Assembly (NCBI RefSeq): GCF_041435215.1
Contig: NZ_CP108394.1
Coordinates: forward strand, 7,068,001 to 7,132,000
DNA length: 64,000 nucleotides
Direction of reading: 5' to 3'
Origin: Streptomyces sp. NBC_01314
GTDB lineage: Bacteria; Actinomycetota; Actinomycetes; Streptomycetales; Streptomycetaceae
This document shows, in pieces, positions 1 through 64,000 of the stretch. Each line of letters starts with the position of its first letter. Positions within the stretch are counted from its first letter, which is position 1. The translations under genes were made by a program, and so were the position numbers. A model generated the notes under the pieces. That model was not told where the DNA came from, did not search any database, and was given only the letters and a program-made list of their open reading frames with translations.

Positions 1-158
1 ACCTCCGCGGCAACGCGGCGCCCCCGACCCCGGACGAGATCACGGCCGTCCTGCACCACCCGGACGGCCTGATATGGCGCGGCTCACTCGCGTGCCCGGC
101 CGCGACGGCCCCCGAGCTGTGGCATCCGATCAGGGCGCTGCTGAGGAGGCGAAGTTAA
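1..158 (+). CDS. 3' end of an unidentified gene (partial)
   Basis: Only the C-terminal end lies in the window. The frame 3-158 is open from the window edge to a TAA at 156-158 and encodes about 51 residues. Nearly every third codon position is G or C, which is the coding signature of this genome, so the frame is likely real. The visible tail includes TPDEITAVLHHPDGLIWRG and ends in the basic string LLRRRS. No family is recognised. It ends 158 bases before the kinase gene on the same strand. Confidence 0.6.
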   Translation, partial: LRGNAAPPTPDEITAVLHHPDGLIWRGSLACPAATAPELWHPIRALLRRRS

Positions 159-316
159 GCGTGTGACTCCTGGCCCGCCACAAGCCCACGCGGCTGAGAA
201 CCACCTCTGCCCGGAACCCTTGTTCGAAACCGCCCATCGCGAATCACAAATTCCCATAGCCTGGCCGCCGACCTTGATCGGAGGTCGGGAATCGGGAAGG
301 CGGGCACGAACTTCAT

Positions 317-1687
<1,371 letters not shown>

Positions 1688-1710
1688 ACCGAACCGGCTG
1701 GGCAGTACAA

Positions 1711-2298
1711 CTAGACCACCGGCTTGCCCGACAGCTCCACGCCCGCCTGCCGCAGCTCCTCCAGGGCCCGCTCCGTCGTCTCCTCGGACACCCCGGCGGT
1801 GAGGTCCAACAGCACCTGGGTGCGGAAGCCCTCCCTCGCGGCGTCCAGGGCGGTGGCCCGTACACAGTGGTCCGTGGCGATGCCGACGACGTCGATCTCG
1901 GTGATCTCGCGGGCGCGGAGCCAGTCCACGAGGGTCACGCCGTTCTCGTCGGCGCCCTCGAAACCGCTGTAGGCGGCGGAGTACGCCCCCTTGTCGAAGA
2001 CGGCGTCGACCGCCCCGGAGGTGATCACGGGGGCGAAGTTGGGGTGGAACCCGACCCCCTCCGTCCCGGCGACACAGTGCGCGGGCCAGGAGTGGACGTA
2101 GTCGGGGTTGTCGGAGAAGTGGCCACCGGGCGCGATGTGGTGGTCGCGGGTGGCCACCACATGCTGGTAGCCGGGGCCGGCCGCCTGGCCGATGAGCTCG
2201 GTGACGGCGGCGGCCACATCGGCACCGCCGGCCACCGCGAGGCTGCCCCCCTCGCAGAAGTCGTTCTGCACATCAACGACGATCAAGGCGCGGCGCAT
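1711..2298 (-). CDS. pncA: nicotinamidase
   Basis: The enzyme hydrolyses nicotinamide to nicotinate and ammonia in NAD salvage. The 195-residue protein is an isochorismatase-fold amidase of normal length. The catalytic aspartate is in VVDVQNDF near the N-terminus, the lysine is in VFDKGAYSAAYSGF, and the nucleophilic cysteine is in GIATDHCVRATALDA. Metal-binding residues fit DHH in TRDHHIAPGGHFSDNP. It lies downstream of pncB on the same strand, so the product of this enzyme is the substrate of its neighbour. A 383-base repeat-bearing spacer separates the two genes, so tight operon coupling is uncertain. Confidence 0.93.
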   Translation of the reverse strand: MRRALIVVDVQNDFCEGGSLAVAGGADVAAAVTELIGQAAGPGYQHVVATRDHHIAPGGHFSDNPDYVHSWPAHCVAGTEGVGFHPNFAPVITSGAVDAVFDKGAYSAAYSGFEGADENGVTLVDWLRAREITEIDVVGIATDHCVRATALDAAREGFRTQVLLDLTAGVSEETTERALEELRQAGVELSGKPVV

Positions 2299-2681
2299 GG
2301 TGTCGGTGTCCTTAGACTCTTCGGTTCTTCGGGTGGGTGGGACACGAAACGCTGGACTTCGGGACGCTGGACTTCAAGCCCTGGACTTCAAGCCTGGACT
2401 TCGAACGCTGGACTTCGAAACTACGAACTTCCGAGCCTAGAGACTTCGAGAGCTGTTCGGGAGGGGGCATCCGGCGCTCGACCGATGCGCGGACCGGAGC
2501 ACAGGCCGAACACGCGGGCGCTCGGGGGCTCGCGGCAGGGCGCGCCGGACACGTTCACTCCGATCCGCCCCCAGCGTGCGCCCGCCCGCCACCCAGCACG
2601 TACCCGAGCGGCTCAGACGTACTCCGTCGGGCGGCCCGGACGTACTCCGTCGGGCGACCCGGACGTACTCCGTCGGGCGGC
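2299..2681. other. repeat-bearing spacer between pncB and pncA
   Basis: This 383-base spacer contains no convincing gene. It holds two tandem arrays, five copies of CTGGACTTC near 2352-2416 and four 23-base units at 2614-2700 (the last inside the pncB end). Reading frames in it lack consistent G/C third-position bias. I saw no clear terminator. Confidence 0.6.
2352..2416. repeat. five-copy degenerate tandem repeat (CTGGACTTC core)
   Basis: The nonamer CTGGACTTC begins at 2352, 2367, 2381, 2394 and 2408, a spacing of 13 to 15 bases. Flanking bases vary between copies (GGGACG, AAGCC, GAACG). It lies in the pncB-pncA spacer and has no evident coding role. Confidence 0.85.
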
Positions 2682-2700
2682 TCAGACGTACTCCGTCGGG
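2614..2700. repeat. four-copy 23-bp tandem repeat that includes the pncB stop codon
   Basis: Units start at 2614, 2637, 2660 and 2683 with core GACGTACTCCGTCGGG. The fourth unit encodes the last pncB residues PTEYV and its TGA stop. The other three copies lie just outside the gene, so the array looks like amplification of the gene's 3' end. Confidence 0.88.
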
Positions 2701-4010
2701 ATGACCGCTTCCCCGCGCGACAGCTGCGTCGCCGACAGCGGCAGGTTCGCCCGGGCGGTCACATGCCGTTCGCGCACGACGTCCAGGGGCTCCCGGGAGA
2801 GAACCCGGCCGTCCTTGATCAGGTGGACGAGAAGCTGGCGCTCCTGGAGATCGTCGGGCACCGGCCCGGTGCCGATGACCTCGGCCTCCGCCACGCCGTG
2901 CTCGTCCAGCCGCCGGGCCGCCCACTTGCGGCCCCCGACGGACGTCTTCCCGCCGCTGGACTTCTTCGCCACGGCCACCAGCGGGTCCTTGGGGTCCGCG
3001 GATTCCGCCCTCGCGACGAGCTTGTAGACCATCGAGCAGGTGGGATGACCGGAGCCGGTCACCAGCTGCGTCCCGACGCCGTACGCGTCCACCGGCGCCG
3101 CCGCCAGCGAGGCGATGGCGTACTCGTCGAGGTCCGAGGTCACGATGATCCGCGTGTCGGTCGCGCCCAGCTCGTCCAGCTGCTGCCGCACCCGGTGGGC
3201 GACGAGGAGCAGATCACCGGAGTCGATGCGCACGGCGCCGAGCTCGGGCCCGGCGACCTCCACGGCGGTCCGTACGGCCTCGGTGACGTCGTAGGTGTCG
3301 ACGAGCAGCGTGGTGTTCCGGCCCAGCGAGTCCACCTGGGCCTGGAAGGCGTCCCGCTCTCGGTCGTGGAGCAGGGTGAAGGCGTGGGCGCTGGTGCCGA
3401 CCGTCGGGATGCCGTAGCGGAAGCCGGCCGCCAGGTCCGAGGTGGAGGTGAAGCCGCCGAGGTACGCGGCGCGGGAGGCGGCCACGGCGGCCAGCTCGTG
3501 CGTGCGCCGGGCGCCCATCTCGATCAGCGGGCGCCCCCCGGCGGCGCTGGACATCCGGGAGGCGGCGGCCGCGATCGCCGAGTCGTGGTTGAGGATGGAG
3601 AGGATCACGGTCTCCAGGAGGACGCACTCGGCGAAGGTGCCCTCGACCCGCATGATCGGCGAGCCCGGGAAGTACACCTCGCCCTCCTGGTAACCCCACA
3701 CGTCTCCGCCGAAGCGGTAGCCGGCGAGCCAGTCGAGGGTCTCCGCGTTGATGATGGAGCGCTCCCTCAGGAAGCCGAGGACGCCCGGGTCGAAACGGAA
3801 GTTCTCCACGGCGTCCAGCACCCGTCCGGTGCCGGCCACCACGCCGTACCTGCGTCCCTCCGGCAACCGCCGCGTGAAGACCTCGAACACCGAACGCCGC
3901 TCGGCCGTACCCGCTTTCAACGCGGCCTGCAGCATCGTGAGTTCGTAGTGGTCCGTGAAGAGCGCGGTCGAGGGGACGTCGACCGGCAAACCAAGGTCCG
4001 CTGTGTTCAT
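2682..4010 (-). CDS. pncB: nicotinate phosphoribosyltransferase
   Basis: The enzyme joins nicotinate and PRPP to make nicotinate mononucleotide, the committed step of the Preiss-Handler NAD salvage route. The 442-residue product starts MNTADLGLPVDVPSTALF, which is the usual actinobacterial N-terminus. Longer starts upstream (ATG ending at 4031, or beyond) are possible, but only sequence with no family resemblance is added. Family signatures include TDHYELTMLQAA, the PRPP/nicotinate region FGTGTSAHAF-like VGTSAHAFTLLHDRE, and RIDSGDLL. It is followed by pncA on the same strand. The C-terminal codons PTEYV plus stop lie in a 23-bp tandem repeat. Confidence 0.92.
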   Translation of the reverse strand: MNTADLGLPVDVPSTALFTDHYELTMLQAALKAGTAERRSVFEVFTRRLPEGRRYGVVAGTGRVLDAVENFRFDPGVLGFLRERSIINAETLDWLAGYRFGGDVWGYQEGEVYFPGSPIMRVEGTFAECVLLETVILSILNHDSAIAAAASRMSSAAGGRPLIEMGARRTHELAAVAASRAAYLGGFTSTSDLAAGFRYGIPTVGTSAHAFTLLHDRERDAFQAQVDSLGRNTTLLVDTYDVTEAVRTAVEVAGPELGAVRIDSGDLLLVAHRVRQQLDELGATDTRIIVTSDLDEYAIASLAAAPVDAYGVGTQLVTGSGHPTCSMVYKLVARAESADPKDPLVAVAKKSSGGKTSVGGRKWAARRLDEHGVAEAEVIGTGPVPDDLQERQLLVHLIKDGRVLSREPLDVVRERHVTARANLPLSATQLSRGEAVIPTEYV

Positions 4011-4121
4011 GGCAAGGGATCGTACTCCCATCTCGTCAATCTGACGATTTCCGGGTGATCGTTTCCCGGATGCCCTGGTCGGAGGGCCGCATTTGTGCGG
4101 GCACCCCCCTGTGGTGGCAGC

Positions 4122-4439
4122 ATGGGCGGTGTGACGGCAGCCGTACCCATGGAGATCGAGAAGACCGAATCGGCGGAGGAGGTCTTCGCCGTACCCGAAC
4201 CGGACGTTCCGTGGGTCACGATCGTCCACAACGATCCGGTGAACCTCATGAGCTATGTGACGTATGTCTTCCAGGCGTACTTCGGGTACTCGAAGGACAA
4301 AGCCACCAAACTCATGCTCGACGTCCACCACAAGGGCCGCGCGGTCGTCTCCAGCGGATCACGCGAGGAGATGGAACGCGACGTACAGGCCATGCACGGC
4401 TACGGTCTGTGGGCCACCCTCCAGCAGGACCGGAAGTAG
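4122..4439 (+). CDS. clpS: ATP-dependent Clp protease adaptor ClpS
   Basis: ClpS delivers N-end-rule substrates to the ClpA/ClpC unfoldase. The 105-residue product carries the family's substrate-pocket motif [16 protein letters not shown], then [11 protein letters not shown] and the C-terminal [13 protein letters not shown] 4122 is chosen because it follows a purine-rich GTGGTGGCAG. GTG 4131 and ATG 4149 are alternatives that only trim the flexible N-terminus. The DUF2017 gene starts 11 bases after its stop, which is the usual Streptomyces pairing. The divergent neighbour is pncB. Confidence 0.92.
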
Positions 4440-4450
4440 CGACGCACCTG

Positions 4451-5053
4451 ATGCCAGGACAATTCGAATCGCTCCCCGGCGGCGGCGCGGCCGTCGCGCT
4501 CGACGAGGTCGAGATCTCCATCATCCGCTCACTGGCGGTGCAGCTCCTGGAGCTGATCGGCCCGGGACCCGCGGAGGACGCCGGCGACGATCCGCTCGCC
4601 GAGCTCTTCGCCGAGGGCCCGAGCGAGCCGCCCCAGGACCCCGTCCTGCTGCGGCTGTTCCCGGACGCCTACAGCGACCCCGAGGGCACGCCGACGGCCA
4701 AGCAGGCGGAGGAGCAGCGGGCGTATTCCTCGGAGTTCCGCCGTTTCACCGAGAACGACCTGCGGGCCGGCAAGCGCGAGAAGGCCCTCGCGGTGATCCA
4801 CTCCCTGGACGCGTTGGCCGCGACCGGTGAGGGCGGGGCCGTGCTGAAGCTGTCGGCGGACGACTCCCGGCACTGGCTCGGCTGCCTCAACGACCTGCGT
4901 CTGGCCATCGGCTCCCGGCTCGACGTCGTCGACGAGGAGGACACCGACCTCCTCTACCGCCTCCCGGACGAGGACCCGCGCAAGCCGATGGTGATGGCCT
5001 ACCTGTGGCTGGGCGGCCTTCAGGACTCACTCGTCACGACGCTGATGCCCTGA
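4451..5053 (+). CDS. DUF2017 domain-containing protein
   Basis: This is a 200-residue soluble acidic protein of the DUF2017 family, which in actinobacteria follows clpS. It has an amphipathic N-terminal region (VEISIIRSLAVQLLELIG), a stretch RLFPDAYSDPE, and a helical C-terminal half with WLGCLNDLRLAIGSRL and MAYLWLGGLQDSLV. No enzyme motif is visible. It is 11 bases from clpS and probably cotranscribed with it. A perfect hairpin followed by T residues terminates the pair at 5243-5276. The molecular role is unknown; a link to ClpS-dependent proteolysis is inferred from linkage only. Confidence 0.85.
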   Translation: MPGQFESLPGGGAAVALDEVEISIIRSLAVQLLELIGPGPAEDAGDDPLAELFAEGPSEPPQDPVLLRLFPDAYSDPEGTPTAKQAEEQRAYSSEFRRFTENDLRAGKREKALAVIHSLDALAATGEGGAVLKLSADDSRHWLGCLNDLRLAIGSRLDVVDEEDTDLLYRLPDEDPRKPMVMAYLWLGGLQDSLVTTLMP

Positions 5054-5506
5054 TCCCTGACGCCCTGATCCCGGATGCTCTGACGCGTTGCCCCGAGGTC
5101 AGGCCCTGATGCCCTGAGGCCGGGAAGGGGGCCGTCTTCCCGGCACCCCTCCACACCCGCCGCACGTTCGTTCCATGTCTTCTCCACGGCCGCTCAGCGT
5201 TCGCTCAGAGGGCACTCAGATCCGGATAACGATCGGGTCACCACACCCGCGAGGGATGCCCTCGCGGGTGTTTTTTGTCCAGTTCTCCCTGTGTTGTACG
5301 CCACAGAACGCCCAGTGGATCAAGATTGCGACCGTGATAAATCTTCACGACCGCCCGGCGGACGCCACCCATGTTCCGCTCGGGCGGGCCATCGAGCCGA
5401 CGACCGTCGGCCAGGCACCGCTCCATCACATCCGGGGGGATCGGAACCCGATCCGGGGCTGACGAACGGCCCGGATCGGCCCAGCGTGGAGAAAGGCGCA
5501 CCACAC
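5054..5506. other. intergenic region: terminator plus permease leader
   Basis: No gene is seen here. 5054-5130 is a run of short irregular CCCTGATG-like repeats. A strong terminator lies at 5243-5276. The rest is a roughly 230-base leader of the permease gene. It includes a small dyad GGATCGG-AAC-CCGATCC near 5440-5456 and the ribosome-binding site GGAGAAAGG just before the ATG at 5507. Confidence 0.6.
5243..5276 (+). terminator. intrinsic terminator of clpS-DUF2017
   Basis: A perfect 13-bp stem ACACCCGCGAGGG / CCCTCGCGGGTGT with an ATG loop is followed by TTTTTT, a classic rho-independent terminator reading rightward. Confidence 0.93.
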
Positions 5507-6952
5507 ATGACCTCCGCTCAGGTCAACAAGAACGGCGACGATGCCGTGCGCGGCGACGCACCCGAAGAGGGGTACGAGCGCGGGCTCGGCAGCCGCCAGG
5601 TCCAGATGATCGCGATCGGCGGCGCCATCGGCGTCGGCCTCTTCCTCAACGCCGGCACGAACATCGCCAAGGCGGGACCGAGCCTCATCCTGATGTACGC
5701 CGTCGCAGGCGTCATCATCTTCTTCATCATGCGGGCGCTCGGCGAACTGCTGCTCTACCGCCCCGTCTCGGGCTCCTTCGCGGAGTACTCCCGCGAGTTC
5801 CTCGGCCCGTTCTTCGGCTTTTTCACCGGCTGGACGTACTGGCTGCTGTGGGTCGTCACCGGCATGGCGGAGCTGACCGCGGCCGCGATCTACATCAACT
5901 ACTGGTTCCCGTCCGTCCCGCAGTGGGTGACGGCCCTGATCTTCCTGGTCATCCTGTTCGTGGCCAACCTGATCTCGGTGAAGCTGTTCGGCGAGATCGA
6001 GTTCTGGTTCTCGATGATCAAGGTCACCGCCCTCATCGGCATGATCGTGATCGGTCTCGGCGTCCTCACCTTCGGCTTCAGCGCCGCCGGTGACACGGCG
6101 GCCGTCTCCAACCTCTGGGCCTTCGACGGCTTCTTCCCCAAGGGCATCGGCTCCTCGCTGATGACCCTGCAGGGCGTGATGTTCGCCTACCTCGCCGTCG
6201 AACTGGTCGGCGTCACCGCCGGTGAGTCCGAGAACCCGGAGAAGACCCTCCCCAAGGCGATCAACACTCTGCCCTGGCGCATCGGCCTGTTCTACGTCGG
6301 TGCCCTCACCGTCATCCTGTGCGTGGTGAAGTGGACCGAGTTCGCCCCCGGGGTCAGCCCCTTCGTCGCGGCCTTCGCGAAGATCGGCATCCCGGCGGGC
6401 GCCGCGATCGTCAACTTCGTGGTCCTGACCGCGGCCCTGTCCTCCTGCAACTCCGGCATGTACTCCACGGGTCGCATGCTGCGCACCCTGGCCGACAGCG
6501 GTGAGGCCCCCAAGGTCTTCAACAGACTGTCCGTCACCAAGACGCCGGCCTTCGCCATCGCCGTGTCCGTGCTCTTCATGGGCCTCGGCGTGATCCTGAA
6601 CTACATCGTCCCGGAGAAGGCCTTCGGCTACGTCGTCTCCGTCGCCACCGGCGCCGGTATCTGGACCTGGCTGATGATCCTGTTCAGCCACGTCCGCTAC
6701 CGCCGCGCGGTCGACGCAGGCCGGCTGCCCGCCTCCTCCTTCCCGGCACCGGGCGGCTCGGTGGGCAGCTGGATCGCCATCGTGTTCCTGCTCTTCGTCA
6801 CCTGCCTCATCGCCTACGACCACGAGGCCCGCGTCAGCCTGTACGTCATGGCCGGCTGGGCGGCGGCCCTCGGCATCGGCTGGGCCGTACTGAAGTCCCG
6901 CAGCCCGGAGGTCACGGACCGCCGCGAGACGGAGTTCGAGAAGGTCGGCTGA
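5507..6952 (+). CDS. amino-acid permease (APC superfamily, AAT family)
   Basis: This 481-residue inner-membrane protein has about twelve hydrophobic segments. The first carries the APC signature QMIAIGGAIGVGLFLNAG, followed by MRALGELLLYRPVSGSFAEY and the amphipathic GWTYWLLWVVTGMAELTAA. These fit the proton-coupled AAT branch (AnsP, GabP, CycA and relatives). L-asparagine or a similar amino acid is a guess; the substrate cannot be read from sequence. ATG 5507 is chosen for the GGAGAAAGG site 10 bases upstream and because the hydrophilic N-terminus is normal for the family. It stands alone between terminators at 5243-5276 and 6973-7009. Confidence 0.9.
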   Translation: MTSAQVNKNGDDAVRGDAPEEGYERGLGSRQVQMIAIGGAIGVGLFLNAGTNIAKAGPSLILMYAVAGVIIFFIMRALGELLLYRPVSGSFAEYSREFLGPFFGFFTGWTYWLLWVVTGMAELTAAAIYINYWFPSVPQWVTALIFLVILFVANLISVKLFGEIEFWFSMIKVTALIGMIVIGLGVLTFGFSAAGDTAAVSNLWAFDGFFPKGIGSSLMTLQGVMFAYLAVELVGVTAGESENPEKTLPKAINTLPWRIGLFYVGALTVILCVVKWTEFAPGVSPFVAAFAKIGIPAGAAIVNFVVLTAALSSCNSGMYSTGRMLRTLADSGEAPKVFNRLSVTKTPAFAIAVSVLFMGLGVILNYIVPEKAFGYVVSVATGAGIWTWLMILFSHVRYRRAVDAGRLPASSFPAPGGSVGSWIAIVFLLFVTCLIAYDHEARVSLYVMAGWAAALGIGWAVLKSRSPEVTDRRETEFEKVG

Positions 6953-6972
6953 GGCTCTACCGCTCAGCATGT

Positions 6973-7009
6973 GGGCTGTCCCGTACCACTCCTCGGTACG
7001 GGACAGCCC
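6973..7009 (+). terminator. hairpin terminator after the permease
   Basis: A perfect 15-bp stem GGGCTGTCCCGTACC / GGTACGGGACAGCCC with a 7-base loop lies directly after the permease stop. It is followed by CCTCTGTTT, a weak T stretch. Confidence 0.85.
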
Positions 7010-7029
7010 CTCTGTTTATGCTGGCCGGC

Positions 7030-7452
7030 ATGCTGACCATCACCCAGGCCCTCGTCGACCAGATCGTCGCCCACGCGCGCAAGGACCATCCCGACGAGGC
7101 GTGCGGCGTCATCGCGGGACCGGAGGGTTCGGACCGGCCCGAACGCTTCATCCCGATGCTGAACGCGGCCATGTCGCCCACGTTCTACGAGTTCGACTCG
7201 GGCGACCTGCTCAAGCTCTACCGCGAGATGGACGACCGCGACGAGGAGCCGGTGGTCATCTACCACTCCCACACCGCCACCGAGGCCCGCCCCTCCCGCA
7301 CGGACATCTCCTACGCCAACGAGCCCGGCGCCCACTACGTCCTCGTCTCGACGGCCGACACCGACGGACTCGGCGAGTTCCAGTTCCGCTCCTTCAGGAT
7401 CGTCGAGGGCGAGGTGACCGAGGAGGAGGTGCGGATCGTCGACGCGTACTGA
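7030..7452 (+). CDS. mec: JAMM/MPN+ metalloprotease Mec ([CysO]-cysteine peptidase)
   Basis: In the mycobacterial pathway Mec is a zinc peptidase that releases cysteine from the C-terminus of the carrier CysO. The 140-residue protein has the full JAMM signature: a glutamate in HPDEACGVIAG and HSHTATEARPSRTD, which is H-x-H-x7-S-x2-D. ATG 7030 gives the usual start MLTITQALVDQIVAHAR; ATG 7018 in frame would add four residues. It lies 1.5 kb upstream of cysO-cysM on the same strand, separated by a lacI-type gene. The last 12 codons plus stop region are tandemly duplicated (7417-7488), so the second copy sits outside the gene. Confidence 0.9.
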   Translation: MLTITQALVDQIVAHARKDHPDEACGVIAGPEGSDRPERFIPMLNAAMSPTFYEFDSGDLLKLYREMDDRDEEPVVIYHSHTATEARPSRTDISYANEPGAHYVLVSTADTDGLGEFQFRSFRIVEGEVTEEEVRIVDAY

Positions 7453-7488
7453 ACCGAGGAGAAGATGCGGATCGTCGACGCGTACCGA
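7417..7488 (+). repeat. 36-bp tandem duplication of the mec 3' end
   Basis: Copies 7417-7452 and 7453-7488 match at 33 of 36 positions. Copy 1 ends in the mec stop TGA. In copy 2 that codon is CGA. The unit is exactly 12 codons, and copy 2 would read TEEKMRIVDAYR in the same frame. Confidence 0.92.
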
Positions 7489-7567
7489 GCCGACGACAAC
7501 CGGAGTTGGCGGCTACGGTGTTCGTACGCACGCGCACGCACGCACACAACGGCCCGCGACGGAGACG

Positions 7568-8638
7568 GTGTTGACACAACAGGCACGACGACTGCACGGC
7601 CGACGCCCCACACTCGACGATGTCGCACGCGGCTCGGGGGTGTCGAAGTCCACCGTGTCGCGGGTGATCAACGGCGAGGACAAGGTGCGCGCGACGGTCG
7701 TCGAACGGGTCCGGGAGGTCATCGCCGAGCTGGGCTACGTGCCGAACTCCGCCGCCCGCCAGCTGGTCACCCGCCGCAACAACGCCATCGCCGTCGTCGC
7801 GAGCCAGCCGCAGAACCGACTCTTCATCGACCCCTTCTTCGACCTCCACCTCCGGGGCATCCGCAAGGAACTGGTCGCCCACGGGGCCCAGCCCGTCCTC
7901 CTCTTCCTGGAGGATCCCGAGGAGTACCCGCGCGTCGGTGACTTCCTGGGCGGCGGCCACGTCGACGGCGCCCTGCTGTTCTCCCTGCGCGCCGACGACC
8001 CGCTGCCCGGCATGATCGACAAGCTCGGCCTGCCCGCCGTCTTCGGCGGCCGGCCGATGGTCCGCGACGGCGAGCCCGTGCACGACCGTGTGTACGTCGA
8101 CGCCGACAACCGGGGCGGGGCCCGCGAGGCCGTCCGCCATCTGGTCTCGCTGGGCCGGGAACACGTTGCGACGATCACCGGCCCGGTCGACCGGGAGGCC
8201 TCCGCCCTCGACCGCCTGGACGGTTACCGGGACGTCCTGCCGGACGCCTCGCCCCTCCTGGTCGAACAGTCCGACTACACCCGGCAGGGCGGCGTCGACG
8301 CCATGGCCGCGCTTCTCGACCGCCGCCCCGACCTGGACGCCGTCTTCGTCGCCTCCGACCTCATGGCCTCCGGCGCGCTCCAGGTACTGCGCGAGCGCGG
8401 GCGCCGGGTGCCGGACGACGTGGCCGTCGTCGGCTTCGACGACCTCGCGCCCATCGCCGAGCACACCGACCCGCCGCTCACCACCGTCCACCAGGACATC
8501 GAGGGCATGGGCCGGCTGATGGCCCGGCTGCTGTTCAGCAGCACGGAGGAGCAGGCGGACGGAAGGGACCCGGCGGCCGGACACCCCCTGTCCTCCGTGG
8601 TCACACCCACACGACTGGTCGTCCGCCAGTCGGCCTGA
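7568..8638 (+). CDS. LacI-family transcriptional regulator
   Basis: The 356-residue protein has an N-terminal LacI helix-turn-helix (PTLDDVARGSGVSKSTVSRV, about residues 14-33) and hinge (ELGYVPNSAARQLVTRR). A periplasmic-binding-protein-like sensor domain follows, with typical motifs DGALLFSLR, VYVDADNRGGAREAV and VVGFDDLAPIAEHTDPPLTTV. Sugars or sugar derivatives are the usual ligands. The start is GTG 7568 or TTG 7571; the GGAG at 7561 is better spaced for TTG. It interrupts the mec-cysO neighbourhood, but no obvious carbohydrate operon is adjacent, so its targets are probably elsewhere and may include itself. Confidence 0.9.
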   Translation: MLTQQARRLHGRRPTLDDVARGSGVSKSTVSRVINGEDKVRATVVERVREVIAELGYVPNSAARQLVTRRNNAIAVVASQPQNRLFIDPFFDLHLRGIRKELVAHGAQPVLLFLEDPEEYPRVGDFLGGGHVDGALLFSLRADDPLPGMIDKLGLPAVFGGRPMVRDGEPVHDRVYVDADNRGGAREAVRHLVSLGREHVATITGPVDREASALDRLDGYRDVLPDASPLLVEQSDYTRQGGVDAMAALLDRRPDLDAVFVASDLMASGALQVLRERGRRVPDDVAVVGFDDLAPIAEHTDPPLTTVHQDIEGMGRLMARLLFSSTEEQADGRDPAAGHPLSSVVTPTRLVVRQSA

Positions 8639-8727
8639 AACCGGTCTCCAAGTGCCCCGGTCTCACTCCCCGGCCCGAATCCGTCCGGCATGTGGGATCA
8701 CATTCCGGGACCCGGACCGGGAATCGA

Positions 8728-8733
8728 TACGAT
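8728..8733 (+). promoter_or_regulatory. -10 element for a leaderless cysteine-leader transcript
   Basis: TACGAT lies six bases before the ATG at 8740, so transcription would start at or next to the A of the start codon. That is the geometry of leaderless mRNAs. No good -35 match is seen; the overlapping dyad at 8690-8703 may bind a regulator. Confidence 0.6.
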
Positions 8734-8739
8734 GAGCGC

Positions 8740-8835
8740 ATGGTTCTTGACGACGTGAGCGAGAAGACGCCGGGCGTACTGCTCGTGGCGCGGCTGCACG
8801 TCGACCTGTGCAGGCTTGCCAGCGCCATCTGTTGA
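8740..8835 (+). CDS. cysteine-responsive leader peptide (attenuator uORF)
   Basis: This 31-residue ORF, too short for most gene finders, starts MVLDDVSEKTPG and ends RLHVDLCRLASAIC before TGA. I recognise it as the actinobacterial putative leader peptide found before sulfur-assimilation and cysteine genes, with an R(R/L)HVDL core and Cys codons at the end. Two of its last eight residues are cysteine, including the final codon. In mycobacteria leaderless Cys-rich uORFs stall when cysteine is scarce and open a downstream hairpin. Here the target would be cysO-cysM, 114 bases on. The GC-rich alternative pairings after the stop fit such a switch. The peptide itself is probably not functional. Confidence 0.8.
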   Translation: MVLDDVSEKTPGVLLVARLHVDLCRLASAIC

Positions 8836-8949
8836 CGCCGACCCCTGCCGCCGTACGGCCGTGAGTGGCGGCGCCACCACCCGTGTGACCACGCACTTCG
8901 CGCTGCCCCGCGCAACCGACCCGACCACTCCCGACAGGAGCCGCACACC

Positions 8950-9228
8950 ATGGCCATCGAGGTCCGCATCCCCACCATCCTCCGCCAGTACACCGACGGT
9001 CAGAAGGCGGTGGAGGGAGCCGGTGCCACCCTCGCCGACCTGTTCACCGACCTGGAGAGCCGCCACACGGGCATTCAGGCCCGCATCGTGGACGCCGGTG
9101 AACTGCGCCGCTTCGTCAACGTCTACCTGAACGACGAGGACGTCCGCTTCCTGGAGGGCATCAACACCAAGCTGACCGACGGCGACAACGTGACCATCCT
9201 GCCGGCGGTGGCCGGCGGTATGGCCTGA
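8950..9228 (+). CDS. cysO: ubiquitin-like sulfur carrier CysO (MoaD/ThiS family)
   Basis: CysO carries sulfur as a C-terminal thiocarboxylate and donates it to O-phosphoserine on CysM. The 92-residue beta-grasp protein has the family core IPTILRQYTDGQ, FVNVYLNDEDVRFL and DGDNVTILPAVAGG. The glycine pair is residues 89-90, but two residues (Met-Ala) follow it. A carrier active site needs a free Gly-Gly end, so the tail must be removed; Mec, a JAMM peptidase encoded 1.5 kb upstream, is the obvious candidate. The RBS is ACAGGAG 12 bases upstream. cysM starts 6 bases after the stop, so the two are cotranscribed. Confidence 0.93.
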   Translation: MAIEVRIPTILRQYTDGQKAVEGAGATLADLFTDLESRHTGIQARIVDAGELRRFVNVYLNDEDVRFLEGINTKLTDGDNVTILPAVAGGMA

Positions 9229-10185
<957 letters not shown>

Positions 10186-10216
10186 GAGCGGGCACGCTGC
10201 CTGCACGGGGCCCGTA

Positions 10217-10236
10217 GCCCCTGCTTTTTCAGGGGC
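10217..10236 (+). terminator. short hairpin after cysM
   Basis: GCCCCTG / CAGGGGC with a CTTTTT loop lies 32 bases after the cysM stop and merges into an interspersed repeat. It may act as a weak terminator. Confidence 0.5.
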
Positions 10237-10260
10237 GCGGGGAACTGCGCGAGAAGCCCC
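10230..10260 (+). repeat. interspersed GC-rich repeat, copy 1
   Basis: The core AGGGGCGCGGGGAACTGCGC is one orientation of an element seen again near 26011, 30731 and 63844 in the reverse orientation. It is always intergenic. I know the same short sequence as very common between genes in Streptomyces chromosomes; its function is not established. Confidence 0.75.
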
Positions 10261-10348
10261 ACCGAGCCCGCGGGTGGGGGTCGAAGGGGCGCAGCCCCTG
10301 GGGATGGGGTGGGACGGGTAAGGGCGGCGGGGGCGAAAAAAGTCCCCG

Positions 10349-10837
10349 TCAGTTCGACAGGTGGCGGACCTGGTCCCACAGGATCGGATCCGCCACGCCC
10401 GCCTTCCGCCGGAAGTCGCGGACCGGCACCTCACGAAGCTCGCCCGTCTCCAGAAAACTGGGCCGGCCCCCGCTGTCGCCGACGGTGCCCGGGGGCAGCG
10501 GAATCACCCCGGGGCGCTCGTCACGGTACCGACTGGTGATCTTGGCGACGCGCGCCCGGTCCCCGCGCACGGCCAGGACGAGACAGGGCCGGTCCTTGCC
10601 ACCGGGCCCGTCCTCGAACGGCACGCTCGCCCACCAGATCTCGGCGGGCCGGGGCCGCGGCACGGGCCCGGCGCCGGGCCTCTCCGACCGCTCGGAACGC
10701 CCCGGCGGCCGACTCCGCCCACCCGGCCGCCCCGATCGCCGCGGCGGCCGCCGCGACCGCCCCCACCCGTCGACGACCGAAGCGACCAGCGCCAGCAACA
10801 CCACTGCCGCGAGCGCCAGCCACCATGTTGTGTCCAT
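10349..10837 (-). CDS. membrane-anchored PemK/MazF-like protein
   Basis: The 162-residue protein starts with MDTTWWLALAAVVLLALVAS, a single transmembrane helix, then an Arg/Pro/Gly-rich linker. The C-terminal half has PemK/MazF features: a strand GEIWWA-like AEIWWASVPFEDG, KDRPCLVLAV, and RVAKITSRYRDERPGVIPLP. MazF-family toxins are mRNA interferases, but they are normally cytosolic, short, and paired with an antitoxin. Here no antitoxin gene is adjacent, and the membrane anchor is unusual. The ATG at 10837 is preferred because it begins the hydrophobic segment; upstream in-frame starts add low-complexity sequence. Confidence 0.75.
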   Translation of the reverse strand: MDTTWWLALAAVVLLALVASVVDGWGRSRRPPRRSGRPGGRSRPPGRSERSERPGAGPVPRPRPAEIWWASVPFEDGPGGKDRPCLVLAVRGDRARVAKITSRYRDERPGVIPLPPGTVGDSGGRPSFLETGELREVPVRDFRRKAGVADPILWDQVRHLSN

Positions 10838-11164
10838 AGCCACGACGGTACCGGCGCGCACCGCGCTCACGCCCGCCCTGACGCGCGCCTCCGCGCTCTT
10901 CGGTACCACCTCACCCCGGCCCACGCGCGCCTCAACAGCCCTGCCACCAGCCGAACCGGTGACACCACAGGTGAGTTCGCCCACAACGACCCCTGGCGGA
11001 GGAGCGACCCACCCTTTTGCGCCTTACGCTCAACGGACCGCACAACTCTCTTTGCACCCCTGCCCGTCCTTCGCAACCCCGCTAACTGCAATCCGCAACC
11101 CGTCTGCACGTCACGACTGACACGACTGTCACGACTTCACGCCAGCGCGGAGGTTCCAGCTCTC
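10838..11164. other. intergenic region upstream of the MBL-fold gene
   Basis: No gene is supported. Divergent starts flank the region. 11111-11137 holds three direct 9-bp units (T/A)CACGACTG, a possible regulator site. CGCGGAGG at 11146-11153 is the ribosome-binding site of the next gene. Confidence 0.55.
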
Positions 11165-11917
11165 ATGAAGCTCACCGTCGTCGGCTGCTCGGGGTCGTTC
11201 CCTTCCGCGGAATCGGCCTGTTCGAGCTACCTCGTAGAGGCCGACGGCTTCCGGCTGCTTCTCGACATGGGCAACGGTGCCCTCGGCGAGCTGCAGCGCC
11301 ACTGCGGTCTCTACGACCTCGACGCGATCTTCCTCAGCCATCTGCACGCCGACCACTGCATCGACATGTGCGCGTACTTCGTCGCACGCTACTACCGCCA
11401 TGACGGCGGCCGCTGCGCCCCCATCCCGGTCTACGGGCCCGAGGGCACCGAGCAGCGCCTGACCACGGCCTACGCGGACACCCCGTCCGCCTCCTCCATG
11501 AGCGAGGTCTTCGACTTCCACACGGTCAAGCCGAGCACGTTCGAGATCGGCCCCTTCACCATCCACACGGAACGGGTCGCCCACCCCGTCGAGGCGTACG
11601 GCATCCGGATCGAGCACGGCGGCCGGGTCCTGACGTACTCCGGGGACACCGGCGTCACCGACACCCTGGACGAACTGGCCCGCGACGCCGACCTGTTCCT
11701 GTGCGAGGCCGCCTTCACGCACGGCAAGGAGAACATCCCGGACCTCCATCTCAACGGCCGCGAGGCCGGTGAGACGGCCGCCCGGGCAGCCGCCCGCCGT
11801 CTCCTCCTCACCCACATCCCGCCGTGGACCGACCCGCAGGTCAACCTCGCCGACGCCCGCGAGGTGTACGACGGCCCGGTGGAACTGGCGGTGCCGAGGA
11901 TGTCGTACGAGATCTAG
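11165..11917 (+). CDS. MBL-fold metal-dependent hydrolase (RNase Z-like)
   Basis: The 250-residue protein is a metallo-beta-lactamase-fold hydrolase. It has the metal motif SHLHADHCID (HxHxDH), a second histidine in ERVAHPVEAYG, the aspartate in LTYSGDTGVTD, and a late histidine in LLLTHIPPW. The N-terminus MKLTVVGCSGSFPSAESACS and overall layout resemble RNase Z/phosphodiesterase-type members, including the ESACSSYLVE entry seen in Streptomyces homologues. No exosite for tRNA is visible, so RNase Z activity is not claimed. The RBS CGCGGAGG lies upstream. It converges on the PTS gene across a perfect hairpin. Confidence 0.88.
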   Translation: MKLTVVGCSGSFPSAESACSSYLVEADGFRLLLDMGNGALGELQRHCGLYDLDAIFLSHLHADHCIDMCAYFVARYYRHDGGRCAPIPVYGPEGTEQRLTTAYADTPSASSMSEVFDFHTVKPSTFEIGPFTIHTERVAHPVEAYGIRIEHGGRVLTYSGDTGVTDTLDELARDADLFLCEAAFTHGKENIPDLHLNGREAGETAARAAARRLLLTHIPPWTDPQVNLADAREVYDGPVELAVPRMSYEI

Positions 11918-11932
11918 GGCCGGACGTACGGA

Positions 11933-11959
11933 GAAGGCCCCCGGAATCCGGGGGCCTTC
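11933..11959. terminator. bidirectional hairpin terminator between convergent genes
   Basis: A perfect 12-bp stem GAAGGCCCCCGG / CCGGGGGCCTTC with an AAT loop lies between the MBL-fold gene (+) and the PTS permease gene (-). T-rich bases follow on the plus strand (TTCTTC). Confidence 0.85.
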
Positions 11960-11984
11960 TTCGCGCTCGGGGGAGCCGCGACGG

Positions 11985-13262
<1,278 letters not shown>

Positions 13263-13324
13263 AACTTCCTCCAGTAGGCAGGGCGCCGCCCAGGGACGGG
13301 AGTGTGGGGGAGGGCAGCACGGGA

Positions 13325-13340
13325 GAGGTCTACACCATTC
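13325..13340. promoter_or_regulatory. DasR (dre) site 1, upstream of nagE2
   Basis: GAGGTCTACACCATTC reads GAATGGTGTAGACCTC on the nagE2 strand. It matches the core TGGTGTAGACC of the Streptomyces DasR response element. It abuts site 2 as an inverted pair. Confidence 0.75.
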
Positions 13341-13356
13341 AGTGGTGTAGACCTGT
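13341..13356. promoter_or_regulatory. DasR (dre) site 2, upstream of nagE2
   Basis: AGTGGTGTAGACCTGT matches the 16-bp dre consensus A(C/G)TGGTCTAGACCA(C/G)T at most positions. DasR is a GntR-family repressor released by glucosamine-6-phosphate. Confidence 0.8.
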
Positions 13357-13460
13357 TGTAGCACGCTGAGGGTCACCCAAGGAACCCGCGATTCCCGTTT
13401 TATGCCTTCGTGATCTCGCCCGGCCGTCACCGGTCGTTTCTGCTTGGCGGGCACCCGCCC

Positions 13461-13476
13461 GGTGGTGTAGACCAGT
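13461..13476. promoter_or_regulatory. DasR (dre) site 3, upstream of nagF
   Basis: GGTGGTGTAGACCAGT lies 58 bases before the nagF start and just upstream of a possible -10 (TACGGT near 13481). It is the best dre match in the window. Confidence 0.82.
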
Positions 13477-13533
13477 CGCATACGGTCCGTAGGGCACAGC
13501 GGTCCGGATCAGGCAGACCAAGGAGAAATCGCC

Positions 13534-13767
13534 ATGGCCACCAAGGCTGAGAAGATCGTCGCCGGGCTCGGCGGCCTCGACAACATCGAAGAGGTCGAGG
13601 GCTGCATCACGCGCCTGCGCACCGAGGTCCATGACGCCTCCCTCGTGAACGACGCCGCACTCAAGGCCGCCGGCGCCCACGGAGTCGTCAAGATGGGCAC
13701 CGCGATCCAGGTCGTCATCGGCACGGACGCCGACCCCATCGCCACGGAGATCGAAGACATGATGTAA
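13534..13767 (+). CDS. nagF: PTS EIIB phosphocarrier, N-acetylglucosamine type
   Basis: This 77-residue single-domain EIIB accepts phosphate from EIIA and passes it to the incoming sugar on the EIIC permease. The phosphorylation site is C24 in [14 protein letters not shown], and the [17 protein letters not shown] segment is the standard EIIB fold. It is divergent from nagE2 with the dre sites between them. The RBS is CAAGGAGAAA just before the ATG. Confidence 0.93.
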
Positions 13768-13844
13768 CCGCGCCCGCTTCCACCGACGGGGGTCCTTCCC
13801 GGCGCGGGAGGGCCCTCTCCGCATGTGCCGCTAGGCTCGGCGCC

Positions 13845-14582
13845 ATGTCTCGAATCGACGGCCGCACGCCCGAACAGCTCCGCCCGGTCACCATCGAACG
13901 CGGGTGGAGCAAGCACGCCGAGGGCTCCGTCCTCGTCTCCTTCGGCGACACGAAGGTCTTCTGCACCGCCTCCTTCACCGAAGGCGTCCCCCGCTGGCGC
14001 AAGGGCAGCGGCGAGGGCTGGGTCACCGCCGAGTACTCCATGCTCCCCCGCGCCACCAACACCCGCGGCGACCGCGAGTCCGTACGCGGCAAGATCGGCG
14101 GCCGCACCCACGAGATCTCCCGCCTCATCGGCCGCTCCCTTCGCGCCGTCATCGACTACAAGGCGCTCGGCGAGAACATGATCGTCCTGGACTGCGACGT
14201 CCTCCAGGCCGACGGCGGCACGCGTACGGCGGCCATCACCGGCGCGTACGTCGCGCTGGCCGACGCCGTGTCCTGGGCCCAGGGCAGGAAGCTGATCAAG
14301 GCCAACCGTCAGCCCCTCACCGGCACGGTCAGCGCGGTGTCGGTGGGCATCGTCGGCGGCGTCCCCCTCCTCGACCTCTGCTACGAGGAGGACGTGAAGG
14401 CCGACACCGACATGAACGTCGTCTGCACCGGCGACGGCCGCTTCGTCGAGGTCCAGGGCACCGCCGAGGCCGAGCCGTTCGCCCGCGAGGAACTCAACTC
14501 GCTGCTGGACCTCGCCGTTTCCGGCTGCACGGATCTGGCGCTCCTGCAGCGCAAGGCACTTGATACGGTCCTCGAAAGGTAA
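13845..14582 (+). CDS. rph: ribonuclease PH
   Basis: RNase PH is a phosphorolytic 3'-5' exoribonuclease that trims tRNA 3' ends. The 245-residue product has normal family length. Signatures include the N-terminal [46 protein letters not shown] (phosphate and RNA binding) and [20 protein letters not shown]. It is followed by a lipoprotein gene and rdgB on the same strand, the conserved Streptomyces order. A spacing of 157 bases suggests the lipoprotein has its own translation signals. Confidence 0.95.
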
Positions 14583-14739
14583 AGGGCACCCCAAGAGCGA
14601 TGGCCGCCGACAGCAACCACGGCGGCCCCGCCCGCGTCCTTGCACATACGGGCGCACGGCACACCACCGTGCGCCCGGCCACACCGGCACCAGCCGTTCC
14701 CGGGGCCGTCAGGCCTGCAACCAGTAGGAGGACCGTTCC

Positions 14740-15138
14740 ATGGCCGCGAGCCGCCGACGCCGTATGACCACCATCGCCGGAGCCGTAGCTGCCGTCGCCC
14801 TCACGGCCGGCCTCACCACCGGCTGCGACGCCGTGAACAAGGCCCTGGACTGCGTCCAGACCGCCGACGCCATCGCCCAGAGCGTGGACGACCTCCAGCA
14901 GGCCGTGCAGAACGCGGCGAACGACCCGACGCAGCTGGAGGAGTCCCTCGACTCCATCGACAAGAACCTCGACGAGATCGGTGACAAGACGGACAACACC
15001 GACGTCACCAAGGCCGTCGACTCCCTCCAGGGGGCCGTCACCGACACCCGCACCGCCGTGGAGAACGGCGACACGACCCCCGACATCAGCGGCATCACCG
15101 ACGCGGCGGGCGAACTGACGAAGGTCTGCACCTCGTAA
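14740..15138 (+). CDS. small secreted lipoprotein
   Basis: The 132-residue precursor has an Arg-rich N-terminus, a hydrophobic stretch and the lipobox LTTGC with cysteine 29, so it is predicted to be lipidated and anchored outside the membrane. The mature part is acidic and helical, rich in Asp and Thr, with a conserved-looking C-terminal cysteine (TKVCTS) and CVQTADAIAQSVDDLQQAV near its start. The RBS is GGAGGA 8 bases upstream. It lies between rph and rdgB. No function can be assigned; the location next to nucleotide-quality genes is conserved but unexplained. Confidence 0.85.
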   Translation: MAASRRRRMTTIAGAVAAVALTAGLTTGCDAVNKALDCVQTADAIAQSVDDLQQAVQNAANDPTQLEESLDSIDKNLDEIGDKTDNTDVTKAVDSLQGAVTDTRTAVENGDTTPDISGITDAAGELTKVCTS

Positions 15139-15179
15139 CCCATGCGAACCGGGCGGCGGGGATCGCGATACTGGTGGGC

Positions 15180-15782
15180 ATGACCCGCCTGATCCTCGCC
15201 ACCCGCAACGCCGGCAAGCTCACCGAGCTGAAGGCCATCCTCGCCGACGCAGGCCTCGCCCACGAGCTCGTCGGCGCGGACGCCTACCCCGACGTCCCCG
15301 ACGTCAAGGAAACCGGCGTCACCTTCGCCGAGAACGCCCTGCTGAAGGCACACGCCCTGGCCCGGGCCACGGGCTTCCCCGCCATCGCCGACGACTCCGG
15401 CCTCTGCGTCGACGTCCTGAACGGCGCCCCCGGCATCTTCTCCGCCCGCTGGGCAGGCACCCACGGCGACGACAGGGCCAACCTGGAGCTGCTGCTGGCC
15501 CAACTCGGCGACATCGCCGACGAACACCGGGGCGCCCACTTCAACTGCGCGGCGGCCCTCGCGCTGCCCGACGGCACGGAGAGGGTGGTCGAGGGCCGGC
15601 TGCGCGGCTCACTGCGCCACACCCCCACCGGCACGAACGGCTTCGGCTACGACCCCATCCTCCAGCCGGACGGCGACACCCGAACCTGCGCCGAGCTGAC
15701 CGCCGAGGAGAAGAACGCGATCAGTCACCGGGGGAAGGCGTTCCGGGGGCTGGTGCCGGTGTTGCGGGAGTTGTTGGGCTGA
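15180..15782 (+). CDS. rdgB: non-canonical purine NTP pyrophosphatase (RdgB/HAM1)
   Basis: RdgB removes dITP, XTP and ITP from the nucleotide pool by hydrolysing them to monophosphate and pyrophosphate. The 200-residue protein shows the family motifs LILATRNAGKLTELKAIL, TGVTFAENALLKA, AIADDSGLCVDVLNGAPGI and GTNGFGYDPIL, ending SHRGKAFRGL. ATG 15180 is used; GTG 15174 would add two residues. It converges on tRNA-Leu across a strong hairpin at 15793-15827. Confidence 0.94.
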   Translation: MTRLILATRNAGKLTELKAILADAGLAHELVGADAYPDVPDVKETGVTFAENALLKAHALARATGFPAIADDSGLCVDVLNGAPGIFSARWAGTHGDDRANLELLLAQLGDIADEHRGAHFNCAAALALPDGTERVVEGRLRGSLRHTPTGTNGFGYDPILQPDGDTRTCAELTAEEKNAISHRGKAFRGLVPVLRELLG

Positions 15783-15792
15783 GGTGCACGAG

Positions 15793-15827
15793 AAGGTCCG
15801 GCTTGTGAAATTCGCAAGCCGGACCTT
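15793..15827. terminator. hairpin between rdgB and tRNA-Leu
   Basis: A perfect 13-bp stem AAGGTCCGGCTTG / CAAGCCGGACCTT with a 9-base loop lies 11 bases after the rdgB stop and 16 bases beyond the tRNA 3' end. It can terminate both convergent units. Confidence 0.85.
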
Positions 15828-15842
15828 GAAAGTGAAGGTAAG

Positions 15843-15925
15843 TGCGGCCTGAGGGATTCGAACCCTCACGGGATTACTCCCATCGCACCCTAAATGCGAG
15901 GCGTCTACCGTTCCGCCAAGGCCGC
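15843..15925 (-). tRNA. tRNA-Leu (anticodon UAG)
   Basis: The 83-base gene on the minus strand folds as a type II tRNA. The acceptor stem is GCGGCCT / AGGCCGC with discriminator A, the T-arm is GTTCGAATC-like GGTTCGAATCCC, and there is a long variable arm (GGGAGTAATCCC). The anticodon stem TCGCA / TGCGA encloses loop TTTAGGG, giving anticodon TAG, which reads CUA leucine codons. CCA is not encoded. CUA is rare in this high-G+C genome. Confidence 0.95.
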
Positions 15926-15982
15926 TAGCCGCCCGTCGTCGTCGGGCATGACGGGCGGCTGCAAGTGTACGGTGATCGGCAC

Positions 15983-17041
15983 CTATCCGGCGAGCGACGT
16001 TCGCTCTTTCTGTCGACACCACGTATCCGTCAGTGCGTGGCAGTTCGGGCACAGGTACCGCAAGTTCTCCTGGCGGTTGTCGTGCCAGTCCCCGTTGACG
16101 TGGTCGATCTGCAAGGTGATGCGGCGGCCCAGCCATTCACCGGTGTTGCCGCAACTTGCGCACGCGTACGGCACTCCGACTTCGGTCAGGGCTCGGTGCA
16201 ACTGGGCCCTGTTGGTTCGTCCGGCGTGCTCGGGCAGGACGACGAGTACGCGACGGGCCGTCGACGCGGGGGCCGGGCTGTCCGGCTTGCCCCAGGCGCG
16301 GCGCCTGAAGTGGCTGGTGTCGAGTCCGAGGCGCGCCGCGGCACGCCGCACGCGTCGATGGTTGGTGTCATTAACGGCCAGACCGAGGCCACGCATCACA
16401 TCGGCATAGCTCGATGCCTGTGGGATCAGGGTGCGAAGTGTGTCCTCGTGAATCGGCAAACGGGTGTGGGAGAAGTGCTTTGTGTCAACGTCCCGTTCGC
16501 GCAACATGCGGAGCAGCGTGGCGCGCGAGCGGCTGTCGTCTGCAACGCCCAATGAACGCGCCACGCCGCGCACGCTGTGCGCTGTGCCTGCGGCTGCTCT
16601 CAACTCCTCGGTGGTGAAGGGTAGGTCCAGCTCGGGGCGGTCGATGCCGGGGAAATGGCTGATGTCGATTCCTGCCGCGTCGATGCGGCGTCGGATATGG
16701 GACAGCGTGCCGGTGGCCGGAGTGGCGCCCAGCTTGAGTGCTACCTCGCGCAGTGAAGACGAAGAGGCGGCGGCTTCGGCGATGGCGGCATCTGGGTACT
16801 TGCGCCACGGGCTGCGCTTGGCGAAGTGGCTCGTGTCCAGCCCGTGACCGGCGACCTTCTGCTGGATTATGCGCCGCTGCCCCCCACTCGTGTTCAGGCT
16901 GAGCCGCCGCATCAGGTCTGTCCAGTTCCGAGCCTCGGGAACAAGCAGCGCGAGTCGTTCCTTGCTGTACGGATCAGGCGGCGTCGGCCTGTGCTCAGAG
17001 CTTCCCCATGTCAAAGGTCCAGGTCCTGGTTTGTTCTGCAC
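15983..17041 (-). CDS. HNH nuclease with four SHF-type DNA-binding repeats
   Basis: The product is about 352 residues. The C-terminal 60 residues form an HNH endonuclease with zinc cysteines: YACASCGNTGEW, the catalytic LQIDHVNGDWHDN, and NLRYLCPNCHALT. Before it lie four related units of about 55 residues, each a likely helix-turn-helix ending in a near-constant tail: GLDTSHF, GIDISHF, DVDTKHF and GLDTSHF. Such units resemble repeats seen in homing-type HNH proteins. GTG 17041 follows GGAGGGTGGAAGGGC; other in-frame starts are possible. It lies 57 bases from tRNA-Leu, on the same strand. Its target and role are unknown; homing, repair or defence are all possible. Confidence 0.82.
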   Translation of the reverse strand: MQNKPGPGPLTWGSSEHRPTPPDPYSKERLALLVPEARNWTDLMRRLSLNTSGGQRRIIQQKVAGHGLDTSHFAKRSPWRKYPDAAIAEAAASSSSLREVALKLGATPATGTLSHIRRRIDAAGIDISHFPGIDRPELDLPFTTEELRAAAGTAHSVRGVARSLGVADDSRSRATLLRMLRERDVDTKHFSHTRLPIHEDTLRTLIPQASSYADVMRGLGLAVNDTNHRRVRRAAARLGLDTSHFRRRAWGKPDSPAPASTARRVLVVLPEHAGRTNRAQLHRALTEVGVPYACASCGNTGEWLGRRITLQIDHVNGDWHDNRQENLRYLCPNCHALTDTWCRQKERTSLAG

Positions 17042-17130
17042 GCCCTTCCACCCTCCATCTCCGACTGTGCGTTCGCAGTCTCGTACGGAGTAACGAACCG
17101 CTAATCGGACAGTCACGCCCAAGATGCGGA

Positions 17131-17164
17131 ACGGCCCGTACCGGATCGTTCCGGTGCGGGCCGT
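17131..17164 (-). terminator. hairpin terminator after bcp
   Basis: A 14-bp stem CGGCCCGTACCGGA / TCCGGTGCGGGCCG with one G-U pair and a TCGT loop lies 21 bases past the bcp stop on the minus strand. Confidence 0.75.
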
Positions 17165-17184
17165 GAGGGTGGCTGGTGTGGAGC

Positions 17185-17652
17185 TCAGATGCCCAGGTCC
17201 TTGATGATCTTCGCCACGTGGCCTGTCGCGCGGACGTTGTACAGGGCCTGTTCGACCTTGCCCTCCTCGTCCACGATGATCGTGGAGCGGATGACGCCCA
17301 TGTAGGTCTTGCCGTAGTTCTTCTTCTCGCCGAAGGCGGCGTACGCGTCGAGGACCGTCTTGTCGGGGTCGCCGAGAAGGGTGACCTTCAGGGACTCCTT
17401 CTCGCGGAACTTGGCGAGTTTCTCGGGCTTGTCGGGGGAGATGCCGAGGACGTCGTACCCCGCGCCCGCGAGGAGCTCCAGGTTGTCGGTGAAGTCGCAG
17501 GCCTGCTTGGTGCAGCCGGGGGTCAGGGCGGCCGGGTAGAAGTAGACGATGACCTTGCGGCCCTTGTGGTCGGACAGGGACACCTCGTTGCCGTCGGCGT
17601 CGGGGAGGGTGAAGGCGGGGGCCACGTCACCGGGCTGGAGTCGCTCGCTCAT
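17185..17652 (-). CDS. bcp: thiol peroxidase, BCP/PrxQ-type peroxiredoxin
   Basis: The enzyme reduces hydroperoxides using thioredoxin-type donors. The 155-residue protein has the peroxidatic cysteine C47 in YFYPAALTPGCTKQACDF and the nearby resolving cysteine C52, the atypical 2-Cys arrangement of PrxQ. Other motifs are GDVAPAFTLPDADG at the start and RSTIIVDEEG. The residue before ALTPGC is alanine rather than the more common lysine. It is divergent from a DUF3618 gene 105 bases away and ends in a hairpin. Confidence 0.93.
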   Translation of the reverse strand: MSERLQPGDVAPAFTLPDADGNEVSLSDHKGRKVIVYFYPAALTPGCTKQACDFTDNLELLAGAGYDVLGISPDKPEKLAKFREKESLKVTLLGDPDKTVLDAYAAFGEKKNYGKTYMGVIRSTIIVDEEGKVEQALYNVRATGHVAKIIKDLGI

Positions 17653-17757
17653 CGGTCCAGCGTAATGGCGGGCCCTGGCGGTACGGCGCCGGGTCGAGCT
17701 GACAGACTGTCCGCAACCAAGAGATTTCAGGGACAACCGACAACGGGAGGCCGCGCG

Positions 17758-18096
17758 GTGGCGGAGACCTCGGACATCAGAACCCCGGCCGAGATCGAGG
17801 CGGACATCAAGCGCCGCCGCGACAACCTCGCCGAGACGCTCGACGAGATCGGCGTCCGCGTGCATCCCAGGACGATCGTGGGCGACGCCAAGGCCAAGGT
17901 CGTCTCGAACATCGATCACACCCTCGGCAAGGCCTACGTCTCGGTCAACCGTGTGGTGAGTGACGTCAGGGGCCAGTTCGTCGACGAGGGCGGGGCGCCC
18001 CGGGTCGAGCGCATCGTGCCCGTCGCCCTCGTGGTCGTCGGTGTCGTCGGAGTCGTCGGGTTCCTCGCCCTCGGCACGCGGCGTCGCAGGGCCTGA
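17758..18096 (+). CDS. DUF3618 membrane protein
   Basis: The 112-residue protein carries the DUF3618 motif TPAEIEADIKRRRDNLAETL near the N-terminus. One transmembrane helix (VPVALVVVGVVGVVGFLAL) and a basic end RRRRA finish it. GTG 17758 is chosen for the GGGAGG site 10 bases before. DUF3618 proteins are common in actinobacteria as small membrane-tethered helical proteins of unknown function. It is followed after 34 bases by the GroES-like gene and may be cotranscribed with it. Confidence 0.85.
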   Translation: MAETSDIRTPAEIEADIKRRRDNLAETLDEIGVRVHPRTIVGDAKAKVVSNIDHTLGKAYVSVNRVVSDVRGQFVDEGGAPRVERIVPVALVVVGVVGVVGFLALGTRRRRA

Positions 18097-18130
18097 CGCG
18101 GACCGGGATCGGGACAGGTAGGTTCGGGGC

Positions 18131-18472
18131 GTGAGCGAGAAGACCCAGCACGACAAGTTGCCCATCCGGATGCTGCACGACCGTGTGCTCGTGCGGCAGG
18201 ACACCGCCGAGGGCGAGCGGCGTTCCGGCGGCGGCATCCTGATCCCCGCGACGGCGGCCGTCGGCCGGCGCCTCGCCTGGGCCGAGGTCGTCACGGTCGG
18301 CCAGAACGTCCGGACCGTCGAGCCCGGCGACCGCGTCCTCTACGACCCCGAGGACCGTGCCGAGGTCGAGGTCCGGGGCGTCGCGTACGTCCTGATGCGC
18401 GAGCGCGATCTGCACGCCGTGGCCGCCGACCGGTTCGAGGGGTCGGAGGACTCCACCGGCCTGTATCTCTGA
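18131..18472 (+). CDS. GroES-family co-chaperonin-like protein
   Basis: The 113-residue protein has the chaperonin-10 fold: IRMLHDRVLVRQD, a mobile-loop-like ERRSGGGILIPA, and VGQNVRTVEPGDRVLYDPED. It differs from housekeeping GroES in loop sequence, a longer C-terminus (DLHAVAADRFEGSEDSTG) and the absence of a groEL neighbour. It is likely an accessory paralogue. It ends 26 bases before a 68-bp perfect palindrome. Confidence 0.86.
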   Translation: MSEKTQHDKLPIRMLHDRVLVRQDTAEGERRSGGGILIPATAAVGRRLAWAEVVTVGQNVRTVEPGDRVLYDPEDRAEVEVRGVAYVLMRERDLHAVAADRFEGSEDSTGLYL

Positions 18473-18497
18473 CCTGTATCTCTGATGCGCAGGCGGT

Positions 18498-18565
18498 AGA
18501 AGGCGGTAGAAGGCGGTGGGGGTGGTGACCATGGTCACCACCCCCACCGCCTTCTACCGCCTTCT
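18498..18565. terminator. 68-bp perfect palindrome between convergent genes
   Basis: Two 34-base arms pair without a mismatch and without any loop, centred between 18531 and 18532. The arm contains two AGGCGGTAGA units and GGGGGTGGTGACC. It separates the GroES-like gene (+) and the penicillin-binding protein (-) and probably terminates both. Confidence 0.85.
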
Positions 18566-18609
18566 GCCCGGGTGGGGGTGAAGGCCCCCCGGTCACTGAG
18601 CAGCCGTAG

Positions 18610-21600
18610 CTAGCCGAACGGTCCCACCGAGGTCTCGCCCCCTGTTGTCGCTCCGCCGTCCGTTGTGCCGCCGCCGTCGGTGGTGGCGCCGCCGGTGGAC
18701 GTGGTTCCGCCGTCGGTCGTGGTGCCGCCGGTGGACGTCGTGCCGCCGTCTGTCGTGGTGCCGCCGGTGGACGTGGTACCTCCGTCCGTCGACGTGCCGC
18801 CCGTGGACGTCGTGCCGCCGTCGGTCGTGGGCGTGCCGCCGGTGGTCGTGCTGTCGCCGGTGTCCTCGTCCGTGGGGCCGCCGGTCTCCTCGTCGCCCGT
18901 TGCGCCGCCGGTCTCCTCCTCGCCGGTGGCGCCCGGCTCGTCGGCGGGGGTGCTGGGCGGGGTGTAGACGACGTCGGCGCCGACCTGGAGGTCGAGGTCG
19001 AAGTCCTTCACCTTCTTGCCCTTGAGGGCGGCCTTGGTGAACTGCGCCCAGATCTCCGTGGGCGCCCCGCCGCCGTTGATGCGCTGCAGGCCCATGACGC
19101 CGTACAGCGACTTGTGGGCGCCGGTCTTGGGGTCCTGGCCCATGACGGACACGACGGTGGCGAGGTCCGGGGTGTAGCCCGCGAACCAGGCGGCCTGGTC
19201 CTCCTCGGCGGTGCCGGTCTTGCCGGCGACCGGGTGGCCGGAGGCCTGCGCGGCGGTGGCGGTGCCGCTCTGGACCACGCTCTGCAGGACGGAGGTGGTG
19301 GTGTCGGCGGCCTTGCGGCTGACGGCCTGGGTGGACTCCGTGGAGGGGATCTCGACCACCTCGCCGTCCTTGCTGATCTTCTCGATCATCGTGTACGTGC
19401 CGTGCCTGCCGTGGTTGGCGAGCGTGGCGTACGCCTCCGTCATGTCGAGGACGCTCGCGGTGGCGGTGCCCAGGGCGATGGACGGGTACGGGTTCATGTC
19501 CGGGGTGTTCTTCGGCACGCCGAGGTCGATCGCGGTCTTCTCGACCTTCTCGGGCCCGATGTCCACGGCCATCTGCGCGTACACCGAGTTCACGGAGCTC
19601 TGGGTGGCCTGGCGGACGGTGATGTTGCCGTAGTTGTGGTAGTCCTCGTTCTCCGGCGCGTACGTCCCGCCGGTCCAGCCCGTCACGGGGCGCCTGTTGG
19701 TGCCGTCGTAGACCGTGTTCGGGGTGATCGCCTGGCCGCTCTGGTTGTTGGAGGCGTTCTCCACGGCGGAGGTGAACACGAGGGGCTTGAAGATGGAGCC
19801 GACCTGGAAGTCGCGGCGGGTCGCGTTGTTCACGTACTGCTTGGTGTAGTCGATGCCGCCGTACATCGCGATGACCTTGCCGGTCTTCGGGTCGATGGAG
19901 ACACCGCCGGCGCGGACGTAGTTGTCGACCTTGCGGTTCTTCTTGTCGAGCTTGTCCATCAGCTGGTTGTCGACGGCCTTGATGAAGGCGTCCTGCATCT
20001 TGGGCTGGATGGTGGTGGTGATGCGGTAGCCACCGCCGTTCTCCAGCGCCTTCTCATCGATGATCTTGTTGCTGATGAGGTACGACTTGATGGCTTCGAC
20101 CAGGTAGCCGCGCTGACCGGAGAAGGCGGTGGAGGTGGTGGCCTGCTTCGGCATCGGGAACTTCGCGCCGGTCCGCTCGGACTGCTTGAGCCAGCCCTCC
20201 TTGACCATGCCGTCGAGGACGTAGTTCCAGCGGGCGACGGCCGCGTCCTTGTTCTCGGGGTGGGCGACGACGTCGTACATGCTCGGGGCGTTGACCAGGG
20301 CGGCGAGGTAGGCGCCCTGCTCGGCGGTGAGACGGTCCGCGTCGATGCCGTAGTAGGCCTGGGCGGCGGCCTGGATGCCGTAGGCGTTGCGGCCGAAGAA
20401 GCTGGTGTTGAGGTAGCCCTCCAGGATCTCGTCCTTGGTCACCTCGCGGTCCAGCTTGATCGAGATGAAGAACTCCTTGGCCTTGCGGGTGACGGTCTGG
20501 TCCTGGGCCAGGTAGTAGTTCTTCACGTACTGCTGGGTGATCGTCGAACCGGACTGCTTGCCCTTGCCTGTCGCGGTGTTCCAGGCCGCGCGGGCCATCG
20601 CCTTGAGGTCGATGGCCGGCTCGGAGTAGAAGTCGCGGTCCTCGGCGGCCAGTACGGCGCGCTGGGCTGCCTTGGAGACCTTCGTCAGCGGGACGTTCTC
20701 GCGGTTGACCTCGCCGTCGCGGGCGATCTGACTGCCGTCCGCGTACAGGTAGACGTTGCTCTGTTTGGTCGCGAACGCGTTCGCCTTGGGGATGTGGACC
20801 ATGTTGTAGCCCAGTACGAAGGCGCCGACGATCAACATGAGCCCGATGATGAAGGCGCTGAGCACCATGCGCCAGGTGGGGAACAGCCGCCTCCAGCCCT
20901 TGCGCTTGGGCCGCTTGCCCTTCTTCGCCTTGCCGTCTCCGGCCGCCGGGTCGGGTGTGATGTCGGGCGCGGTGGCGGGTGCCGGGGCGGCGGTGGCCGT
21001 CCCGGCGGGGATGACGCCCAGGGCCTGGGTCGGCGTGTCGGCCGCGGGCCGGGCGGGCGCGGCGGCGGACTTCCGGCCCGGCGTGATGCCCAGGGTGGTG
21101 GTGGGGCTGTCGTCAGCGGCGGCGGCTGCCGTGCCGGCTGCCGCGGCAGGCGGCCGGGGGGCGGACCCACCGCGGGCGCCGGCGGGGTTGCCGTCACGTG
21201 CTCCGGCGGCTCGGGCAGCCCTGGCGGCCCTGGCTGCCCTGGCGTCCGGGACCCCGGAGGGGGCGCCGTCGCGTCCGGCGGCGGGCTTGGCGTCGTGGGC
21301 CCCGGCGGGCCGGCCGTCACGAGCCCCGACGGGCTTGCCGTCGGAGGCCGACGTCGGCTTGCCCTCCGGTGTCCGGGCGGATCCGGATCCCGCACCGAGC
21401 GTTCCGCCGGGAGCCGAGCCGGGACGATTCGACCCGGGCGGAGTCGAGCCGGGCTTCCCGCCGGATGCCGATCCGGAAGGAGCCGATCCGGGCTTCCCGC
21501 CGGAGGCCGCCGCACCGGACTGCGCGCCAGCAGCCGCACCGGACTGCGTACCGGGGTTCCCGCCGGACGCCGAGCCGGACTTTCCGTCCGGCCTCCCGCC

Positions 21601-21909
21601 GGGCGGAGTGCCGGGCGTCCCGGCGGATGGCGCACCGGGCTTCCCGGCGGACGCCGCGTCAGGCCTTCGGGCGGATGGCGCGTCAGGCCTCCGGGTGGGC
21701 GCCGCGTCAGGCCTCCGGGGGGAGGCCGGGTCAGGCGTCCCGGTGGGCGCCGGGTCCGGGCTCCCGCCCGGCGTCGTGCCGGGCTTGGCGTCGGTGTTTC
21801 CCTTGGCGGCGTTGTCGCCGGACCCCGGAGTCGTGCCCGGAGTGCGTCGCTCCGGGTCTCTCGGTGCCCAGCCCGGGCCGTTCCGCTTCGGCTGCGGCTC
21901 GTCGCTCAT
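18610..21909 (-). CDS. class A penicillin-binding protein (transglycosylase/transpeptidase)
   Basis: This 1099-residue bifunctional PBP polymerises and crosslinks peptidoglycan. A disordered Pro/Gly/Ala-rich cytoplasmic extension of about 340 residues is followed by a transmembrane helix (about 345-368). The GT51 domain has the catalytic glutamate in AAEDRDFYSEP (about 421) and GSTITQQYVKNYYL. The transpeptidase has GSIFKPLVF (SxxK, about 705), SVNSVYAQM (SxN) and KTGTAEEDQAAWFAGYTP (KTG, about 896). An extracellular tail of about 110 residues is a Gly/Thr/Asp repeat GGTTTDGGTTSTG. ATG 21909 is chosen because it begins the conserved-looking MSDEPQPKRNGPGW after GGAG. Tail and extension are unusually long for the family. 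Confidence 0.92.
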   Translation of the reverse strand: MSDEPQPKRNGPGWAPRDPERRTPGTTPGSGDNAAKGNTDAKPGTTPGGSPDPAPTGTPDPASPRRPDAAPTRRPDAPSARRPDAASAGKPGAPSAGTPGTPPGGRPDGKSGSASGGNPGTQSGAAAGAQSGAAASGGKPGSAPSGSASGGKPGSTPPGSNRPGSAPGGTLGAGSGSARTPEGKPTSASDGKPVGARDGRPAGAHDAKPAAGRDGAPSGVPDARAARAARAARAAGARDGNPAGARGGSAPRPPAAAAGTAAAAADDSPTTTLGITPGRKSAAAPARPAADTPTQALGVIPAGTATAAPAPATAPDITPDPAAGDGKAKKGKRPKRKGWRRLFPTWRMVLSAFIIGLMLIVGAFVLGYNMVHIPKANAFATKQSNVYLYADGSQIARDGEVNRENVPLTKVSKAAQRAVLAAEDRDFYSEPAIDLKAMARAAWNTATGKGKQSGSTITQQYVKNYYLAQDQTVTRKAKEFFISIKLDREVTKDEILEGYLNTSFFGRNAYGIQAAAQAYYGIDADRLTAEQGAYLAALVNAPSMYDVVAHPENKDAAVARWNYVLDGMVKEGWLKQSERTGAKFPMPKQATTSTAFSGQRGYLVEAIKSYLISNKIIDEKALENGGGYRITTTIQPKMQDAFIKAVDNQLMDKLDKKNRKVDNYVRAGGVSIDPKTGKVIAMYGGIDYTKQYVNNATRRDFQVGSIFKPLVFTSAVENASNNQSGQAITPNTVYDGTNRRPVTGWTGGTYAPENEDYHNYGNITVRQATQSSVNSVYAQMAVDIGPEKVEKTAIDLGVPKNTPDMNPYPSIALGTATASVLDMTEAYATLANHGRHGTYTMIEKISKDGEVVEIPSTESTQAVSRKAADTTTSVLQSVVQSGTATAAQASGHPVAGKTGTAEEDQAAWFAGYTPDLATVVSVMGQDPKTGAHKSLYGVMGLQRINGGGAPTEIWAQFTKAALKGKKVKDFDLDLQVGADVVYTPPSTPADEPGATGEEETGGATGDEETGGPTDEDTGDSTTTGGTPTTDGGTTSTGGTSTDGGTTSTGGTTTDGGTTSTGGTTTDGGTTSTGGATTDGGGTTDGGATTGGETSVGPFG
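18655..18840. repeat. coding repeat in the PBP tail
   Basis: Units of about 42 bases (GCCGCCGGTGGACGTSGTNCC on the plus strand) encode the GGTT(S/T)(T/D)GG tail of the PBP. It is a coding tandem repeat, not a CRISPR. Confidence 0.7.
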
Positions 21910-22196
21910 CGTGCTGCCGTGCTCCTGTTTTCGCGTCGTACGTTCATTTCCGTACGGACTCGTACGCTTTGCGCCCGCTCCGGGCCGGTTCTGTGCCCTT
22001 GAGTAAAGACTCTCGTACCGCTCGATCCGTTCCCGGATCCCGACACGTGCCCCGCACACTCCACGAGCACCACCGTCCGCCCCCGAAAACGCGTGGCAGG
22101 CCCCTCCGGCGGCGGACTAGGCTTCTTCGCTTCGGCCCGAATCGGTCCAGGCCTCGGCCTTTCGCCTAACTCTTCGCAGCGGATGGGGGTTTCCAC

Positions 22197-22997
22197 GTGG
22201 GCACAGGGCGGTTGTACGCCGCCGTCGCCGCCGGTGGTTTCAGGCGGTACGCGACATATCGGGTGGCCACCGCCGCGGGGGTGTTCACCAACACCGTCTT
22301 CGGCTTCATCCTTGCATACACCTACCTGGCGCTCTGGCACGAGAAGCCTCACCTCGGCGGCTACGACCAGGCGCAGGCTCTCACCTATGTATGGGTCGGC
22401 CAGGCCATGTTCGCGGTGATGGTGCTGGGGAGTGTGGGGTTCGAGGAGGAGTTGATCGAGCGGATCCGGACCGGGGACATCGCGGTCGATCTGTACCGGC
22501 CGGTCGACCTCCAGATGTGGTGGCTCGCCGCGGACATGGGCCGGGCCCTGTTCCAGCTGCTCGGACGCGGTGTCGTCCCCATGGTGTGCGGCGCGCTCTT
22601 CTTCGACCTGGCGCTGCCCTCGGGTCCGCTGCCCTGGCTCGCCTGTCTCGTCGCGGTCGTCCTGGGGGCCGTCGTCAGCTTCGCGATCCGGTACATCGTC
22701 GCGCTGTGGGCGTTCTGGCTCCTCGACGGTGCCGGAGCGATGCAGATCACCTGGCTCACCGGAGTCTTCTTCTCCGGGATGCTCCTCCCGCTGAACGTCT
22801 TCCCCGGCGCCCTCGGCGACCTCGCCCGCCTCCTGCCCTGGTCCGCGCTGCTCCAGGCCCCGGCGGACGTCCTGCTGGGCGAGGCCGACCCCTGGGGGAC
22901 GTACGCCTTCCAGCTCGCCTGGGCGGCGGCGCTGCTGGCGGTCGGGCGGCTGATCCAGTCGGCGGCGACGCGGAAGGTGGTGGTCCAGGGTGGCTGA
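22197..22997 (+). CDS. ABC-2-type transporter permease, subunit 1
   Basis: The 266-residue protein has six predicted membrane helices and the ABC-2 permease pattern. An N-terminal amphipathic entry (GGFRRYATYRVATAAGVFTN) is followed by YDQAQALTYVWVGQAMF, VDLYRPVDLQMWWL and GVFFSGMLLPLNVFPGAL. It is the first gene of a three-gene exporter with the second permease overlapping by 8 bases and the ATPase after that. GTG 22197 is supported by context (GTTTCCACGTGGGC) but has no strong RBS. Substrate is unknown. Confidence 0.86.
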   Translation: MGTGRLYAAVAAGGFRRYATYRVATAAGVFTNTVFGFILAYTYLALWHEKPHLGGYDQAQALTYVWVGQAMFAVMVLGSVGFEEELIERIRTGDIAVDLYRPVDLQMWWLAADMGRALFQLLGRGVVPMVCGALFFDLALPSGPLPWLACLVAVVLGAVVSFAIRYIVALWAFWLLDGAGAMQITWLTGVFFSGMLLPLNVFPGALGDLARLLPWSALLQAPADVLLGEADPWGTYAFQLAWAAALLAVGRLIQSAATRKVVVQGG

Positions 22998-23976
22998 CGT
23001 GGACGAGCGGGCGGAGGAGCGGGCAGGCGAACCCGCGGGCGGACGAACAGGCGGACGAACAGGCGGACGGGCCGAAGGAGGCGCGGGCGGCCGGGCGGGT
23101 GGAGGCGTGGGCGCGCCGGGCGAGGGGACGGCCGCGGAGAACCCGTTCGGCGAGTACGGCCTGTACAGCCGTGTCCGCGACGGTCTGCGCGCCTACCGCA
23201 TGATCGCCGCCATGTGGATCCGCTCCACGATGGCCTACCGCGCCTCCTTCGCCATGACGACCTTCGGGAACTTCGCGGCGACCTCCTTCGACTTCGTCGC
23301 GATCCTGCTGATGTTCTCCCAGGTCGACGAGTTGGGCGGCTACACCCTGCCCGAGATCGCTCTCCTGTACGGCACCTCCGGGGTCGCGTTCGGCCTCGCG
23401 GATCTGATGATCGGTTCCATGGACCGGCTCGGCCGCCGGGTCCGTGACGGCACCCTGGACACCCTTCTCGTCCGCCCGGTGCCGGTGCTCGCCCAGGTCG
23501 CCGCCGACAAGTTCGCGCTGCGCCGCCTCGGCCGGATCACCCAGGGCCTGTTCGTCCTCGGGTACGCCCTGACCACGCTCGACATCGTTTGGACACCGGC
23601 CAAGGTGCTGATGATCCCGCTGATGGTGTGCAGTGGCGGGCTGATCTTCGCGGCGGTGTTCGTCGCCGGCGCGGCCTTCCAGTTCGTCGCGCAGGACGCC
23701 TCCGAGGTGCAGAACGCCTTCACGTACGGCGGCGCGACCCTGCTGCAGTACCCGCCGGCCCTCTTCGCCAAGGACCTGCTGCGCGGTGTGACGTTCGTCC
23801 TGCCGCTCGCCTTCGTCAACTGGGTGCCCGGGCTGTACGTCCTGGGCCGCCCCTATCCGCTCGACCTGCCGACCTGGCTGGCCTTCGCACCTCCGCTGGT
23901 CGGTGTGGCCTGCTGTGCGCTGGCGGGGCTCGCGTGGCGGGCGGGGCTGCGTTCGTATCGGAGTACGGGGAGTTAG
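22990..23976 (+). CDS. ABC-2-type transporter permease, subunit 2
   Basis: The 328-residue permease overlaps subunit 1 by 8 bases, indicating translational coupling. The first 50 residues are a hydrophilic Gly/Arg/Ala-rich extension encoded partly by 12-bp repeats (GGCGGACGAACA near 23039). Six membrane helices follow, with WIRSTMAYRASFAMTTFGN, DGTLDTLLVRPVPVLAQ and EVQNAFTYGGATLLQYPPAL. These are characteristic of the paired ABC-2 permeases in actinobacteria. If the repeat extension is spurious, an internal start is possible, but no good RBS supports one. Confidence 0.86.
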   Translation: MADVDERAEERAGEPAGGRTGGRTGGRAEGGAGGRAGGGVGAPGEGTAAENPFGEYGLYSRVRDGLRAYRMIAAMWIRSTMAYRASFAMTTFGNFAATSFDFVAILLMFSQVDELGGYTLPEIALLYGTSGVAFGLADLMIGSMDRLGRRVRDGTLDTLLVRPVPVLAQVAADKFALRRLGRITQGLFVLGYALTTLDIVWTPAKVLMIPLMVCSGGLIFAAVFVAGAAFQFVAQDASEVQNAFTYGGATLLQYPPALFAKDLLRGVTFVLPLAFVNWVPGLYVLGRPYPLDLPTWLAFAPPLVGVACCALAGLAWRAGLRSYRSTGS

Positions 23977-23989
23977 GGAGGAGCCAGGC

Positions 23990-24997
23990 GTGGCAGACAG
24001 CACGTTCATCGAACTCGACCGGCTGGAGAAGGTCTTCGACGTCCGCAAGAAGACCGGGTTCATGCGGCGGGAGCGGCATGAGGTGCGGGCGGTCGACTCG
24101 ATCTCCTTCACGGTGGCGAGAGGGGAGATGGTCGGTTACATCGGGCCGAACGGCGCGGGCAAGTCGACGACGATCAAGATGCTGACCGGAATCCTGACGC
24201 CGAGCGGGGGTCGGCTGCGGGTCGCCGGCATCGACCCGTCCCGCGAGCGGACGCGTCTCGCCCGGCGTATCGGGGTGGTGTTCGGGCAGCGTACGACCTT
24301 GTGGTGGGACCTTCCCCTCATCGACTCCTACCGGCTGATGCACCGCATGTACCGCATCCCCGACGCTCGTTACCGCGAGAACCTCGACCGCTGTGTCGAA
24401 CTCCTCGAACTGGGCGCCCTGCTGGACGTGCCCGTACGGCAGCTCTCGCTCGGCCAGCGGATGCGCGGGGACATCGCGGCGGCCCTGCTGCACGACCCCG
24501 AGGTGTTGTATCTGGACGAGCCGACGATCGGGCTCGACGTCATCAGCAAGGCCAAGGTCCGGGAGTTCCTCAAGGAACTCAACACCGAGCAGGGCACGAC
24601 CGTGCTGCTCACCACGCACGACCTCCAGGACATCGAGCAGTTGTGCCGCCGGGTGATGGTCATCGACCACGGGCGCCTGATGTACGACGGGCCGCTGACC
24701 GGGCTGCACGAGGTGGGCGAGAGCGAGCGGACACTCGTCGTCGACCTGGAGCGCGAGCTGCCGCCGATCGAGGCCGCGCCCGCCCGGGTCGTACGGGTGG
24801 AGGGGCCCCGGCAGTGGCTCGCCTTCCCGGCGTCGGAGTCGGCGGCCCCGCTGGTGGCGCGGATCGCCGCGGAGTATCCGCTGCTGGACCTGTCGGTGCG
24901 GGAGCCGGACATCGAGGCCGTGATCGCCCAGATGTACGCGCAACAGGCGGAGCGGGTGGCGGAGCGGGCGGCGGAGACGGGGCAGGCCGTGTCGTAG
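23990..24997 (+). CDS. ABC transporter ATP-binding protein
   Basis: The 335-residue ATPase powers the two upstream permeases. Walker A is GPNGAGKSTT, the Q-loop is GVVFGQRTTLWWDLP, the signature is LSLGQRMR, and Walker B is VLYLDEPTIGLD, with the switch histidine in TTHDLQDIEQLC. The D-loop/WWDLP region is typical of the NatA-like group paired with ABC-2 permeases. A C-terminal domain of about 85 residues follows the nucleotide-binding domain. GTG 23990 has GGAGGAGCC upstream and starts 13 bases after the permease stop. Confidence 0.93.
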   Translation: MADSTFIELDRLEKVFDVRKKTGFMRRERHEVRAVDSISFTVARGEMVGYIGPNGAGKSTTIKMLTGILTPSGGRLRVAGIDPSRERTRLARRIGVVFGQRTTLWWDLPLIDSYRLMHRMYRIPDARYRENLDRCVELLELGALLDVPVRQLSLGQRMRGDIAAALLHDPEVLYLDEPTIGLDVISKAKVREFLKELNTEQGTTVLLTTHDLQDIEQLCRRVMVIDHGRLMYDGPLTGLHEVGESERTLVVDLERELPPIEAAPARVVRVEGPRQWLAFPASESAAPLVARIAAEYPLLDLSVREPDIEAVIAQMYAQQAERVAERAAETGQAVS

Positions 24998-25113
24998 GGC
25001 GGGGTCGTAGAACGGTGTCGTAGGCCGGGGAGGGGGCGGGGTGAGGTGACGGGCTGGAGTCGGGTGGGGTCGTCTCGTAGCCCCGCGCGGGGGTTCCTCG
25101 TACGCTGATTCGT

Positions 25114-25965
25114 ATGACGGACGACCTGCCGGATGTTCCGGCCGCCGCGGACCTTCGTGCCTCCGACGCCGATCGTGAACGAGTCACCGAGCAGTTGCGG
25201 GACGCCCTCGCGGAAGGGCGGCTCGACATGGAGGAGTTCGAGGAACGGCTGGACGCCACGTACAAGGCGCGGACGTACGGCGAGCTGGCGCCGATCACCC
25301 GTGATCTGCCCGGCGCGGGAGCCGTGGCACCGCCGGCGGTCGTGCCGCCGCCGCCCGTCTCACTGGTCAAGGGGCCCGCGGGGGAGGCGAGTTGGCCCGA
25401 GCGGATCGTCGGCGGCGACGGTACGTCCACGTGGGGCGTCGCGGTCATGTCCGGCTTCGAACGCAAGGGGCAGTGGACCGTGCCCGAGCGGTTCGACTGC
25501 TTCGCGTTCTGGGGCGGCGGGGAACTGGATCTGCGGGACGCGTACTTCGCGGACCGAGAGGTCACGATCAACTGCGTGGCGATCATGGGCGGGATCAACG
25601 TGATCGTGCCGCCCGGGGTCGAGGTCGTCGTCCGGGGCATCGGGATCATGGGCGGCTTCGACCACAGGGAGGAGGGCGTTCCGGGGGAGCCGGGCGCTCC
25701 GCGCGTGATCATCACCGGGTTCGCGTTCTGGGGCGGGGTCGGGGTCGAGCGCAAGGTCCCGAGGGCCGAGCGGCAGCGGTTGAAGGAGGCCCGGCGGCAG
25801 GAGCGGCTGGAACGCCGGCAGGCCCGGCGCGAACTGCACGCGTCCCATCGTGACCACGGGCATGAGATGCACGAGGCGCATCGTGAGGCCATGGACCAGA
25901 TCAGGGACGCGGTGCGCTCCCGACGCGAGGAGGAGCGGGAGCGGCGGCGGAGACGGGAGCGGTAG
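25114..25965 (+). CDS. DUF1707 and LiaF-like C-terminal domain protein
   Basis: The 283-residue soluble protein begins with a DUF1707 (SHOCT-like) module: LRASDADRERVTEQLRDAL and GRLDMEEFEERLDATYKAR. A Pro-rich linker is followed by a right-handed beta domain like the cell-wall-active-antibiotic response region of LiaF: TSTWGVAVMSGFERKGQWTV, CFAFWGGGELDL, CVAIMGGINVIVPPG and VRGIGIMGGFDHRE. A highly charged helical tail of about 65 residues ends the protein. LiaF-like proteins regulate envelope-stress kinases in Firmicutes; here no kinase is adjacent. Role unknown. Confidence 0.86.
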   Translation: MTDDLPDVPAAADLRASDADRERVTEQLRDALAEGRLDMEEFEERLDATYKARTYGELAPITRDLPGAGAVAPPAVVPPPPVSLVKGPAGEASWPERIVGGDGTSTWGVAVMSGFERKGQWTVPERFDCFAFWGGGELDLRDAYFADREVTINCVAIMGGINVIVPPGVEVVVRGIGIMGGFDHREEGVPGEPGAPRVIITGFAFWGGVGVERKVPRAERQRLKEARRQERLERRQARRELHASHRDHGHEMHEAHREAMDQIRDAVRSRREEERERRRRRER

Positions 25966-26010
25966 CGGTAGGCCGGATTGGCTGCGGGTGCGTTGTGGCT
26001 CGCGCGCTCG

Positions 26011-26041
26011 CGCGGTTCCCCGCGCCGTTCCCCGCGCCCCT
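26011..26041 (-). repeat. interspersed GC-rich repeat, copy 2
   Basis: CGCGGTTCCCCGCGCCGTTC and the following CCCGCGCCCCT are a partly duplicated reverse-orientation copy of the element at 10230-10260. It lies between convergent genes. Confidence 0.7.
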
Positions 26042-26048
26042 CACCGGG

Positions 26049-27374
26049 CTACAGCTCTGCCGGCGCCGCGCCCTTCAGTTTCTCCAGGTCGAAGACCTCC
26101 GCCATCCGTTCGTAGCCCTTGTCGCTCGGGTGGAGGTGGTCGCCCGAGTCGTAGTCGGGGCGGAGGCGGCGGGGGGCGTAGGGGTCGCGTAGGGCCTTGT
26201 CGAAGTCGACGTAGGTGTCGAAGACGTTGCCGGAGCGGATCTTGGCGTTGATGGTCTGGCGGACGGATTCACGCTGGTCGGAGTAGCCGCGGTGACCGTG
26301 GAAGGGCATGAGGGTGGTGCCCACGACGCGGAGACCGCGGGCGTGCGCCTGGTCGACGAGCCTGCGTAAGCCGGCGGTGATGGCGTCGGGGTCGGCCTGG
26401 CCGGGGTTCTTGAGGATGTCGTTGACGCCGAGGTCGATGACGACGGCCTTGACACCCGTACGGCCGAGGACGTCGCGCTGGAAGCGGGAGAGACCGCTGG
26501 GGTTCTCGGCGGGGCGGCCGTTGCCGTCGGTGAGGACGCGGTTGCCGCTGATCCCCTCGTTGACGATGCTGTAGCGGGGTGTGTCGGAGGAACCGGTGGC
26601 GGCGCGGAGGCGGCCGGAGAGGACGTCCGTCCAGCGTCGGTTCTCGCCGACCGTGGAGGTGACGCCGTCGGTGAGCGAGTCGCCGAGGACCACGACCGTG
26701 CCGTCGGACTCGTTGCTCAGCACGTCCACGGCGGTGACGTACCGCCAGTGCAGGGACTGGGTGGTGTACGGCTCCCCGGTGACGTCCTCGGCCCGGTCGC
26801 CCTCGGCGGTGTACGAGATCTGCCGGGCGTGCGCGTGGTAGGTCGCGGGGCCGGACGGGGTCGGGGAGTAGGTGGTGATCAGTACGTCGCTGTCGTGCGG
26901 GATCGCCACCCGTACGGCGTCACTCACCACCTGCTGACCGGCCGCGATGACGACCGTCGGGCTGCCGCCGAAGGTGAGGCGGCGCATGGTGTCGGCCGCC
27001 GCGGCCGGGGTGTCCGTCGAGGCGGCCACGGCGAGCGAGGCGTGGGTGATGGTCAGCGGCTGCTGGCCGTAGAGATTGGACAGCGTGACGCGGGCACTCG
27101 TACCGGCGGCGGTCGTGTGCACCACGTTGCGTACCGAGTGGCCGGCGAGGCCGTCTCTCTCGGTGCCCGGCTCCGATCCGCTCGGCGAGGCGGCCCAGGC
27201 GCCGACCCAGACGCCGGTGGAGGCGGGGGCGGCGCTGTTGCGGGGCGCGCGGGCGAAGGTCTCCTGCCGGGGGGCGCCGTCGTCGATGCCGACGCCGACG
27301 TATATCGCGGCCGAGATCGCCACGACCAGGGCGGCGATGGCCGCCAGAAGTGCATAACCGTGATGCCTGGTCAT
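26049..27374 (-). CDS. secreted or membrane-anchored SGNH/GDSL esterase
   Basis: The 441-residue protein begins with a basic residue cluster and a hydrophobic helix (YALLAAIAALVVAISAAIYV), a signal peptide or anchor. A beta-rich N-terminal domain is followed by the SGNH hydrolase domain. Block I is VVLGDSLTDG (S233), block II is EGISGNRVL, block III is DLGVNDILKN, and block V is DSGDHLHPSDKGY with the catalytic Asp and His. These define an esterase acting on an ester outside the membrane; the substrate is unknown. ATG 27374 is chosen because it starts the signal segment. It is divergent from the DUF445 gene. Confidence 0.9.
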   Translation of the reverse strand: MTRHHGYALLAAIAALVVAISAAIYVGVGIDDGAPRQETFARAPRNSAAPASTGVWVGAWAASPSGSEPGTERDGLAGHSVRNVVHTTAAGTSARVTLSNLYGQQPLTITHASLAVAASTDTPAAAADTMRRLTFGGSPTVVIAAGQQVVSDAVRVAIPHDSDVLITTYSPTPSGPATYHAHARQISYTAEGDRAEDVTGEPYTTQSLHWRYVTAVDVLSNESDGTVVVLGDSLTDGVTSTVGENRRWTDVLSGRLRAATGSSDTPRYSIVNEGISGNRVLTDGNGRPAENPSGLSRFQRDVLGRTGVKAVVIDLGVNDILKNPGQADPDAITAGLRRLVDQAHARGLRVVGTTLMPFHGHRGYSDQRESVRQTINAKIRSGNVFDTYVDFDKALRDPYAPRRLRPDYDSGDHLHPSDKGYERMAEVFDLEKLKGAAPAEL

Positions 27375-27611
27375 GCGGTGTGCTACTCCTCGGGCTGTGG
27401 AGCCACGAGGCTCCGCTGTGATCACCCCATGATGCGGCATGGGATGGGGGCTGCTTGCGAGAACCCCCATCGGTTCCCCCGCCCGGACAGACGCGGGGAA
27501 CTCCTGTTCCGTTCCAGGAGTAGGTCTTTGTAGATCTATGGAGTACGTCACCAAGAGTTGAAGCGTCGAAGAACGGACAATGTGTACGGGGGACAGGAAC
27601 GGGTGGAGCGA

Positions 27612-28976
27612 ATGGACCGTACGAAAGCGGGAGCGACGGACGAGGCGGCGGCTGAAGCGGCCGATGCCGCGGACGCGGCAGCGAGCGCCGAGCCGCGTCT
27701 GTCGCACCGCACCATGACCACCTTCAGCGCCGCCGACGAGGAGAAACAGCGCGGCGTCCGGCAGATGAAGCTCATCGCGGCCGGGCTGCTGCTCTTCGTG
27801 GCCGTGGTGTACGTGCTGGCCAAGTGGGCCTCGCACGAGGGCGCGGGCGCCTGGGCCGGCTATGTCGCGGCGGCCGCCGAGGCGGGCATGGTGGGTGCGC
27901 TGGCCGACTGGTTCGCGGTGACCGCGTTGTTCCGGCATCCACTCGGGCTGCCCATCCCGCACACCGCGATCATCCCCACCAAGAAGGACCAACTGGGCGT
28001 CTCGCTCGGTGAGTTCGTCGGCGAGAACTTCCTCTCCCAGGATGTCGTACGGCAGCGGCTGCGGGCCGTCGGCATCGGCAGCCGGCTCGGCGCGTGGCTG
28101 GCCGAGCCGCAGAACGCCGACCGGGTGACGGCCGAGCTGGCGACCGCGCTCCGGGGCGCGCTGACCGTGCTGCGCGACTCGGACGTGCAGGCCGTGGTCG
28201 GGGAGGCGATCACCCGGCGGGCGAACGCGCAGGAGATAGCGCCCGGGATCGGCAAGATGCTGGAGAAGATCGTCACCGACGGCGGCCACCGGCGGATCGT
28301 GGATCTCATCTGCGCCCGCGCCCAGAACTGGCTGATTCTTCACGACGAGCAGGTCATGGACGCGGTCGAGGGCGGCGCCCCCGGCTGGACCCCCCGGTTC
28401 GTCGACCGGCGGATCGGCGAGCGGGTCTACAAGGAGTTGCTGCGCTTCACCACCGAGATGCGTGACTCGCCCACCCACCCGGCGCGCGGCGCCCTCGACC
28501 GCTTCCTCACCGACTTCGCCACCGACCTCCAGTCCGACACGGAGACCCGTGCGCGGGTGGAGCGGCTGAAGGGTGAGGTGCTCGGCCGGGGTGAGGTCCA
28601 GGACCTCATCGCCTCAGCGTGGACGGCCGTACGGTCGATGATCGTGTCCGCCGCCGAGGACGAGCGCAGCGAACTGCGGCTGCGGGTCCGCACGTCCCTG
28701 CTCTCGCTGGGCACCCGGATGGCCACCGAGCCGAGCGCGCAGGCCAAGGTCGACAGGTGGGTTGAGGGGGCGGCCGTCCACGTCGTGGCCACCTACCGCG
28801 CGGAGATCACCTCCCTCATCACCGAGACCGTCGCGAGCTGGGACGCCGAGCACACCACGAAGAAGATCGAGGCCAACATCGGCCGCGACCTGCAGTTCAT
28901 CCGGATCAACGGCACGGTGGTGGGGTCCCTGGCGGGCCTGCTGATCTACACGGTGTCGCGGGCGATGGGGGCGTAG
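27612..28976 (+). CDS. DUF445 membrane protein
   Basis: The protein of about 454 residues has the DUF445 layout. A transmembrane helix (MKLIAAGLLLFVAVVYVLA) and the signature AAEAGMVGALADWFAVTALF, FRHPLGLPIPHTAIIP come first. A long soluble helical region follows, then a final membrane helix (GSLAGLLIYTVSRAMGA). ATG 27612 has GGTGGAG upstream; an in-frame ATG at 27558 would add 18 basic residues. No catalytic motif is known for this family. It is divergent from the esterase. Confidence 0.88.
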   Translation: MDRTKAGATDEAAAEAADAADAAASAEPRLSHRTMTTFSAADEEKQRGVRQMKLIAAGLLLFVAVVYVLAKWASHEGAGAWAGYVAAAAEAGMVGALADWFAVTALFRHPLGLPIPHTAIIPTKKDQLGVSLGEFVGENFLSQDVVRQRLRAVGIGSRLGAWLAEPQNADRVTAELATALRGALTVLRDSDVQAVVGEAITRRANAQEIAPGIGKMLEKIVTDGGHRRIVDLICARAQNWLILHDEQVMDAVEGGAPGWTPRFVDRRIGERVYKELLRFTTEMRDSPTHPARGALDRFLTDFATDLQSDTETRARVERLKGEVLGRGEVQDLIASAWTAVRSMIVSAAEDERSELRLRVRTSLLSLGTRMATEPSAQAKVDRWVEGAAVHVVATYRAEITSLITETVASWDAEHTTKKIEANIGRDLQFIRINGTVVGSLAGLLIYTVSRAMGA

Positions 28977-29001
28977 GGCCGTCCGTCCGGGTGACCCGGT
29001 C

Positions 29002-29103
29002 GGGTCCGGTGAGTGGTCGAGTTCGGTGGGTGGTCGGGGCCGGTGCGTGGCCGAGTCCGGTGGGTGACCGAGTCCGGTGGGTGGTGGGGTCCGGTGCGTG
29101 GTG
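29002..29103. repeat. six-copy 17-bp tandem repeat
   Basis: Units begin at 29002, 29019, 29036, 29053, 29070 and 29087 with consensus GAGTCCGGTGGGTGGTC. Most differ by one to four bases. The array lies between the DUF445 gene and the MFS gene, 67 bases before the MFS start. The 17-bp period is not a codon multiple. Confidence 0.88.
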
Positions 29104-29169
29104 GGGCCTAATCCCTGTGGGTGAGGGCACCCGGGTCCGGTTCGCTCAAGGTGGAGGGAGCCGGAGCCC

Positions 29170-30660
29170 ATGTCCGTCACAGCCCCGAAGTCACCCGGTT
29201 CACCCGGTGAACCCGGTTCACCGAAGTCTCCGGGTGTGATCACCACCGCCGTACCGGCGCGCCTGGACCGTCTTCCCTGGTCGCGCTGGCACTGGACGGT
29301 GGTGATCGGCCTCGGCACGGTGTGGATCCTCGACGGTCTGGAAGTGACCGTCGTCGGCAATATCGCGGGTCGGCTCTCCGAGGAGGGCAGTGGTCTACCG
29401 ATCACGTCCGCGCAGGTCACGGGCGCGGCGGCCGCCCTGTACGTCGCCGGCGCCTGCTTAGGGGCCCTCTTCTTCGGCCATATGACCGACCGGTTCGGCC
29501 GCAAGAAGCTGTTCATGGTGACGCTGGTGGTCTATCTGGCGGCGACCGCGCTGACGGCCGTGTCCTTCTCCACCTGGTGGTTCTTCCTCTTCCGCTTCCT
29601 CACCGGCTTCGGCATCGGCGGCGAGTACGCGGCCATCAACTCGGCGATCGACGAGCTGATCCCGTCCAAGTACCGGGGTCGCGTCGACATCGTCATCAAC
29701 GGCAGTTTCTGGCTCGGCGCGATCGGCGGCTCACTGCTGTCGATCGTCGCCCTGAACACCGACATCTTCCCGGCGAACGTCGGCTGGCGGCTGACCTTCG
29801 CCCTCGGTGTGGTGCTGGGCCTGGTGATCCTGCTGGTCCGTCGGAACGTCCCCGAGAGCCCCCGCTGGCTGCTCATCCACGGCCGGGAACAGGAGGCCGA
29901 ACGGCTGGTGGGGGAGGTCGAGGAGCGGGTGGAGGCGGAGCAGGGCCGCCGACTGCCGTCGGCCGACCGGGAGATGACCATCCATCAGCGCGGGAGCGTC
30001 GGCTTCGGCACGATCGCCCGCACGGTGTTCTCCCACTACCGCCGCCGCGCGGTCCTCGGCTTCTCCCTCTTCATCGGGCAGGCGTTCCTCTACAACGCGA
30101 TCACCTTCGGCTTCGGCGCGATCCTCACCACGTTCTACGACGTCCCGACCTCCGACACCGGCTACTACTTCGCCGTCATCGCCGCCGGCAACCTGCTCGG
30201 CCCGCTGCTGCTCGGCAAGCTGTTCGACACGGTCGGCCGCAAGATCATGATCTCGTCGACGTACCTGCTGTCCGGCGTCCTGCTCTTCGGCACGGCCTGG
30301 CTGTTCGGCCGGGGTTCGCTCGACGAGGTGACCCTGACGGCCTGCTGGTGCGTGGTGCTGTTCTTCGCCTCGGCCGGAGCCTCCAGCGCCTATCTGACGG
30401 TCTCGGAGGTCTTCCCCATGGAGACCCGCGCGATGGCCATCGCCTTCTTCTACGCCCTCGGTACGGCCGCCGGAGGTATCAGCGGCCCGCTGATCTTCGC
30501 GGAGCTGACGAAGTCCGGCGTCGTCGGCGACACCGTCCTCGCCTTCCAGATCGGCGCGAGCCTGATGTGCGCGGCGGGCCTGGTGGCCGCGTTCCTCGCG
30601 GTGCGCGCGGAGCGGCGCTCCCTGGAGGACATCGCCGAGCCGCTGTCGGCGAAGGCGTGA
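29170..30660 (+). CDS. MFS transporter (sugar-porter/AAHS-like)
   Basis: The 496-residue protein has twelve hydrophobic segments. Motif A is GHMTDRFGRKK after helix 2, with a second copy LGKLFDTVGRKIM after helix 8. The PESPRW motif in NVPESPRWLLIHGRE and the RFLTGFGIGGEY motif place it in the sugar-porter/aromatic-acid/organic-acid branch. The first 25 residues are a Pro/Ser/Gly string encoded by CACCCGGTT-like repeats. The start has GGTGGAGGGAGCC upstream. Substrate is unknown. Confidence 0.88.
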   Translation: MSVTAPKSPGSPGEPGSPKSPGVITTAVPARLDRLPWSRWHWTVVIGLGTVWILDGLEVTVVGNIAGRLSEEGSGLPITSAQVTGAAAALYVAGACLGALFFGHMTDRFGRKKLFMVTLVVYLAATALTAVSFSTWWFFLFRFLTGFGIGGEYAAINSAIDELIPSKYRGRVDIVINGSFWLGAIGGSLLSIVALNTDIFPANVGWRLTFALGVVLGLVILLVRRNVPESPRWLLIHGREQEAERLVGEVEERVEAEQGRRLPSADREMTIHQRGSVGFGTIARTVFSHYRRRAVLGFSLFIGQAFLYNAITFGFGAILTTFYDVPTSDTGYYFAVIAAGNLLGPLLLGKLFDTVGRKIMISSTYLLSGVLLFGTAWLFGRGSLDEVTLTACWCVVLFFASAGASSAYLTVSEVFPMETRAMAIAFFYALGTAAGGISGPLIFAELTKSGVVGDTVLAFQIGASLMCAAGLVAAFLAVRAERRSLEDIAEPLSAKA

Positions 30661-30730
30661 CGCTCCGCTGAGGGCGCGGGGTGGGTGGTTGCGGGATGGG
30701 TGGTCGGTCGTCCGCGGCGCCGTCGTGGGT

Positions 30731-30760
30731 GATCGCGCAGTTCCCCGCGCCCTTCGGGGC
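30731..30760 (-). repeat. interspersed GC-rich repeat, copy 3
   Basis: GATCGCGCAGTTCCCCGCGC and CCTTCGGGGC form a reverse-orientation copy of the element seen at 10230. It lies after the MFS gene. Confidence 0.75.
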
Positions 30761-30845
30761 GCTGCCGCTCTGGGTACGGGGGAGCAGGCCGGTCTGAGTA
30801 CCCGTACTCTGTCGGCCCGCCGCCCACCCCGGAACCCTCGTACGT

Positions 30846-31304
30846 ATGACCGAGAAGCTGCTCCGCCCCCTGCGCACGCGCCCCTGGCCGGAACGCTGGC
30901 TGACCCGCCTGCTCGGCGCCGCCCTCGCCGCGGCCGCGTACCGCCTCTGCCTCCCGTGGGACCTGAACAACCGTCCCGAACTGAAGGGCTCCCTCACGGA
31001 GACGACCCCCGTGACCGTCACGGGGGTCGTCGTCCTCGCCCTCGTCCTGCTGCTCCTCGCGGCCTACTTCGGCCACCGGGACGCCCTGGCCTGGCCGGTG
31101 CTCCTGGTCGCCGTCCCGCCGTCCGCCCTGATGTACACCACCTTCCACACCCATCCCGAACCCCTGGACGCCTCTGTCTGGCCCCTGTCCTGGGCCTTCT
31201 TCACGCTGGTGCTGGGCGCGTGGGTGCTGGTGGCGGCATCGGTGGCACGGGGGTTCCGGACGGAGCCGGCCGACGAGGAGTGGCTGATCAGGGCCCAGCG
31301 GTGA
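30846..31304 (+). CDS. hypothetical membrane protein
   Basis: The 152-residue protein has about four predicted helices: AALAAAAYRLCLPWDLN, TVTGVVVLALVLLLLAAYF, ALAWPVLLVAVPPSALMYTTF and WPLSWAFFTLVLGAWVLVAASVA. The N-terminus is basic (RPLRTRPWPERW). No family is recognised. It stands between an MFS gene on the same strand and a convergent hypothetical gene. Codon bias supports it as real. Confidence 0.75.
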   Translation: MTEKLLRPLRTRPWPERWLTRLLGAALAAAAYRLCLPWDLNNRPELKGSLTETTPVTVTGVVVLALVLLLLAAYFGHRDALAWPVLLVAVPPSALMYTTFHTHPEPLDASVWPLSWAFFTLVLGAWVLVAASVARGFRTEPADEEWLIRAQR

Positions 31305-31337
31305 GCCATCGTGAGGGCGGGCGGCGCCACCGCCGCG

Positions 31338-31853
31338 TCACCGGCCGTCGAGATAGAGCCCGCCCTTCTTGAGCATGTGCGACGCGTAGGCCCTGCCCAC
31401 GAAACCCTTGCGCCGACAGACACCCACATACTGGCGAGCGCTGTCGACCACGACGGGCCGGGCCGTGATGCCCCACTCGTGGCGCGCCTGTGCCTCCGCC
31501 CACTGTATGGCGGCCGGGTCCACCCGGTCGCTGACCAGCACGGGGAAAATACCTATCCCGGTCTGCAGGCCGGCCGGCAGCCCGCCTTTGACGCGCTTGG
31601 CGTACTCCATCGCCTGGAAGGTGAAGGTGCCGATCGTCGGCATCGTGATCTCCGGGACAGCGACCGCCACCGTGAACAGATGTATCTTCGCCAACCACCG
31701 CAGCCGGAAGTCGGCCCGCCGCCCCACGAGCACGGGTACCCCACCCCAGTCCTCCCACCAGGTCTGGCATTCGTCGGCGGCGAGACGGGCGGCCACGGAG
31801 GCGAGGTAGGCCTGGGAGGGCGACTGCTGTGGATGCATGGCGGGATCATGCAC
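31338..31853 (-). CDS. hypothetical soluble protein
   Basis: The protein is 171 residues from GTG 31853, or 166 from the ATG at 31838. It has alternating strands and helices: WEDWGGVPVLVGRRADFRLR, HLFTVAVAVPEI, TMPTIGTFTFQAMEYAKR and GIGIFPVLVSDRVDPAAIQW. The end is GVCRRKGFVGRAYASHMLKK. No signal peptide or known family is recognised. Codon bias is good. It lies downstream of a membrane-protein gene on the same strand, 33 bases away. Confidence 0.7.
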   Translation of the reverse strand: MHDPAMHPQQSPSQAYLASVAARLAADECQTWWEDWGGVPVLVGRRADFRLRWLAKIHLFTVAVAVPEITMPTIGTFTFQAMEYAKRVKGGLPAGLQTGIGIFPVLVSDRVDPAAIQWAEAQARHEWGITARPVVVDSARQYVGVCRRKGFVGRAYASHMLKKGGLYLDGR

Positions 31854-31886
31854 CCACGCGAGCGCCGCTGGGAAGCCGGGTGGGAG

Positions 31887-32411
31887 TCAGGCCCCCGTAG
31901 TCGAACCGGGCCGGACGATCATCAGGATCGTGACCGTCGCCCACAACAGGTTGAACACCCCGGTGAACATGGCGAGTTGGGCGGTGGCCTTGACCCCGAC
32001 GGCGGTCCGGGTCCCGGCCCCGGCCCCGTCGTCAGTCCCGGCTTCGTCGGCCGTCCCGCTCCCGTCCTCTCCGCCGATCCCCTCCAGGATCTCCTCCTGC
32101 CGAGGCAGCACCAGCGCCAGCAGGACCATGGCCGCGAGGGCGGTCAGCAGCATCGACACGATCAGCCAGGCGTCCTTCAGCACCCCCATGCTCATCGCGG
32201 TGGCGAACCCGAGCACGGGCACGGCGATGCCCACACCGCCGTACACCCGGCAGATCCGGTGCAGCAGCCGTACGGCCGACACCGCCCGCTCGCTCCCGGG
32301 TTCGGCCAGGGCCTTGCGCGCGCTCGGCGGGAACATGCTGGCCGCGACGGTGATGGGCCCGACGGCGATGATCGCGGCGAGGACGTGGAGGGAGAGCAGG
32401 AACTTGGTCAC
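31887..32411 (-). CDS. DUF2269-like membrane protein
   Basis: The 174-residue protein has four predicted helices, starting MTKFLLSLHVLAAIIAVGPI. The helices carry histidines (LSLHVLAAI, RLLHRICRVYGG), as in DUF2269 and CopD-like families. A Gly/Asp/Ala-rich loop (EDGSGTADEAGTDDGAGAG) separates helices 3 and 4. DUF2269 is inferred from this pattern rather than proved. It is divergent from the GlxA-type regulator gene. Confidence 0.7.
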   Translation of the reverse strand: MTKFLLSLHVLAAIIAVGPITVAASMFPPSARKALAEPGSERAVSAVRLLHRICRVYGGVGIAVPVLGFATAMSMGVLKDAWLIVSMLLTALAAMVLLALVLPRQEEILEGIGGEDGSGTADEAGTDDGAGAGTRTAVGVKATAQLAMFTGVFNLLWATVTILMIVRPGSTTGA

Positions 32412-32607
32412 GCTGGGACGGTAGGGCGCGGAACGATCTCGTAGAAGTGGCGGGATTGCCAGAGGTCAACGGATTCTCGCCAGGGTCGCCTGGGTCGCCA
32501 AGGCCTCAAAGAGAGTGGGCCGGGGTTCATCCGAGGGGGCGGTCCCTTGGCGGAACGGGAGCGTCAGGGCGCATGGCGGAATCTCGGCGCAGGCCTACAC
32601 TCCCGCC

Positions 32608-33558
32608 ATGCACACCGTGGCCGTACTCGCGCTGGACGACGTGATCCCCTTCGACCTGTCCGCCCCCATCGACACCTTCGGCTGGGCCCGGCTGCCGGAC
32701 GGGCGGGAGGCGTACCGGGTGCGGGTCTGCTCCGTGGAGGGGGGCGGGGAAGTGAGGGCGGGGCCGTTCAGCGTGCGCGCGCCGTACGGCCTTGAGGCGC
32801 TGGCCGAGGCCGACACGATCATCCTGCCGGGGACGGCCGACCCGACCGTGCCGTTGCCGCCGGGCGTGACGGAGGCGCTGCACGCGGCGGCGGCGAGCGG
32901 GACGCGGATCGCCTCGATCTGCGTCGGCGCGTTCCTCTTCGCGGCGACGGGCCTGCTGGACGGGCTGCGCGCCACGACCCACTGGATCGCGGCCCCCGAT
33001 CTGGCCGCCAGGCACCCGGAGGTGACCGTCGACCCGAACGTCCTCTACGTCGACAACGGCCAGTTCCTGACCTCGGCGGGCGCCGCTGCGGCCATGGACA
33101 TGTGCCTGCACATGATCCGCAGGGACCACGGCTCGGCGGTCGCGGCGTTCACCGCCCGGATGTGCGTCATGCCCCTCGAACGGGAGGGCGGCCAGGCCCA
33201 GTTCATCGTCCAGGACCAGCCCCCGGCCCCCGCCGGCGCGACGATGGAACCCCTGCTGCGCTGGCTGGAGGAGAACGTGGAGCGGGATCTGACCCTGGAC
33301 GACATCGCCCTCCACGCCGGCACCAGCGCCCGCACCCTGAACCGCCGCTTCCGCGAACAGACCGGCACGACGCCCCTGCAGTGGCTGCACCGGGCAAGGG
33401 TCCGCCGCGCCCAGTACCTCCTGGAGGCCACCGACCACACGGTCGAACGCGTCGCGACCCAGGCGGGTTTCGGCTCCCCGACAGCGTTCCGGGACCGCTT
33501 CAAGAGGGTGGTGGGGACGAGCCCGTACGCGTACCGGCGGGCGTTCAGGGGGGAGTGA
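32608..33558 (+). CDS. GlxA-type regulator (DJ-1/PfpI plus AraC HTH)
   Basis: The 316-residue protein joins a DJ-1/PfpI domain (about residues 1-175) to a C-terminal AraC/XylS DNA-binding domain (about 215-312). The DJ-1 part has VAVLALDDVIPFDLSAPIDT and the nucleophile-elbow region ASICVGAFLFAATGLLDG, where a cysteine is present. The HTH has LTLDDIALHAGTSARTLNRR and VATQAGFGSPTAFRDRFKR. ATG 32608 begins the conserved strand. Ligand and targets are unknown; members of this group often respond to small metabolites. Confidence 0.9.
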   Translation: MHTVAVLALDDVIPFDLSAPIDTFGWARLPDGREAYRVRVCSVEGGGEVRAGPFSVRAPYGLEALAEADTIILPGTADPTVPLPPGVTEALHAAAASGTRIASICVGAFLFAATGLLDGLRATTHWIAAPDLAARHPEVTVDPNVLYVDNGQFLTSAGAAAAMDMCLHMIRRDHGSAVAAFTARMCVMPLEREGGQAQFIVQDQPPAPAGATMEPLLRWLEENVERDLTLDDIALHAGTSARTLNRRFREQTGTTPLQWLHRARVRRAQYLLEATDHTVERVATQAGFGSPTAFRDRFKRVVGTSPYAYRRAFRGE

Positions 33559-33777
33559 CGGCGGCGGCGAAGTGAGCGGCGAAATGAGGGGCGAAGTGAG
33601 GGGAGCGCCTTCGGGTTTCAGCGGCGCGCCTTTGGCTGTCGTGCAGAGGCACGCTTTCGTCCGTCTTCCAGGGGCGCGCCTCCGTCTTGCAAAGGCGCGG
33701 GGGCTGTGACTTCGCGCGGCTCCACCGCGTGGGCGCGAGCAGCTACGAACAACCCGCACTCCCCGACGGCGGAATCC

Positions 33778-34080
33778 CTAACCCTTCCGGTCGGCCACCA
33801 CCCAAGAGGCCAGCGCGACCACCCCGGCCACCCCGAACACCGCAGGCCAGGCCCCCACCTTCTTCGCCAACGGATGCGACCCGGCGAACGCGGCCACATA
33901 CCCGGCGGTCAGCGCCCCCGCCGCCGTGCCTCCGGCCGCCCGCTGCCACTGCCGAGCCGCCGCGGCCCCCGCCACCGCGAGCACCGCTCCACCGAGCGGC
34001 CGCTTCTTCGTCCAGCGAGCCACCCCGTACCCACCGATGAGCCCGCTCGCGGCCACCGCCGCCGTGGGAATCTTCGCCAT
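33778..34080 (-). CDS. hypothetical small membrane protein
   Basis: The 100-residue protein starts MAKIPTAAVAASGLIGGYGV with GGGAGGTTGGAGG upstream. It contains three short Ala/Gly-rich hydrophobic segments: LGGAVLAVAGAAAARQW, AAGALTAGYVAAFAGSHPL and WPAVFGVAGVVALASWVV. It resembles small Streptomyces membrane proteins of no known role. It is divergent from an alpha/beta hydrolase gene 124 bases away. Confidence 0.72.
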   Translation of the reverse strand: MAKIPTAAVAASGLIGGYGVARWTKKRPLGGAVLAVAGAAAARQWQRAAGGTAAGALTAGYVAAFAGSHPLAKKVGAWPAVFGVAGVVALASWVVADRKG

Positions 34081-34204
34081 CCCTGCCTCCAACCTCCCGG
34101 CCGTACCGGCCTGTGTCGAGCCCGAGGCTACTGCGCCGCGACCCACCGGCCCCACAGAGGGAAACCCGGTTGATCCTGCCCGGCCGTACGGCAACCATCA
34201 GCCC

Positions 34205-35167
34205 ATGCATGCCACAACCGGCTCCCTCACCACCCCGGACGGCATCCGCCTCGCCTACCGCGACCACGTCCCGGAGCAGAAGTCCGCCGACCGCACCCTC
34301 CTCCTCCTGCACGGCCTCGCCGGTCACATGGGGGAGTGGGACGAGCTGCTGCCGCCGCTCCTGGCGGAGGGCCACCGCGTGGTGACGTACGACGCCCGGG
34401 GCCATGGCGCGAGCACCGGCCGCCCGGCGGACATGAGCAGGGCGGCCTGCGTGCGGGACGCGGTGACGGTGATCCGCGAACTGGGGCTGGGCGACGACCG
34501 GGACCGGCCCCACCTCCCCCCTCATGCCCGCTGGCCCTCTCAGGCGCCCCGACCTCTTCATGACCGCCGGCCCCCTCAGACGCCCCGGCCTCCTCATGAC
34601 CGCCAGTCCCCTCAAGTGCACCGGACCCCGCTGACCCTGGTGGGCCAGTCCCTCGGCGGCCACACGGCCTTCCTCGCCGCAGCCGCCCACCGGGACCTCA
34701 TCCACTCCCTGATCCTGATCGAAGCGGGCCCGGGCGCCCCCGACCCCGCCCTCCCCGCCAACATCGCCGCCTGGATGGACAGCTGGCCCACCCCCTTCGA
34801 CTCCCCGTCCCGGGCAACCGACTTCTTCGGTCACGCCAGTTGGTCCCGCAACCTCGAACGCCGCGCCGACGGCTGGCACCCCCGGGCCGACCGCGCCACG
34901 ATGCTCGCCGCGATCGAGGAGTTGACCGAGGCGTCGTACGACTCCGAGTGGGCCGCCACCATCTGCCCCGCCCTCGTCGTACGCGGAGCCCGGGGCACCA
35001 TGCCGGCGGCCGACGCCGCGAGGATGCCGGCCGGTCGGGCCCCGGGTGCCAGGACCGACCTCGCCGTCATCGAGGGCGCGGGCCACGACGTACACCTGGA
35101 CCAGCCGCACAGGCTGCATGCCGCGATGGCGGGATTCCTCAATTCCCTTTCCGTGGCCAGCAGTTGA
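34205..35167 (+). CDS. alpha/beta hydrolase with a repeat insertion
   Basis: The 320-residue protein is an alpha/beta-fold hydrolase. It has the oxyanion segment LLLLHGLAGHMGEW, YDARGHGAST, the nucleophile elbow LVGQSLGGH and the final histidine in VIEGAGHDVHLDQP. Between residues about 106 and 139, just before the elbow, lies a Pro/Arg/His-rich insertion (RPLHDRRPPQTPRPPHDR) that the fold does not need. It is encoded by a 36-bp in-frame tandem repeat. ATG 34205 starts MHATTGSLTTPDGIRLAYRD. Substrate unknown. Confidence 0.85.
   Translation: MHATTGSLTTPDGIRLAYRDHVPEQKSADRTLLLLHGLAGHMGEWDELLPPLLAEGHRVVTYDARGHGASTGRPADMSRAACVRDAVTVIRELGLGDDRDRPHLPPHARWPSQAPRPLHDRRPPQTPRPPHDRQSPQVHRTPLTLVGQSLGGHTAFLAAAAHRDLIHSLILIEAGPGAPDPALPANIAAWMDSWPTPFDSPSRATDFFGHASWSRNLERRADGWHPRADRATMLAAIEELTEASYDSEWAATICPALVVRGARGTMPAADAARMPAGRAPGARTDLAVIEGAGHDVHLDQPHRLHAAMAGFLNSLSVASS
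34520..34620 (+). repeat. 36-bp in-frame coding repeat
   Basis: Units 34520-34555, 34556-34591 and a partial 34592-34620 share the core CTCATGACCGCCGGCCCCCT and CAGACGCCCCGGCCT with a few substitutions. The period is 12 codons and it adds a disordered Pro/Arg/His stretch to the hydrolase. Confidence 0.88.
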
Positions 35168-35179
35168 GTCGCGCGCGAT

Positions 35180-35195
35180 TGTGACCCACGTCACC
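35180..35195. promoter_or_regulatory. candidate Crp-type site
   Basis: TGTGACCCACGTCACC contains GTG-N6-GTCAC, which matches the GTG-N6-GNCAC motif known for Streptomyces Crp. It overlaps a dyad CCCACGTC / GACGTGGG at 35185-35208. It lies about 250 bases before the lipoprotein start at 35446. The rest of 35168-35445 has no gene beyond a possible five-codon ORF (ATGGCTACTGGGGGGTAA near 35252). Confidence 0.45.
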
Positions 35196-35445
35196 TCCGG
35201 GACGTGGGGGAAGTGGTCCGCGACGCCCCCGTAGTCCTGGCATGCTCATGCATGGCTACTGGGGGGTAACCGCCGCGTGCGCACTGTCATGAGGACAGCT
35301 GAGCCGTCACGGCCGCCCCCCACCGCCAGGTGCCCTCTCTCCACTCGCGCCTGCTCTCTGTCATCGCGTCATGCCGCCTTCGTCATGTCGCCTTGGCGTC
35401 CCTCCTGAAGCGCACCCCCCTGTCATCGCTCCCGAGGACTCACGC

Positions 35446-36993
35446 GTGTACAAGCTCAGAAGACATGCCCTGGTTTCGGCACTGTCGGCGATCACCGTCG
35501 CGACCCTGCTGGCCACCGGCTGCTCCACCAACTCCCCCGCCACCGTCGGCAAGGCCGCCGCCACGACGGCCGAGACCCCCGGACCCGGGGCGGCCGAGGA
35601 ACAACTCGCCGTCGTCTCCGCCCCGACCGGCGACGCCACCCCCACCGCCGTGGCCGACGCCGACGCGGCCGACCAGGGCAAGGCCAAGAAGTCCACGCTC
35701 AAGGTCGCGTCCTACGACAGCAAGAGCGGCCGGGCGGTCATCTCGGCGCCGTCGTCCGCTTCGGACGCCGAGCCGTCGACGGCCCCGTCGAAGACGGCCA
35801 CCGGCTCCCCGGACCCGGACGAGAACACGGGCTCCGGCGCGGACTCGGACACGTCCCAGGGCACCGGCACCGGCACCGGTACCGACACGGGCACGGGCAC
35901 CGGGGGCGACGCGAAGCCGAAGGCCGCCGTGGCCGTCGGCGACGTCATAGCCAGCGCACCCGCCCCCGGCGCCCCTGACGGCGTACTGGCCGAGGTGACG
36001 GAGATCGTCGAGACCGCGGCGGACGGCGGTACGACGGTCGAGACGGAGCCGGCCAAGCTCAACTCGGTCCTGGGCGAGAGCGAGGCGGACGGCACGGTCC
36101 CCGTCGACCCGTCCACCCTGGAGGTCGACCCGCTCGTCCAGGGCGTGAAGGTCTCCTGGGCGAAGACCGGCGACCTCACCTTCGGCCCCGAGGGCGCGAA
36201 GCTCCCGCTGGGCAGCCTGCGCATCGACGTGGGCGCCGCCGTCGAGACCGCCCCGGGCGCCCCCGCCTCGGCCGCCGCGTCGGTCGAGGGCTTCGTCCAG
36301 CTCGCCCCCGAGGTCGCCTTCTCGTACGACGGTTCCGGGTCCGGCACGGGCTCCTCGCCGGGCGGCGCGTTCCTGGGCCTGACCGGCGACTGGGCCTCCC
36401 AGTGGTCGCTGAAGGGCCGCGCGGCCGGCTCGACCGACGGCAAGCCGATCCGTATCCCCTTCGCGGAACTGCACGCCGACCCCGTCATCCAGGTCGGCCC
36501 GGTCCCGATCGTCGTCAACCTGGACCTCGTCTGCTACTTCCAGGTGGACGCCGACGGCCGCGTGACGGTCGACGTCGAGCAGGACCTCAAGGGCGACTTC
36601 AAGGTCGGTGGCAACTTCACCTGGGCCAAGGGCTGGACCGGCGTCAGCGAGTCCCACATGACCGGTGAGCCGCTGAAGACGACGGTCACCGCCGTCGGCG
36701 ACGTCAAGGCCGCGATGGGCGCCGAGGCGACGATCGGCCTCTACGGCACGGTCGGCGTCACCGCCGACGTGGCCCCCTACCTCCGCGCCGAGGCCGACGC
36801 GACAGCCGAGGGATCGTCGGACGGCACGGGCTCCGCCTCCGGCTCCTGGGCCTTGTACGGCGGCATCGACCTCACCGGCACGCTCAACCTCCAACTCTCC
36901 ATCTTCGGCACCCCGATCTTCCAGACGAAGATCCCCCTCGGCGCCCTGCACGAGGAGTGGCTGCTGACGAAGGGCGAGGCGAAGACGACGTAG
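35446..36993 (+). CDS. large secreted lipoprotein, unknown function
   Basis: The 515-residue precursor starts VYKLRRHALV at GTG 35446 with GAGGACT upstream. A lipobox LLATGC puts the lipidated cysteine at residue 26. The first 150 mature residues are Ser/Thr/Ala/Asp-rich and disordered, with a Gly-Thr run (GTGTGTGTDTGTGTG) encoded by a GGCACC microsatellite. The C-terminal half is beta-rich: VKVSWAKTGDLTFGPEGAKL, VPIVVNLDLVCYFQVDADGR and LSIFGTPIFQTKIPLG. No enzyme motif is seen. It is an envelope-surface protein of unknown role. Confidence 0.8.
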   Translation: MYKLRRHALVSALSAITVATLLATGCSTNSPATVGKAAATTAETPGPGAAEEQLAVVSAPTGDATPTAVADADAADQGKAKKSTLKVASYDSKSGRAVISAPSSASDAEPSTAPSKTATGSPDPDENTGSGADSDTSQGTGTGTGTDTGTGTGGDAKPKAAVAVGDVIASAPAPGAPDGVLAEVTEIVETAADGGTTVETEPAKLNSVLGESEADGTVPVDPSTLEVDPLVQGVKVSWAKTGDLTFGPEGAKLPLGSLRIDVGAAVETAPGAPASAAASVEGFVQLAPEVAFSYDGSGSGTGSSPGGAFLGLTGDWASQWSLKGRAAGSTDGKPIRIPFAELHADPVIQVGPVPIVVNLDLVCYFQVDADGRVTVDVEQDLKGDFKVGGNFTWAKGWTGVSESHMTGEPLKTTVTAVGDVKAAMGAEATIGLYGTVGVTADVAPYLRAEADATAEGSSDGTGSASGSWALYGGIDLTGTLNLQLSIFGTPIFQTKIPLGALHEEWLLTKGEAKTT

Positions 36994-37018
36994 TAGGTCG
37001 CGCCCCTGCTCCCTCCGC

Positions 37019-37063
37019 GCAGGCCCTGTTCCGCCCCGTACGAAGGGGTGGAACAGGGCCTGC
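37019..37063 (+). terminator. hairpin terminator after the lipoprotein gene
   Basis: A 19-bp stem GCAGGCCCTGTTCCGCCCC / GGGGTGGAACAGGGCCTGC with one G-U pair and a 7-base loop lies 26 bases after the stop codon. Confidence 0.85.
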
Positions 37064-37095
37064 TGCGTCGGACCCCGGTGCGAGAGAATCGCGCC

Positions 37096-37242
37096 ATGGG
37101 GACCAGGAAGCTCACCGCCCGCGCTCTCAACCGGGCCACGCTCGCCCGTCAACTGTCCGGAGGCGCTGGGGACGGCCGCAGGCGCTTGGTTGCTCGTGTG
37201 GTGCGTGTCGTGTCACTGCTCCCGCGTCCCTCTTGCGAGTGA
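37096..37242 (+). pseudogene. 5' remnant of a winged-helix (AlkZ/DUF1006-like) gene
   Basis: The frame from ATG 37096 reads MGTRKLTARALNRATLARQL, which matches the conserved start of actinobacterial winged-helix DNA-binding (AlkZ-like) proteins. After that the sequence turns Arg/Gly-rich and stops within 50 residues (TGA 37240-37242), where a full gene would have about 350 codons. The toxin-antitoxin pair begins 37 bases further on. It looks like a gene cut off by an insertion or recombination event. Confidence 0.55.
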
Positions 37243-37257
37243 TGGCGCCCGCGTCAG

Positions 37258-37279
37258 TTTCGAAGTACTTTCAAAGTTA
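37258..37279. promoter_or_regulatory. candidate operator of the toxin-antitoxin pair
   Basis: Two 11-bp direct repeats TTTCGAAGTAC and TTTCAAAGTTA abut the antitoxin start, with a palindromic AAGTACTT at 37263-37270. The local A+T is much higher than in flanking DNA. Antitoxin binding here would be typical autoregulation. Confidence 0.5.
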
Positions 37280-37758
37280 TGAGTACCGAGAGTGCCGTTG
37301 TGAACTTCTCCGAGCTGGTGAACAAGAACAAGCAGACGCTGGCCCGGCTCCAGGAATCGCCGAGACTGCTTCTGCACCGCCGAGACGGCGAGGATCTGGT
37401 CCTCACCACCGCGGCGCGGGCCGAGCAGGACCAGACCGTGGTGTCCGCGGCCACCCGGATGCTGGCCGCGATGGCTCGCCGAGAGCCCGGCAGCACGGAA
37501 CTGCTCCTCGACATACTGCCGGACGCCTTCCCATGGGTCCGTTTCCTGCCCGAGCCCGATCTCCACGCCTTCGCCGTCGAACTGGTCGACACCATGCGGG
37601 CCGCCGACTCGATCGGCAACAGCGCGTCCGTCGCCCAGCTGCTCATCGCCTGGCAGCACACGGCGGAGGTCTACTCCGACCCCGAACTCCTGGCCGCGCT
37701 CACCCGGCACCACTCCGAGGACTACGGCCCGGTACCCGACCCCCGGGACATCGCATGA
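37279..37758 (+). CDS. Phd/YefM-like antitoxin
   Basis: The 159-residue protein has an N-terminal region like prevent-host-death antitoxins: VVNFSELVNKNKQTLARLQE, then PRLLLHRRDGEDLVLTTAAR. In that family this strand-helix-strand segment binds DNA. A longer C-terminal helical domain (LLDILPDAFPWVRFLPEPDL) is more than the usual antitoxin carries. Its stop overlaps the next start in ATGA, the tight coupling expected of a TA pair. Assignment is by pattern; no search was possible. Confidence 0.7.
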   Translation: MSTESAVVNFSELVNKNKQTLARLQESPRLLLHRRDGEDLVLTTAARAEQDQTVVSAATRMLAAMARREPGSTELLLDILPDAFPWVRFLPEPDLHAFAVELVDTMRAADSIGNSASVAQLLIAWQHTAEVYSDPELLAALTRHHSEDYGPVPDPRDIA

Positions 37759-38114
37759 CCGCGGGCCGCGGAGACCGCGCCGCACCACCGGCACCACACG
37801 GCCACTGGGAAGTGCGCTTCGCGGACGCGGCCTCGGCCAAAGGCTGGGAGAGCCTCGCCCAGCAGGCCCGGGAGAACACCTACCGAGCCTGGGTCACCAT
37901 GCGAACCAACCCCAGGCCGACGATCGAGACACCCCGGCAGCACCGGCTCAAGGGTGCTCTGGCTCACGGAACCCACCGCGGACAGACCTGCGAGCAGTGG
38001 CAGATCGAGGTGACCGGCGGCGGCCGCGTCTGGTACCTCCTGGACACAGCCCGCGACACCTGCTGGATCGCCTTCGCCGGCACGGGGCATCCGAGAGCCA
38101 CGGACAAGAGCTGA
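37755..38114 (+). CDS. RelE/ParE-like toxin candidate
   Basis: The 119-residue protein overlaps the upstream gene by four bases (ATGA). Its fold pattern fits RelE-type toxins: VRFADAASAKGWESLAQQ, a helical stretch, then a basic RQHRLKGALAHGTHRGQ and a strand pair QWQIEVTGGGRVWYLLDT, ending FAGTGHPRATDKS. RelE-family toxins cut mRNA on the ribosome, but the catalytic residues vary and cannot be confirmed here. The context makes a TA module likely. Confidence 0.68.
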   Translation: MTAGRGDRAAPPAPHGHWEVRFADAASAKGWESLAQQARENTYRAWVTMRTNPRPTIETPRQHRLKGALAHGTHRGQTCEQWQIEVTGGGRVWYLLDTARDTCWIAFAGTGHPRATDKS

Positions 38115-38382
38115 TCCCACACAGTGGAGGAGAAGCCGAACCGGACGCCAGGAATCGACGGCCGTGTTCCATCCCAGGTCATGCAGCGTGGCCGGGCCCG
38201 GGTCTCGGCCTGCCGTGATCGCGGACAGGGGAAGCCGGTCGGTCGTGGTACGTTCGGCGCTGCCAAGTGCCGCTGGGAGCCGAGGAGGTGAGACCGATCA
38301 ACGCTGTGACAGGTCGGGCCTCCCTCCCTTGTATCGGCTAGGGAGTGCCCGTAGAAGGCATCCCGAAAGGCTTGAAACGCAC
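38115..38382. other. leader region of an alpha/beta hydrolase gene
   Basis: The stretch contains a possible -10 (TACGTT near 38249) and a short ORF at 38288-38341. A hairpin at 38316-38350 overlaps the end of that ORF, and a weak ribosome-binding site GAAAGG near 38365 precedes the hydrolase start. It has the layout of a regulatory leader. Confidence 0.5.
38288..38341 (+). CDS. possible 17-residue leader ORF
   Basis: GTG 38288 directly follows GAGGAG, and the frame reads VRPINAVTGRASLPCIG to TAG at 38339-38341. The stop codon lies inside a hairpin (38316-38350), so a ribosome reaching the end would open it. Spacing from GAGGAG to GTG is very short, and no peptide function is implied. Confidence 0.4.
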   Translation: MRPINAVTGRASLPCIG

Positions 38383-39129
38383 ATGCGCTTCACCTCCCAG
38401 ACGTCGTCCGACGGCGTCACCGAACAGTTCTTCACCCTCTCCTTCACCTCCGGTGAGATCCCCGGCGTGCTGTGGACTCCGGACGGCGCCGCCGCCGGGC
38501 CCCGCCCCCTGATCCTGATGGGACACGGAGGCGGCCAGCACAAAAAGGCCCCCGGCATCGAGGCACGTGCCCGCCGCTTCGTGGCCGAGTGCGGTTTCGC
38601 GGTGGCGGCCGTCGACGCGCCGGCCCACGGCGACCGGCCACGCGACGAGGAACACAACCAGGCCATCTCGGAGTTGCGGACCCGCATGCGGACCGGCGGC
38701 GAAGTGACGTCGGCACTCGCCCGGTTCCACACACTCCTCGCCGGCCAGAGCGTCCCGGAATGGCGGGCGGTCCTGGACGCGCTCCAACAGCTCGACCACG
38801 TCGGCGCCGGTCCGGTGGGTTACTGCGGAATGTCGTTGGGCTGCGCACTCGGCGTTCCGTTCATCGCCGCCGAGCCCCGCGTCCGCGCGGCGGTCCTGGG
38901 CCTTAACGGAGCGGAGACCTCGGCCGAGGCCGCCGCCCGGATCACCGTCCCGCTGGAGTTCCTGGTGCAGTGGGACGACGAGATGGTCCCGCGGACAGCG
39001 AGCCTGGCCCTCTTCGACCTCTTCGCCTCAACCGAGAAGACCCTGCACGCCAATCCCGGCAAACACGCGGAGATCCCGATGTTCGAGCTGGACAGCGCAC
39101 TGAGGTTCTTCACCCGGCACCTGAGCTGA
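38383..39129 (+). CDS. alpha/beta hydrolase (dienelactone-hydrolase-like)
   Basis: The 248-residue protein has LILMGHGGGQHKKAPG, the nucleophile elbow GYCGMSLGCA, VPLEFLVQWDDEMVP (the acid region) and the histidine in HANPGKHAEIPM. The fold is that of dienelactone-hydrolase/acetyl-esterase families. The N-terminal MRFTSQTSSDGVTEQFFTL is preceded by a long leader. The substrate is unknown. It ends in a hairpin before a convergent GNAT gene. Confidence 0.85.
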   Translation: MRFTSQTSSDGVTEQFFTLSFTSGEIPGVLWTPDGAAAGPRPLILMGHGGGQHKKAPGIEARARRFVAECGFAVAAVDAPAHGDRPRDEEHNQAISELRTRMRTGGEVTSALARFHTLLAGQSVPEWRAVLDALQQLDHVGAGPVGYCGMSLGCALGVPFIAAEPRVRAAVLGLNGAETSAEAAARITVPLEFLVQWDDEMVPRTASLALFDLFASTEKTLHANPGKHAEIPMFELDSALRFFTRHLS

Positions 39130-39146
39130 CATCCCCGTTGCCCGCG

Positions 39147-39181
39147 ACGCGCTGATCGGGCTCCGCGCCTGATCAGCGCGT
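39147..39181. terminator. hairpin between convergent genes
   Basis: A perfect 11-bp stem ACGCGCTGATC / GATCAGCGCGT with a 13-base loop lies between the hydrolase (+) and the GNAT gene (-). Confidence 0.75.
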
Positions 39182-39226
39182 TCAGCGGAGTTCGTTCACC
39201 TGTTTCTTGCGAGGAGGCCCCGGCGA

Positions 39227-39847
39227 TCACGCCGGGGAGGAATCGCCGGGGTCGCGCAGGCCGACGCAGTCAAAGGCCCAAAACACCTCCGAGTAGACGA
39301 AGGTGCCCGTCATCCACGGCTCGTGAGCGGACAACCGCGCGACCTGGAAGGCAGCTTCAGGAATACGCAGCGACGGCGAACGGAAGCCCACCGCGCCGGC
39401 ACCCTCGAAGCCCCGCGTGCCGTAGTAGTGCGGCGAACCCTCCAGGAACACCAACGGCACACCCTGGCTGTCGGCCGCCGCGAGGGCGTGCGCGACGAGC
39501 CGAGCACCGATGCCCTGACGCTGGAACTCCGGGACCACGCCCAGCGGTGACAGGGACAGGACGTCCACGATCCGGCGCGGAGCGTCCAACCGCGCCGCGC
39601 TCAGCAGGACATGCCCGACGACCCGATCACCAACGGCAGCGACGAAGGACATCGGCGCCAACGCCGCCTCCGCAACGCGAAGTGCCTCCACGAGCCCGGG
39701 AACCCGGTCGCCGTCACCGAAGGCGCGTCTATGAACCTCGCGCACATCTCGGTGATCGTCAGCGGTCTCTTGCCGGATCACCAGGCCGGTATCACCGGTA
39801 CCACCGGGAGCGATCAAGGAGCCTTCAGGCGCATCGTATGGCGTCAT
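39227..39847 (-). CDS. GNAT-family N-acetyltransferase
   Basis: The 206-residue protein has the GNAT acetyl-CoA motif SLSPLGVVPEFQRQGIGARL and the preceding strand FVAAVGDRVVGHVLLS. A late segment SPHYYGTRGFEGAGAVGF fits the YhbS subgroup (GCN5-related acetyltransferases with SP.YY..FGF). ATG 39847 gives MTPYDAPEGSLIAPGG; a start nearer VIRQET is possible because the first 25 residues are not conserved-looking. The substrate is unknown. Confidence 0.86.
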   Translation of the reverse strand: MTPYDAPEGSLIAPGGTGDTGLVIRQETADDHRDVREVHRRAFGDGDRVPGLVEALRVAEAALAPMSFVAAVGDRVVGHVLLSAARLDAPRRIVDVLSLSPLGVVPEFQRQGIGARLVAHALAAADSQGVPLVFLEGSPHYYGTRGFEGAGAVGFRSPSLRIPEAAFQVARLSAHEPWMTGTFVYSEVFWAFDCVGLRDPGDSSPA

Positions 39848-40032
39848 GGCCGCGAGGGTAGATCGCGGGGCGGCTCGTGCGCGAGGCAATTGCCCACCAG
39901 GTCGGAAGCTTCGGCCCACGCTCCCGTGTTCGAGTAGGACTCATAGGAGTACCGGGTCTCCCGGCCCCATTCCTCACCGGTGATTGGCTGGTACGCCAGA
40001 TCCGGGACGGGACGTAAAGCAGTCGGCGTGTG

Positions 40033-41271
40033 TCATGGCGTGGCCTGAGTGTTGCGGAATGCGTGGTGTCGGGCCCCGACGACGATGAGCAGGCTGACTG
40101 CCCCGAGGGCGGCGGCTGACACTGCGACCACGTTGACGCCCGAGCTCTGCAGCAGGAGCCCACCGATGATGCCACCAAGGGCCATCGCGGCGTTCCAGAG
40201 GGTGACGAGGACCGCTTGCGCGGTGTCAGCAGCAGCGCCGCTGCGCCGCATTCCGGCTTGTCCGGCTGCGGTTTGCAGCAAGGTCGGGGCGCCGCCCCAC
40301 CCCAGGCCCCAAAGAACAGCGGCGACCCAAACGATCGAGTGGGTTGTGGTGACGGCAAGAGCTGCGGTGGCGAGAGTGAACAGCACTGCGCCGGTGACCA
40401 TCAGAGCCCGTAGCCGGCGGTCGACATACCAGATGCTCACCAGGCATGCGACACCGAAAGCAAGGAGAACCGCGTCGGTCGCTGACCCGAGCCCGGCGTG
40501 CTGTAGGTAGGGAGCGATGTAGGCATAGATGATCGTGTGTCCGAGAACGAACGTCGTGACCGTGACCATGATCGCCGCGACACCGGGCACCGCCAGGGTC
40601 TGCCGCAGGGGCGACTTCGCTGATTCTGGTGCGTGGTCCGAACGGTTGGTGTCAGCCTGTTCAATGGCGGGTTGCCCCACGCCGGGGACGGACACGCTGA
40701 TCCAGCCGATGACGGCAAGAGTGACCAGGGAGACAGCGCCAAACGCTGCCCGCCATCCCACCTGTTCACCGATCAGCGTGCCGGCCGGAACCCCCAAGGA
40801 CAACGCCACAGGGATCCCGGCCATCGCCACTGCGATGGCGCGGCCTTCCAAGCCGGCAGGTGCGATACGACGGGCGTAGCCGGCGAGGATCGCCCACGCC
40901 AGGCCCGCGGCCACACCGGCGAGGAACCGGCCCGCAAGCAGGACGATGTATCCCGGTGCAGCCGCAGTCAGCGTGTTGGCGACCAGGAAGACGGCCATGG
41001 CGCCGAGCAGCAGTGGTTTCCGCGGAACAGATGCTGTCGCCGTGGCGAGCGGGATCGCGGTCAACGCCGTACCGGCCGCATAGACGGTGACGGCCTGGCC
41101 GGTAGCACCTGAACTGGTGCCCAGTGAGGCCGACATCTCGGGCAGCACACCGGCAGGCAGAGTCTCCGTCAAGCTCGTGATGAAGACGGCAGTCGCCAGT
41201 GCCAACAGCGCCGACCATGGCAGGCCGACCTGTCGCTTACGAGACTGTGTGTCAGAAGACGTGGTGGTCAT
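40033..41271 (-). CDS. MFS exporter (DHA1 family)
   Basis: The 412-residue protein has twelve membrane helices. It starts with a short polar stretch and LLALATAVFITSLTETLPAG, where the T-E-x-P pattern fits DHA1-12 (AraJ-like) exporters. It also shows the motif C-like GIPVALSLGVPAGTLIGEQ in helix 5. A charged loop (EQADTNRSDHAPESAKS) separates the halves. It is divergent from a MerR-family gene across a 70-base region with a dyad, so it is probably MerR-controlled. Substrate unknown. Confidence 0.88.
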   Translation of the reverse strand: MTTTSSDTQSRKRQVGLPWSALLALATAVFITSLTETLPAGVLPEMSASLGTSSGATGQAVTVYAAGTALTAIPLATATASVPRKPLLLGAMAVFLVANTLTAAAPGYIVLLAGRFLAGVAAGLAWAILAGYARRIAPAGLEGRAIAVAMAGIPVALSLGVPAGTLIGEQVGWRAAFGAVSLVTLAVIGWISVSVPGVGQPAIEQADTNRSDHAPESAKSPLRQTLAVPGVAAIMVTVTTFVLGHTIIYAYIAPYLQHAGLGSATDAVLLAFGVACLVSIWYVDRRLRALMVTGAVLFTLATAALAVTTTHSIVWVAAVLWGLGWGGAPTLLQTAAGQAGMRRSGAAADTAQAVLVTLWNAAMALGGIIGGLLLQSSGVNVVAVSAAALGAVSLLIVVGARHHAFRNTQATP

Positions 41272-41290
41272 GGACCGAATCTTGAAACCT

Positions 41291-41304
41291 TCACATAGAT
41301 GTGA
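41291..41304. promoter_or_regulatory. MerR-type operator between the MFS and MerR genes
   Basis: TCACAT-AG-ATGTGA is a perfect dyad within a larger imperfect one (41287-41308). On the minus strand TTGACC precedes it and TTCAAGAT follows, giving a promoter with a long spacer of about 19-21 bases. Long spacers are typical of MerR-activated promoters. Confidence 0.6.
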
Positions 41305-41341
41305 TGGTCAAGTCGAGGTGCGCCGAGTAGCTTCGGCGGGT

Positions 41342-41767
41342 GTGAGGATCGGTGAATTGTCGCGACTGACGGGTGCGTCCCGTCGGCTACTTCGCTACTA
41401 CGAGGAGCAGGGGCTGATTGTCCCGGACCGCGGCGCGAACGGGTATCGGGAGTATGACGACCGCTACGTGGACCGGGTCAACCAAATCCGTGGCCTGCTG
41501 GATGCAGGGCTCCCCACTCGCATCATCAAGCAGATCCTTCCGTGCCTGGACAAACCTCGATCGATCCACTTTCCCGATGCGACACCGGAGATGCTGGCCT
41601 TGCTGGCCGCCGAGCGAGACCGGCTCACCGAGCGGATCGACGTACTCATCCGCAACCGTGATGCGATGAGCGAGTACCTGACTGAAGTCGGACAATGCCG
41701 AGCGCCGGCGCCTGGCAGCCCCCACGGAACACCGAACTCCCCCTCGGTGGTGTCAGCAACGTCCTGA
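41342..41767 (+). CDS. MerR-family transcriptional regulator
   Basis: The 141-residue protein starts VRIGELSRLTGASRRLLRYY at GTG 41342, the canonical winged HTH of MerR. It continues with GLIVPDRGANGYREYDDR and the dimerisation helix (LLAAERDRLTERIDVLIRNR). The C-terminal tail has no cysteines arranged as a metal site, so the effector is probably organic. It is divergent from the MFS exporter and likely controls it. Confidence 0.9.
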   Translation: MRIGELSRLTGASRRLLRYYEEQGLIVPDRGANGYREYDDRYVDRVNQIRGLLDAGLPTRIIKQILPCLDKPRSIHFPDATPEMLALLAAERDRLTERIDVLIRNRDAMSEYLTEVGQCRAPAPGSPHGTPNSPSVVSATS

Positions 41768-41834
41768 CCCGCAACACCCAGGTCAAGAGAGCGAGGCGTT
41801 CCTCGCGTCAAAATGGCTCATCGGCGAGGCCAGG

Positions 41835-42118
41835 TCAGCCGGTCGCTCCCCTCCAAGCCACGTACGCGGGGTGCTGGACCTGACTACACGGGGTTCTTGT
41901 GCACCAAGGCCTGTCTGGCAGAGGGCATCGATGTCGGCCGTTACCCGTCTCCATCCGGTTGACCTTGGAGCCGCTCCAGCCCAGCGCCGCGCCGACCTGG
42001 GCAGGGGTCCGGCGGCAGCATGTGGTGGCGCCGTTCGCTCGTTCCAGCGTGCCGACAGCACGGCCCCCCACACCCCGTTTCTTCGGGCCACGCAGCAGGG
42101 CGACAGCGCCGGGTGCAT
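41835..42118 (-). pseudogene. decayed XRE-family regulator (DUF5753 group)
   Basis: One minus-strand frame reads TPAQVGAALGWSGSKVNRME (HTH), the typical start of Streptomyces XRE/DUF5753 regulators. Near 41946 the frame must shift to continue as VTADIDALCQTGLGAQEPR, the expected next segment. The C-terminal sensor domain is absent. A frameshift and truncation therefore mark it as a pseudogene. It is a relative of the intact gene at 46293-47138. Confidence 0.7.
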
Positions 42119-42289
42119 GGAGCGGCTTGGAGAATTGCGATTCCGGTGAGGCGGAGAGGTAGGCTTGAAACTGGTCGCACGGGAGTGTTCTTGGTCACAC
42201 TCGAATTACCTCCGTGCGGCCACTTTTCTGCCCTGACCATGGCATGGCGTGCGAGTAATAGTCAGGCGAGGCGACGAGTGCCACGGCCC

Positions 42290-42295
42290 TAGAAT
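42290..42295 (+). promoter_or_regulatory. -10 element of valS (leaderless)
   Basis: TAGAAT ends seven bases before GTG 42303, so the transcript would begin at or next to the start codon. No clear -35 is visible. Confidence 0.55.
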
Positions 42296-42302
42296 GGCCG
42301 TC

Positions 42303-44933
42303 GTGACCGACAACACTCAGCGCCCCGACAGTGGGCCGAACAGCGCCCCCGAACTGCCGACCCAGTACACGCCGGCCGAGGTAGAGGGAACGCTGTACGA
42401 GCGCTGGGTAGAGCGCGGTTACTTCGAGGCTGATGCGAAGAGCGACAAACCCGCGTACACCATCGTCATCCCGCCGCCGAACGTCACCGGCTCCCTCCAC
42501 CTGGGCCACGCCTTCGAGCACACGCTGATCGACGCCCTCACCCGCCGCAAGCGCATGCAGGGCTACGAGACGCTGTGGCAGCCGGGCATGGACCACGCCG
42601 GCATCGCGACACAGAACGTCGTCGAGCGGGAGCTCGCCAAGGAAGGCAAGTCCCGCCACGACCTGGGCCGCGAGGCGTTCGTCGAGCGAGTCTGGCAGTG
42701 GAAGGCCGAGTCCGGCGGGCAGATCGCCGGCCAGATGCGGCGCCTGGGCAACGGCGTCGCATGGAGCCGCGACCGCTTCACCATGGACGAGGGCCTGTCC
42801 CGTGCCGTCCAGACCGTCTTCAAGAAGATGTACGACGACGGCCTGATCTACCGCGCCGAGCGCATCATCAACTGGTGCCCGCGCTGCCTGACGGCCATCT
42901 CGGACATCGAGGTCGACTACCAGGACGACGACGGTGAGCTCGTCTCACTGAAGTACGGCGAGGGGGACGACACGGTCGTCGTCGCCACCACGCGTGCGGA
43001 GACCATGCTCGGTGACACCGCCGTCGCCGTTCACCCGGACGACGAGCGATACAAGCATCTCGTCGGTCGGCGCATCGTGCTGCCGCTGACGGGCCGCACG
43101 ATTCCCGTCGTCGCCGACACGCACGTCGACCCGGAGTTCGGCACCGGTGCCGTCAAGGTCACGCCCGCCCACGACCCCAACGACTTCGCCATCGGCCAGC
43201 GCCACGGCCTGGAGTCGCTGACCGTCATGGACGAGCGCGGCGTCATCACCGTCCACGGCCCCTTCGAGGGCCTGGACCGCTTCGAGGCGCGTTCCGCGAT
43301 CGTCGCCGCGCTGCGCGCCGACGGCCGGATCGTCGCCGAGAAGCGGCCGTACGTCCACTCGGTCGGCCACTGCTCCCGCTGCAAGACAACCCTTGAGCCG
43401 CGGCTGTCTCTGCAGTGGTGGGTGAAGGTCGAGACGCTCGCCAAGGCCGCGGGTGACGCGGTCCGCGACGGCCGGGTGGACATCCACCCCGCCGACCTGT
43501 CGCAGCGGTACTTCGACTGGGTCGACAACCTCAACGACTGGTGCATCTCACGGCAGTTGTGGTGGGGCCACCGGATCCCCGTCTGGCACGGTCCGAACGG
43601 CGAGACCGTGTGCGTCGGCCCCGACGAGCAGCCGCCGACCGGCGAGGGCTGGGAGCAGGACACCGACGTCCTCGACACCTGGTTCTCCTCCGGCCTGTGG
43701 CCCTTCTCCACGCTGGGCTGGCCCGAGAAGACCGCGGACCTGGCCAAGTTCTATCCGAACTCGGCCATGGTCACCGGGTACGACCTGATGTTCTTCTGGG
43801 TCGCCCGGATGATGATGTTCGGCCTGTACGCGATGGACGGTGAGGTTCCCTTCCACACCATCGCGTTCCACGGCATGGTCCGTGACGAGCACGGCAAGAA
43901 GATGTCGAAGTCGTTCGGTAACACGGTCAATCCGCTGGACTGGATGGACAAGTACGGCTCCGACGCTCTGCGGTTCACGCTCGCCCGGGGCGCCAACCCC
44001 GGTACCGACGTGCCGATCGGCGAGGACTGGGTCCAGGCGTCCCGGAACTTCGCCAACAAGGTCTGGAACGCGACGCGGTTCGCGCTGATGAACGGCGCCA
44101 CGGTCGAGGGTGAGCTGCCCCCGGCCGAGCAGCTCTCGGCCACGGACCGTTGGATCCTGTCCCGGCTGAACACCGTGGTGGCCGAGGCGGACGCGTACTA
44201 CGACGACTACCAGTTCGCGAAGCTCGCCGATGCCCTGTACCACTTCGCGTGGGACGAGGTTTTCGACTGGTACGTCGAGCTGTCCAAGACGACGTTCATG
44301 ACCGGCGGCGACGCGGCCAAGGTCTCGGCTCGCGTCCTGGGCGAGGTCCTGGACGTGACGCTGCGACTGCTGCATCCCATCGTTCCGTTCGTGACGGAGA
44401 CGCTGTGGACCACGCTCACCGGCCGCGAGTCCATCGTGATCGCCGACTGGCCGACGGACAGGGGGTTCCGCGATGCCGCCGCCGAGGCGGAGATCGAGAG
44501 CCTCCAACAGGTGATCACCGAGGTTCGGCGCTTCCGGTCGGACCAGGGGCTGCAGCCTGGTCAGAAGGTCCCGGCCCGCCTGGACCTGTCGGGTACGCAG
44601 CTCGCAGCCCACGAGGCCGCCATCCGTCAGCTGCTGCGACTGCAGCCGGAGGGTGACGGCTTCAGCGCCACGGCGACGCTCCCGGTCGCCGGCGCCACGG
44701 TCGCGCTCGACCTGTCCGGCACGATCGACGTCGCGGCCGAGCGCAAGCGGCTGGCCAAGGACCTTGCCGCGGCCGAGAAGGAGAAAGCTCAGGCGGAGGC
44801 AAAGCTCGGCAACGAGGCGTTCCTGGCGAAGGCCCCGGACAACGTGGTCGAGAAGATCCGTACCCGCCTGACGAAGGCCGAAGGGGACATCGTCCGGCTG
44901 CAGAATCAGATCAGCAACCTGCCGCCGGTGTAG
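42303..44933 (+). CDS. valS: valyl-tRNA synthetase
   Basis: Class I synthetase of 876 residues that charges tRNA-Val. It has HLGH in [17 protein letters not shown], the KMSKS signature in [15 protein letters not shown], and the [10 protein letters not shown] tryptophan motif. Editing-domain segments include [15 protein letters not shown]. The C-terminal coiled coil ([20 protein letters not shown]) is present. GTG 42303 ([11 protein letters not shown]) is preferred: a -10 element ends seven bases before it, while ATG 42294 lies inside the promoter. The usual Streptomyces valS neighbour folC is absent. The setting here is MFS/MerR, a decayed XRE gene and a truncated glycosyltransferase, so it may be a second copy. 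Confidence 0.93.
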
Positions 44934-44947
44934 TAGCCAGAGCAGTG

Positions 44948-44980
44948 AAGGAAGCCCCGGACATCGTCCGGGGCTTCCTT
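44948..44980. terminator. hairpin terminator after valS
   Basis: A perfect 15-bp stem AAGGAAGCCCCGGAC / GTCCGGGGCTTCCTT with an ATC loop lies between valS (+) and the glycosyltransferase fragment (-). Confidence 0.9.
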
Positions 44981-44996
44981 CGTAAGTGGGTTCTCT

Positions 44997-45893
44997 CTAT
45001 GGGATTCCCAGCCACTCGAAGGGGCTCGACAGAGAGAACTCCCGCTGGCGGGCGACCGTCAGGGCCTGTTCGAGGTCGAACTCGGCCATCCGGATCAGGT
45101 CGACGAGCCGAGACGGCTTCGAGGCGAGGACGTCGCGCGTGATGTCCTCGGCCGAGTCGTCGCGGTTGAAGTGGTGCCGGAACAGGTCGAGGTTCTTCTC
45201 GACCACGAGCAGTGTCATCTCGAACTCGGAGATCTCGACGTTGGAGACCCGTCGTGTGCGCGAGTGGATCCGGTACTCGTGCAGCGGGCCGCCGATGCAC
45301 ACGATGTGGTTCTGGTCGCCCCTGCGGAAACGCCCGGCGAGGAGGTTCACGGCGAACGCCCAGTCCCCCCACTTCCGTACGTGCGGGTCGTAGAGACCAC
45401 CGCAGACGGCGTCGTTACGGCGGCAGACGATCGAGGTGGGCACGTGGTGCTTGCGCAGGACCAACTCCTCGCGGCAGGGGTAGGAGGAGATGGTGAGCCC
45501 GTCGAAGTCGCCGATCATCCGAGACATGGTGTGGACGAAGGCCACGTGCTGGTGCGTCGTGAGGAGCTTGACGGCTTGGTCCGGGTAGCTGCCGGCCTGC
45601 AACAACTCGGGTGCCGTGGCGAGCCGGTCGTCGGCGTCGAGCTGCATCACGAACTCGAAGCCGGCAGCGTTGATGCCGGCGTTCCTCGCGGCGTGGTGCC
45701 CGCTGTGCTCCTGGCGGACGATGCGGACGCCGGTGCGCTCGGCGCACAGCGAGATGGCACGAAGCGTGCGGTGGTCGTCGGAGCCGTCATCCACGACCAC
45801 GACTTCGTACGGGAACGCGTGGGGCTGCTGGATCAGGGACTCCACGGCTTCGACGCGATACTTCTGCTCCTTGTCGTCCGCAGTCCCATGAGG
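44997..45893 (-). pseudogene. 5'-truncated GT2 glycosyltransferase
   Basis: The frame encodes a GT-A glycosyltransferase: EVVVVDDGSDDHRTLRAI, QEHSGHHAARNAGINAAG, FVMQLDADDRL (DxD motif) and KWGDWAFAVNLLAG, ending SPFEWLGIP. The expected first strand (VSVIVPTYN) is missing. Upstream the frame reads DKEQKYRVEAVESLIQQP, which looks like the helix after that strand, but a TAG stop lies just before it at about 45899-45901. Translation could start only at GTG 45845, after the first strand. The product would lack part of the UDP-sugar site, so it is probably not functional. Confidence 0.65.
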
Positions 45894-45950
45894 AGTGTCC
45901 TACACGCTCGCGTCTGAGGTGAGATCTTTCTGGGGGGTGGGGTGAACATG

Positions 45951-46060
45951 TTCGGTCCTGGGCCTGTTCCCTGAAGTCGACGGTCAGGAACAGTTGGACG
46001 GCGTCCAGTACGTAACGGCGGCTCCACTCGGTGCCCTGAGTACGAAGAGCATCCGTCGCG
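45951..46060 (-). pseudogene. coding-like fragment, unidentified
   Basis: On the minus strand one frame reads DALRTQGTEWSRRYVLDAVQ and LFLTVDFREQAQD with strong G/C third-position bias, but it has no start and is open only for about 40 codons. It may be a remnant of a gene disrupted together with the glycosyltransferase next to it. I do not recognise the family. Confidence 0.35.
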
Positions 46061-46092
46061 GGCCCTGACTAAAGTACAAAAAATGATTGGTC

Positions 46093-46296
46093 TCAGCTTC
46101 CCAACGTCGTGTTTTTAAGTGCTTCTGTGAATGAATTCCATGCTTGACCTCGAACAACGACTAGAGCTTCTCTGGAACGCTTTGAATCGCGTATGAGAGT
46201 AGCGTCTCCGGTGTGCGCGCACTCGACACATTCTGTCCCGCTCCCTCCGCTGTAAGAGGACTTGAACCAGAAGTGTTTGGGCAATGCGGTCATCAC
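46093..46296 (-). CDS. DUF397 protein
   Basis: The 67-residue protein has the DUF397 pattern: FWFKSSYSGGSGTECVECAH, IRDSKRSREALVVVRGQAW and a C-terminal FTEALKN. It overlaps the XRE gene by ATGA and is translationally coupled to it. In Streptomyces DUF397 proteins form sets with an XRE/DUF5753 regulator and an ATP-binding anti-sigma-like protein (abaA/whiJ-type clusters) linked to development. Codon use here is less G/C-biased than in core genes, suggesting acquired DNA. Confidence 0.9.
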   Translation of the reverse strand: MMTALPKHFWFKSSYSGGSGTECVECAHTGDATLIRDSKRSREALVVVRGQAWNSFTEALKNTTLGS

Positions 46297-47138
46297 GTCT
46301 CCTTTTTAAGACGGTCGATCAGTGTCGCTGAAGACTCAAGATCGAGCGCCTGCGCGCTCAGGTACTGGAACGCCAACCTATAGCGCCCCAGTTCCTGAGG
46401 CTTCTCCATGAAGAGCCCCCCACCGAGCAGGTCGACGTAGATCACGTCCAGTTCGGGCTTCGGGCCGCGCAGGATAGCGAAGCTGCCAACTGCCGCTGCA
46501 TGAGCGCCTGTTGAGAAGGCGAGTACTTGGACTGTGATGTTTGGGCGCTCGCCCATGATGAGTAGGTGTTGTAGCTGCTCGTGCATGACTTCACGCCCCC
46601 CGACCCTGCGCCGGATGGCTGCTTCGTCGATAACGCACCAGACGTGCGGGGGCTCGTCCCGTTCAAGGAGCTCCTGTCGCTTCATTCGGATGTCGACCAT
46701 GTGCTGCACTTCCCGCTCCGCGCATTCGACCTCCGAAGCTCGGTGAACGGCTTCCGCGTACTTGCGGGTCTGGAGCAGGCCAGGGATGTACATGCAGGCG
46801 TAGTGGTCTTCGCGTACAACCTCGTCCTCAAGCGTGAGCATGAGGTTCATGGAGTCGGGGATCGGATCGTCGAGCGACCGCCACCAGCCCTGAATTTTGG
46901 CTCCCTTTGCGAGCTCGACCAGAGCCAGACGTTCTTCGTCGATGGCTCCATACTCGCGGCAAAGGGCGTCCACGGCCGGCCACTTGACTGTGCCTTCTTT
47001 CGTCTCGTAGCGACTCAGCGTCGCCTTTGAGATGCCTACGCGTGTGCCTGCCTCCTCAAGGGTCAGCCCCTTGAGCTCGCGAAGGCGGCGCAGGTCCGCA
47101 CCTAGTTGGCGCCTGCGCGTGGTGGGTCCAATTGGCAT
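46293..47138 (-). CDS. XRE-family regulator (DUF5753 type)
   Basis: The 281-residue protein has an N-terminal HTH (RRQLGADLRRLRELKGLTLE, EAGTRVGISKATLSRYETKE) and a C-terminal DUF5753 domain (YIPGLLQTRKYAEAVHRA, REVQHMVDIRMKRQELLE and VWCVIDEAAIRRRVGGREV). It is the regulator of the trio: DUF397 overlaps it by 4 bases, and an ATP-binding protein is divergent. WhiJ-type proteins of this kind repress developmental genes until a DUF397 partner relieves them. It probably autoregulates from the 200-base divergent gap. Confidence 0.92.
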   Translation of the reverse strand: MPIGPTTRRRQLGADLRRLRELKGLTLEEAGTRVGISKATLSRYETKEGTVKWPAVDALCREYGAIDEERLALVELAKGAKIQGWWRSLDDPIPDSMNLMLTLEDEVVREDHYACMYIPGLLQTRKYAEAVHRASEVECAEREVQHMVDIRMKRQELLERDEPPHVWCVIDEAAIRRRVGGREVMHEQLQHLLIMGERPNITVQVLAFSTGAHAAAVGSFAILRGPKPELDVIYVDLLGGGLFMEKPQELGRYRLAFQYLSAQALDLESSATLIDRLKKET

Positions 47139-47341
47139 GTTTGCTGCCCTTCGTATCGATCCGTTAGATCGTCCTGGTTGCCTGGATAGGTCGGCAAGAT
47201 GGTGTGCGCCGGGGGCGTGAGGTGTGACAGCGCGCTCCTACTCCAACGCTGATGAGAGTTCCATTTTGAGACTTCCAGTGCAACTCTAAGTGTGCGGCTG
47301 GATGCGTTGCGCAACTTGATGCAGGCGAGAAGGAGTTGAGC

Positions 47342-47995
47342 ATGGACTGCACGATCTGCATGCCAAGGAAGCCCTGGGATCTTCAGTTCCTGGCGGAGCC
47401 CGAGGAAGTTGCAGCTCTACGGCGTGTGCTGAGGGTTCACTTGGGGCTCTGGGGCCTCGACGATCTCATCGACGCAGCTCAGCTCTGCGTCAGCGAGCTC
47501 GTTTCCAACGTGATCACTCACGTCGGTCCTGGTACTCCCACCACCCTCGCGGTTTCCATGGAGAGCACCCGCTTGCGGATCGAGGTCCATGACCCCGATA
47601 CTCGCGCTCTGCCCATGCTCCTGAGTCAAGGCGTCAACTCCGAAAACGGAAGGGGAATGGAGCTCATTGCCCTCATCGCTGACCGGTGGGGCGTCCAGCT
47701 CTTCGCCGATCGCAAGGTGACGTGGTGCGAGCTCCCTACCGCCTTGATCTCGCCCGACGGGCATCGCGGGGGGCCCCACGTTACGAGAGCGGAGGAGGTG
47801 CTCTGCCTCTACACCGCGGCAGAGCCGCCGCCCGCAGCTGGGTCCGGTCGGCTGCGTGCAGCTACGGGAGAGGAAGCAGCGATCGGTGCTATTGCTGATC
47901 TTCTCCACTGGCTCCGGGCGCATGGCAGGGATGCTGATGACGCATTGGACCGAGCCCAGATGCGCTTTGCAGCGGAAGTGGGGGTGGTGGGCTGA
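47342..47995 (+). CDS. ATP-binding anti-sigma-like protein (HATPase_c)
   Basis: The 217-residue protein has a GHKL ATPase core: an N box in LCVSELVSNVITHVG (E and N), a G1 box PDTRALP, and G2-like ENGRGMELIALIADRW. These motifs define RsbW/SpoIIAB-type serine kinases, which bind sigma factors and anti-anti-sigma partners. A Cys-rich N-terminus (MDCTICMPRKPW) and an extra C-terminal helical tail of about 60 residues are unusual. It is the divergent third member of the XRE/DUF397 cluster. Confidence 0.88.
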   Translation: MDCTICMPRKPWDLQFLAEPEEVAALRRVLRVHLGLWGLDDLIDAAQLCVSELVSNVITHVGPGTPTTLAVSMESTRLRIEVHDPDTRALPMLLSQGVNSENGRGMELIALIADRWGVQLFADRKVTWCELPTALISPDGHRGGPHVTRAEEVLCLYTAAEPPPAAGSGRLRAATGEEAAIGAIADLLHWLRAHGRDADDALDRAQMRFAAEVGVVG

Positions 47996-48009
47996 CTCGA
48001 CCTGTGGCG

Positions 48010-51000
48010 CTACCCGGCTTTGATCGTCGAGTACGTCCACACGTCCGCTGGCATCTCGTGCTTCAGCTTCCACGTGATCGCCATCGGTTTGCTTCCGGTG
48101 TGCTTCTCGTACTCAGCCGGGCCGAGGAGTATCCACGGCTGGGCGCCGCCCATGTCGGTGCTCTTGTAGCGGCGCACGAAGAGCAGGACGTGGCTGCCCT
48201 CAGCGACATGATGCTGATAGCGCAGGCCAGTGGGGGAAGCCACGGAAGTCTGATTCTGGGACTCCCAGTGGAAGAGAGTCTCGCTCTGTGCGTAGTCGTG
48301 GTACCTGGTCTGCGGCGAGAAGTCCTTCTCGTCTTTCTCCAGCGTGATGAGGAGCGCGTCCGTCTTGATCGAGTCGCACCACTTCACGCCCTCGCGGAAG
48401 TCGGCCGGCATGAAGCCGCCGATGTACGACTGCCCCAACGCAGGCAGGATCTCTTCGCGGCTGTACGAGGCATGCACGGTGAGGGGGACGCCTCCCTGAC
48501 CACCCAAGCCCAAGAGAGGGATTGGTACGTGCTCGGTGTGGGCGAGGTTGTACTCCAGTACCTGGCGCAGCTCACTGCGGACCGCGTGCTGTTTTTGCAG
48601 GGCTGCAAACCCGGCGTCGTAGTTGGCGTACCCCTTGCGGACGATGCCGCCGAGTGGCCACAACTGGAAGAAGAGCATACGAGCATAGGCCTGCCCCTGC
48701 TCGTCCAGGGCGGTGTAGGCGGGGGCATCGTCTTCCAACATTCGCGTGTACGCGGCGACCCGTAGCGGGTCGTCCACGTGGAGGAACGCGGAGATGCGCT
48801 TGAGCAGTGCGGCCTCGCCTTCCGGAGCCTCACCCTTCAGGAGGCCGGAGCGGCGGAGTAGACCCGTCCAAGCGTTTCCGTTGCCCCGGTACAGCTCCTT
48901 GAGCTCGCGCCCGCTCTCGTCGAGGTAGCGGCTGAGTTTCAGCTCGGCGTAGTCCGCCACCTCGCGCGCCAGTGCTGTGACGTTGACGCCGATCTGGTCC
49001 TTGATGTTGGCGATGATGGTCTTCTTGGCCTTCTCCTCAAGGATGATCTGGCAGCCGGACGGGAGCTGCGGGAAGTCGTGCTCGATGTTGTCCAAGAGCC
49101 GCTTGCGGGTCAGGTTCGTCAGGGCGCGGAACTGGTTCTCGAAGCGGAATTCCTTGCGGTGCTGGCCGATGAAGTCCAACACGGTCAGCACCGCCTTGTT
49201 TTCGGTACGCCGGAGACCTCGGCCGAGCTGCTGCAAGAACACCGTGACGCTGGAGGTGGGGCGTAGCAAGAGCAGAGTGTCTACGTCGGGGATGTCCAGG
49301 CCCTCGTTGAAGAGGTCGACCGAGAAGATCACCTGCAACGCCCCGGAGGTGAGGTCAGCCAGGGCCTGCTTGCGCTCCTCGGCAGAGGTCCCGGCAGACA
49401 GGGCAACGGCGTTGAGGCCAGCCTTGCGGAAGGACTCCGCCATGAAGTGCGCATGCGCAACAGAGACGCAGAAGCCCAAGGCGCGCATGGCACTTGGATC
49501 GGCGACTTTCTCCTCAACGGCCTTCAAGACCAGCAACGCCCGCGCGCGGTTGGCGGACAACACATCGCTCAGCGCGCTTGCGTCGTACGCCCCGCGATGC
49601 CACTTCACCGCACTCAGGTCGGTGTTGTCGCTGATGCCGAGGTAGTGAAAGGGGCTAAGTAGGTCGTTCTCCAAGGCCTCCCACAACCGCATCTCGGCAG
49701 CGATGCGCCCATCGAAGAACTCGTCCTGGATGTTCTTGCCGTCCATGCGCTCGGGAGTCGCAGTCAGTCCAAGCAGCTCCAGCGGCTCGAAGTGATCGAG
49801 GATCTTCCGGTACGTCGGCGAAGTCCCGTGGTGGAACTCGTCGATCACGATCACGTCGAAGTGATCAGCAGCGAGCTGGTCCAAGGTGCGCGCGTTCAGT
49901 GACTGCACGCTGGCGAAAACATGCGTCCAGCGCTCCGGAATCTCCCCGCTGTGCAGGGATTCGCCGAAGTTCGCGTCGACCAAGACGTCTTGGTAGGTCC
50001 GTAGGGACTGCTGGAGAATCTCCTTGCGATGAGCGACGAACAGCAGCCGCAGGTCACGGCCGTGCTTCTTGCGTAGCTGCTTGTAGTCCAGTGCTGCCAT
50101 CACGGTCTTGCCGGTACCTGTCGCCGCGACCAGCAGATTCTGGTGCCGGTCATGCACTTTGCGCTCGACTTCGAGGCGCTCCAACATGTCGCGTTGATGG
50201 GCGTAGGGTCGTACTTCGAGACCGGACAGGGTGATCCTGCGATCCGAGGCTGAGGTGTTCGAGGTGCCCCCGGCGATCGCCAATGCTTCCTGGAGTCGAG
50301 CGCCGTCGGTGTCCGGGTCGTACAGCTCGAAGGACGGGTCGCTCCAGTACGCCTCGAAGGTTGCGTCGAACTTTCGCAATACGTCGGGTGTGGCGATGGA
50401 CGACAGCCGGACGTTCCACTCCAACCCGTCGAGCAGCGCGGCCTTGGAGAGGTTGGAGCTGCCGACGTACGCAGTGTCGTAACCGCTCTTTCGCCTGAAC
50501 AGCCAAGCCTTGGCGTGGAGGCGAGTTGACCTCGTCTCGTAGTTGACCCTGACTTCCGCGTTGAACTCCCGCACCAGCCGATCCAGTGCGCGCCGCTCGG
50601 TGGCACCGATGTACGTCGTCGTGATGACACGTACGGGCACGGCCCGTTCGCGGGCTGCCTTCAAGGACTGCTCGATGATGCGCAGACCGTGCCACTTCAC
50701 GAACGCGCAGAGCAGGTCGACGCGATCAGCAGTGGCGAGCTCTGCACGCAACTCGAAGCCCAGGCTGGGGTCTTCCGGTGCGTTGGTGATGAGTGCGGTG
50801 TCGGAGAGTGGGATACCGGGTCGGACAGCGAAGACACCGGGGGCCTCCTGTCGGGTCAGCGCCAGGAGTTGACGAGGTCCGTCCGCCACCAACTCCACCC
50901 ACTCCTGTGCTCCCTTCAGCGTGCTGATGGACTCCAGGATGTGGTTCACCGCGTAGACCCGCTCCTCGGCAGGGAGGCCTTGCAGTACGCGACGTACTGT

Positions 51001-51171
51001 CCGGGCGATGTGCCTTGCTAGGACGTGGGGTACGGATTCGGCTCCCACCGTGTCGCTCACCGGATGCCATCCGAGGTTTGCGAACTCCTTCAGCGTCTGC
51101 TCGAAGCGCACGGTGATGAGCTGCTCGTACGCCCCCACGGCCGGCTGCGCGAGATCCCCCGACTCAGACAC
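48010..51171 (-). CDS. PLD-nuclease/SF2 helicase/DUF3427 protein
   Basis: The 1053-residue protein combines three parts. A phospholipase-D-type nuclease domain (about 120-290) has STRLHAKAWLFRRKSGYDTA and YVGSSNLSKAAL. An SF2 helicase core has Walker A AATGTGKTVMA (about 352), DEFHHG box II (about 442), a SAT-like LGLTATPER and motif VI QQLGRGLRR (about 652). A C-terminal DUF3427 region follows. Such proteins occur in nucleic-acid-targeting defence loci, but the activity is inferred from family. The ATPase and nuclease residues look intact. It is the largest gene of the accessory island and divergent from a nuclease gene. Confidence 0.9.
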   Translation of the reverse strand: MSESGDLAQPAVGAYEQLITVRFEQTLKEFANLGWHPVSDTVGAESVPHVLARHIARTVRRVLQGLPAEERVYAVNHILESISTLKGAQEWVELVADGPRQLLALTRQEAPGVFAVRPGIPLSDTALITNAPEDPSLGFELRAELATADRVDLLCAFVKWHGLRIIEQSLKAARERAVPVRVITTTYIGATERRALDRLVREFNAEVRVNYETRSTRLHAKAWLFRRKSGYDTAYVGSSNLSKAALLDGLEWNVRLSSIATPDVLRKFDATFEAYWSDPSFELYDPDTDGARLQEALAIAGGTSNTSASDRRITLSGLEVRPYAHQRDMLERLEVERKVHDRHQNLLVAATGTGKTVMAALDYKQLRKKHGRDLRLLFVAHRKEILQQSLRTYQDVLVDANFGESLHSGEIPERWTHVFASVQSLNARTLDQLAADHFDVIVIDEFHHGTSPTYRKILDHFEPLELLGLTATPERMDGKNIQDEFFDGRIAAEMRLWEALENDLLSPFHYLGISDNTDLSAVKWHRGAYDASALSDVLSANRARALLVLKAVEEKVADPSAMRALGFCVSVAHAHFMAESFRKAGLNAVALSAGTSAEERKQALADLTSGALQVIFSVDLFNEGLDIPDVDTLLLLRPTSSVTVFLQQLGRGLRRTENKAVLTVLDFIGQHRKEFRFENQFRALTNLTRKRLLDNIEHDFPQLPSGCQIILEEKAKKTIIANIKDQIGVNVTALAREVADYAELKLSRYLDESGRELKELYRGNGNAWTGLLRRSGLLKGEAPEGEAALLKRISAFLHVDDPLRVAAYTRMLEDDAPAYTALDEQGQAYARMLFFQLWPLGGIVRKGYANYDAGFAALQKQHAVRSELRQVLEYNLAHTEHVPIPLLGLGGQGGVPLTVHASYSREEILPALGQSYIGGFMPADFREGVKWCDSIKTDALLITLEKDEKDFSPQTRYHDYAQSETLFHWESQNQTSVASPTGLRYQHHVAEGSHVLLFVRRYKSTDMGGAQPWILLGPAEYEKHTGSKPMAITWKLKHEMPADVWTYSTIKAG

Positions 51172-51319
51172 TCTGACTCCCTTGAACGCTCAGCAGTTGT
51201 GCCCATGTGTAACAGAGGGCGCTGACAGTGCGCAGAGGATGGCCGACTGCTGGATGGGGGAGAGGGCCGAGTTGCCTTCCGTAGCTGCAGTGGCCGGTGT
51301 ACCTGCCTAGAATTATTTC

Positions 51320-52165
51320 ATGCCTCAAGAGAAACTTGGAAGCATCCTCAGCTCAGTTGCCATGCGGATGCGCGCAGACTTCGAGCAGTCCAGGAACTTC
51401 AGTCACAACGGAGAAGCGGGAACTTCCCGAGAAGCTCTTGTTCGTGAGTTTCTCGCCAGCTATCTGCCATCCCATGTGGAAACGATACATAACGCCGAGA
51501 TTGTCACTGCTTCAGGGGAGACCTCTCCTCAGTGCGACATCGTTCTCGCGGATCGAGGTACCCCACCCTTCACTACTCTGAACGGGTATCGAATCCTCCC
51601 AAATGAGTGCGTTTATGGCGTTGTCGAAGTGAAGACCAAACTGGACAAGGATCAACTCGTAGACGCGTGTAACAAGATCAGCAAGCTGCGGAGTATGTCG
51701 AAGAATTCATATCGCCCGACGCCTGGCCTTATCTCGCGGAAAACGTCGGCCTACGGGAAAACTTACGACTTCTTCCCAACCTCTGGGATCATCATCGCCT
51801 TTAGTAGTCTCAAATTGGAGACCATTGGTAGTCACCTCATGGAATGGTGTCAAACCCGGCCGCCAGTCGAATGGCCTGATAGTGTCTGGGTGCTGGGCAA
51901 GGGGCAACTTCAGTGGCAGAACCCCGTTGATCATCTGCTCGAACGCTCACCCGGGCCGGGGTCACTGCTCGCGCAAATCGATACGGATGCATCTCAGGAT
52001 ATTTTACTGGCTCTCGCGCTGCACTTAAATATTCACTTCTCTGATGCGTGGATGAATCCGCTGGACCTTGTGCCGTATGCGGGAGCCACTCGCCTCGGCG
52101 TTATTTCGCGTCGCTGGCGCATGACTCCCGCGGGTAGGCCCCTTAAGATGTTGGAAGGCCCGTGA
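51320..52165 (+). CDS. DUF6602-like PD-(D/E)XK nuclease candidate
   Basis: The 281-residue protein starts MPQEKLGSILSSVAMRMRAD. The core has REALVREFLASYLPSHVETI, SPQCDIVLADRG (D73) and CVYGVVEVKTKLDKDQL with E103 and K105. The D-x(n)-E-x-K spacing and the EVKTKLD strand are the signature of restriction-like nucleases. I recognise the layout as the DUF6602 family. It is divergent from the helicase gene by 148 bases and convergent with the SRA gene by 19 bases. Codon use is unlike core genes (more A/T in third positions), so it is acquired. A defence role is inferred. Confidence 0.78.
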   Translation: MPQEKLGSILSSVAMRMRADFEQSRNFSHNGEAGTSREALVREFLASYLPSHVETIHNAEIVTASGETSPQCDIVLADRGTPPFTTLNGYRILPNECVYGVVEVKTKLDKDQLVDACNKISKLRSMSKNSYRPTPGLISRKTSAYGKTYDFFPTSGIIIAFSSLKLETIGSHLMEWCQTRPPVEWPDSVWVLGKGQLQWQNPVDHLLERSPGPGSLLAQIDTDASQDILLALALHLNIHFSDAWMNPLDLVPYAGATRLGVISRRWRMTPAGRPLKMLEGP

Positions 52166-52184
52166 GGGAGAAGGCGCCAATGGG

Positions 52185-53300
52185 CTAATCGGCGGGTAAT
52201 GATTCCCCGATGAAGCTACCATTTTCTGTTCTGTATACTATTTCCACTCCGTGCGATTTACACAGGTCGAACATGTCCAGGTCGGGCGCTGCTGGGAGAA
52301 GGATGACGCGCTTGGGCGGCTCGGGGTGATCCTTGGTCCGCACGTAACGGCTGTAGTCCAGAATCTGTCCCAGGGCCATTCTTACTTCCTCACGTGCGCT
52401 AGAACCTTTGGCTTCGTAGAGCACATGTTCCGTCGCGTCATAGAGATCTGTCTTTAGGGTGGACGTGAGGCCTTTGACTTTTATCTGGAAGGCGCCGGTT
52501 TTATGTCCGACAGATTTCAGATAGGCCATGTAGGTGCGAGTCAGTTCGGCTTCACGGCGAACGGCGATGTGGGCAGCGGCGGACGAGCGGAGACTCATCT
52601 TCTTATTGAAAGCCTCTGACACGACAAATGTGCCACTGGTGGCAGAATTCTCGGCAGCCTTTCGTGGAGGGCTCGCTTTTTTCTTTCGCTGCTTGGAAGT
52701 TAGCATTTCCCCGGTAGTCGCGGGATCACGATGGAGGGTGGCCGCGGTCACTATCTCGAAGGGGACAAGTTCCCAGGTGGTATCTGTCGCGGCTGGGATC
52801 AGGTTCTTTGATGAGCGCTGAAAGTCCCCATCTGGCCGAAGGCAAAAAACGATTACGTTGCGTTCCTTGCCGTCCTCGCCGTGTACTCTGCGCCACACGT
52901 AAGGTTCCAGTGTGTCCAGAGTGAATTCCCCGAGGTACTGATGAGTCTTGGTTCCACTATTGGGAACTAAGCCGACCTGTGTGAAAACTCGTAGCGTTCG
53001 ATTCTGTTCAGCGTGACGTAAGATGGCTCGGTTGCCTGAGCCCGCGATCCCGGCGAATGTCTGGTTGCCGGACTTCCCAGCCCCGGTGTACTCGAAAGTG
53101 GGCCCCAGTTCGTCTTCCTCGACCAGCCAGCCATCGTAGTATCCGTTGACCTCTCCGACAGCGGGGTCCGAATAGAGGTTGACACTCTGCTTTTCAACGG
53201 AGGGGCATATGCCGCCTTGTCCGCTTCCTCCGAATGCCTGCCTGATCTCTGCCCGCGTGCGCACATCTCCGGGAACGATCGCGCTAGCCTTGGTCGTCAT
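52185..53300 (-). CDS. SRA-domain plus PD-(D/E)XK restriction-like enzyme
   Basis: The 371-residue protein has an N-terminal ScoMcrA-like SRA domain: SVNLYSDPAVGEVNGYYDGW, FEYTGAGKSGNQTFAGIAGS, GNRAILRHAEQNRTLRVF and YLGEFTLDTLEPYVWRR. SRA domains bind DNA carrying modified bases. The C-terminal domain has LKTDLYDATEHVLYEAKGS (D285, E296, K298) and MALGQILDYSRYV, a PD-(D/E)XK nuclease. The combination matches modification-dependent (type IV-like) restriction enzymes. A basic linker (KQRKKKASPPRK) joins the domains. Codon use is A/T-richer than the core. It ends 19 bases from the DUF6602 gene. Confidence 0.85.
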   Translation of the reverse strand: MTTKASAIVPGDVRTRAEIRQAFGGSGQGGICPSVEKQSVNLYSDPAVGEVNGYYDGWLVEEDELGPTFEYTGAGKSGNQTFAGIAGSGNRAILRHAEQNRTLRVFTQVGLVPNSGTKTHQYLGEFTLDTLEPYVWRRVHGEDGKERNVIVFCLRPDGDFQRSSKNLIPAATDTTWELVPFEIVTAATLHRDPATTGEMLTSKQRKKKASPPRKAAENSATSGTFVVSEAFNKKMSLRSSAAAHIAVRREAELTRTYMAYLKSVGHKTGAFQIKVKGLTSTLKTDLYDATEHVLYEAKGSSAREEVRMALGQILDYSRYVRTKDHPEPPKRVILLPAAPDLDMFDLCKSHGVEIVYRTENGSFIGESLPAD

Positions 53301-53551
53301 GTCATGACCCTAACAACTGTCAATTCGGTGACATGAGTGGGTGGCGGTGATGAGCGAGCCCGTGAGCTAGGGAAGGCTCGTCGATGTCGGCGTGTGGCTC
53401 CGAGCTCACCCGCAGGTGTCGGGAGCCCTTTGTCGTTGCCCGACTAGGCCCGAGCGGCTGTCGCGTTGGCCTTCACCAGTGGGAGCCCTGCGGACGGCAG
53501 GCCCTGTTCCAGCGGCCGATTTGGCTCGAAGCTGACACGCTCCTCCGGGCT
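53301..53551. other. spacer before the IS element
   Basis: The 251 bases between the SRA gene and the left inverted repeat show no supported gene or clear repeat. Frames have weak codon bias. Confidence 0.5.
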
Positions 53552-53571
53552 CCCTAAGAGTTGTCCCGTAA
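53552..53571 (+). repeat. IS left inverted repeat
   Basis: CCCTAAGAGTTGTCCCGTAA; pairs with the right repeat with three mismatches. Confidence 0.88.
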
Positions 53572-53607
53572 CTGCTGGTCACAGTTAGCCGTTGGCGCCG
53601 GCCGACG

Positions 53608-53991
53608 TCAGCCGAAGAGGAGGTCGACGTCCTTCTCGATGCAGAGCTGCAGGACGACCACGAACTGGCGGGCGTCGTCGAGGTGGCGTTGGAGGAGCGG
53701 GTCGATGCTTCCCTCTTGCGGCTGGTCGGCGATCTCTCGCAGGCGGGGCAGGATCGCGGCGCACTGGATCGGTGTCAGGTCGGGGCCGTCGTCGTCGGGA
53801 TGATTGAGGAGTGGTGCCAGGGTGGTGAAGACGTCGTTCCAGGGGCGCTGTCCACCGAAGCCGCCCATCTCGTTTAGTTCGAACCCCTCGGCCTGCGCCA
53901 GCCACCGCCGGAACACTCCGAAGCCGGTGTGGGACCAGGACACATCCGGGCTGCTGGTGTCGTCGTCTCCTGGGAACAGAACGAGCCCCAC
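53608..53991 (-). CDS. hypothetical protein carried inside the IS element
   Basis: The 127-residue acidic protein starts MGLVLFPGDDDTSSPDVSWS and includes HTGFGVFRRWLAQAEGFELN, PWNDVFTTLAPLLNHPDDDG and LQRHLDDARQFVVVLQLCIE. It has no transmembrane or catalytic motif that I recognise. Codon bias supports a real gene. It lies within the IS but on the opposite strand from the transposase and is not normally part of this IS type. It may be a passenger gene or a later insertion. Confidence 0.72.
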   Translation of the reverse strand: MGLVLFPGDDDTSSPDVSWSHTGFGVFRRWLAQAEGFELNEMGGFGGQRPWNDVFTTLAPLLNHPDDDGPDLTPIQCAAILPRLREIADQPQEGSIDPLLQRHLDDARQFVVVLQLCIEKDVDLLFG

Positions 53992-54063
53992 GTGTCCTCC
54001 TCGTTGACCGAGCCCACAGGATCGGCCTGAGGAACGGGCGACGGCAACTGAAATGATCTCGCC

Positions 54064-54833
54064 GTGGCTGGTGTGATCACGGCGTCGGAGCCGTCCTGGA
54101 AAGCCCGTTCACCGGGTTGAGCCCGCGTCAGTTCAACAAGCAGATCAGCGCGTTGCGTTGTGAGGGTGCGGATCCGGTGCGCAAGGGCAGGCCGTGGAGC
54201 CTGCCCCTGGAGGATCGGGTTCTGCTGGTCGCCGCGTACTGGCGCACCAACCTCACACTGCGCCAACTCGCACCACTGTTCGGGGTGTCGAAGTCCGCGG
54301 CCGATCGCATGGTCGACGACCTCGGCCCGGCGCTTGCGCTCCAGCCACGCAAGCGGTTCCGCCGGGACACCGTGCTGATCGTGGACGGCACCCTGGTGCC
54401 CACACGCGACCACACCGTCGCCGAGCAGTCGAAGAATTGCCGGTACTCCACCAACCATCAAGTCGTCATCGACGCCGACACACGACTCGTCGTCGCTGTC
54501 GGCTGGCCACTGCCGGGCAACCGCAACGACTGCAAGGCATGGGAGTTGTCCGGCGCAAAGGAGGCCGTCGGTAAGACCACGGTCATCGCGGACGGCGGCT
54601 GCCGGGGCACCGGCCTGGTCATCCCTCACCGCCGCGAGAAGGGCCAGACCGAACTCCCGGCCTGGAAGGAGGAACACAACACCTCCCATCGCAAGGTCCG
54701 CGCCCGCGTCGAGCACACCTTCGCCCGGATGAAGACCTGGAAGATCCTCCGCGACTGCCGTCTCAAGGGCGACGGCGTCCATTACGCCATGCTCGGCATC
54801 GCCCGCCTCCACAACCTCACCCTGGCCGGCTGA
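54064..54833 (+). pseudogene. IS5-family transposase, frameshifted
   Basis: The DDE transposase is mostly readable from 54117 to 54833: LPLEDRVLLVAAYWRTNLTL, VLIVDGTLVPTRDHT (first D), TTVIADGGCRGTGLVI (second D) and RARVEHTFARMKTWK (E). The normal N-terminus VAGVITASEPSW is present at 54064 but in another frame; a missing base near 54101-54107 shifts it. Canonical family members read through this point as one frame. An internal TTG at 54117 could start a shortened protein, but loss of the DNA-binding start would be expected to inactivate it. Confidence 0.78.
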
Positions 54834-54871
54834 CGAAGAACAGGCTGGTCAACGAACACATCGTCGATCAT

Positions 54872-54891
54872 TTGCGGGACAGCGCTTAGGG
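54872..54891 (-). repeat. IS right inverted repeat
   Basis: TTGCGGGACAGCGCTTAGGG, the reverse complement of which matches the left repeat at 17 of 20 positions. Confidence 0.88.
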
Positions 54892-54898
54892 CGCGCTA

Positions 54899-55165
54899 GG
54901 GCGTGTCTCTTTGGTGGGCTGGTCAGTTGATCAGACGTGTCCATCCGGTTAGTGATCACTGATGCGATGTGGGGCCAGATCAAGCCGCTGATGCCGGCCA
55001 ATCCGGTCCGCGGTCGGCGGTGGGCCGACCGCCGCCGCACCCTTGAAGCCATCGCGTGGAAGTACCGCACCTGTTCGCCGTGGCGGGACCTGCCGGACGA
55101 GCTCGGTTCCTTCTAGACGGCACACAAAGGCCTGATCAGGTGTGCCGTCGACGGCACCTGGCGGC
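54899..55165 (+). pseudogene. 5' fragment of a second IS5-type transposase
   Basis: Directly after the first IS, a frame from GTG 54937 reads VITDAMWGQIKPLMPANPVR, GRRWADRRRTLEAIAWKYRT and SPWRDLPDELGSF, the N-terminus of an IS112-like transposase. A TAG at 55114-55116 interrupts it where glutamine is expected. The frame then continues TAHKGLIRCAVDGTW before the similarity ends. The left IS end starts near GGCGTGTCTCTTTGG. It is a dead fragment, possibly the older target of the first IS. Confidence 0.78.
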
Positions 55166-55196
55166 CATCCTCACCTGATCCCGCTCGACGCGGTGA

Positions 55197-55502
55197 TCAG
55201 AGCAGCTCGTGCACGACCAGTCGCGACTGCTTCCCCGAAAAGGCACTTCGCAGGGCGCGGGCCTCACGGTTCCGGGCAGCGAAGACTCCTTGCTTGTCCA
55301 CGTGCACGACCAGGACGTCGTAGCTGTCGATGGCCTCGGAGATGCCTCGTGTCTGGATGGTGTCCCGCCAGGCTTCCGTGTTCCGGCCGAACCACCCCGG
55401 CAGTCCGCAAGGCTCAGTTACGGCGTCCCAGAAGTCGTCGAGCGTCTCGATCGGCCTACCCCGCAGGTCAACCACCAGTTCCGACTCAATCCTTTTGGTC
55501 AT
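55197..55502 (-). CDS. barstar-like ribonuclease inhibitor
   Basis: The protein of about 101 residues has the barstar fold signature: LVVDLRGRPIETLDDFWDAV and GLPGWFGRNTEAWRDTIQTR, where the second segment is the barnase-contact region. ATG 55502 starts MTKRIESELVVDL; an upstream in-frame ATG at 55526 would add eight residues. Barstar family proteins inhibit barnase-type ribonucleases, usually encoded next door. None is encoded here, so it may be an orphan immunity protein or act on a distant toxin. Its neighbours are IS remnants. Confidence 0.85.
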   Translation of the reverse strand: MTKRIESELVVDLRGRPIETLDDFWDAVTEPCGLPGWFGRNTEAWRDTIQTRGISEAIDSYDVLVVHVDKQGVFAARNREARALRSAFSGKQSRLVVHELL

Positions 55503-55632
55503 CAGGACAGAGTAATCAACCCTCATCTAAGGCGGCGGCGCTCTTTGTGCACGAGGGAGTAGTCCCTCGTGGTGCCGAGCCGGGTTGCTGAGAGGGGCGC
55601 CCCGGGTGGGTTGCCCCGCACCAGCCTGTTGA

Positions 55633-56658
55633 TCACCCCTCGCTACCGTGGCACTCCCCATAAACCCGCCCCGACCCACACCAACAAGCGCGCCCCCGCT
55701 GCGGCGGCCACTCCACAGCCAACCCCCGCGCAGCCAACGTCGTCGCGTACTGCGGCAGCAGTGTCGCGTCGGCCGGGGAGGAGCCCTCCGAGGCGGCGAA
55801 GGCCTCGTAGGACGGGACCGTGCCCGTGACGATGCCCAGGTTCGGGGTGCCTGAGGAGGAGAGCTCTCGTAGCGAGGACTCTATGGTCGCCAAGTGCTCC
55901 TCGTGGGACGGGTATTCGGTGGAGAGGCCCGGGTACGCCGTTACCAGTTCGCTCAGTTCGTTCGCCGGCCAGTGGAGGACCGCTACCGGGAAGGGGCGGG
56001 ACAGGGCCTCGCGGTAGGCGCCCAACTCTGCCCGTAGGCGGGAGATTTCGGCCTGGAGTTCCGCCGGGTTGTCCGAGCCCAGGGACCACACGCGCTTCGG
56101 GTCGTGCAGCTCGTCCAGGGAGACCGAGGAGGAGTGCTGGGTGTCCGCCACGGCGTCCCACTCGTCGTGGACCGAGCCGAGCATGCGGCGGACGCGGTGG
56201 CGGCCGAAGAGGAGGGCGCGGGTGGCGTACGGGGGTTCCGGGACGTCTGTCAGGAGGAGGGTCACGGCTGCCGTGAAGGTGTCCTGGGCCGCTTCCAGCT
56301 CGTCGTGGGACTCCAGGGCCTCGGCGACGATCACCCAGGGGGCCGGGTCACGCGGGGCCGCGGCGCGGACTCCGTCGATGATCGCGCGGGCCTCCGCCTC
56401 GTGGCCGTACTCCCAGAGGTTGGCGGCTTTCAGCGCTCGTACGAGGTGGGGGTTGTCGAGAGGGACGGACGACGACAGTAGGCGGTCGTAGAGGGCCGTC
56501 GCGGTGGGGCGGTCGCCGGAGAGTTCCCGGTGGGCCGCGGCCTGCAGGAGCAGGTGCTCGGCGTCCTCCGGGTAGAGGTCGGCGGTCCGCTCCAGGCGTG
56601 CCGCTTCGGCGTTGTGGTCGACGTTCTCGGCAGGCGTGTCGGGGCGCATGGACGACAC
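55633..56658 (-). CDS. SEC-C motif protein with TPR-like region
   Basis: The 341-residue protein ends CWCGSGRVYGECHGSEG, the zinc-binding SEC-C motif (CxCGSGx5-6CH) found at the end of SecA and many other proteins. The first 150 residues are helical repeats of TPR type: AARLERTADLYPEDAEHLLL, AHRELSGDRPTATALYDRL and GHEAEARAIIDGVRAAAPRD. The middle has a helix LRAELGAYREAL. The function is unknown. Codon bias is good. Confidence 0.87.
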   Translation of the reverse strand: MSSMRPDTPAENVDHNAEAARLERTADLYPEDAEHLLLQAAAHRELSGDRPTATALYDRLLSSSVPLDNPHLVRALKAANLWEYGHEAEARAIIDGVRAAAPRDPAPWVIVAEALESHDELEAAQDTFTAAVTLLLTDVPEPPYATRALLFGRHRVRRMLGSVHDEWDAVADTQHSSSVSLDELHDPKRVWSLGSDNPAELQAEISRLRAELGAYREALSRPFPVAVLHWPANELSELVTAYPGLSTEYPSHEEHLATIESSLRELSSSGTPNLGIVTGTVPSYEAFAASEGSSPADATLLPQYATTLAARGLAVEWPPQRGRACWCGSGRVYGECHGSEG

Positions 56659-56848
56659 GGTACTGCCCCATGGGGGACGGAGGTGAGGTACGGGTTGAGG
56701 TAGGTGCAGGGGTGCGGGGAGCAGGCCAGGGCGCCGCGGGAAGCGAGAGCGTCCTCCGCGCCGGGCCGCCCCGAGCCGGGGCGCGGGCCGGGGGTGACCC
56801 CCGGCCCGCGCGCCCGCGCTCGGCTCCGGTCCGACTCCGGTCGGCTCC

Positions 56849-58408
56849 TTAGATCGTCACCCCGTCGATCTGCAGTGTCTGCACCGCTCCCGCCGCGAAC
56901 GGCACCGCCACCGACTTGCCGCTCAGGCGGGTGTCCGAGTAGGCGCGGTAGCGGTCGCTGCCGCCCGAGGTGTGGGTGTTCCAGCGGGGGACCAGGCCGT
57001 TCGTGCCGCCGGTCACCGTGGTGAAGCCCGAGAGGTTGAAGGTGAAGGTCTGGGCGGAGGTGGCGGTGTTGATCGCCACGATCACCAGGCGCTTCGCCGC
57101 CGCGTCGTACGCCGCCGCCGTGTAGCTGGAGCCCGTGTCCAGGATGGTCATTCCCGGGCGGATGTGGCGGCTGAACTGTGCCATTACGTAGTACTTGGTC
57201 TGGACCGTCGTCGGTTGGAGGGTGTTCGCGTCGTACGCGATCATCGCCCAGCCCGCCGTCGGGTCCATCACCTGCCAGTAGACCCAGGCCGTGGGGTGCA
57301 GCCAGCGGAAGTCGTAACAGAGGTTGCGGGCGAGGGTCCAGCCCGTGCCGTCGCTGTCGCCCGTCTCCGAGTTCCAGAGCTTCTTGCCGGCGGTGGTGAC
57401 CACGTCCGTGTACAGGAGGTCGCGGCGGCCGTTCGCGCCCTGGTAGCCGTGTACGTTCACCTGGCTGACCAGGGACTTCGTGGAGGCGCCGAAGGAGTTC
57501 CACGTCGAGCGGGCCGTGTCGATGTTCGTTTCGTCCGAGGCTGCGATGCGGACCGACGTCAGGCCGCGCGCGTCCAACTCGCTGCGCATGTACGGGAGTA
57601 CGGCGGCCTGGACCGCCGGGTCCATGTGGCAGCCCTCCTGGGTGCCGGTCGCCGTCCACCACGACGCCGCCGGCTCGTTGAAGGGGTCGACCGTCGCGAA
57701 GTTCACGCCCCAGTTGTTCTTCGCACGAAGGGCGACCGCCGCCAGGTGGGAGGCGTGCTGGCGGTAGTTCCAGGTCTGGAGGTTGTTGCCGCCGCCGGAC
57801 GCGCCCGAGGGGTTGTGGTTCGAGCACATCCACCACATGGGGGAGTTGGCGAAGAGTTCGGTGGTCGCGCCCCGGGACACCGCCTTCGTCAGGGCCGCGC
57901 GTTGGTTCGTGTCCGCCGTCCAGTCCCAGGCGGAGGAGTTCGGGTCCTCGTTGTTCCAGTCCTGCCAGAAGCCCTCGATCTGCTTGAACGCGGGGATGTT
58001 CGCCGACTCGACCATGGTCGAGCCCTCCACCGTGTTCCAGCTGCTCGCGCCGAGGTTGTAGCGGGCGATGTTCATGCCCAGGCCGGGCAGGGCCGTGCCG
58101 TTGTACGTCGTCGTCTTGGTGGTGAACCACAGGTCGGCGAAGTCGTCCCGGGCGCCGAAGACGTTGGCCCACCAGGCGAGCGAGGTGCCCCAGCCTTCCC
58201 AAGTGCCGTACTTCGTCGCGGGGTTGATGGCGATGGTCGCGTCCGCGTGTGCCGTGCCCGTGCCGAGGGCGGTGCCGACCACCGCGCCGCCGGCCGCGGC
58301 CAGGAGGGCTCTGCGGCCGAAGGCCGTCGGGGGGCCTTCGGTGGCCGGGGCCGGGGTCTCCGCGGTGGGTTTCGCCTGGTTGTCCTTGGGGTCGGGGAAT
58401 GCAGTCAT
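56849..58408 (-). CDS. secreted GH30-family glycosidase (endo-beta-1,6-galactanase-like)
   Basis: The 519-residue precursor has a twin-arginine signal (FGRRALLAAAGGAVVGTALG, cleavage after AHA near 55). The mature protein has the GH30 fold: GTWEGWGTSLAWWANVFG at the start, DPFNEPAASWW with the acid/base E245, and LWNSETGDSDG with the nucleophile E348. A beta-sandwich domain follows the barrel. Similarity in pattern to fungal endo-beta-1,6-galactanases suggests an arabinogalactan substrate, which is inference. It is divergent from the sortase across a repeat array with a LacI-type dyad. Confidence 0.9.
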   Translation of the reverse strand: MTAFPDPKDNQAKPTAETPAPATEGPPTAFGRRALLAAAGGAVVGTALGTGTAHADATIAINPATKYGTWEGWGTSLAWWANVFGARDDFADLWFTTKTTTYNGTALPGLGMNIARYNLGASSWNTVEGSTMVESANIPAFKQIEGFWQDWNNEDPNSSAWDWTADTNQRAALTKAVSRGATTELFANSPMWWMCSNHNPSGASGGGNNLQTWNYRQHASHLAAVALRAKNNWGVNFATVDPFNEPAASWWTATGTQEGCHMDPAVQAAVLPYMRSELDARGLTSVRIAASDETNIDTARSTWNSFGASTKSLVSQVNVHGYQGANGRRDLLYTDVVTTAGKKLWNSETGDSDGTGWTLARNLCYDFRWLHPTAWVYWQVMDPTAGWAMIAYDANTLQPTTVQTKYYVMAQFSRHIRPGMTILDTGSSYTAAAYDAAAKRLVIVAINTATSAQTFTFNLSGFTTVTGGTNGLVPRWNTHTSGGSDRYRAYSDTRLSGKSVAVPFAAGAVQTLQIDGVTI

Positions 58409-58469
58409 GTCAGCTCCGGGGGATGCGGGTGCCGAAGGGAGGGAAAGGTGGGGTTGGGGGACCGGCCAC

Positions 58470-58586
58470 CTTCCGAACTGCTCGGTGCAACAACTACGCA
58501 GTGCAACAACTCTCAATGCCGGACAACTGCTCAGTGCAGGTAGCTACTCGGTGCGGGCAACTGCTCAGTGGGGACAACTGCTCAGT
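58470..58586. repeat. degenerate 17-bp repeat array between GH30 and sortase
   Basis: Seven units of 15-18 bases, with consensus TGCGGGCAACTGCTCAG, run from about 58470 to 58586. They lie 62-178 bases upstream of the GH30 start. Copies vary, but ACTGCTC(A/G)G recurs. Confidence 0.8.
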
Positions 58587-58635
58587 TGCGCCATCGGAAG
58601 AGTCAGGGGTGAAAGGTGAGGTTGTCGAGAGGTGT

Positions 58636-58647
58636 GACAGCGCTTTC
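58636..58647. promoter_or_regulatory. LacI-type operator upstream of sortase/GH30
   Basis: GACAGCGCTTTC is one mismatch from the palindrome GAAAGCGCTTTC, the pattern of LacI-family operators at glycosidase genes. It lies about 230 bases upstream of the GH30 start and 34 bases before the sortase start. Confidence 0.5.
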
Positions 58648-58680
58648 TCCTCTTTCTTTCAAGGGTTGTGAGAAGGGGAG

Positions 58681-59385
58681 ATGAAAGTCGCCCACTCCCG
58701 TGCGCTCCGGGTCGCCGCCGAGTGTGCCGTCACCCTCGGGCTCGTCCTCCTGCTCTTCGTCGCCCATCAGCTGTGGTGGACCAACCGGCAGGCCCAGGAG
58801 GGGGCGGCTCGGGAGGTGGCCGCGCTGGAGAGGGACTGGGGGAGGGAGCGGTCGGCCACCGGTGACCTCGACGAGGGGCGGGTACCGCTCGCCGCCCCGG
58901 CCCCGCTCACCGGGCCGTCCACGTCGCCACGCCCGGCCGAGGCCTACGCCGTCCTCGTCATCCCCCGCCTCCACCTCCGCGTGCCCGTCGCCGAGGGGGT
59001 CGGCCGGGCGGACGTCCTCGACAAGGGGTACGCCGGGCACTACCCGGGGACCGCGCAGCCCGGCCGGCCCGGGAACTTCGCGCTCGCCGGGCACCGCAAC
59101 ACCCACGGCGAGCCCTTCCGCCACCTCGACCGGCTCGAACCCGGTGACGAGGTCCGCGTCGAGACCCGGGACGCCGTCCACACGTACGTCGTCGACCGGA
59201 CGCTCCCGCAGACCGCGCCCGGCGACGGCGGGGTCCTGCGGTCCGTCCCGCGCAGCGACGTGCGGCCGTCGTACGGGTACGGCGAGCGCGGCCACTACCT
59301 CACGCTCACCACCTGCACGCCCGCCTACACCTCCACGTACCGCCTTGTGGTGTGGGGGAAGCTCCGGTCGGTGCGGCTCAGGTGA
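58681..59385 (+). CDS. class E sortase
   Basis: Sortases cleave a sorting signal and attach surface proteins to the cell wall. The 234-residue protein has an N-terminal membrane anchor (VTLGLVLLLFVAHQLWW), a linker and the catalytic domain. The catalytic residues are H138 (FALAGHRNTHG), C212 (LTLTTCTPAYTSTY) and R221. The TLTTC and the AGHRxTHG pattern are typical of class E, which in actinobacteria recognises LAxTG-type signals. No sortase substrate lies adjacent. Confidence 0.92.
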   Translation: MKVAHSRALRVAAECAVTLGLVLLLFVAHQLWWTNRQAQEGAAREVAALERDWGRERSATGDLDEGRVPLAAPAPLTGPSTSPRPAEAYAVLVIPRLHLRVPVAEGVGRADVLDKGYAGHYPGTAQPGRPGNFALAGHRNTHGEPFRHLDRLEPGDEVRVETRDAVHTYVVDRTLPQTAPGDGGVLRSVPRSDVRPSYGYGERGHYLTLTTCTPAYTSTYRLVVWGKLRSVRLR

Positions 59386-59655
59386 ACGGGGGCCGTTGCC
59401 AGGGCTGTGGGGCCGGCTCCTGCCACGTGCGGCGGCACTGTGTTGCCGACCTTCGCGCCCGATGCGACGGTGTTCGAGGCGCCTCGCGCAGGCAACGGTC
59501 CAGCACGGACTGCGTCGCCGGAGGCGATGGCGCCGCGCGTCGACGCGCGGCTCGGCCGCGCCCACGAACCTGGCGCATCCTCAACTGCCGACGCCCCATG
59601 ATTCGACGCGCGTCCACGAACCCTCGGGGGTAGCGCACAGAAAGCGGGAAATTCA
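59386..59655. other. gene-free spacer before the subtilase gene
   Basis: The 270 bases hold no supported gene. A perfect 20-bp palindrome GCCGCGCGTCGACGCGCGGC lies at 59532-59551. The ribosome-binding region AGAAAGCGGGAAATTCA precedes the subtilase ATG. Confidence 0.6.
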
Positions 59656-60990
59656 ATGGCGAACGGACCCATGGACAGGCGTGCCTTCGACGGGCAGCCC
59701 AACCGACCCAATGGTGCCGCCACCGGCCAGGGTGCGGAGTACACCGGTCGGTACGTGGTCCTGCTCGACCCGAGCAACCAGGAGAGCGGACTGAACGCAC
59801 TGCGTTCCTCCGCCGACATCGCGACCGTCGAACGTGTCCGCGGAACCGAGGTAGGGAACGTCTCCGAACTGCTGGAGCGACCCGACGTCTCGGTGCACTT
59901 CGAGGAACTGGCCGCCGCCGTCGTCGAGGTGCGGCCCGACCAGCGCCACGCGCTGGTGACCGCGGCCGAGGCCGACCCGGCGATCATCGCGGCGGAGCCG
60001 GAGCGCATGGTGTACGCCATGCCGATCACCGCCCCGACGCAGGCGCCGACCGAGTTCTACCCGGCCTACCGCAGTGACGACGAGGTTGTCGACCGCCACA
60101 CCAGGGCCGAAATCGCCGCCGCCCAGGGCCCGGCCTCGGACGAACAGAGCTTCACCTGGGGCCTGCAGGCGATCCGGGCGAACCTGACCCATCTGACCGG
60201 ACGCGGTGTGATGGTCGCCGTCCTCGACACCGGCGTGGACATCACCCACCCGGACCTGGTCGGGTGCATCGAGGACACCATGTCCTTCGTGGTCGGCGAG
60301 GCGGTCGAGGACCGCAACGGCCACGGCACCCACTGCATCGGCACCGTCGCCGGCCCGGCCAAACCCCAGGAGGGACCCCGTTACGGCGTTGCCTGCGACG
60401 CCCGCATCCTCGCCGGAAAGGTCCTCAACAACAGGGGCAGCGGCACCGACGGCCAGGTCCTGGCGGGCATGGCCTGGGCCGTCGCCCGTGGCGCGCGGGT
60501 GATCTCCATGTCGCTCGGCGCGGGGGTCCAGCAGGGTGAGCTCTTCCCGCAGACGTACGAGATCCTGGCCAAGCGCGCGCTCGAGCGCGGGACAGTGATC
60601 GTCGCCGCGGCGGGCAACGAAAGCGAGCGGCCCCCGGTCATTCAGCCTGTCGGCCGGCCCGCCAACTGCCCCTCCATCCTCGCGGTGGCCGCTCTCGACA
60701 GGGCACTCACACCGTCGTCCTTCTCCAACGGAGGCGTCAACGGCCAGGGCGGCGAGATCAACATCGCCGCTCCCGGCAGGGACGTGCGCTCGGCTGCCCC
60801 TGGTGGCAGGTACCAGAACCTGAGCGGCACGAGCATGGCAACGCCGCACGTCGCGGGTGTCCTCGCCCTGCTGGCCGAGGCGCACCCCAACGTGTCCGCG
60901 GCCGATCTCGTGGCCCGTCTGAAGGCCGGCGCGTTCCCGATGGCGCAGCCCGTCAGGGATGTCGGCTCGGGCCTGCTCCAGGCCCCGTGA
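59656..60990 (+). CDS. intracellular subtilisin-like protease (S8 family)
   Basis: The 444-residue protein is an S8 serine protease. The catalytic triad is D191 (VAVLDTGVDITHPD), H223 (NGHGTHCIG) and S393 (LSGTSMATPHVAG), and the oxyanion asparagine is in VAAAGNESE. An N-terminal I9-like propeptide (about residues 30-125: GRYVVLLDPSNQESGLNALR) is present. No signal peptide is seen, so it acts in the cytoplasm. Its stop overlaps the next start (GTGA), coupling it to a small I9-like gene. Substrates are unknown. Confidence 0.9.
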   Translation: MANGPMDRRAFDGQPNRPNGAATGQGAEYTGRYVVLLDPSNQESGLNALRSSADIATVERVRGTEVGNVSELLERPDVSVHFEELAAAVVEVRPDQRHALVTAAEADPAIIAAEPERMVYAMPITAPTQAPTEFYPAYRSDDEVVDRHTRAEIAAAQGPASDEQSFTWGLQAIRANLTHLTGRGVMVAVLDTGVDITHPDLVGCIEDTMSFVVGEAVEDRNGHGTHCIGTVAGPAKPQEGPRYGVACDARILAGKVLNNRGSGTDGQVLAGMAWAVARGARVISMSLGAGVQQGELFPQTYEILAKRALERGTVIVAAAGNESERPPVIQPVGRPANCPSILAVAALDRALTPSSFSNGGVNGQGGEINIAAPGRDVRSAAPGGRYQNLSGTSMATPHVAGVLALLAEAHPNVSAADLVARLKAGAFPMAQPVRDVGSGLLQAP

Positions 60991-61235
60991 GCGAGGCGTC
61001 CCCGTCCGAGCCGGTCGGGGTCGTCCTCGCGGTCGACCCCGACCGGTTCGCGGAAGTCGTCGAGGCCCTACGCCGGGCCGGACTGACGGTCACGGGCGAG
61101 CAGCCGATCGTCGGCACGCTCTCCGGAACCGTCGCGGAGGAACGGATCCCGGTCCTGGAGGCGATCGACGGCGTCGAATCGCTCGACCGGGAGCGCGTCA
61201 TCCGGCTTCCCCCGCCCGACTCCCCGATCCAGTGA
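60987..61235 (+). CDS. small I9-like partner of the subtilase
   Basis: The 82-residue protein starts at GTG 60987, overlapping the protease gene by four bases. It has the fold pattern of subtilisin propeptides: VGVVLAVDPDRFAEVVEALR, then AGLTVTGEQPIVGTLSGTVA and IPVLEAIDGVESLDRERVI. Free propeptide-like proteins can act as chaperones or inhibitors of S8 proteases, so it may control its neighbour. A function in aldol chemistry (an annotation sometimes given to such ORFs) has no support in its sequence. Confidence 0.78.
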   Translation: MSEASPSEPVGVVLAVDPDRFAEVVEALRRAGLTVTGEQPIVGTLSGTVAEERIPVLEAIDGVESLDRERVIRLPPPDSPIQ

Positions 61236-61415
61236 GCCGGAGGACCGCCCCGGACAGGCCCTGCCGTCCGGGGCGTTTCTCCGTCTTCCTGGCCACCGCC
61301 CAGAACCCCCGGCCATCCAGCAAGGCGACCCACTGCCCACCGCCCCGATCGTCAGTGGCGTCCTGTATAAACGGAAAGGGTGACCGGCCGTACGGGCCGA
61401 AAGTGCGTCACCAAG

Positions 61416-61453
61416 GCATGAGGCCGAAGCGACAGCATGAGGCCGAAGCGTCA
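61416..61453. repeat. two-copy 19-bp direct repeat upstream of the DUF6412 gene
   Basis: GCATGAGGCCGAAGCGACA and GCATGAGGCCGAAGCGTCA abut and end 17 bases before the DUF6412 start. A TATAAA sequence at 61366-61371 may be a -10. The rest of 61236-61469 has no gene. Confidence 0.85.
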
Positions 61454-61469
61454 GAAGGGGGAGTGAGCC

Positions 61470-61781
61470 ATGTTCCGGGCCTGGGCCGATCCGCGCCCCG
61501 TCGCCGTGCTGCTCCTCGTCCTTTTCGAACTCTCGGTGCTGGACACCGGCACGCTCTCCGCTGCCGTCGCCTTCGCCGCGACCGCCGCGGCCGGCTCCGC
61601 GTTCGCCGCCTGCGCGGTGATCGCCTCGCGCTGCGCGCCCGTCGTGCCCCGTACACGCGTACGGACAGCCATACGGGACCGTGAGCGCCGTACGGCGTTC
61701 CTGTCCCAACGTGATCCCGACGCTCGCGGCCGTACACGGCCCCGGGCGCCCGGACGTGCCCTCCTGACGGCCACCGCGTAG
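61470..61781 (+). CDS. DUF6412 membrane protein
   Basis: The 103-residue protein has a hydrophobic first half (AVLLLVLFELSVLDTG, AVAFAATAAAGSAFAACAVI) with about two helices and a basic C-terminal tail (RVRTAIRDRERRTAFLSQRD). I recognise it as the DUF6412 family, which regularly precedes a YidC/Oxa1 gene in Streptomyces, as here. The ATG has GGGGGAG upstream. It may assist membrane-protein insertion, which is inference from linkage. Confidence 0.82.
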   Translation: MFRAWADPRPVAVLLLVLFELSVLDTGTLSAAVAFAATAAAGSAFAACAVIASRCAPVVPRTRVRTAIRDRERRTAFLSQRDPDARGRTRPRAPGRALLTATA

Positions 61782-61953
61782 GGCACGCTCCCAGCCAGCT
61801 GACGTAGTACCTGTCTGCACGTGCCCTTTCCGCGGGCCGTCGCGCCATTCCCCGGGTCACCGGACGACATCACCCGACGGCGTCACCGAACGACGTCTCG
61901 TCCCCGGACGACCCCTTCCTGGCACGACGAGACCCCCTGGAGGGCTCCCACTC

Positions 61954-62763
61954 ATGTCCGTTTTCGCCGACCTTGTCGCGCGCCTCGCCGATCTGCTCCA
62001 GCCGCTGTTCCACGCCTCCGCGACGGCCGTCGCGATCGTCCTGTTCACGGCACTCGTACGGCTGCTCGTGCACCCCCTGTCCCGGGCGGCGGCGCGGGGG
62101 CAGCGGGCGCGGGTCGCGTTGCAGCCGCAGATCGCGGAGCTGCGGAAGAAGCACGCGAAGAACCCGGAGAAACTGCAGAAGGCCATGCTGGAGCTGCACA
62201 CGAAGGAGAAGGTGTCGCCGCTCTCCGGCTGCCTGCCCAGCCTCTGCCAGCTGCCGGCCTTCTTCCTCCTCTACCACCTGTTCTCCAACCGGACGATCGG
62301 CGGCGAGGCCAACGCCCTCCTCACCCACCGGCTCTTCGCGGCCCCGCTCGGCGACCGCTGGCACGACGCGCTGGGCGACGGCGGCGTGTTCGGGGCGCAG
62401 GGGCTCGTCTACGTGGGCTTGTTCGTGATCGTCACCGGGGTCGCGGCGTTCAACTTCCGCCGTATGAAGCGGATGATGGCGGCGGGTGCGGCCGGGATGC
62501 CGGCCGTGTCGGACGAGCAGGTGCCCGGGATGGCGGCCAGCATGGGGGCCGTCAGCAAGTTCATGCCGTTCATGTCCTTCTTCACGCTGGTCAGCGTGGC
62601 GGTGGTGCCGCTGGCGGCCGCGTTGTACGTGGTGACCAGTACGACGTGGAGTGCGGTGGAGCGGGCCTTCCTCTACCCGCTGCCCGTGACCGCGGCCGGG
62701 GCCGCTGCCGGTACCAGCACCGGCAGCGGTACCGGTGCCTCGTCGGCCGCCGCCGCCCGGTAG
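61954..62763 (+). CDS. yidC: YidC/Oxa1-family membrane insertase
   Basis: The 269-residue protein inserts and folds membrane proteins. It has the Oxa1 core helices: VAIVLFTALVRLLVHPLSRA (with the basic RAAARGQRARVALQPQIAEL loop), CLPSLCQLPAFFLLYHLFSN, LVYVGLFVIVTGVAAF and FMPFMSFFTLVSVAVVPLAA. The RKKHAKNPEKLQKAMLELH cytosolic loop is typical. It is probably not the main YidC, which in Streptomyces lies near oriC, but a second copy. A Thr/Gly/Ser tail (GTSTGSGTGASS) ends it. Confidence 0.92.
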   Translation: MSVFADLVARLADLLQPLFHASATAVAIVLFTALVRLLVHPLSRAAARGQRARVALQPQIAELRKKHAKNPEKLQKAMLELHTKEKVSPLSGCLPSLCQLPAFFLLYHLFSNRTIGGEANALLTHRLFAAPLGDRWHDALGDGGVFGAQGLVYVGLFVIVTGVAAFNFRRMKRMMAAGAAGMPAVSDEQVPGMAASMGAVSKFMPFMSFFTLVSVAVVPLAAALYVVTSTTWSAVERAFLYPLPVTAAGAAAGTSTGSGTGASSAAAAR

Positions 62764-62910
62764 AGCGGCGGGCGGGGAGGAGCGGGGCGTGGGGCGGTCC
62801 AGTCCGTGAGCCGGGTATTGCGGAGTGGACCGTGACCTTGGAGGATCGACCAGTCCTCCGATGGCTGCACCCATCGGTCGGGCGGCGGACGATCGAGGGA
62901 GATGGCGACC

Positions 62911-63768
62911 ATGAAGCTGCTGCGAGTCGGTACGGCGGGTGCGGAGCGCCCCGCGCTGCTCGACGCCGAGGGAGTCCTGCGGGACCTGTCGGGCGTCGTC
63001 CCGGACATCGACGGCACGCTGCTCGCGGACGACGAGGCGCTCGGGAGGGTCCGGGCCGCTGCCGAGAGCGGTGAGCTGCCCGTCCTGGACGCGGCGGGGC
63101 TGCGGATCGGGCCGCCGCTCGCCCGTATCGGCAAGATCGTCTGCATCGGGCTCAACTACCACGACCACGCGCGTGAGACGGGGTCCGAGCCGCCCGCCGA
63201 GCCGGTGATCTTCTTCAAGGCGGCGGACACGGTGGTCGGGCCCCACGACACGGTGCTGGTGCCGCGCGGGTCGACCAAGACGGACTGGGAGGTCGAGCTC
63301 GCGGTCGTCATCGGGCGTACGGCCCGGTACGTCGAGTCGCGTGAGGCGGCGCTCGCGCATGTCGCCGGGTACGCCGTGTCGCACGACGTGTCCGAGCGGG
63401 AGTTCCAGTTGGAGCGCGGGGGCACGTGGGACAAGGGCAAGAACTGCGAGACGTTCAATCCGTTGGGGCCGTGGTTGGTGACCGCGGACGAGGTTCCCGA
63501 TCCGCAGAAGCTGGGGCTGCGGTTGTGGGTCAACGGGGAGTTGAAGCAGGACGGGACGACCGGGGAGCAGATCTTCGCGGTGAGTGAAGTCGTGCGGTAC
63601 GTCAGTCAGTTCATGACGCTCTATCCCGGGGATGTCATCAACACCGGGACGCCGGCGGGGGTGGCTCTGGGGGAGCCTGAGCCGAAGCCGTTCCTTCGGG
63701 CCGGGGCTGTGGTGGAGCTGGAGATCGATGGGCTCGGCCGGCAACGGCAGGAGTTCAAGAACGCGTAG
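62911..63768 (+). CDS. fumarylacetoacetate hydrolase-family protein
   Basis: The 285-residue protein has the FAH C-terminal domain: IGKIVCIGLNYHDHARETGS, PVIFFKAADTVVGPHDTVLV, DWEVELAVVIGRTARYV (metal-binding ExE), the segment VSHDVSEREFQLERGGTWDK, and NTGTPAGVALG. FAH-fold enzymes hydrolyse or decarboxylate beta-diketo acids. ATG 62911 is chosen for GAGGGAG nine bases upstream; ATG 62902 would leave no spacing. Substrate unknown. Confidence 0.92.
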   Translation: MKLLRVGTAGAERPALLDAEGVLRDLSGVVPDIDGTLLADDEALGRVRAAAESGELPVLDAAGLRIGPPLARIGKIVCIGLNYHDHARETGSEPPAEPVIFFKAADTVVGPHDTVLVPRGSTKTDWEVELAVVIGRTARYVESREAALAHVAGYAVSHDVSEREFQLERGGTWDKGKNCETFNPLGPWLVTADEVPDPQKLGLRLWVNGELKQDGTTGEQIFAVSEVVRYVSQFMTLYPGDVINTGTPAGVALGEPEPKPFLRAGAVVELEIDGLGRQRQEFKNA

Positions 63769-63843
63769 GCGCTCCGCTTGGGGGCCGGGTGCCTGAGGGG
63801 GTGGGGGCTGCGGTTCGTTGGTGGCTGCGGGCTGGGTGTGGCT

Positions 63844-63870
63844 TGTCGCGCAGTTCCCCGCGCCCCTGAA
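63844..63870 (-). repeat. interspersed GC-rich repeat, copy 4
   Basis: TGTCGCGCAGTTCCCCGCGC and CCCTGAA is the reverse-orientation form of the element seen at 10230. Confidence 0.75.
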
Positions 63871-64000
63871 ACGCGTGGGTTCCCTTGGTCGTAAAGCGCC
63901 GCGGAGTTCGCCGTGGCCCTGAAAACGCGTGGGTTCCCTCGGTCGTAGAGCGGCGCGGAGTTTGCCGTGGTCCTGGAAACGGGCAGTTCTCCCCGGTCCT
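63852..64000. repeat. 53-54-bp tandem repeat, at least 2.8 copies
   Basis: Units start at 63852, 63905 and 63959 with the shared core CCCTGAAAACGCGTGGGTTC and CGGTCGTAGAGCGGCGCGGAG. The last unit is cut by the window edge. Confidence 0.82.

Follow-up and report, generated by a model that had tools for sequence, protein, structure and literature searches.

Analysis of a 64,000-nucleotide stretch of the Streptomyces sp. NBC_01314 genome (the window; contig NZ_CP108394.1, positions 7,068,001 to 7,132,000) revealed three neighboring genes, designated P1, P2, and P3 (Table 1). The genes are real and their reading frames are correct, and each product resembles a restriction or defense protein, as the original prediction had proposed. 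Scans of positions 47950-53600 for promoters and terminators revealed no excess over shuffled sequences.

Table 1. Features of the P1-P2-P3 region (window positions unless residues are given)
Feature	Coordinates	Strand	Basis
Left flank: DUF397 gene, XRE-DUF5753 regulator (cluster c2), HATPase_c_2 gene (cluster c5)	46093..47995	.	
P1, 1053 aa, SauUSI-like type IV restriction enzyme	48010..51171	-	PADLOC mREase_IV, PDB 7clg
P1 domains: PLD nuclease; SF2 ATPase; C-terminal DUF3427	residues 166-276; about 320-660; 848-1047		
P1 upstream sequence, conserved in three relatives with a different neighbor	51172..51227	.	homology boundary
P2, 281 aa, DUF6602, NucC-fold PD-(D/E)XK nuclease	51320..52165	+	fold and motif
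Gap between convergent P2 and P3, 19 bases	52166..52184	.	
P3, 371 aa, N-terminal SRA (residues about 5-165) and C-terminal PD-(D/E)XK (about 245-365)	52185..53300	-	
Stretch with IS5-family transposase ORF and barstar-like ORF	53383..55645	.	
IS5-family transposase ORF	54117-54833		
Barstar-like ORF	55197-55526		
Right flank, cluster c3, repeated in relatives	55633..56658	-	

P1 matched the PADLOC model mREase_IV with 1493 bits over residues 102-1049, residues 1-101 lying outside the match, and SauUSI (Protein Data Bank entry 7clg) at E 5e-74. The order of PLD nuclease, SF2 ATPase, and C-terminal DUF3427/SRA domain is that of SauUSI, the type IV enzyme of Staphylococcus aureus, and places P1 among the SauUSI-like type IV enzymes. 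P1 differs from SauUSI in length (953 residues in SauUSI) and in a genomic slot that accepts additional readers. According to PMC7913695, the recognition domain of SauUSI has an SRA fold and the enzyme is a translocating nuclease; the DUF3427 domain of P1 corresponds to this reader. Several S. coelicolor enzymes have been tested and are listed in PMC3874153. We infer the base read by P1 and P3 and the catalytic steps of the module enzymes as follows. In P1, the C-terminal SRA-fold domain would recognize 5-methyl- or 5-hydroxymethylcytosine, the ATPase would translocate along DNA in an ATP-dependent manner, and the PLD domain would perform the cutting. In P3, the SRA domain would flip out a modified cytosine, and the protein would cut DNA via its own PD-(D/E)XK site.

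The single-sequence search with P3 revealed no usable match in Pfam, PADLOC, or the PDB; a match to a plant kinase chain (E 0.23) was dismissed as chance. The P3 family profile matched the SRA domain of ScoMcrA at E 0.001, and the fold comparison was then clear. ScoMcrA and TagI are SRA-HNH enzymes, whereas the nuclease of P3 is of the PD-(D/E)XK type, and P3 had no match to the sulfur-binding domain of ScoMcrA. With an N-terminal SRA fold and a C-terminal PD-(D/E)XK fold, P3 has the architecture of the MspJI family, as found in MspJI and AspBHI. Its motif residues (D285, E296-x-K298, and Q312, conserved in 21 of 22 P3 rows) form a D...E-x-K site, not the PD-QxK site given for MspJI in a review (PMC12707154). 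Whole-chain superposition with AspBHI was poor (TM 0.28, rmsd 18.7), so P3 shares only the domain order with that enzyme; unlike both, it is paired with a NucC-fold protein. A P3-like gene is also present in two records of one Gordonia phage.

P2 has the fold of NucC, an effector of CBASS and type III CRISPR systems, and the same D / E-x-K motif (D73 and E103-V-K105), which is conserved in all 28 P2 rows covering those positions. It differs from NucC at two positions. NucC R53 and Y81, which we take to be the residues that contact cyclic tri-adenylate (cA3), align in sequence alignments with H52 and T81 of P2; the H and the T are each conserved in 27 of 28 P2 rows. The partner of P2 is an SRA nuclease, and neither a cyclase (CD-NTase) nor a CRISPR gene was found among the nine window ORFs scanned. 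We infer that P2 does not bind cA3 as its ligand. It is very unlikely that P2 acts as a conventional NucC effector under cyclic-nucleotide control and was placed beside P3 by chance, in view of these replacements, the nine ORFs scanned, and the convergence of P2 with P3 in every testable close relative. P2 would probably be licensed by P3, or by P3-marked DNA, rather than by cA3, and its nuclease would make the DNA break irreparable.

The packaging of P2 with P3 that had been predicted was confirmed. The two genes are convergent in all 17 named loci with both ends visible (P2 at least 66% identical); the contig of an 18th P2 locus, which is outside this count, stops before P3. A total of 21 P2-P3 pairs were found, 8 with P1 adjoining and 13 without, and the identities of P2 and P3 across pairs were correlated (r 0.87). 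Convergent genes have no shared transcript, so co-expression of P2 and P3 does not follow from their arrangement. The two proteins may nevertheless function jointly, and the pair is probably a mobile convergent module. Among the neighbors of distant DUF6602 proteins, no single partner gene was found; they are mixed and include a protease, an ABC ATPase, methyltransferases, and plasmid genes. P2-P3 is apparently a separate DNA-cutting gene pair for which no description was found, and judged from its sequence it looks built for reading modified DNA. A literature search with subscription journals and preprints mostly outside its coverage, and therefore weak as evidence, found no paper on DUF6602 and none on NucC with an SRA domain, either alone or combined with restriction-modification. 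Homologs were drawn from genome, plasmid, and phage collections, so families outside Streptomycetaceae are thinly sampled.

The original prediction had treated all three genes as one set and had named rare adjacency, or separate conservation with different neighbors, as the adverse outcome. Much of that outcome was observed: the pairing of P2 with P3 stood, and the obligate trio did not. A dedicated complex of P1, P2, and P3 would agree with the identical order and orientation of the trio in 8 genomes (in L120, P1 matched at residues 1-735 only) and with the divergent starts of P1 and P2. However, the trio is present in only 4 of 89 P1 genomes and absent from the other 85, and P1 is missing beside 13 of the 21 P2-P3 pairs. 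The trio P1 genes do not form one clade (constraint rejected, p-AU 6.5e-5, quick tree), and their near relatives carry SRA-HNH or MrcB_N genes in the adjoining slot. The three genes do not occur together as a rule, and a single three-gene system is highly improbable. The region is, on present sequence evidence, probably a type IV (modified-DNA) restriction locus with two separable modules, P1 and P2-P3.

The predicted link among the neighbors survived in another form, as genes for other modified-base readers recur adjoining P1, and the neighborhood of P1 is for this reason not arbitrary. A reader gene of one of three types lies beside P1 in 30 of 80 P1 genomes (SAD_SRA, 8; MrcB_N, 7; P3-like, 15); the search covered these three types only, and the remaining 50 loci are unclassified. 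In a phylogeny of 53 P1 genes, the occupant of the slot switched at least 14 times. The left-flank genes were found repeatedly beside P1 in relatives. Homology upstream of P1 stops at 51227 in three relatives (L086, L090, and L093) and at 51130-51147 or 51246 in others, and it picks up again at 55646 in several. The stretch 53383..55645 is probably a later insert because the corresponding interval in S. neyagawaensis (L124) measures about 90 bp. P1 occupies a recurring chromosomal site whose adjoining slot is often refilled with more modified-base readers.

Such a site, with varying cargo delimited sharply near 51227 and 55646, is also what a mere insertion hotspot for defense genes would look like, with P1 functionally unlinked to its neighbors; cargo other than reader genes would escape the search in the 50 loci. 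This explanation is possible, if not the favored one. Against it, no more than 1 kb separates P1 from 8 of the 15 SAD_SRA genes and from 7 of the 9 MrcB_N genes that these genomes carry. Furthermore, all 17 P3-like genes located downstream of P1 have a degenerate nuclease motif, with the SRA motif kept in all 16 listed, whereas the nuclease motif is intact in 21 of 25 P3-like genes elsewhere. On the tree, the 17 losses represent about two independent events, a count that leaves more room for a hotspot. A more speculative proposal is judged less likely than not: a NucC-family nuclease may have been rewired from second-messenger control to modified-DNA sensing through an obligate SRA-nuclease partner, and SauUSI-like Streptomyces enzymes may widen their target range through interchangeable readers, including nuclease-dead SRA proteins, supplied from one slot.

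The distribution of methyltransferases was compared across 295 genomes (profile cutoff E 1e-15; PF00145 for C5 and PF01555 for N6/N4 enzymes). A C5 methyltransferase was detected in 21 of 89 P1 genomes versus 171 of 206 without P1 (p 1.6e-22), and in 19 of 63 P3-like genomes versus 173 of 232 without (p 1.9e-10). Among genomes without P1, the counts were 13 of 30 with and 158 of 176 without a P3-like gene (p 5e-8). The N6/N4 control was even for P1 (36 of 89 versus 87 of 206, p 0.80) and for P3-like genes (28 of 63 versus 95 of 232, p 0.67); in genomes without P1 it was not flat and ran in the opposite direction (18 of 30 versus 69 of 176, p 0.045). These are Fisher tests, which ignore relatedness. 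Independent pairs in 42 genomes, a sample in which exceptions were overrepresented by design, gave the expected direction without significance (means 5.0 versus 2.2, median p 0.45; for the trait P1-or-P3-like, 4.8 versus 0.9, median p 0.22). The PF00145 cutoff overlooked C5 enzymes in G079 and G038 that were detected by a search with the pair-linked C5 methyltransferase. With relatedness only partly controlled, the data fit 5mC-directed restriction because C5 methyltransferases, and not N6/N4 enzymes, are rare in P1 genomes.

Of the 14 pair loci without P1, 4 nevertheless have a C5 methyltransferase gene close to P2, directly divergent in L128, L129, and L133 and with one ORF intervening in L083. 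This counts against the type IV reading because a 5mC cutter should not accompany a working 5mC maker. P2-P3 would instead be the restriction half of a restriction-modification (R-M) system, with the C5 methyltransferase guarding the host and the SRA domain of P3 reading self methylation to withhold cleavage; the window would hold a remnant without the methyltransferase. Vsr was found in 2 of 53 neighboring proteins, one of them placed in L133; in G368, a C5 methyltransferase and a P3-like protein are joined in one fusion; and in Kibdelosporangium (L139), the gene for a remote P2 relative (46%) converges with one for an N6/N4 methyltransferase. In PcaRCI, as described in PMC8989522, an McrBC-like nuclease and a Dcm-like methyltransferase form a published R-M system, a precedent for joining a modification-directed machine to a C5 methyltransferase. 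P2-P3 is of a different nuclease family, and no methyltransferase adjoins the pair in the window. Within the fetched flanks, no C5 methyltransferase gene was found in the other 10 of the 14 loci or in the 8 trio loci, and the linked methyltransferase had no relative (E 1e-6) in 6 of 8 trio genomes, of which G263 carries another C5 methyltransferase. Among the 295 genomes, 2 of 6 with an intact pair had a PF00145 match (G263 and G192). The cognate methyltransferase of a Type II R-M system was not found in the window's genome, which had no match to PF00145 or PF01555 at E 1e-15 and no relative of the pair-linked enzyme at E 1e-6. The trio keeps both nuclease motifs intact, a state that would be lethal for an unprotected classical restriction enzyme. 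In L128, the methyltransferase frame is interrupted and P2-P3 is full length; in L083, it is P2-P3 that is broken. An R-M role for the pair is regarded as unlikely, and the type IV reading is retained.

In Streptomyces, type IV restriction is known to act as a barrier against methylated DNA, and accounts of it usually take one enzyme at a time. The locus suggests that type IV enzymes may serve as a core machine whose readers can be exchanged, with some readers reduced to reading alone. It also provides a nuclease of the NucC fold for which no second messenger is evident; both ideas are directly testable. P1 beside P2-P3 would be a new restriction arrangement, itself open to direct testing, and knowledge of the barrier genes would aid DNA transfer into antibiotic-discovery strains.

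From our analysis, we regard the locus as a probable type IV restriction locus, in which the occupant of a slot beside P1 (the PLD nuclease/SF2 ATPase/DUF3427 protein) is exchangeable. At present, this slot is filled by a two-gene module encoding P2 (the DUF6602 protein) and P3 (the SRA nuclease). All three open reading frames exist at the positions originally predicted. The PADLOC type IV model mREase_IV covers P1 residues 102 to 1049 (1493 bits), and the top PDB sequence match of P1 is 7clg (SauUSI; E 5e-74). The SauUSI paper (PMC7913695) describes an SRA fold in the C-terminal domain of SauUSI and the translocation on and shredding of methylated DNA. An earlier survey predicts that DUF3427 binds modified DNA and names a Streptomyces protein (PMC7159879). 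Because of its domains, these matches and the published accounts, P1 is a predicted SauUSI-like type IV enzyme. The window also contains a valyl-tRNA synthetase gene, one of two copies (the other, at G000:C1:7462409 of the same genome, has 82% protein identity).

Coordinates of genes in the window and at comparison loci (L)
Feature	Position	Strand	Product
P1	48010-51171	minus	1053 aa; PLDc_2, ResIII, Helicase_C, DUF3427
P2	51320-52165	plus	281 aa; NucC-fold PD-(D/E)XK
P3	52185-53300	minus	371 aa; SRA, PD-(D/E)XK
Valyl-tRNA synthetase	42249-44933		
L106	7840-8847		P3-like
L108	7738-8751		P3-like
L261	2486-3382		P3-like
L181	5090-7210		fusion
L180	4997-7690		fusion
L183	6903-9299		fusion
L139	8970-12102		P2 relative with two flanking N6/N4 methyltransferase genes
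L094	11382-12359		325 aa
L095	9852-10496		214 aa

Among 295 genomes of the genus, P1 (E 1e-100 or better) was found in 89, P3-like genes (P3 homologues, also outside pairs) in 63, P2-like genes in 15 and the complete trio in 4. A P2-family scan of named genomes yielded 24 loci. The trio was present in seven (including L120, where the P1 match covers residues 1 to 735 only) and a convergent P2-P3 pair without P1 in ten; the L133 contig stops before P3 could appear. In the remaining six, P2 is more distant (44 to 56%) and no P3 match was seen, with L137 stopping soon after P2. After duplicates were merged, 21 full-length pairs comprised 8 with P1 (window included) and 13 without, counting L131, where just 406 bases upstream of P2 are visible. 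Pairwise identities of P2 and P3 correlate across the 21 pairs (r 0.87), and the catalytic lysine is gone in 1 of 22 P3 rows (L131). Given the rare trio and the pairs lacking P1, the idea of one three-gene system was not supported, and the packaging of P2 with P3 was borne out: the conserved unit is the pair, not the trio. No description of this module was found in the literature searched.

Ten pair loci gave 72 neighbouring proteins, and the 53 scanned included RepSA (pSAM2-type replication initiator; two), integrases (two) and GntR regulators (four), which suggests that the pair is carried on integrative elements. Motif-intact P3-like genes also lie between phage portal and minor capsid genes (L106, by domains; L108, by gene clusters), and gene 63 of Gordonia phage Sidious (L261) is P3-like; the next two genes carry methyltransferase annotations.

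Of the 14 pair loci that lack P1, 4 have a C5 methyltransferase gene close to P2 (the pair is broken in L083, and P3 is unseen in L133), and in genome G368 a P3-like protein is fused to the same methyltransferase. Either P3 reads something not made by the linked enzyme, or the pair is the cutting half of a restriction-modification system in these lineages, a combination with a published precedent (PMC8989522). For the window, classical restriction-modification is opposed by six of eight trio genomes, which lack a relative of the linked methyltransferase and yet retain both nuclease motifs; one of the six, G263, has a different C5 enzyme. P3-like or SRA domains are fused to a C5 methyltransferase (L181), an approximately 570-aa N-terminal region without Pfam match (L180) or a KAP NTPase (L183). 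In Kibdelosporangium (L139), two N6/N4 methyltransferase genes flank a P2 relative in a restriction-modification-like layout.

As an in vivo signature of the predicted restriction, C5 methyltransferases (PF00145, E 1e-15) were compared with N6_N4_Mtase as the control family, relatedness being ignored. They occurred in 21/89 genomes with P1 versus 171/206 without (p 1.6e-22), in 19/63 P3-like genomes versus 173/232 others (p 1.9e-10) and, among P1-free genomes, in 13/30 with P3-like genes versus 158/176 without (p 5e-8). The control was level for P1 (36/89 versus 87/206, p 0.80) and P3-like genes (28/63 versus 95/232, p 0.67), and somewhat more frequent with P3-like genes in P1-free genomes (18/30 versus 69/176, p 0.045). 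The window genome matched neither PF00145 nor N6_N4_Mtase; PF00145 overlooked C5 enzymes in G079 and G038 that another search recovered. When 42 genomes are placed on a valS tree, each trait changes at least 15 times, so the pattern is not the history of one clade. Independent pairs on this tree, in which exceptions are over-sampled, pointed the expected way (5.0 versus 2.2; median p 0.45).

The same flanking genes enclose P1 in many relatives. Homology of the window to relatives with other partners stops at 51130 to 51246 (51227 in three) and restarts near 55646; what fills the space between these ends differs among the relatives and may be a gene of the SRA-HNH, MrcB_N or P3-like type or something else. 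Two reader families were searched for in 80 of the 89 P1 genomes (nine assemblies left out). SAD_SRA genes (15 overall; HNH present in the one scanned) lay <1 kb from P1 in 8 genomes, MrcB_N genes (9 overall) <1 kb away in 7, and P3-like genes <4 kb away in 15. Any of the three was near P1 in 30 genomes, the other 50 being unclassified. A tree built from 53 P1 genes requires at least 14 changes of partner, as scored by us, and a single clade of trio P1 genes was rejected (p-AU 6.5e-5, quick tree). S. neyagawaensis has the trio with approximately 90 bp in place of the window's IS stretch.

The nuclease motif is degenerate in all 17 P3-like genes that share the orientation of P1 and lie no more than 2.6 kb downstream of it, and the SRA motif GYxDGW...YTGxG is retained in the 16 of these listed. 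Among the 25 other P3-like genes with a locus given (pair-type P3 excluded), the nuclease motif is intact in 21; the exceptions are G469, G425, G446 and G348, with P1 adjacency not visible for the last three. The P3 of the window has an intact nuclease motif and is not of the P1-downstream kind. L094 and L095 represent two families, neither matching Pfam or PADLOC, that are repeatedly seen at the P1 locus next to P3-like genes of the nuclease-dead kind. The SRA-domain tree places only about two motif losses, each coinciding with the position downstream of P1, so the 17 genes count as about two events. The apparent link between motif loss and this position is suggestive, not strong.

The component parts are of known kinds; what is new is that a NucC fold is paired with an SRA nuclease and that SauUSI-like enzymes have nuclease-dead readers next to them. 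It is possible, although we consider it rather unlikely, and slightly more so because the motif losses reduce to about two events, that NucC-family P2 has been rewired to modified-DNA sensing via P3 and that SauUSI-like enzymes would gain range from the readers in the slot.
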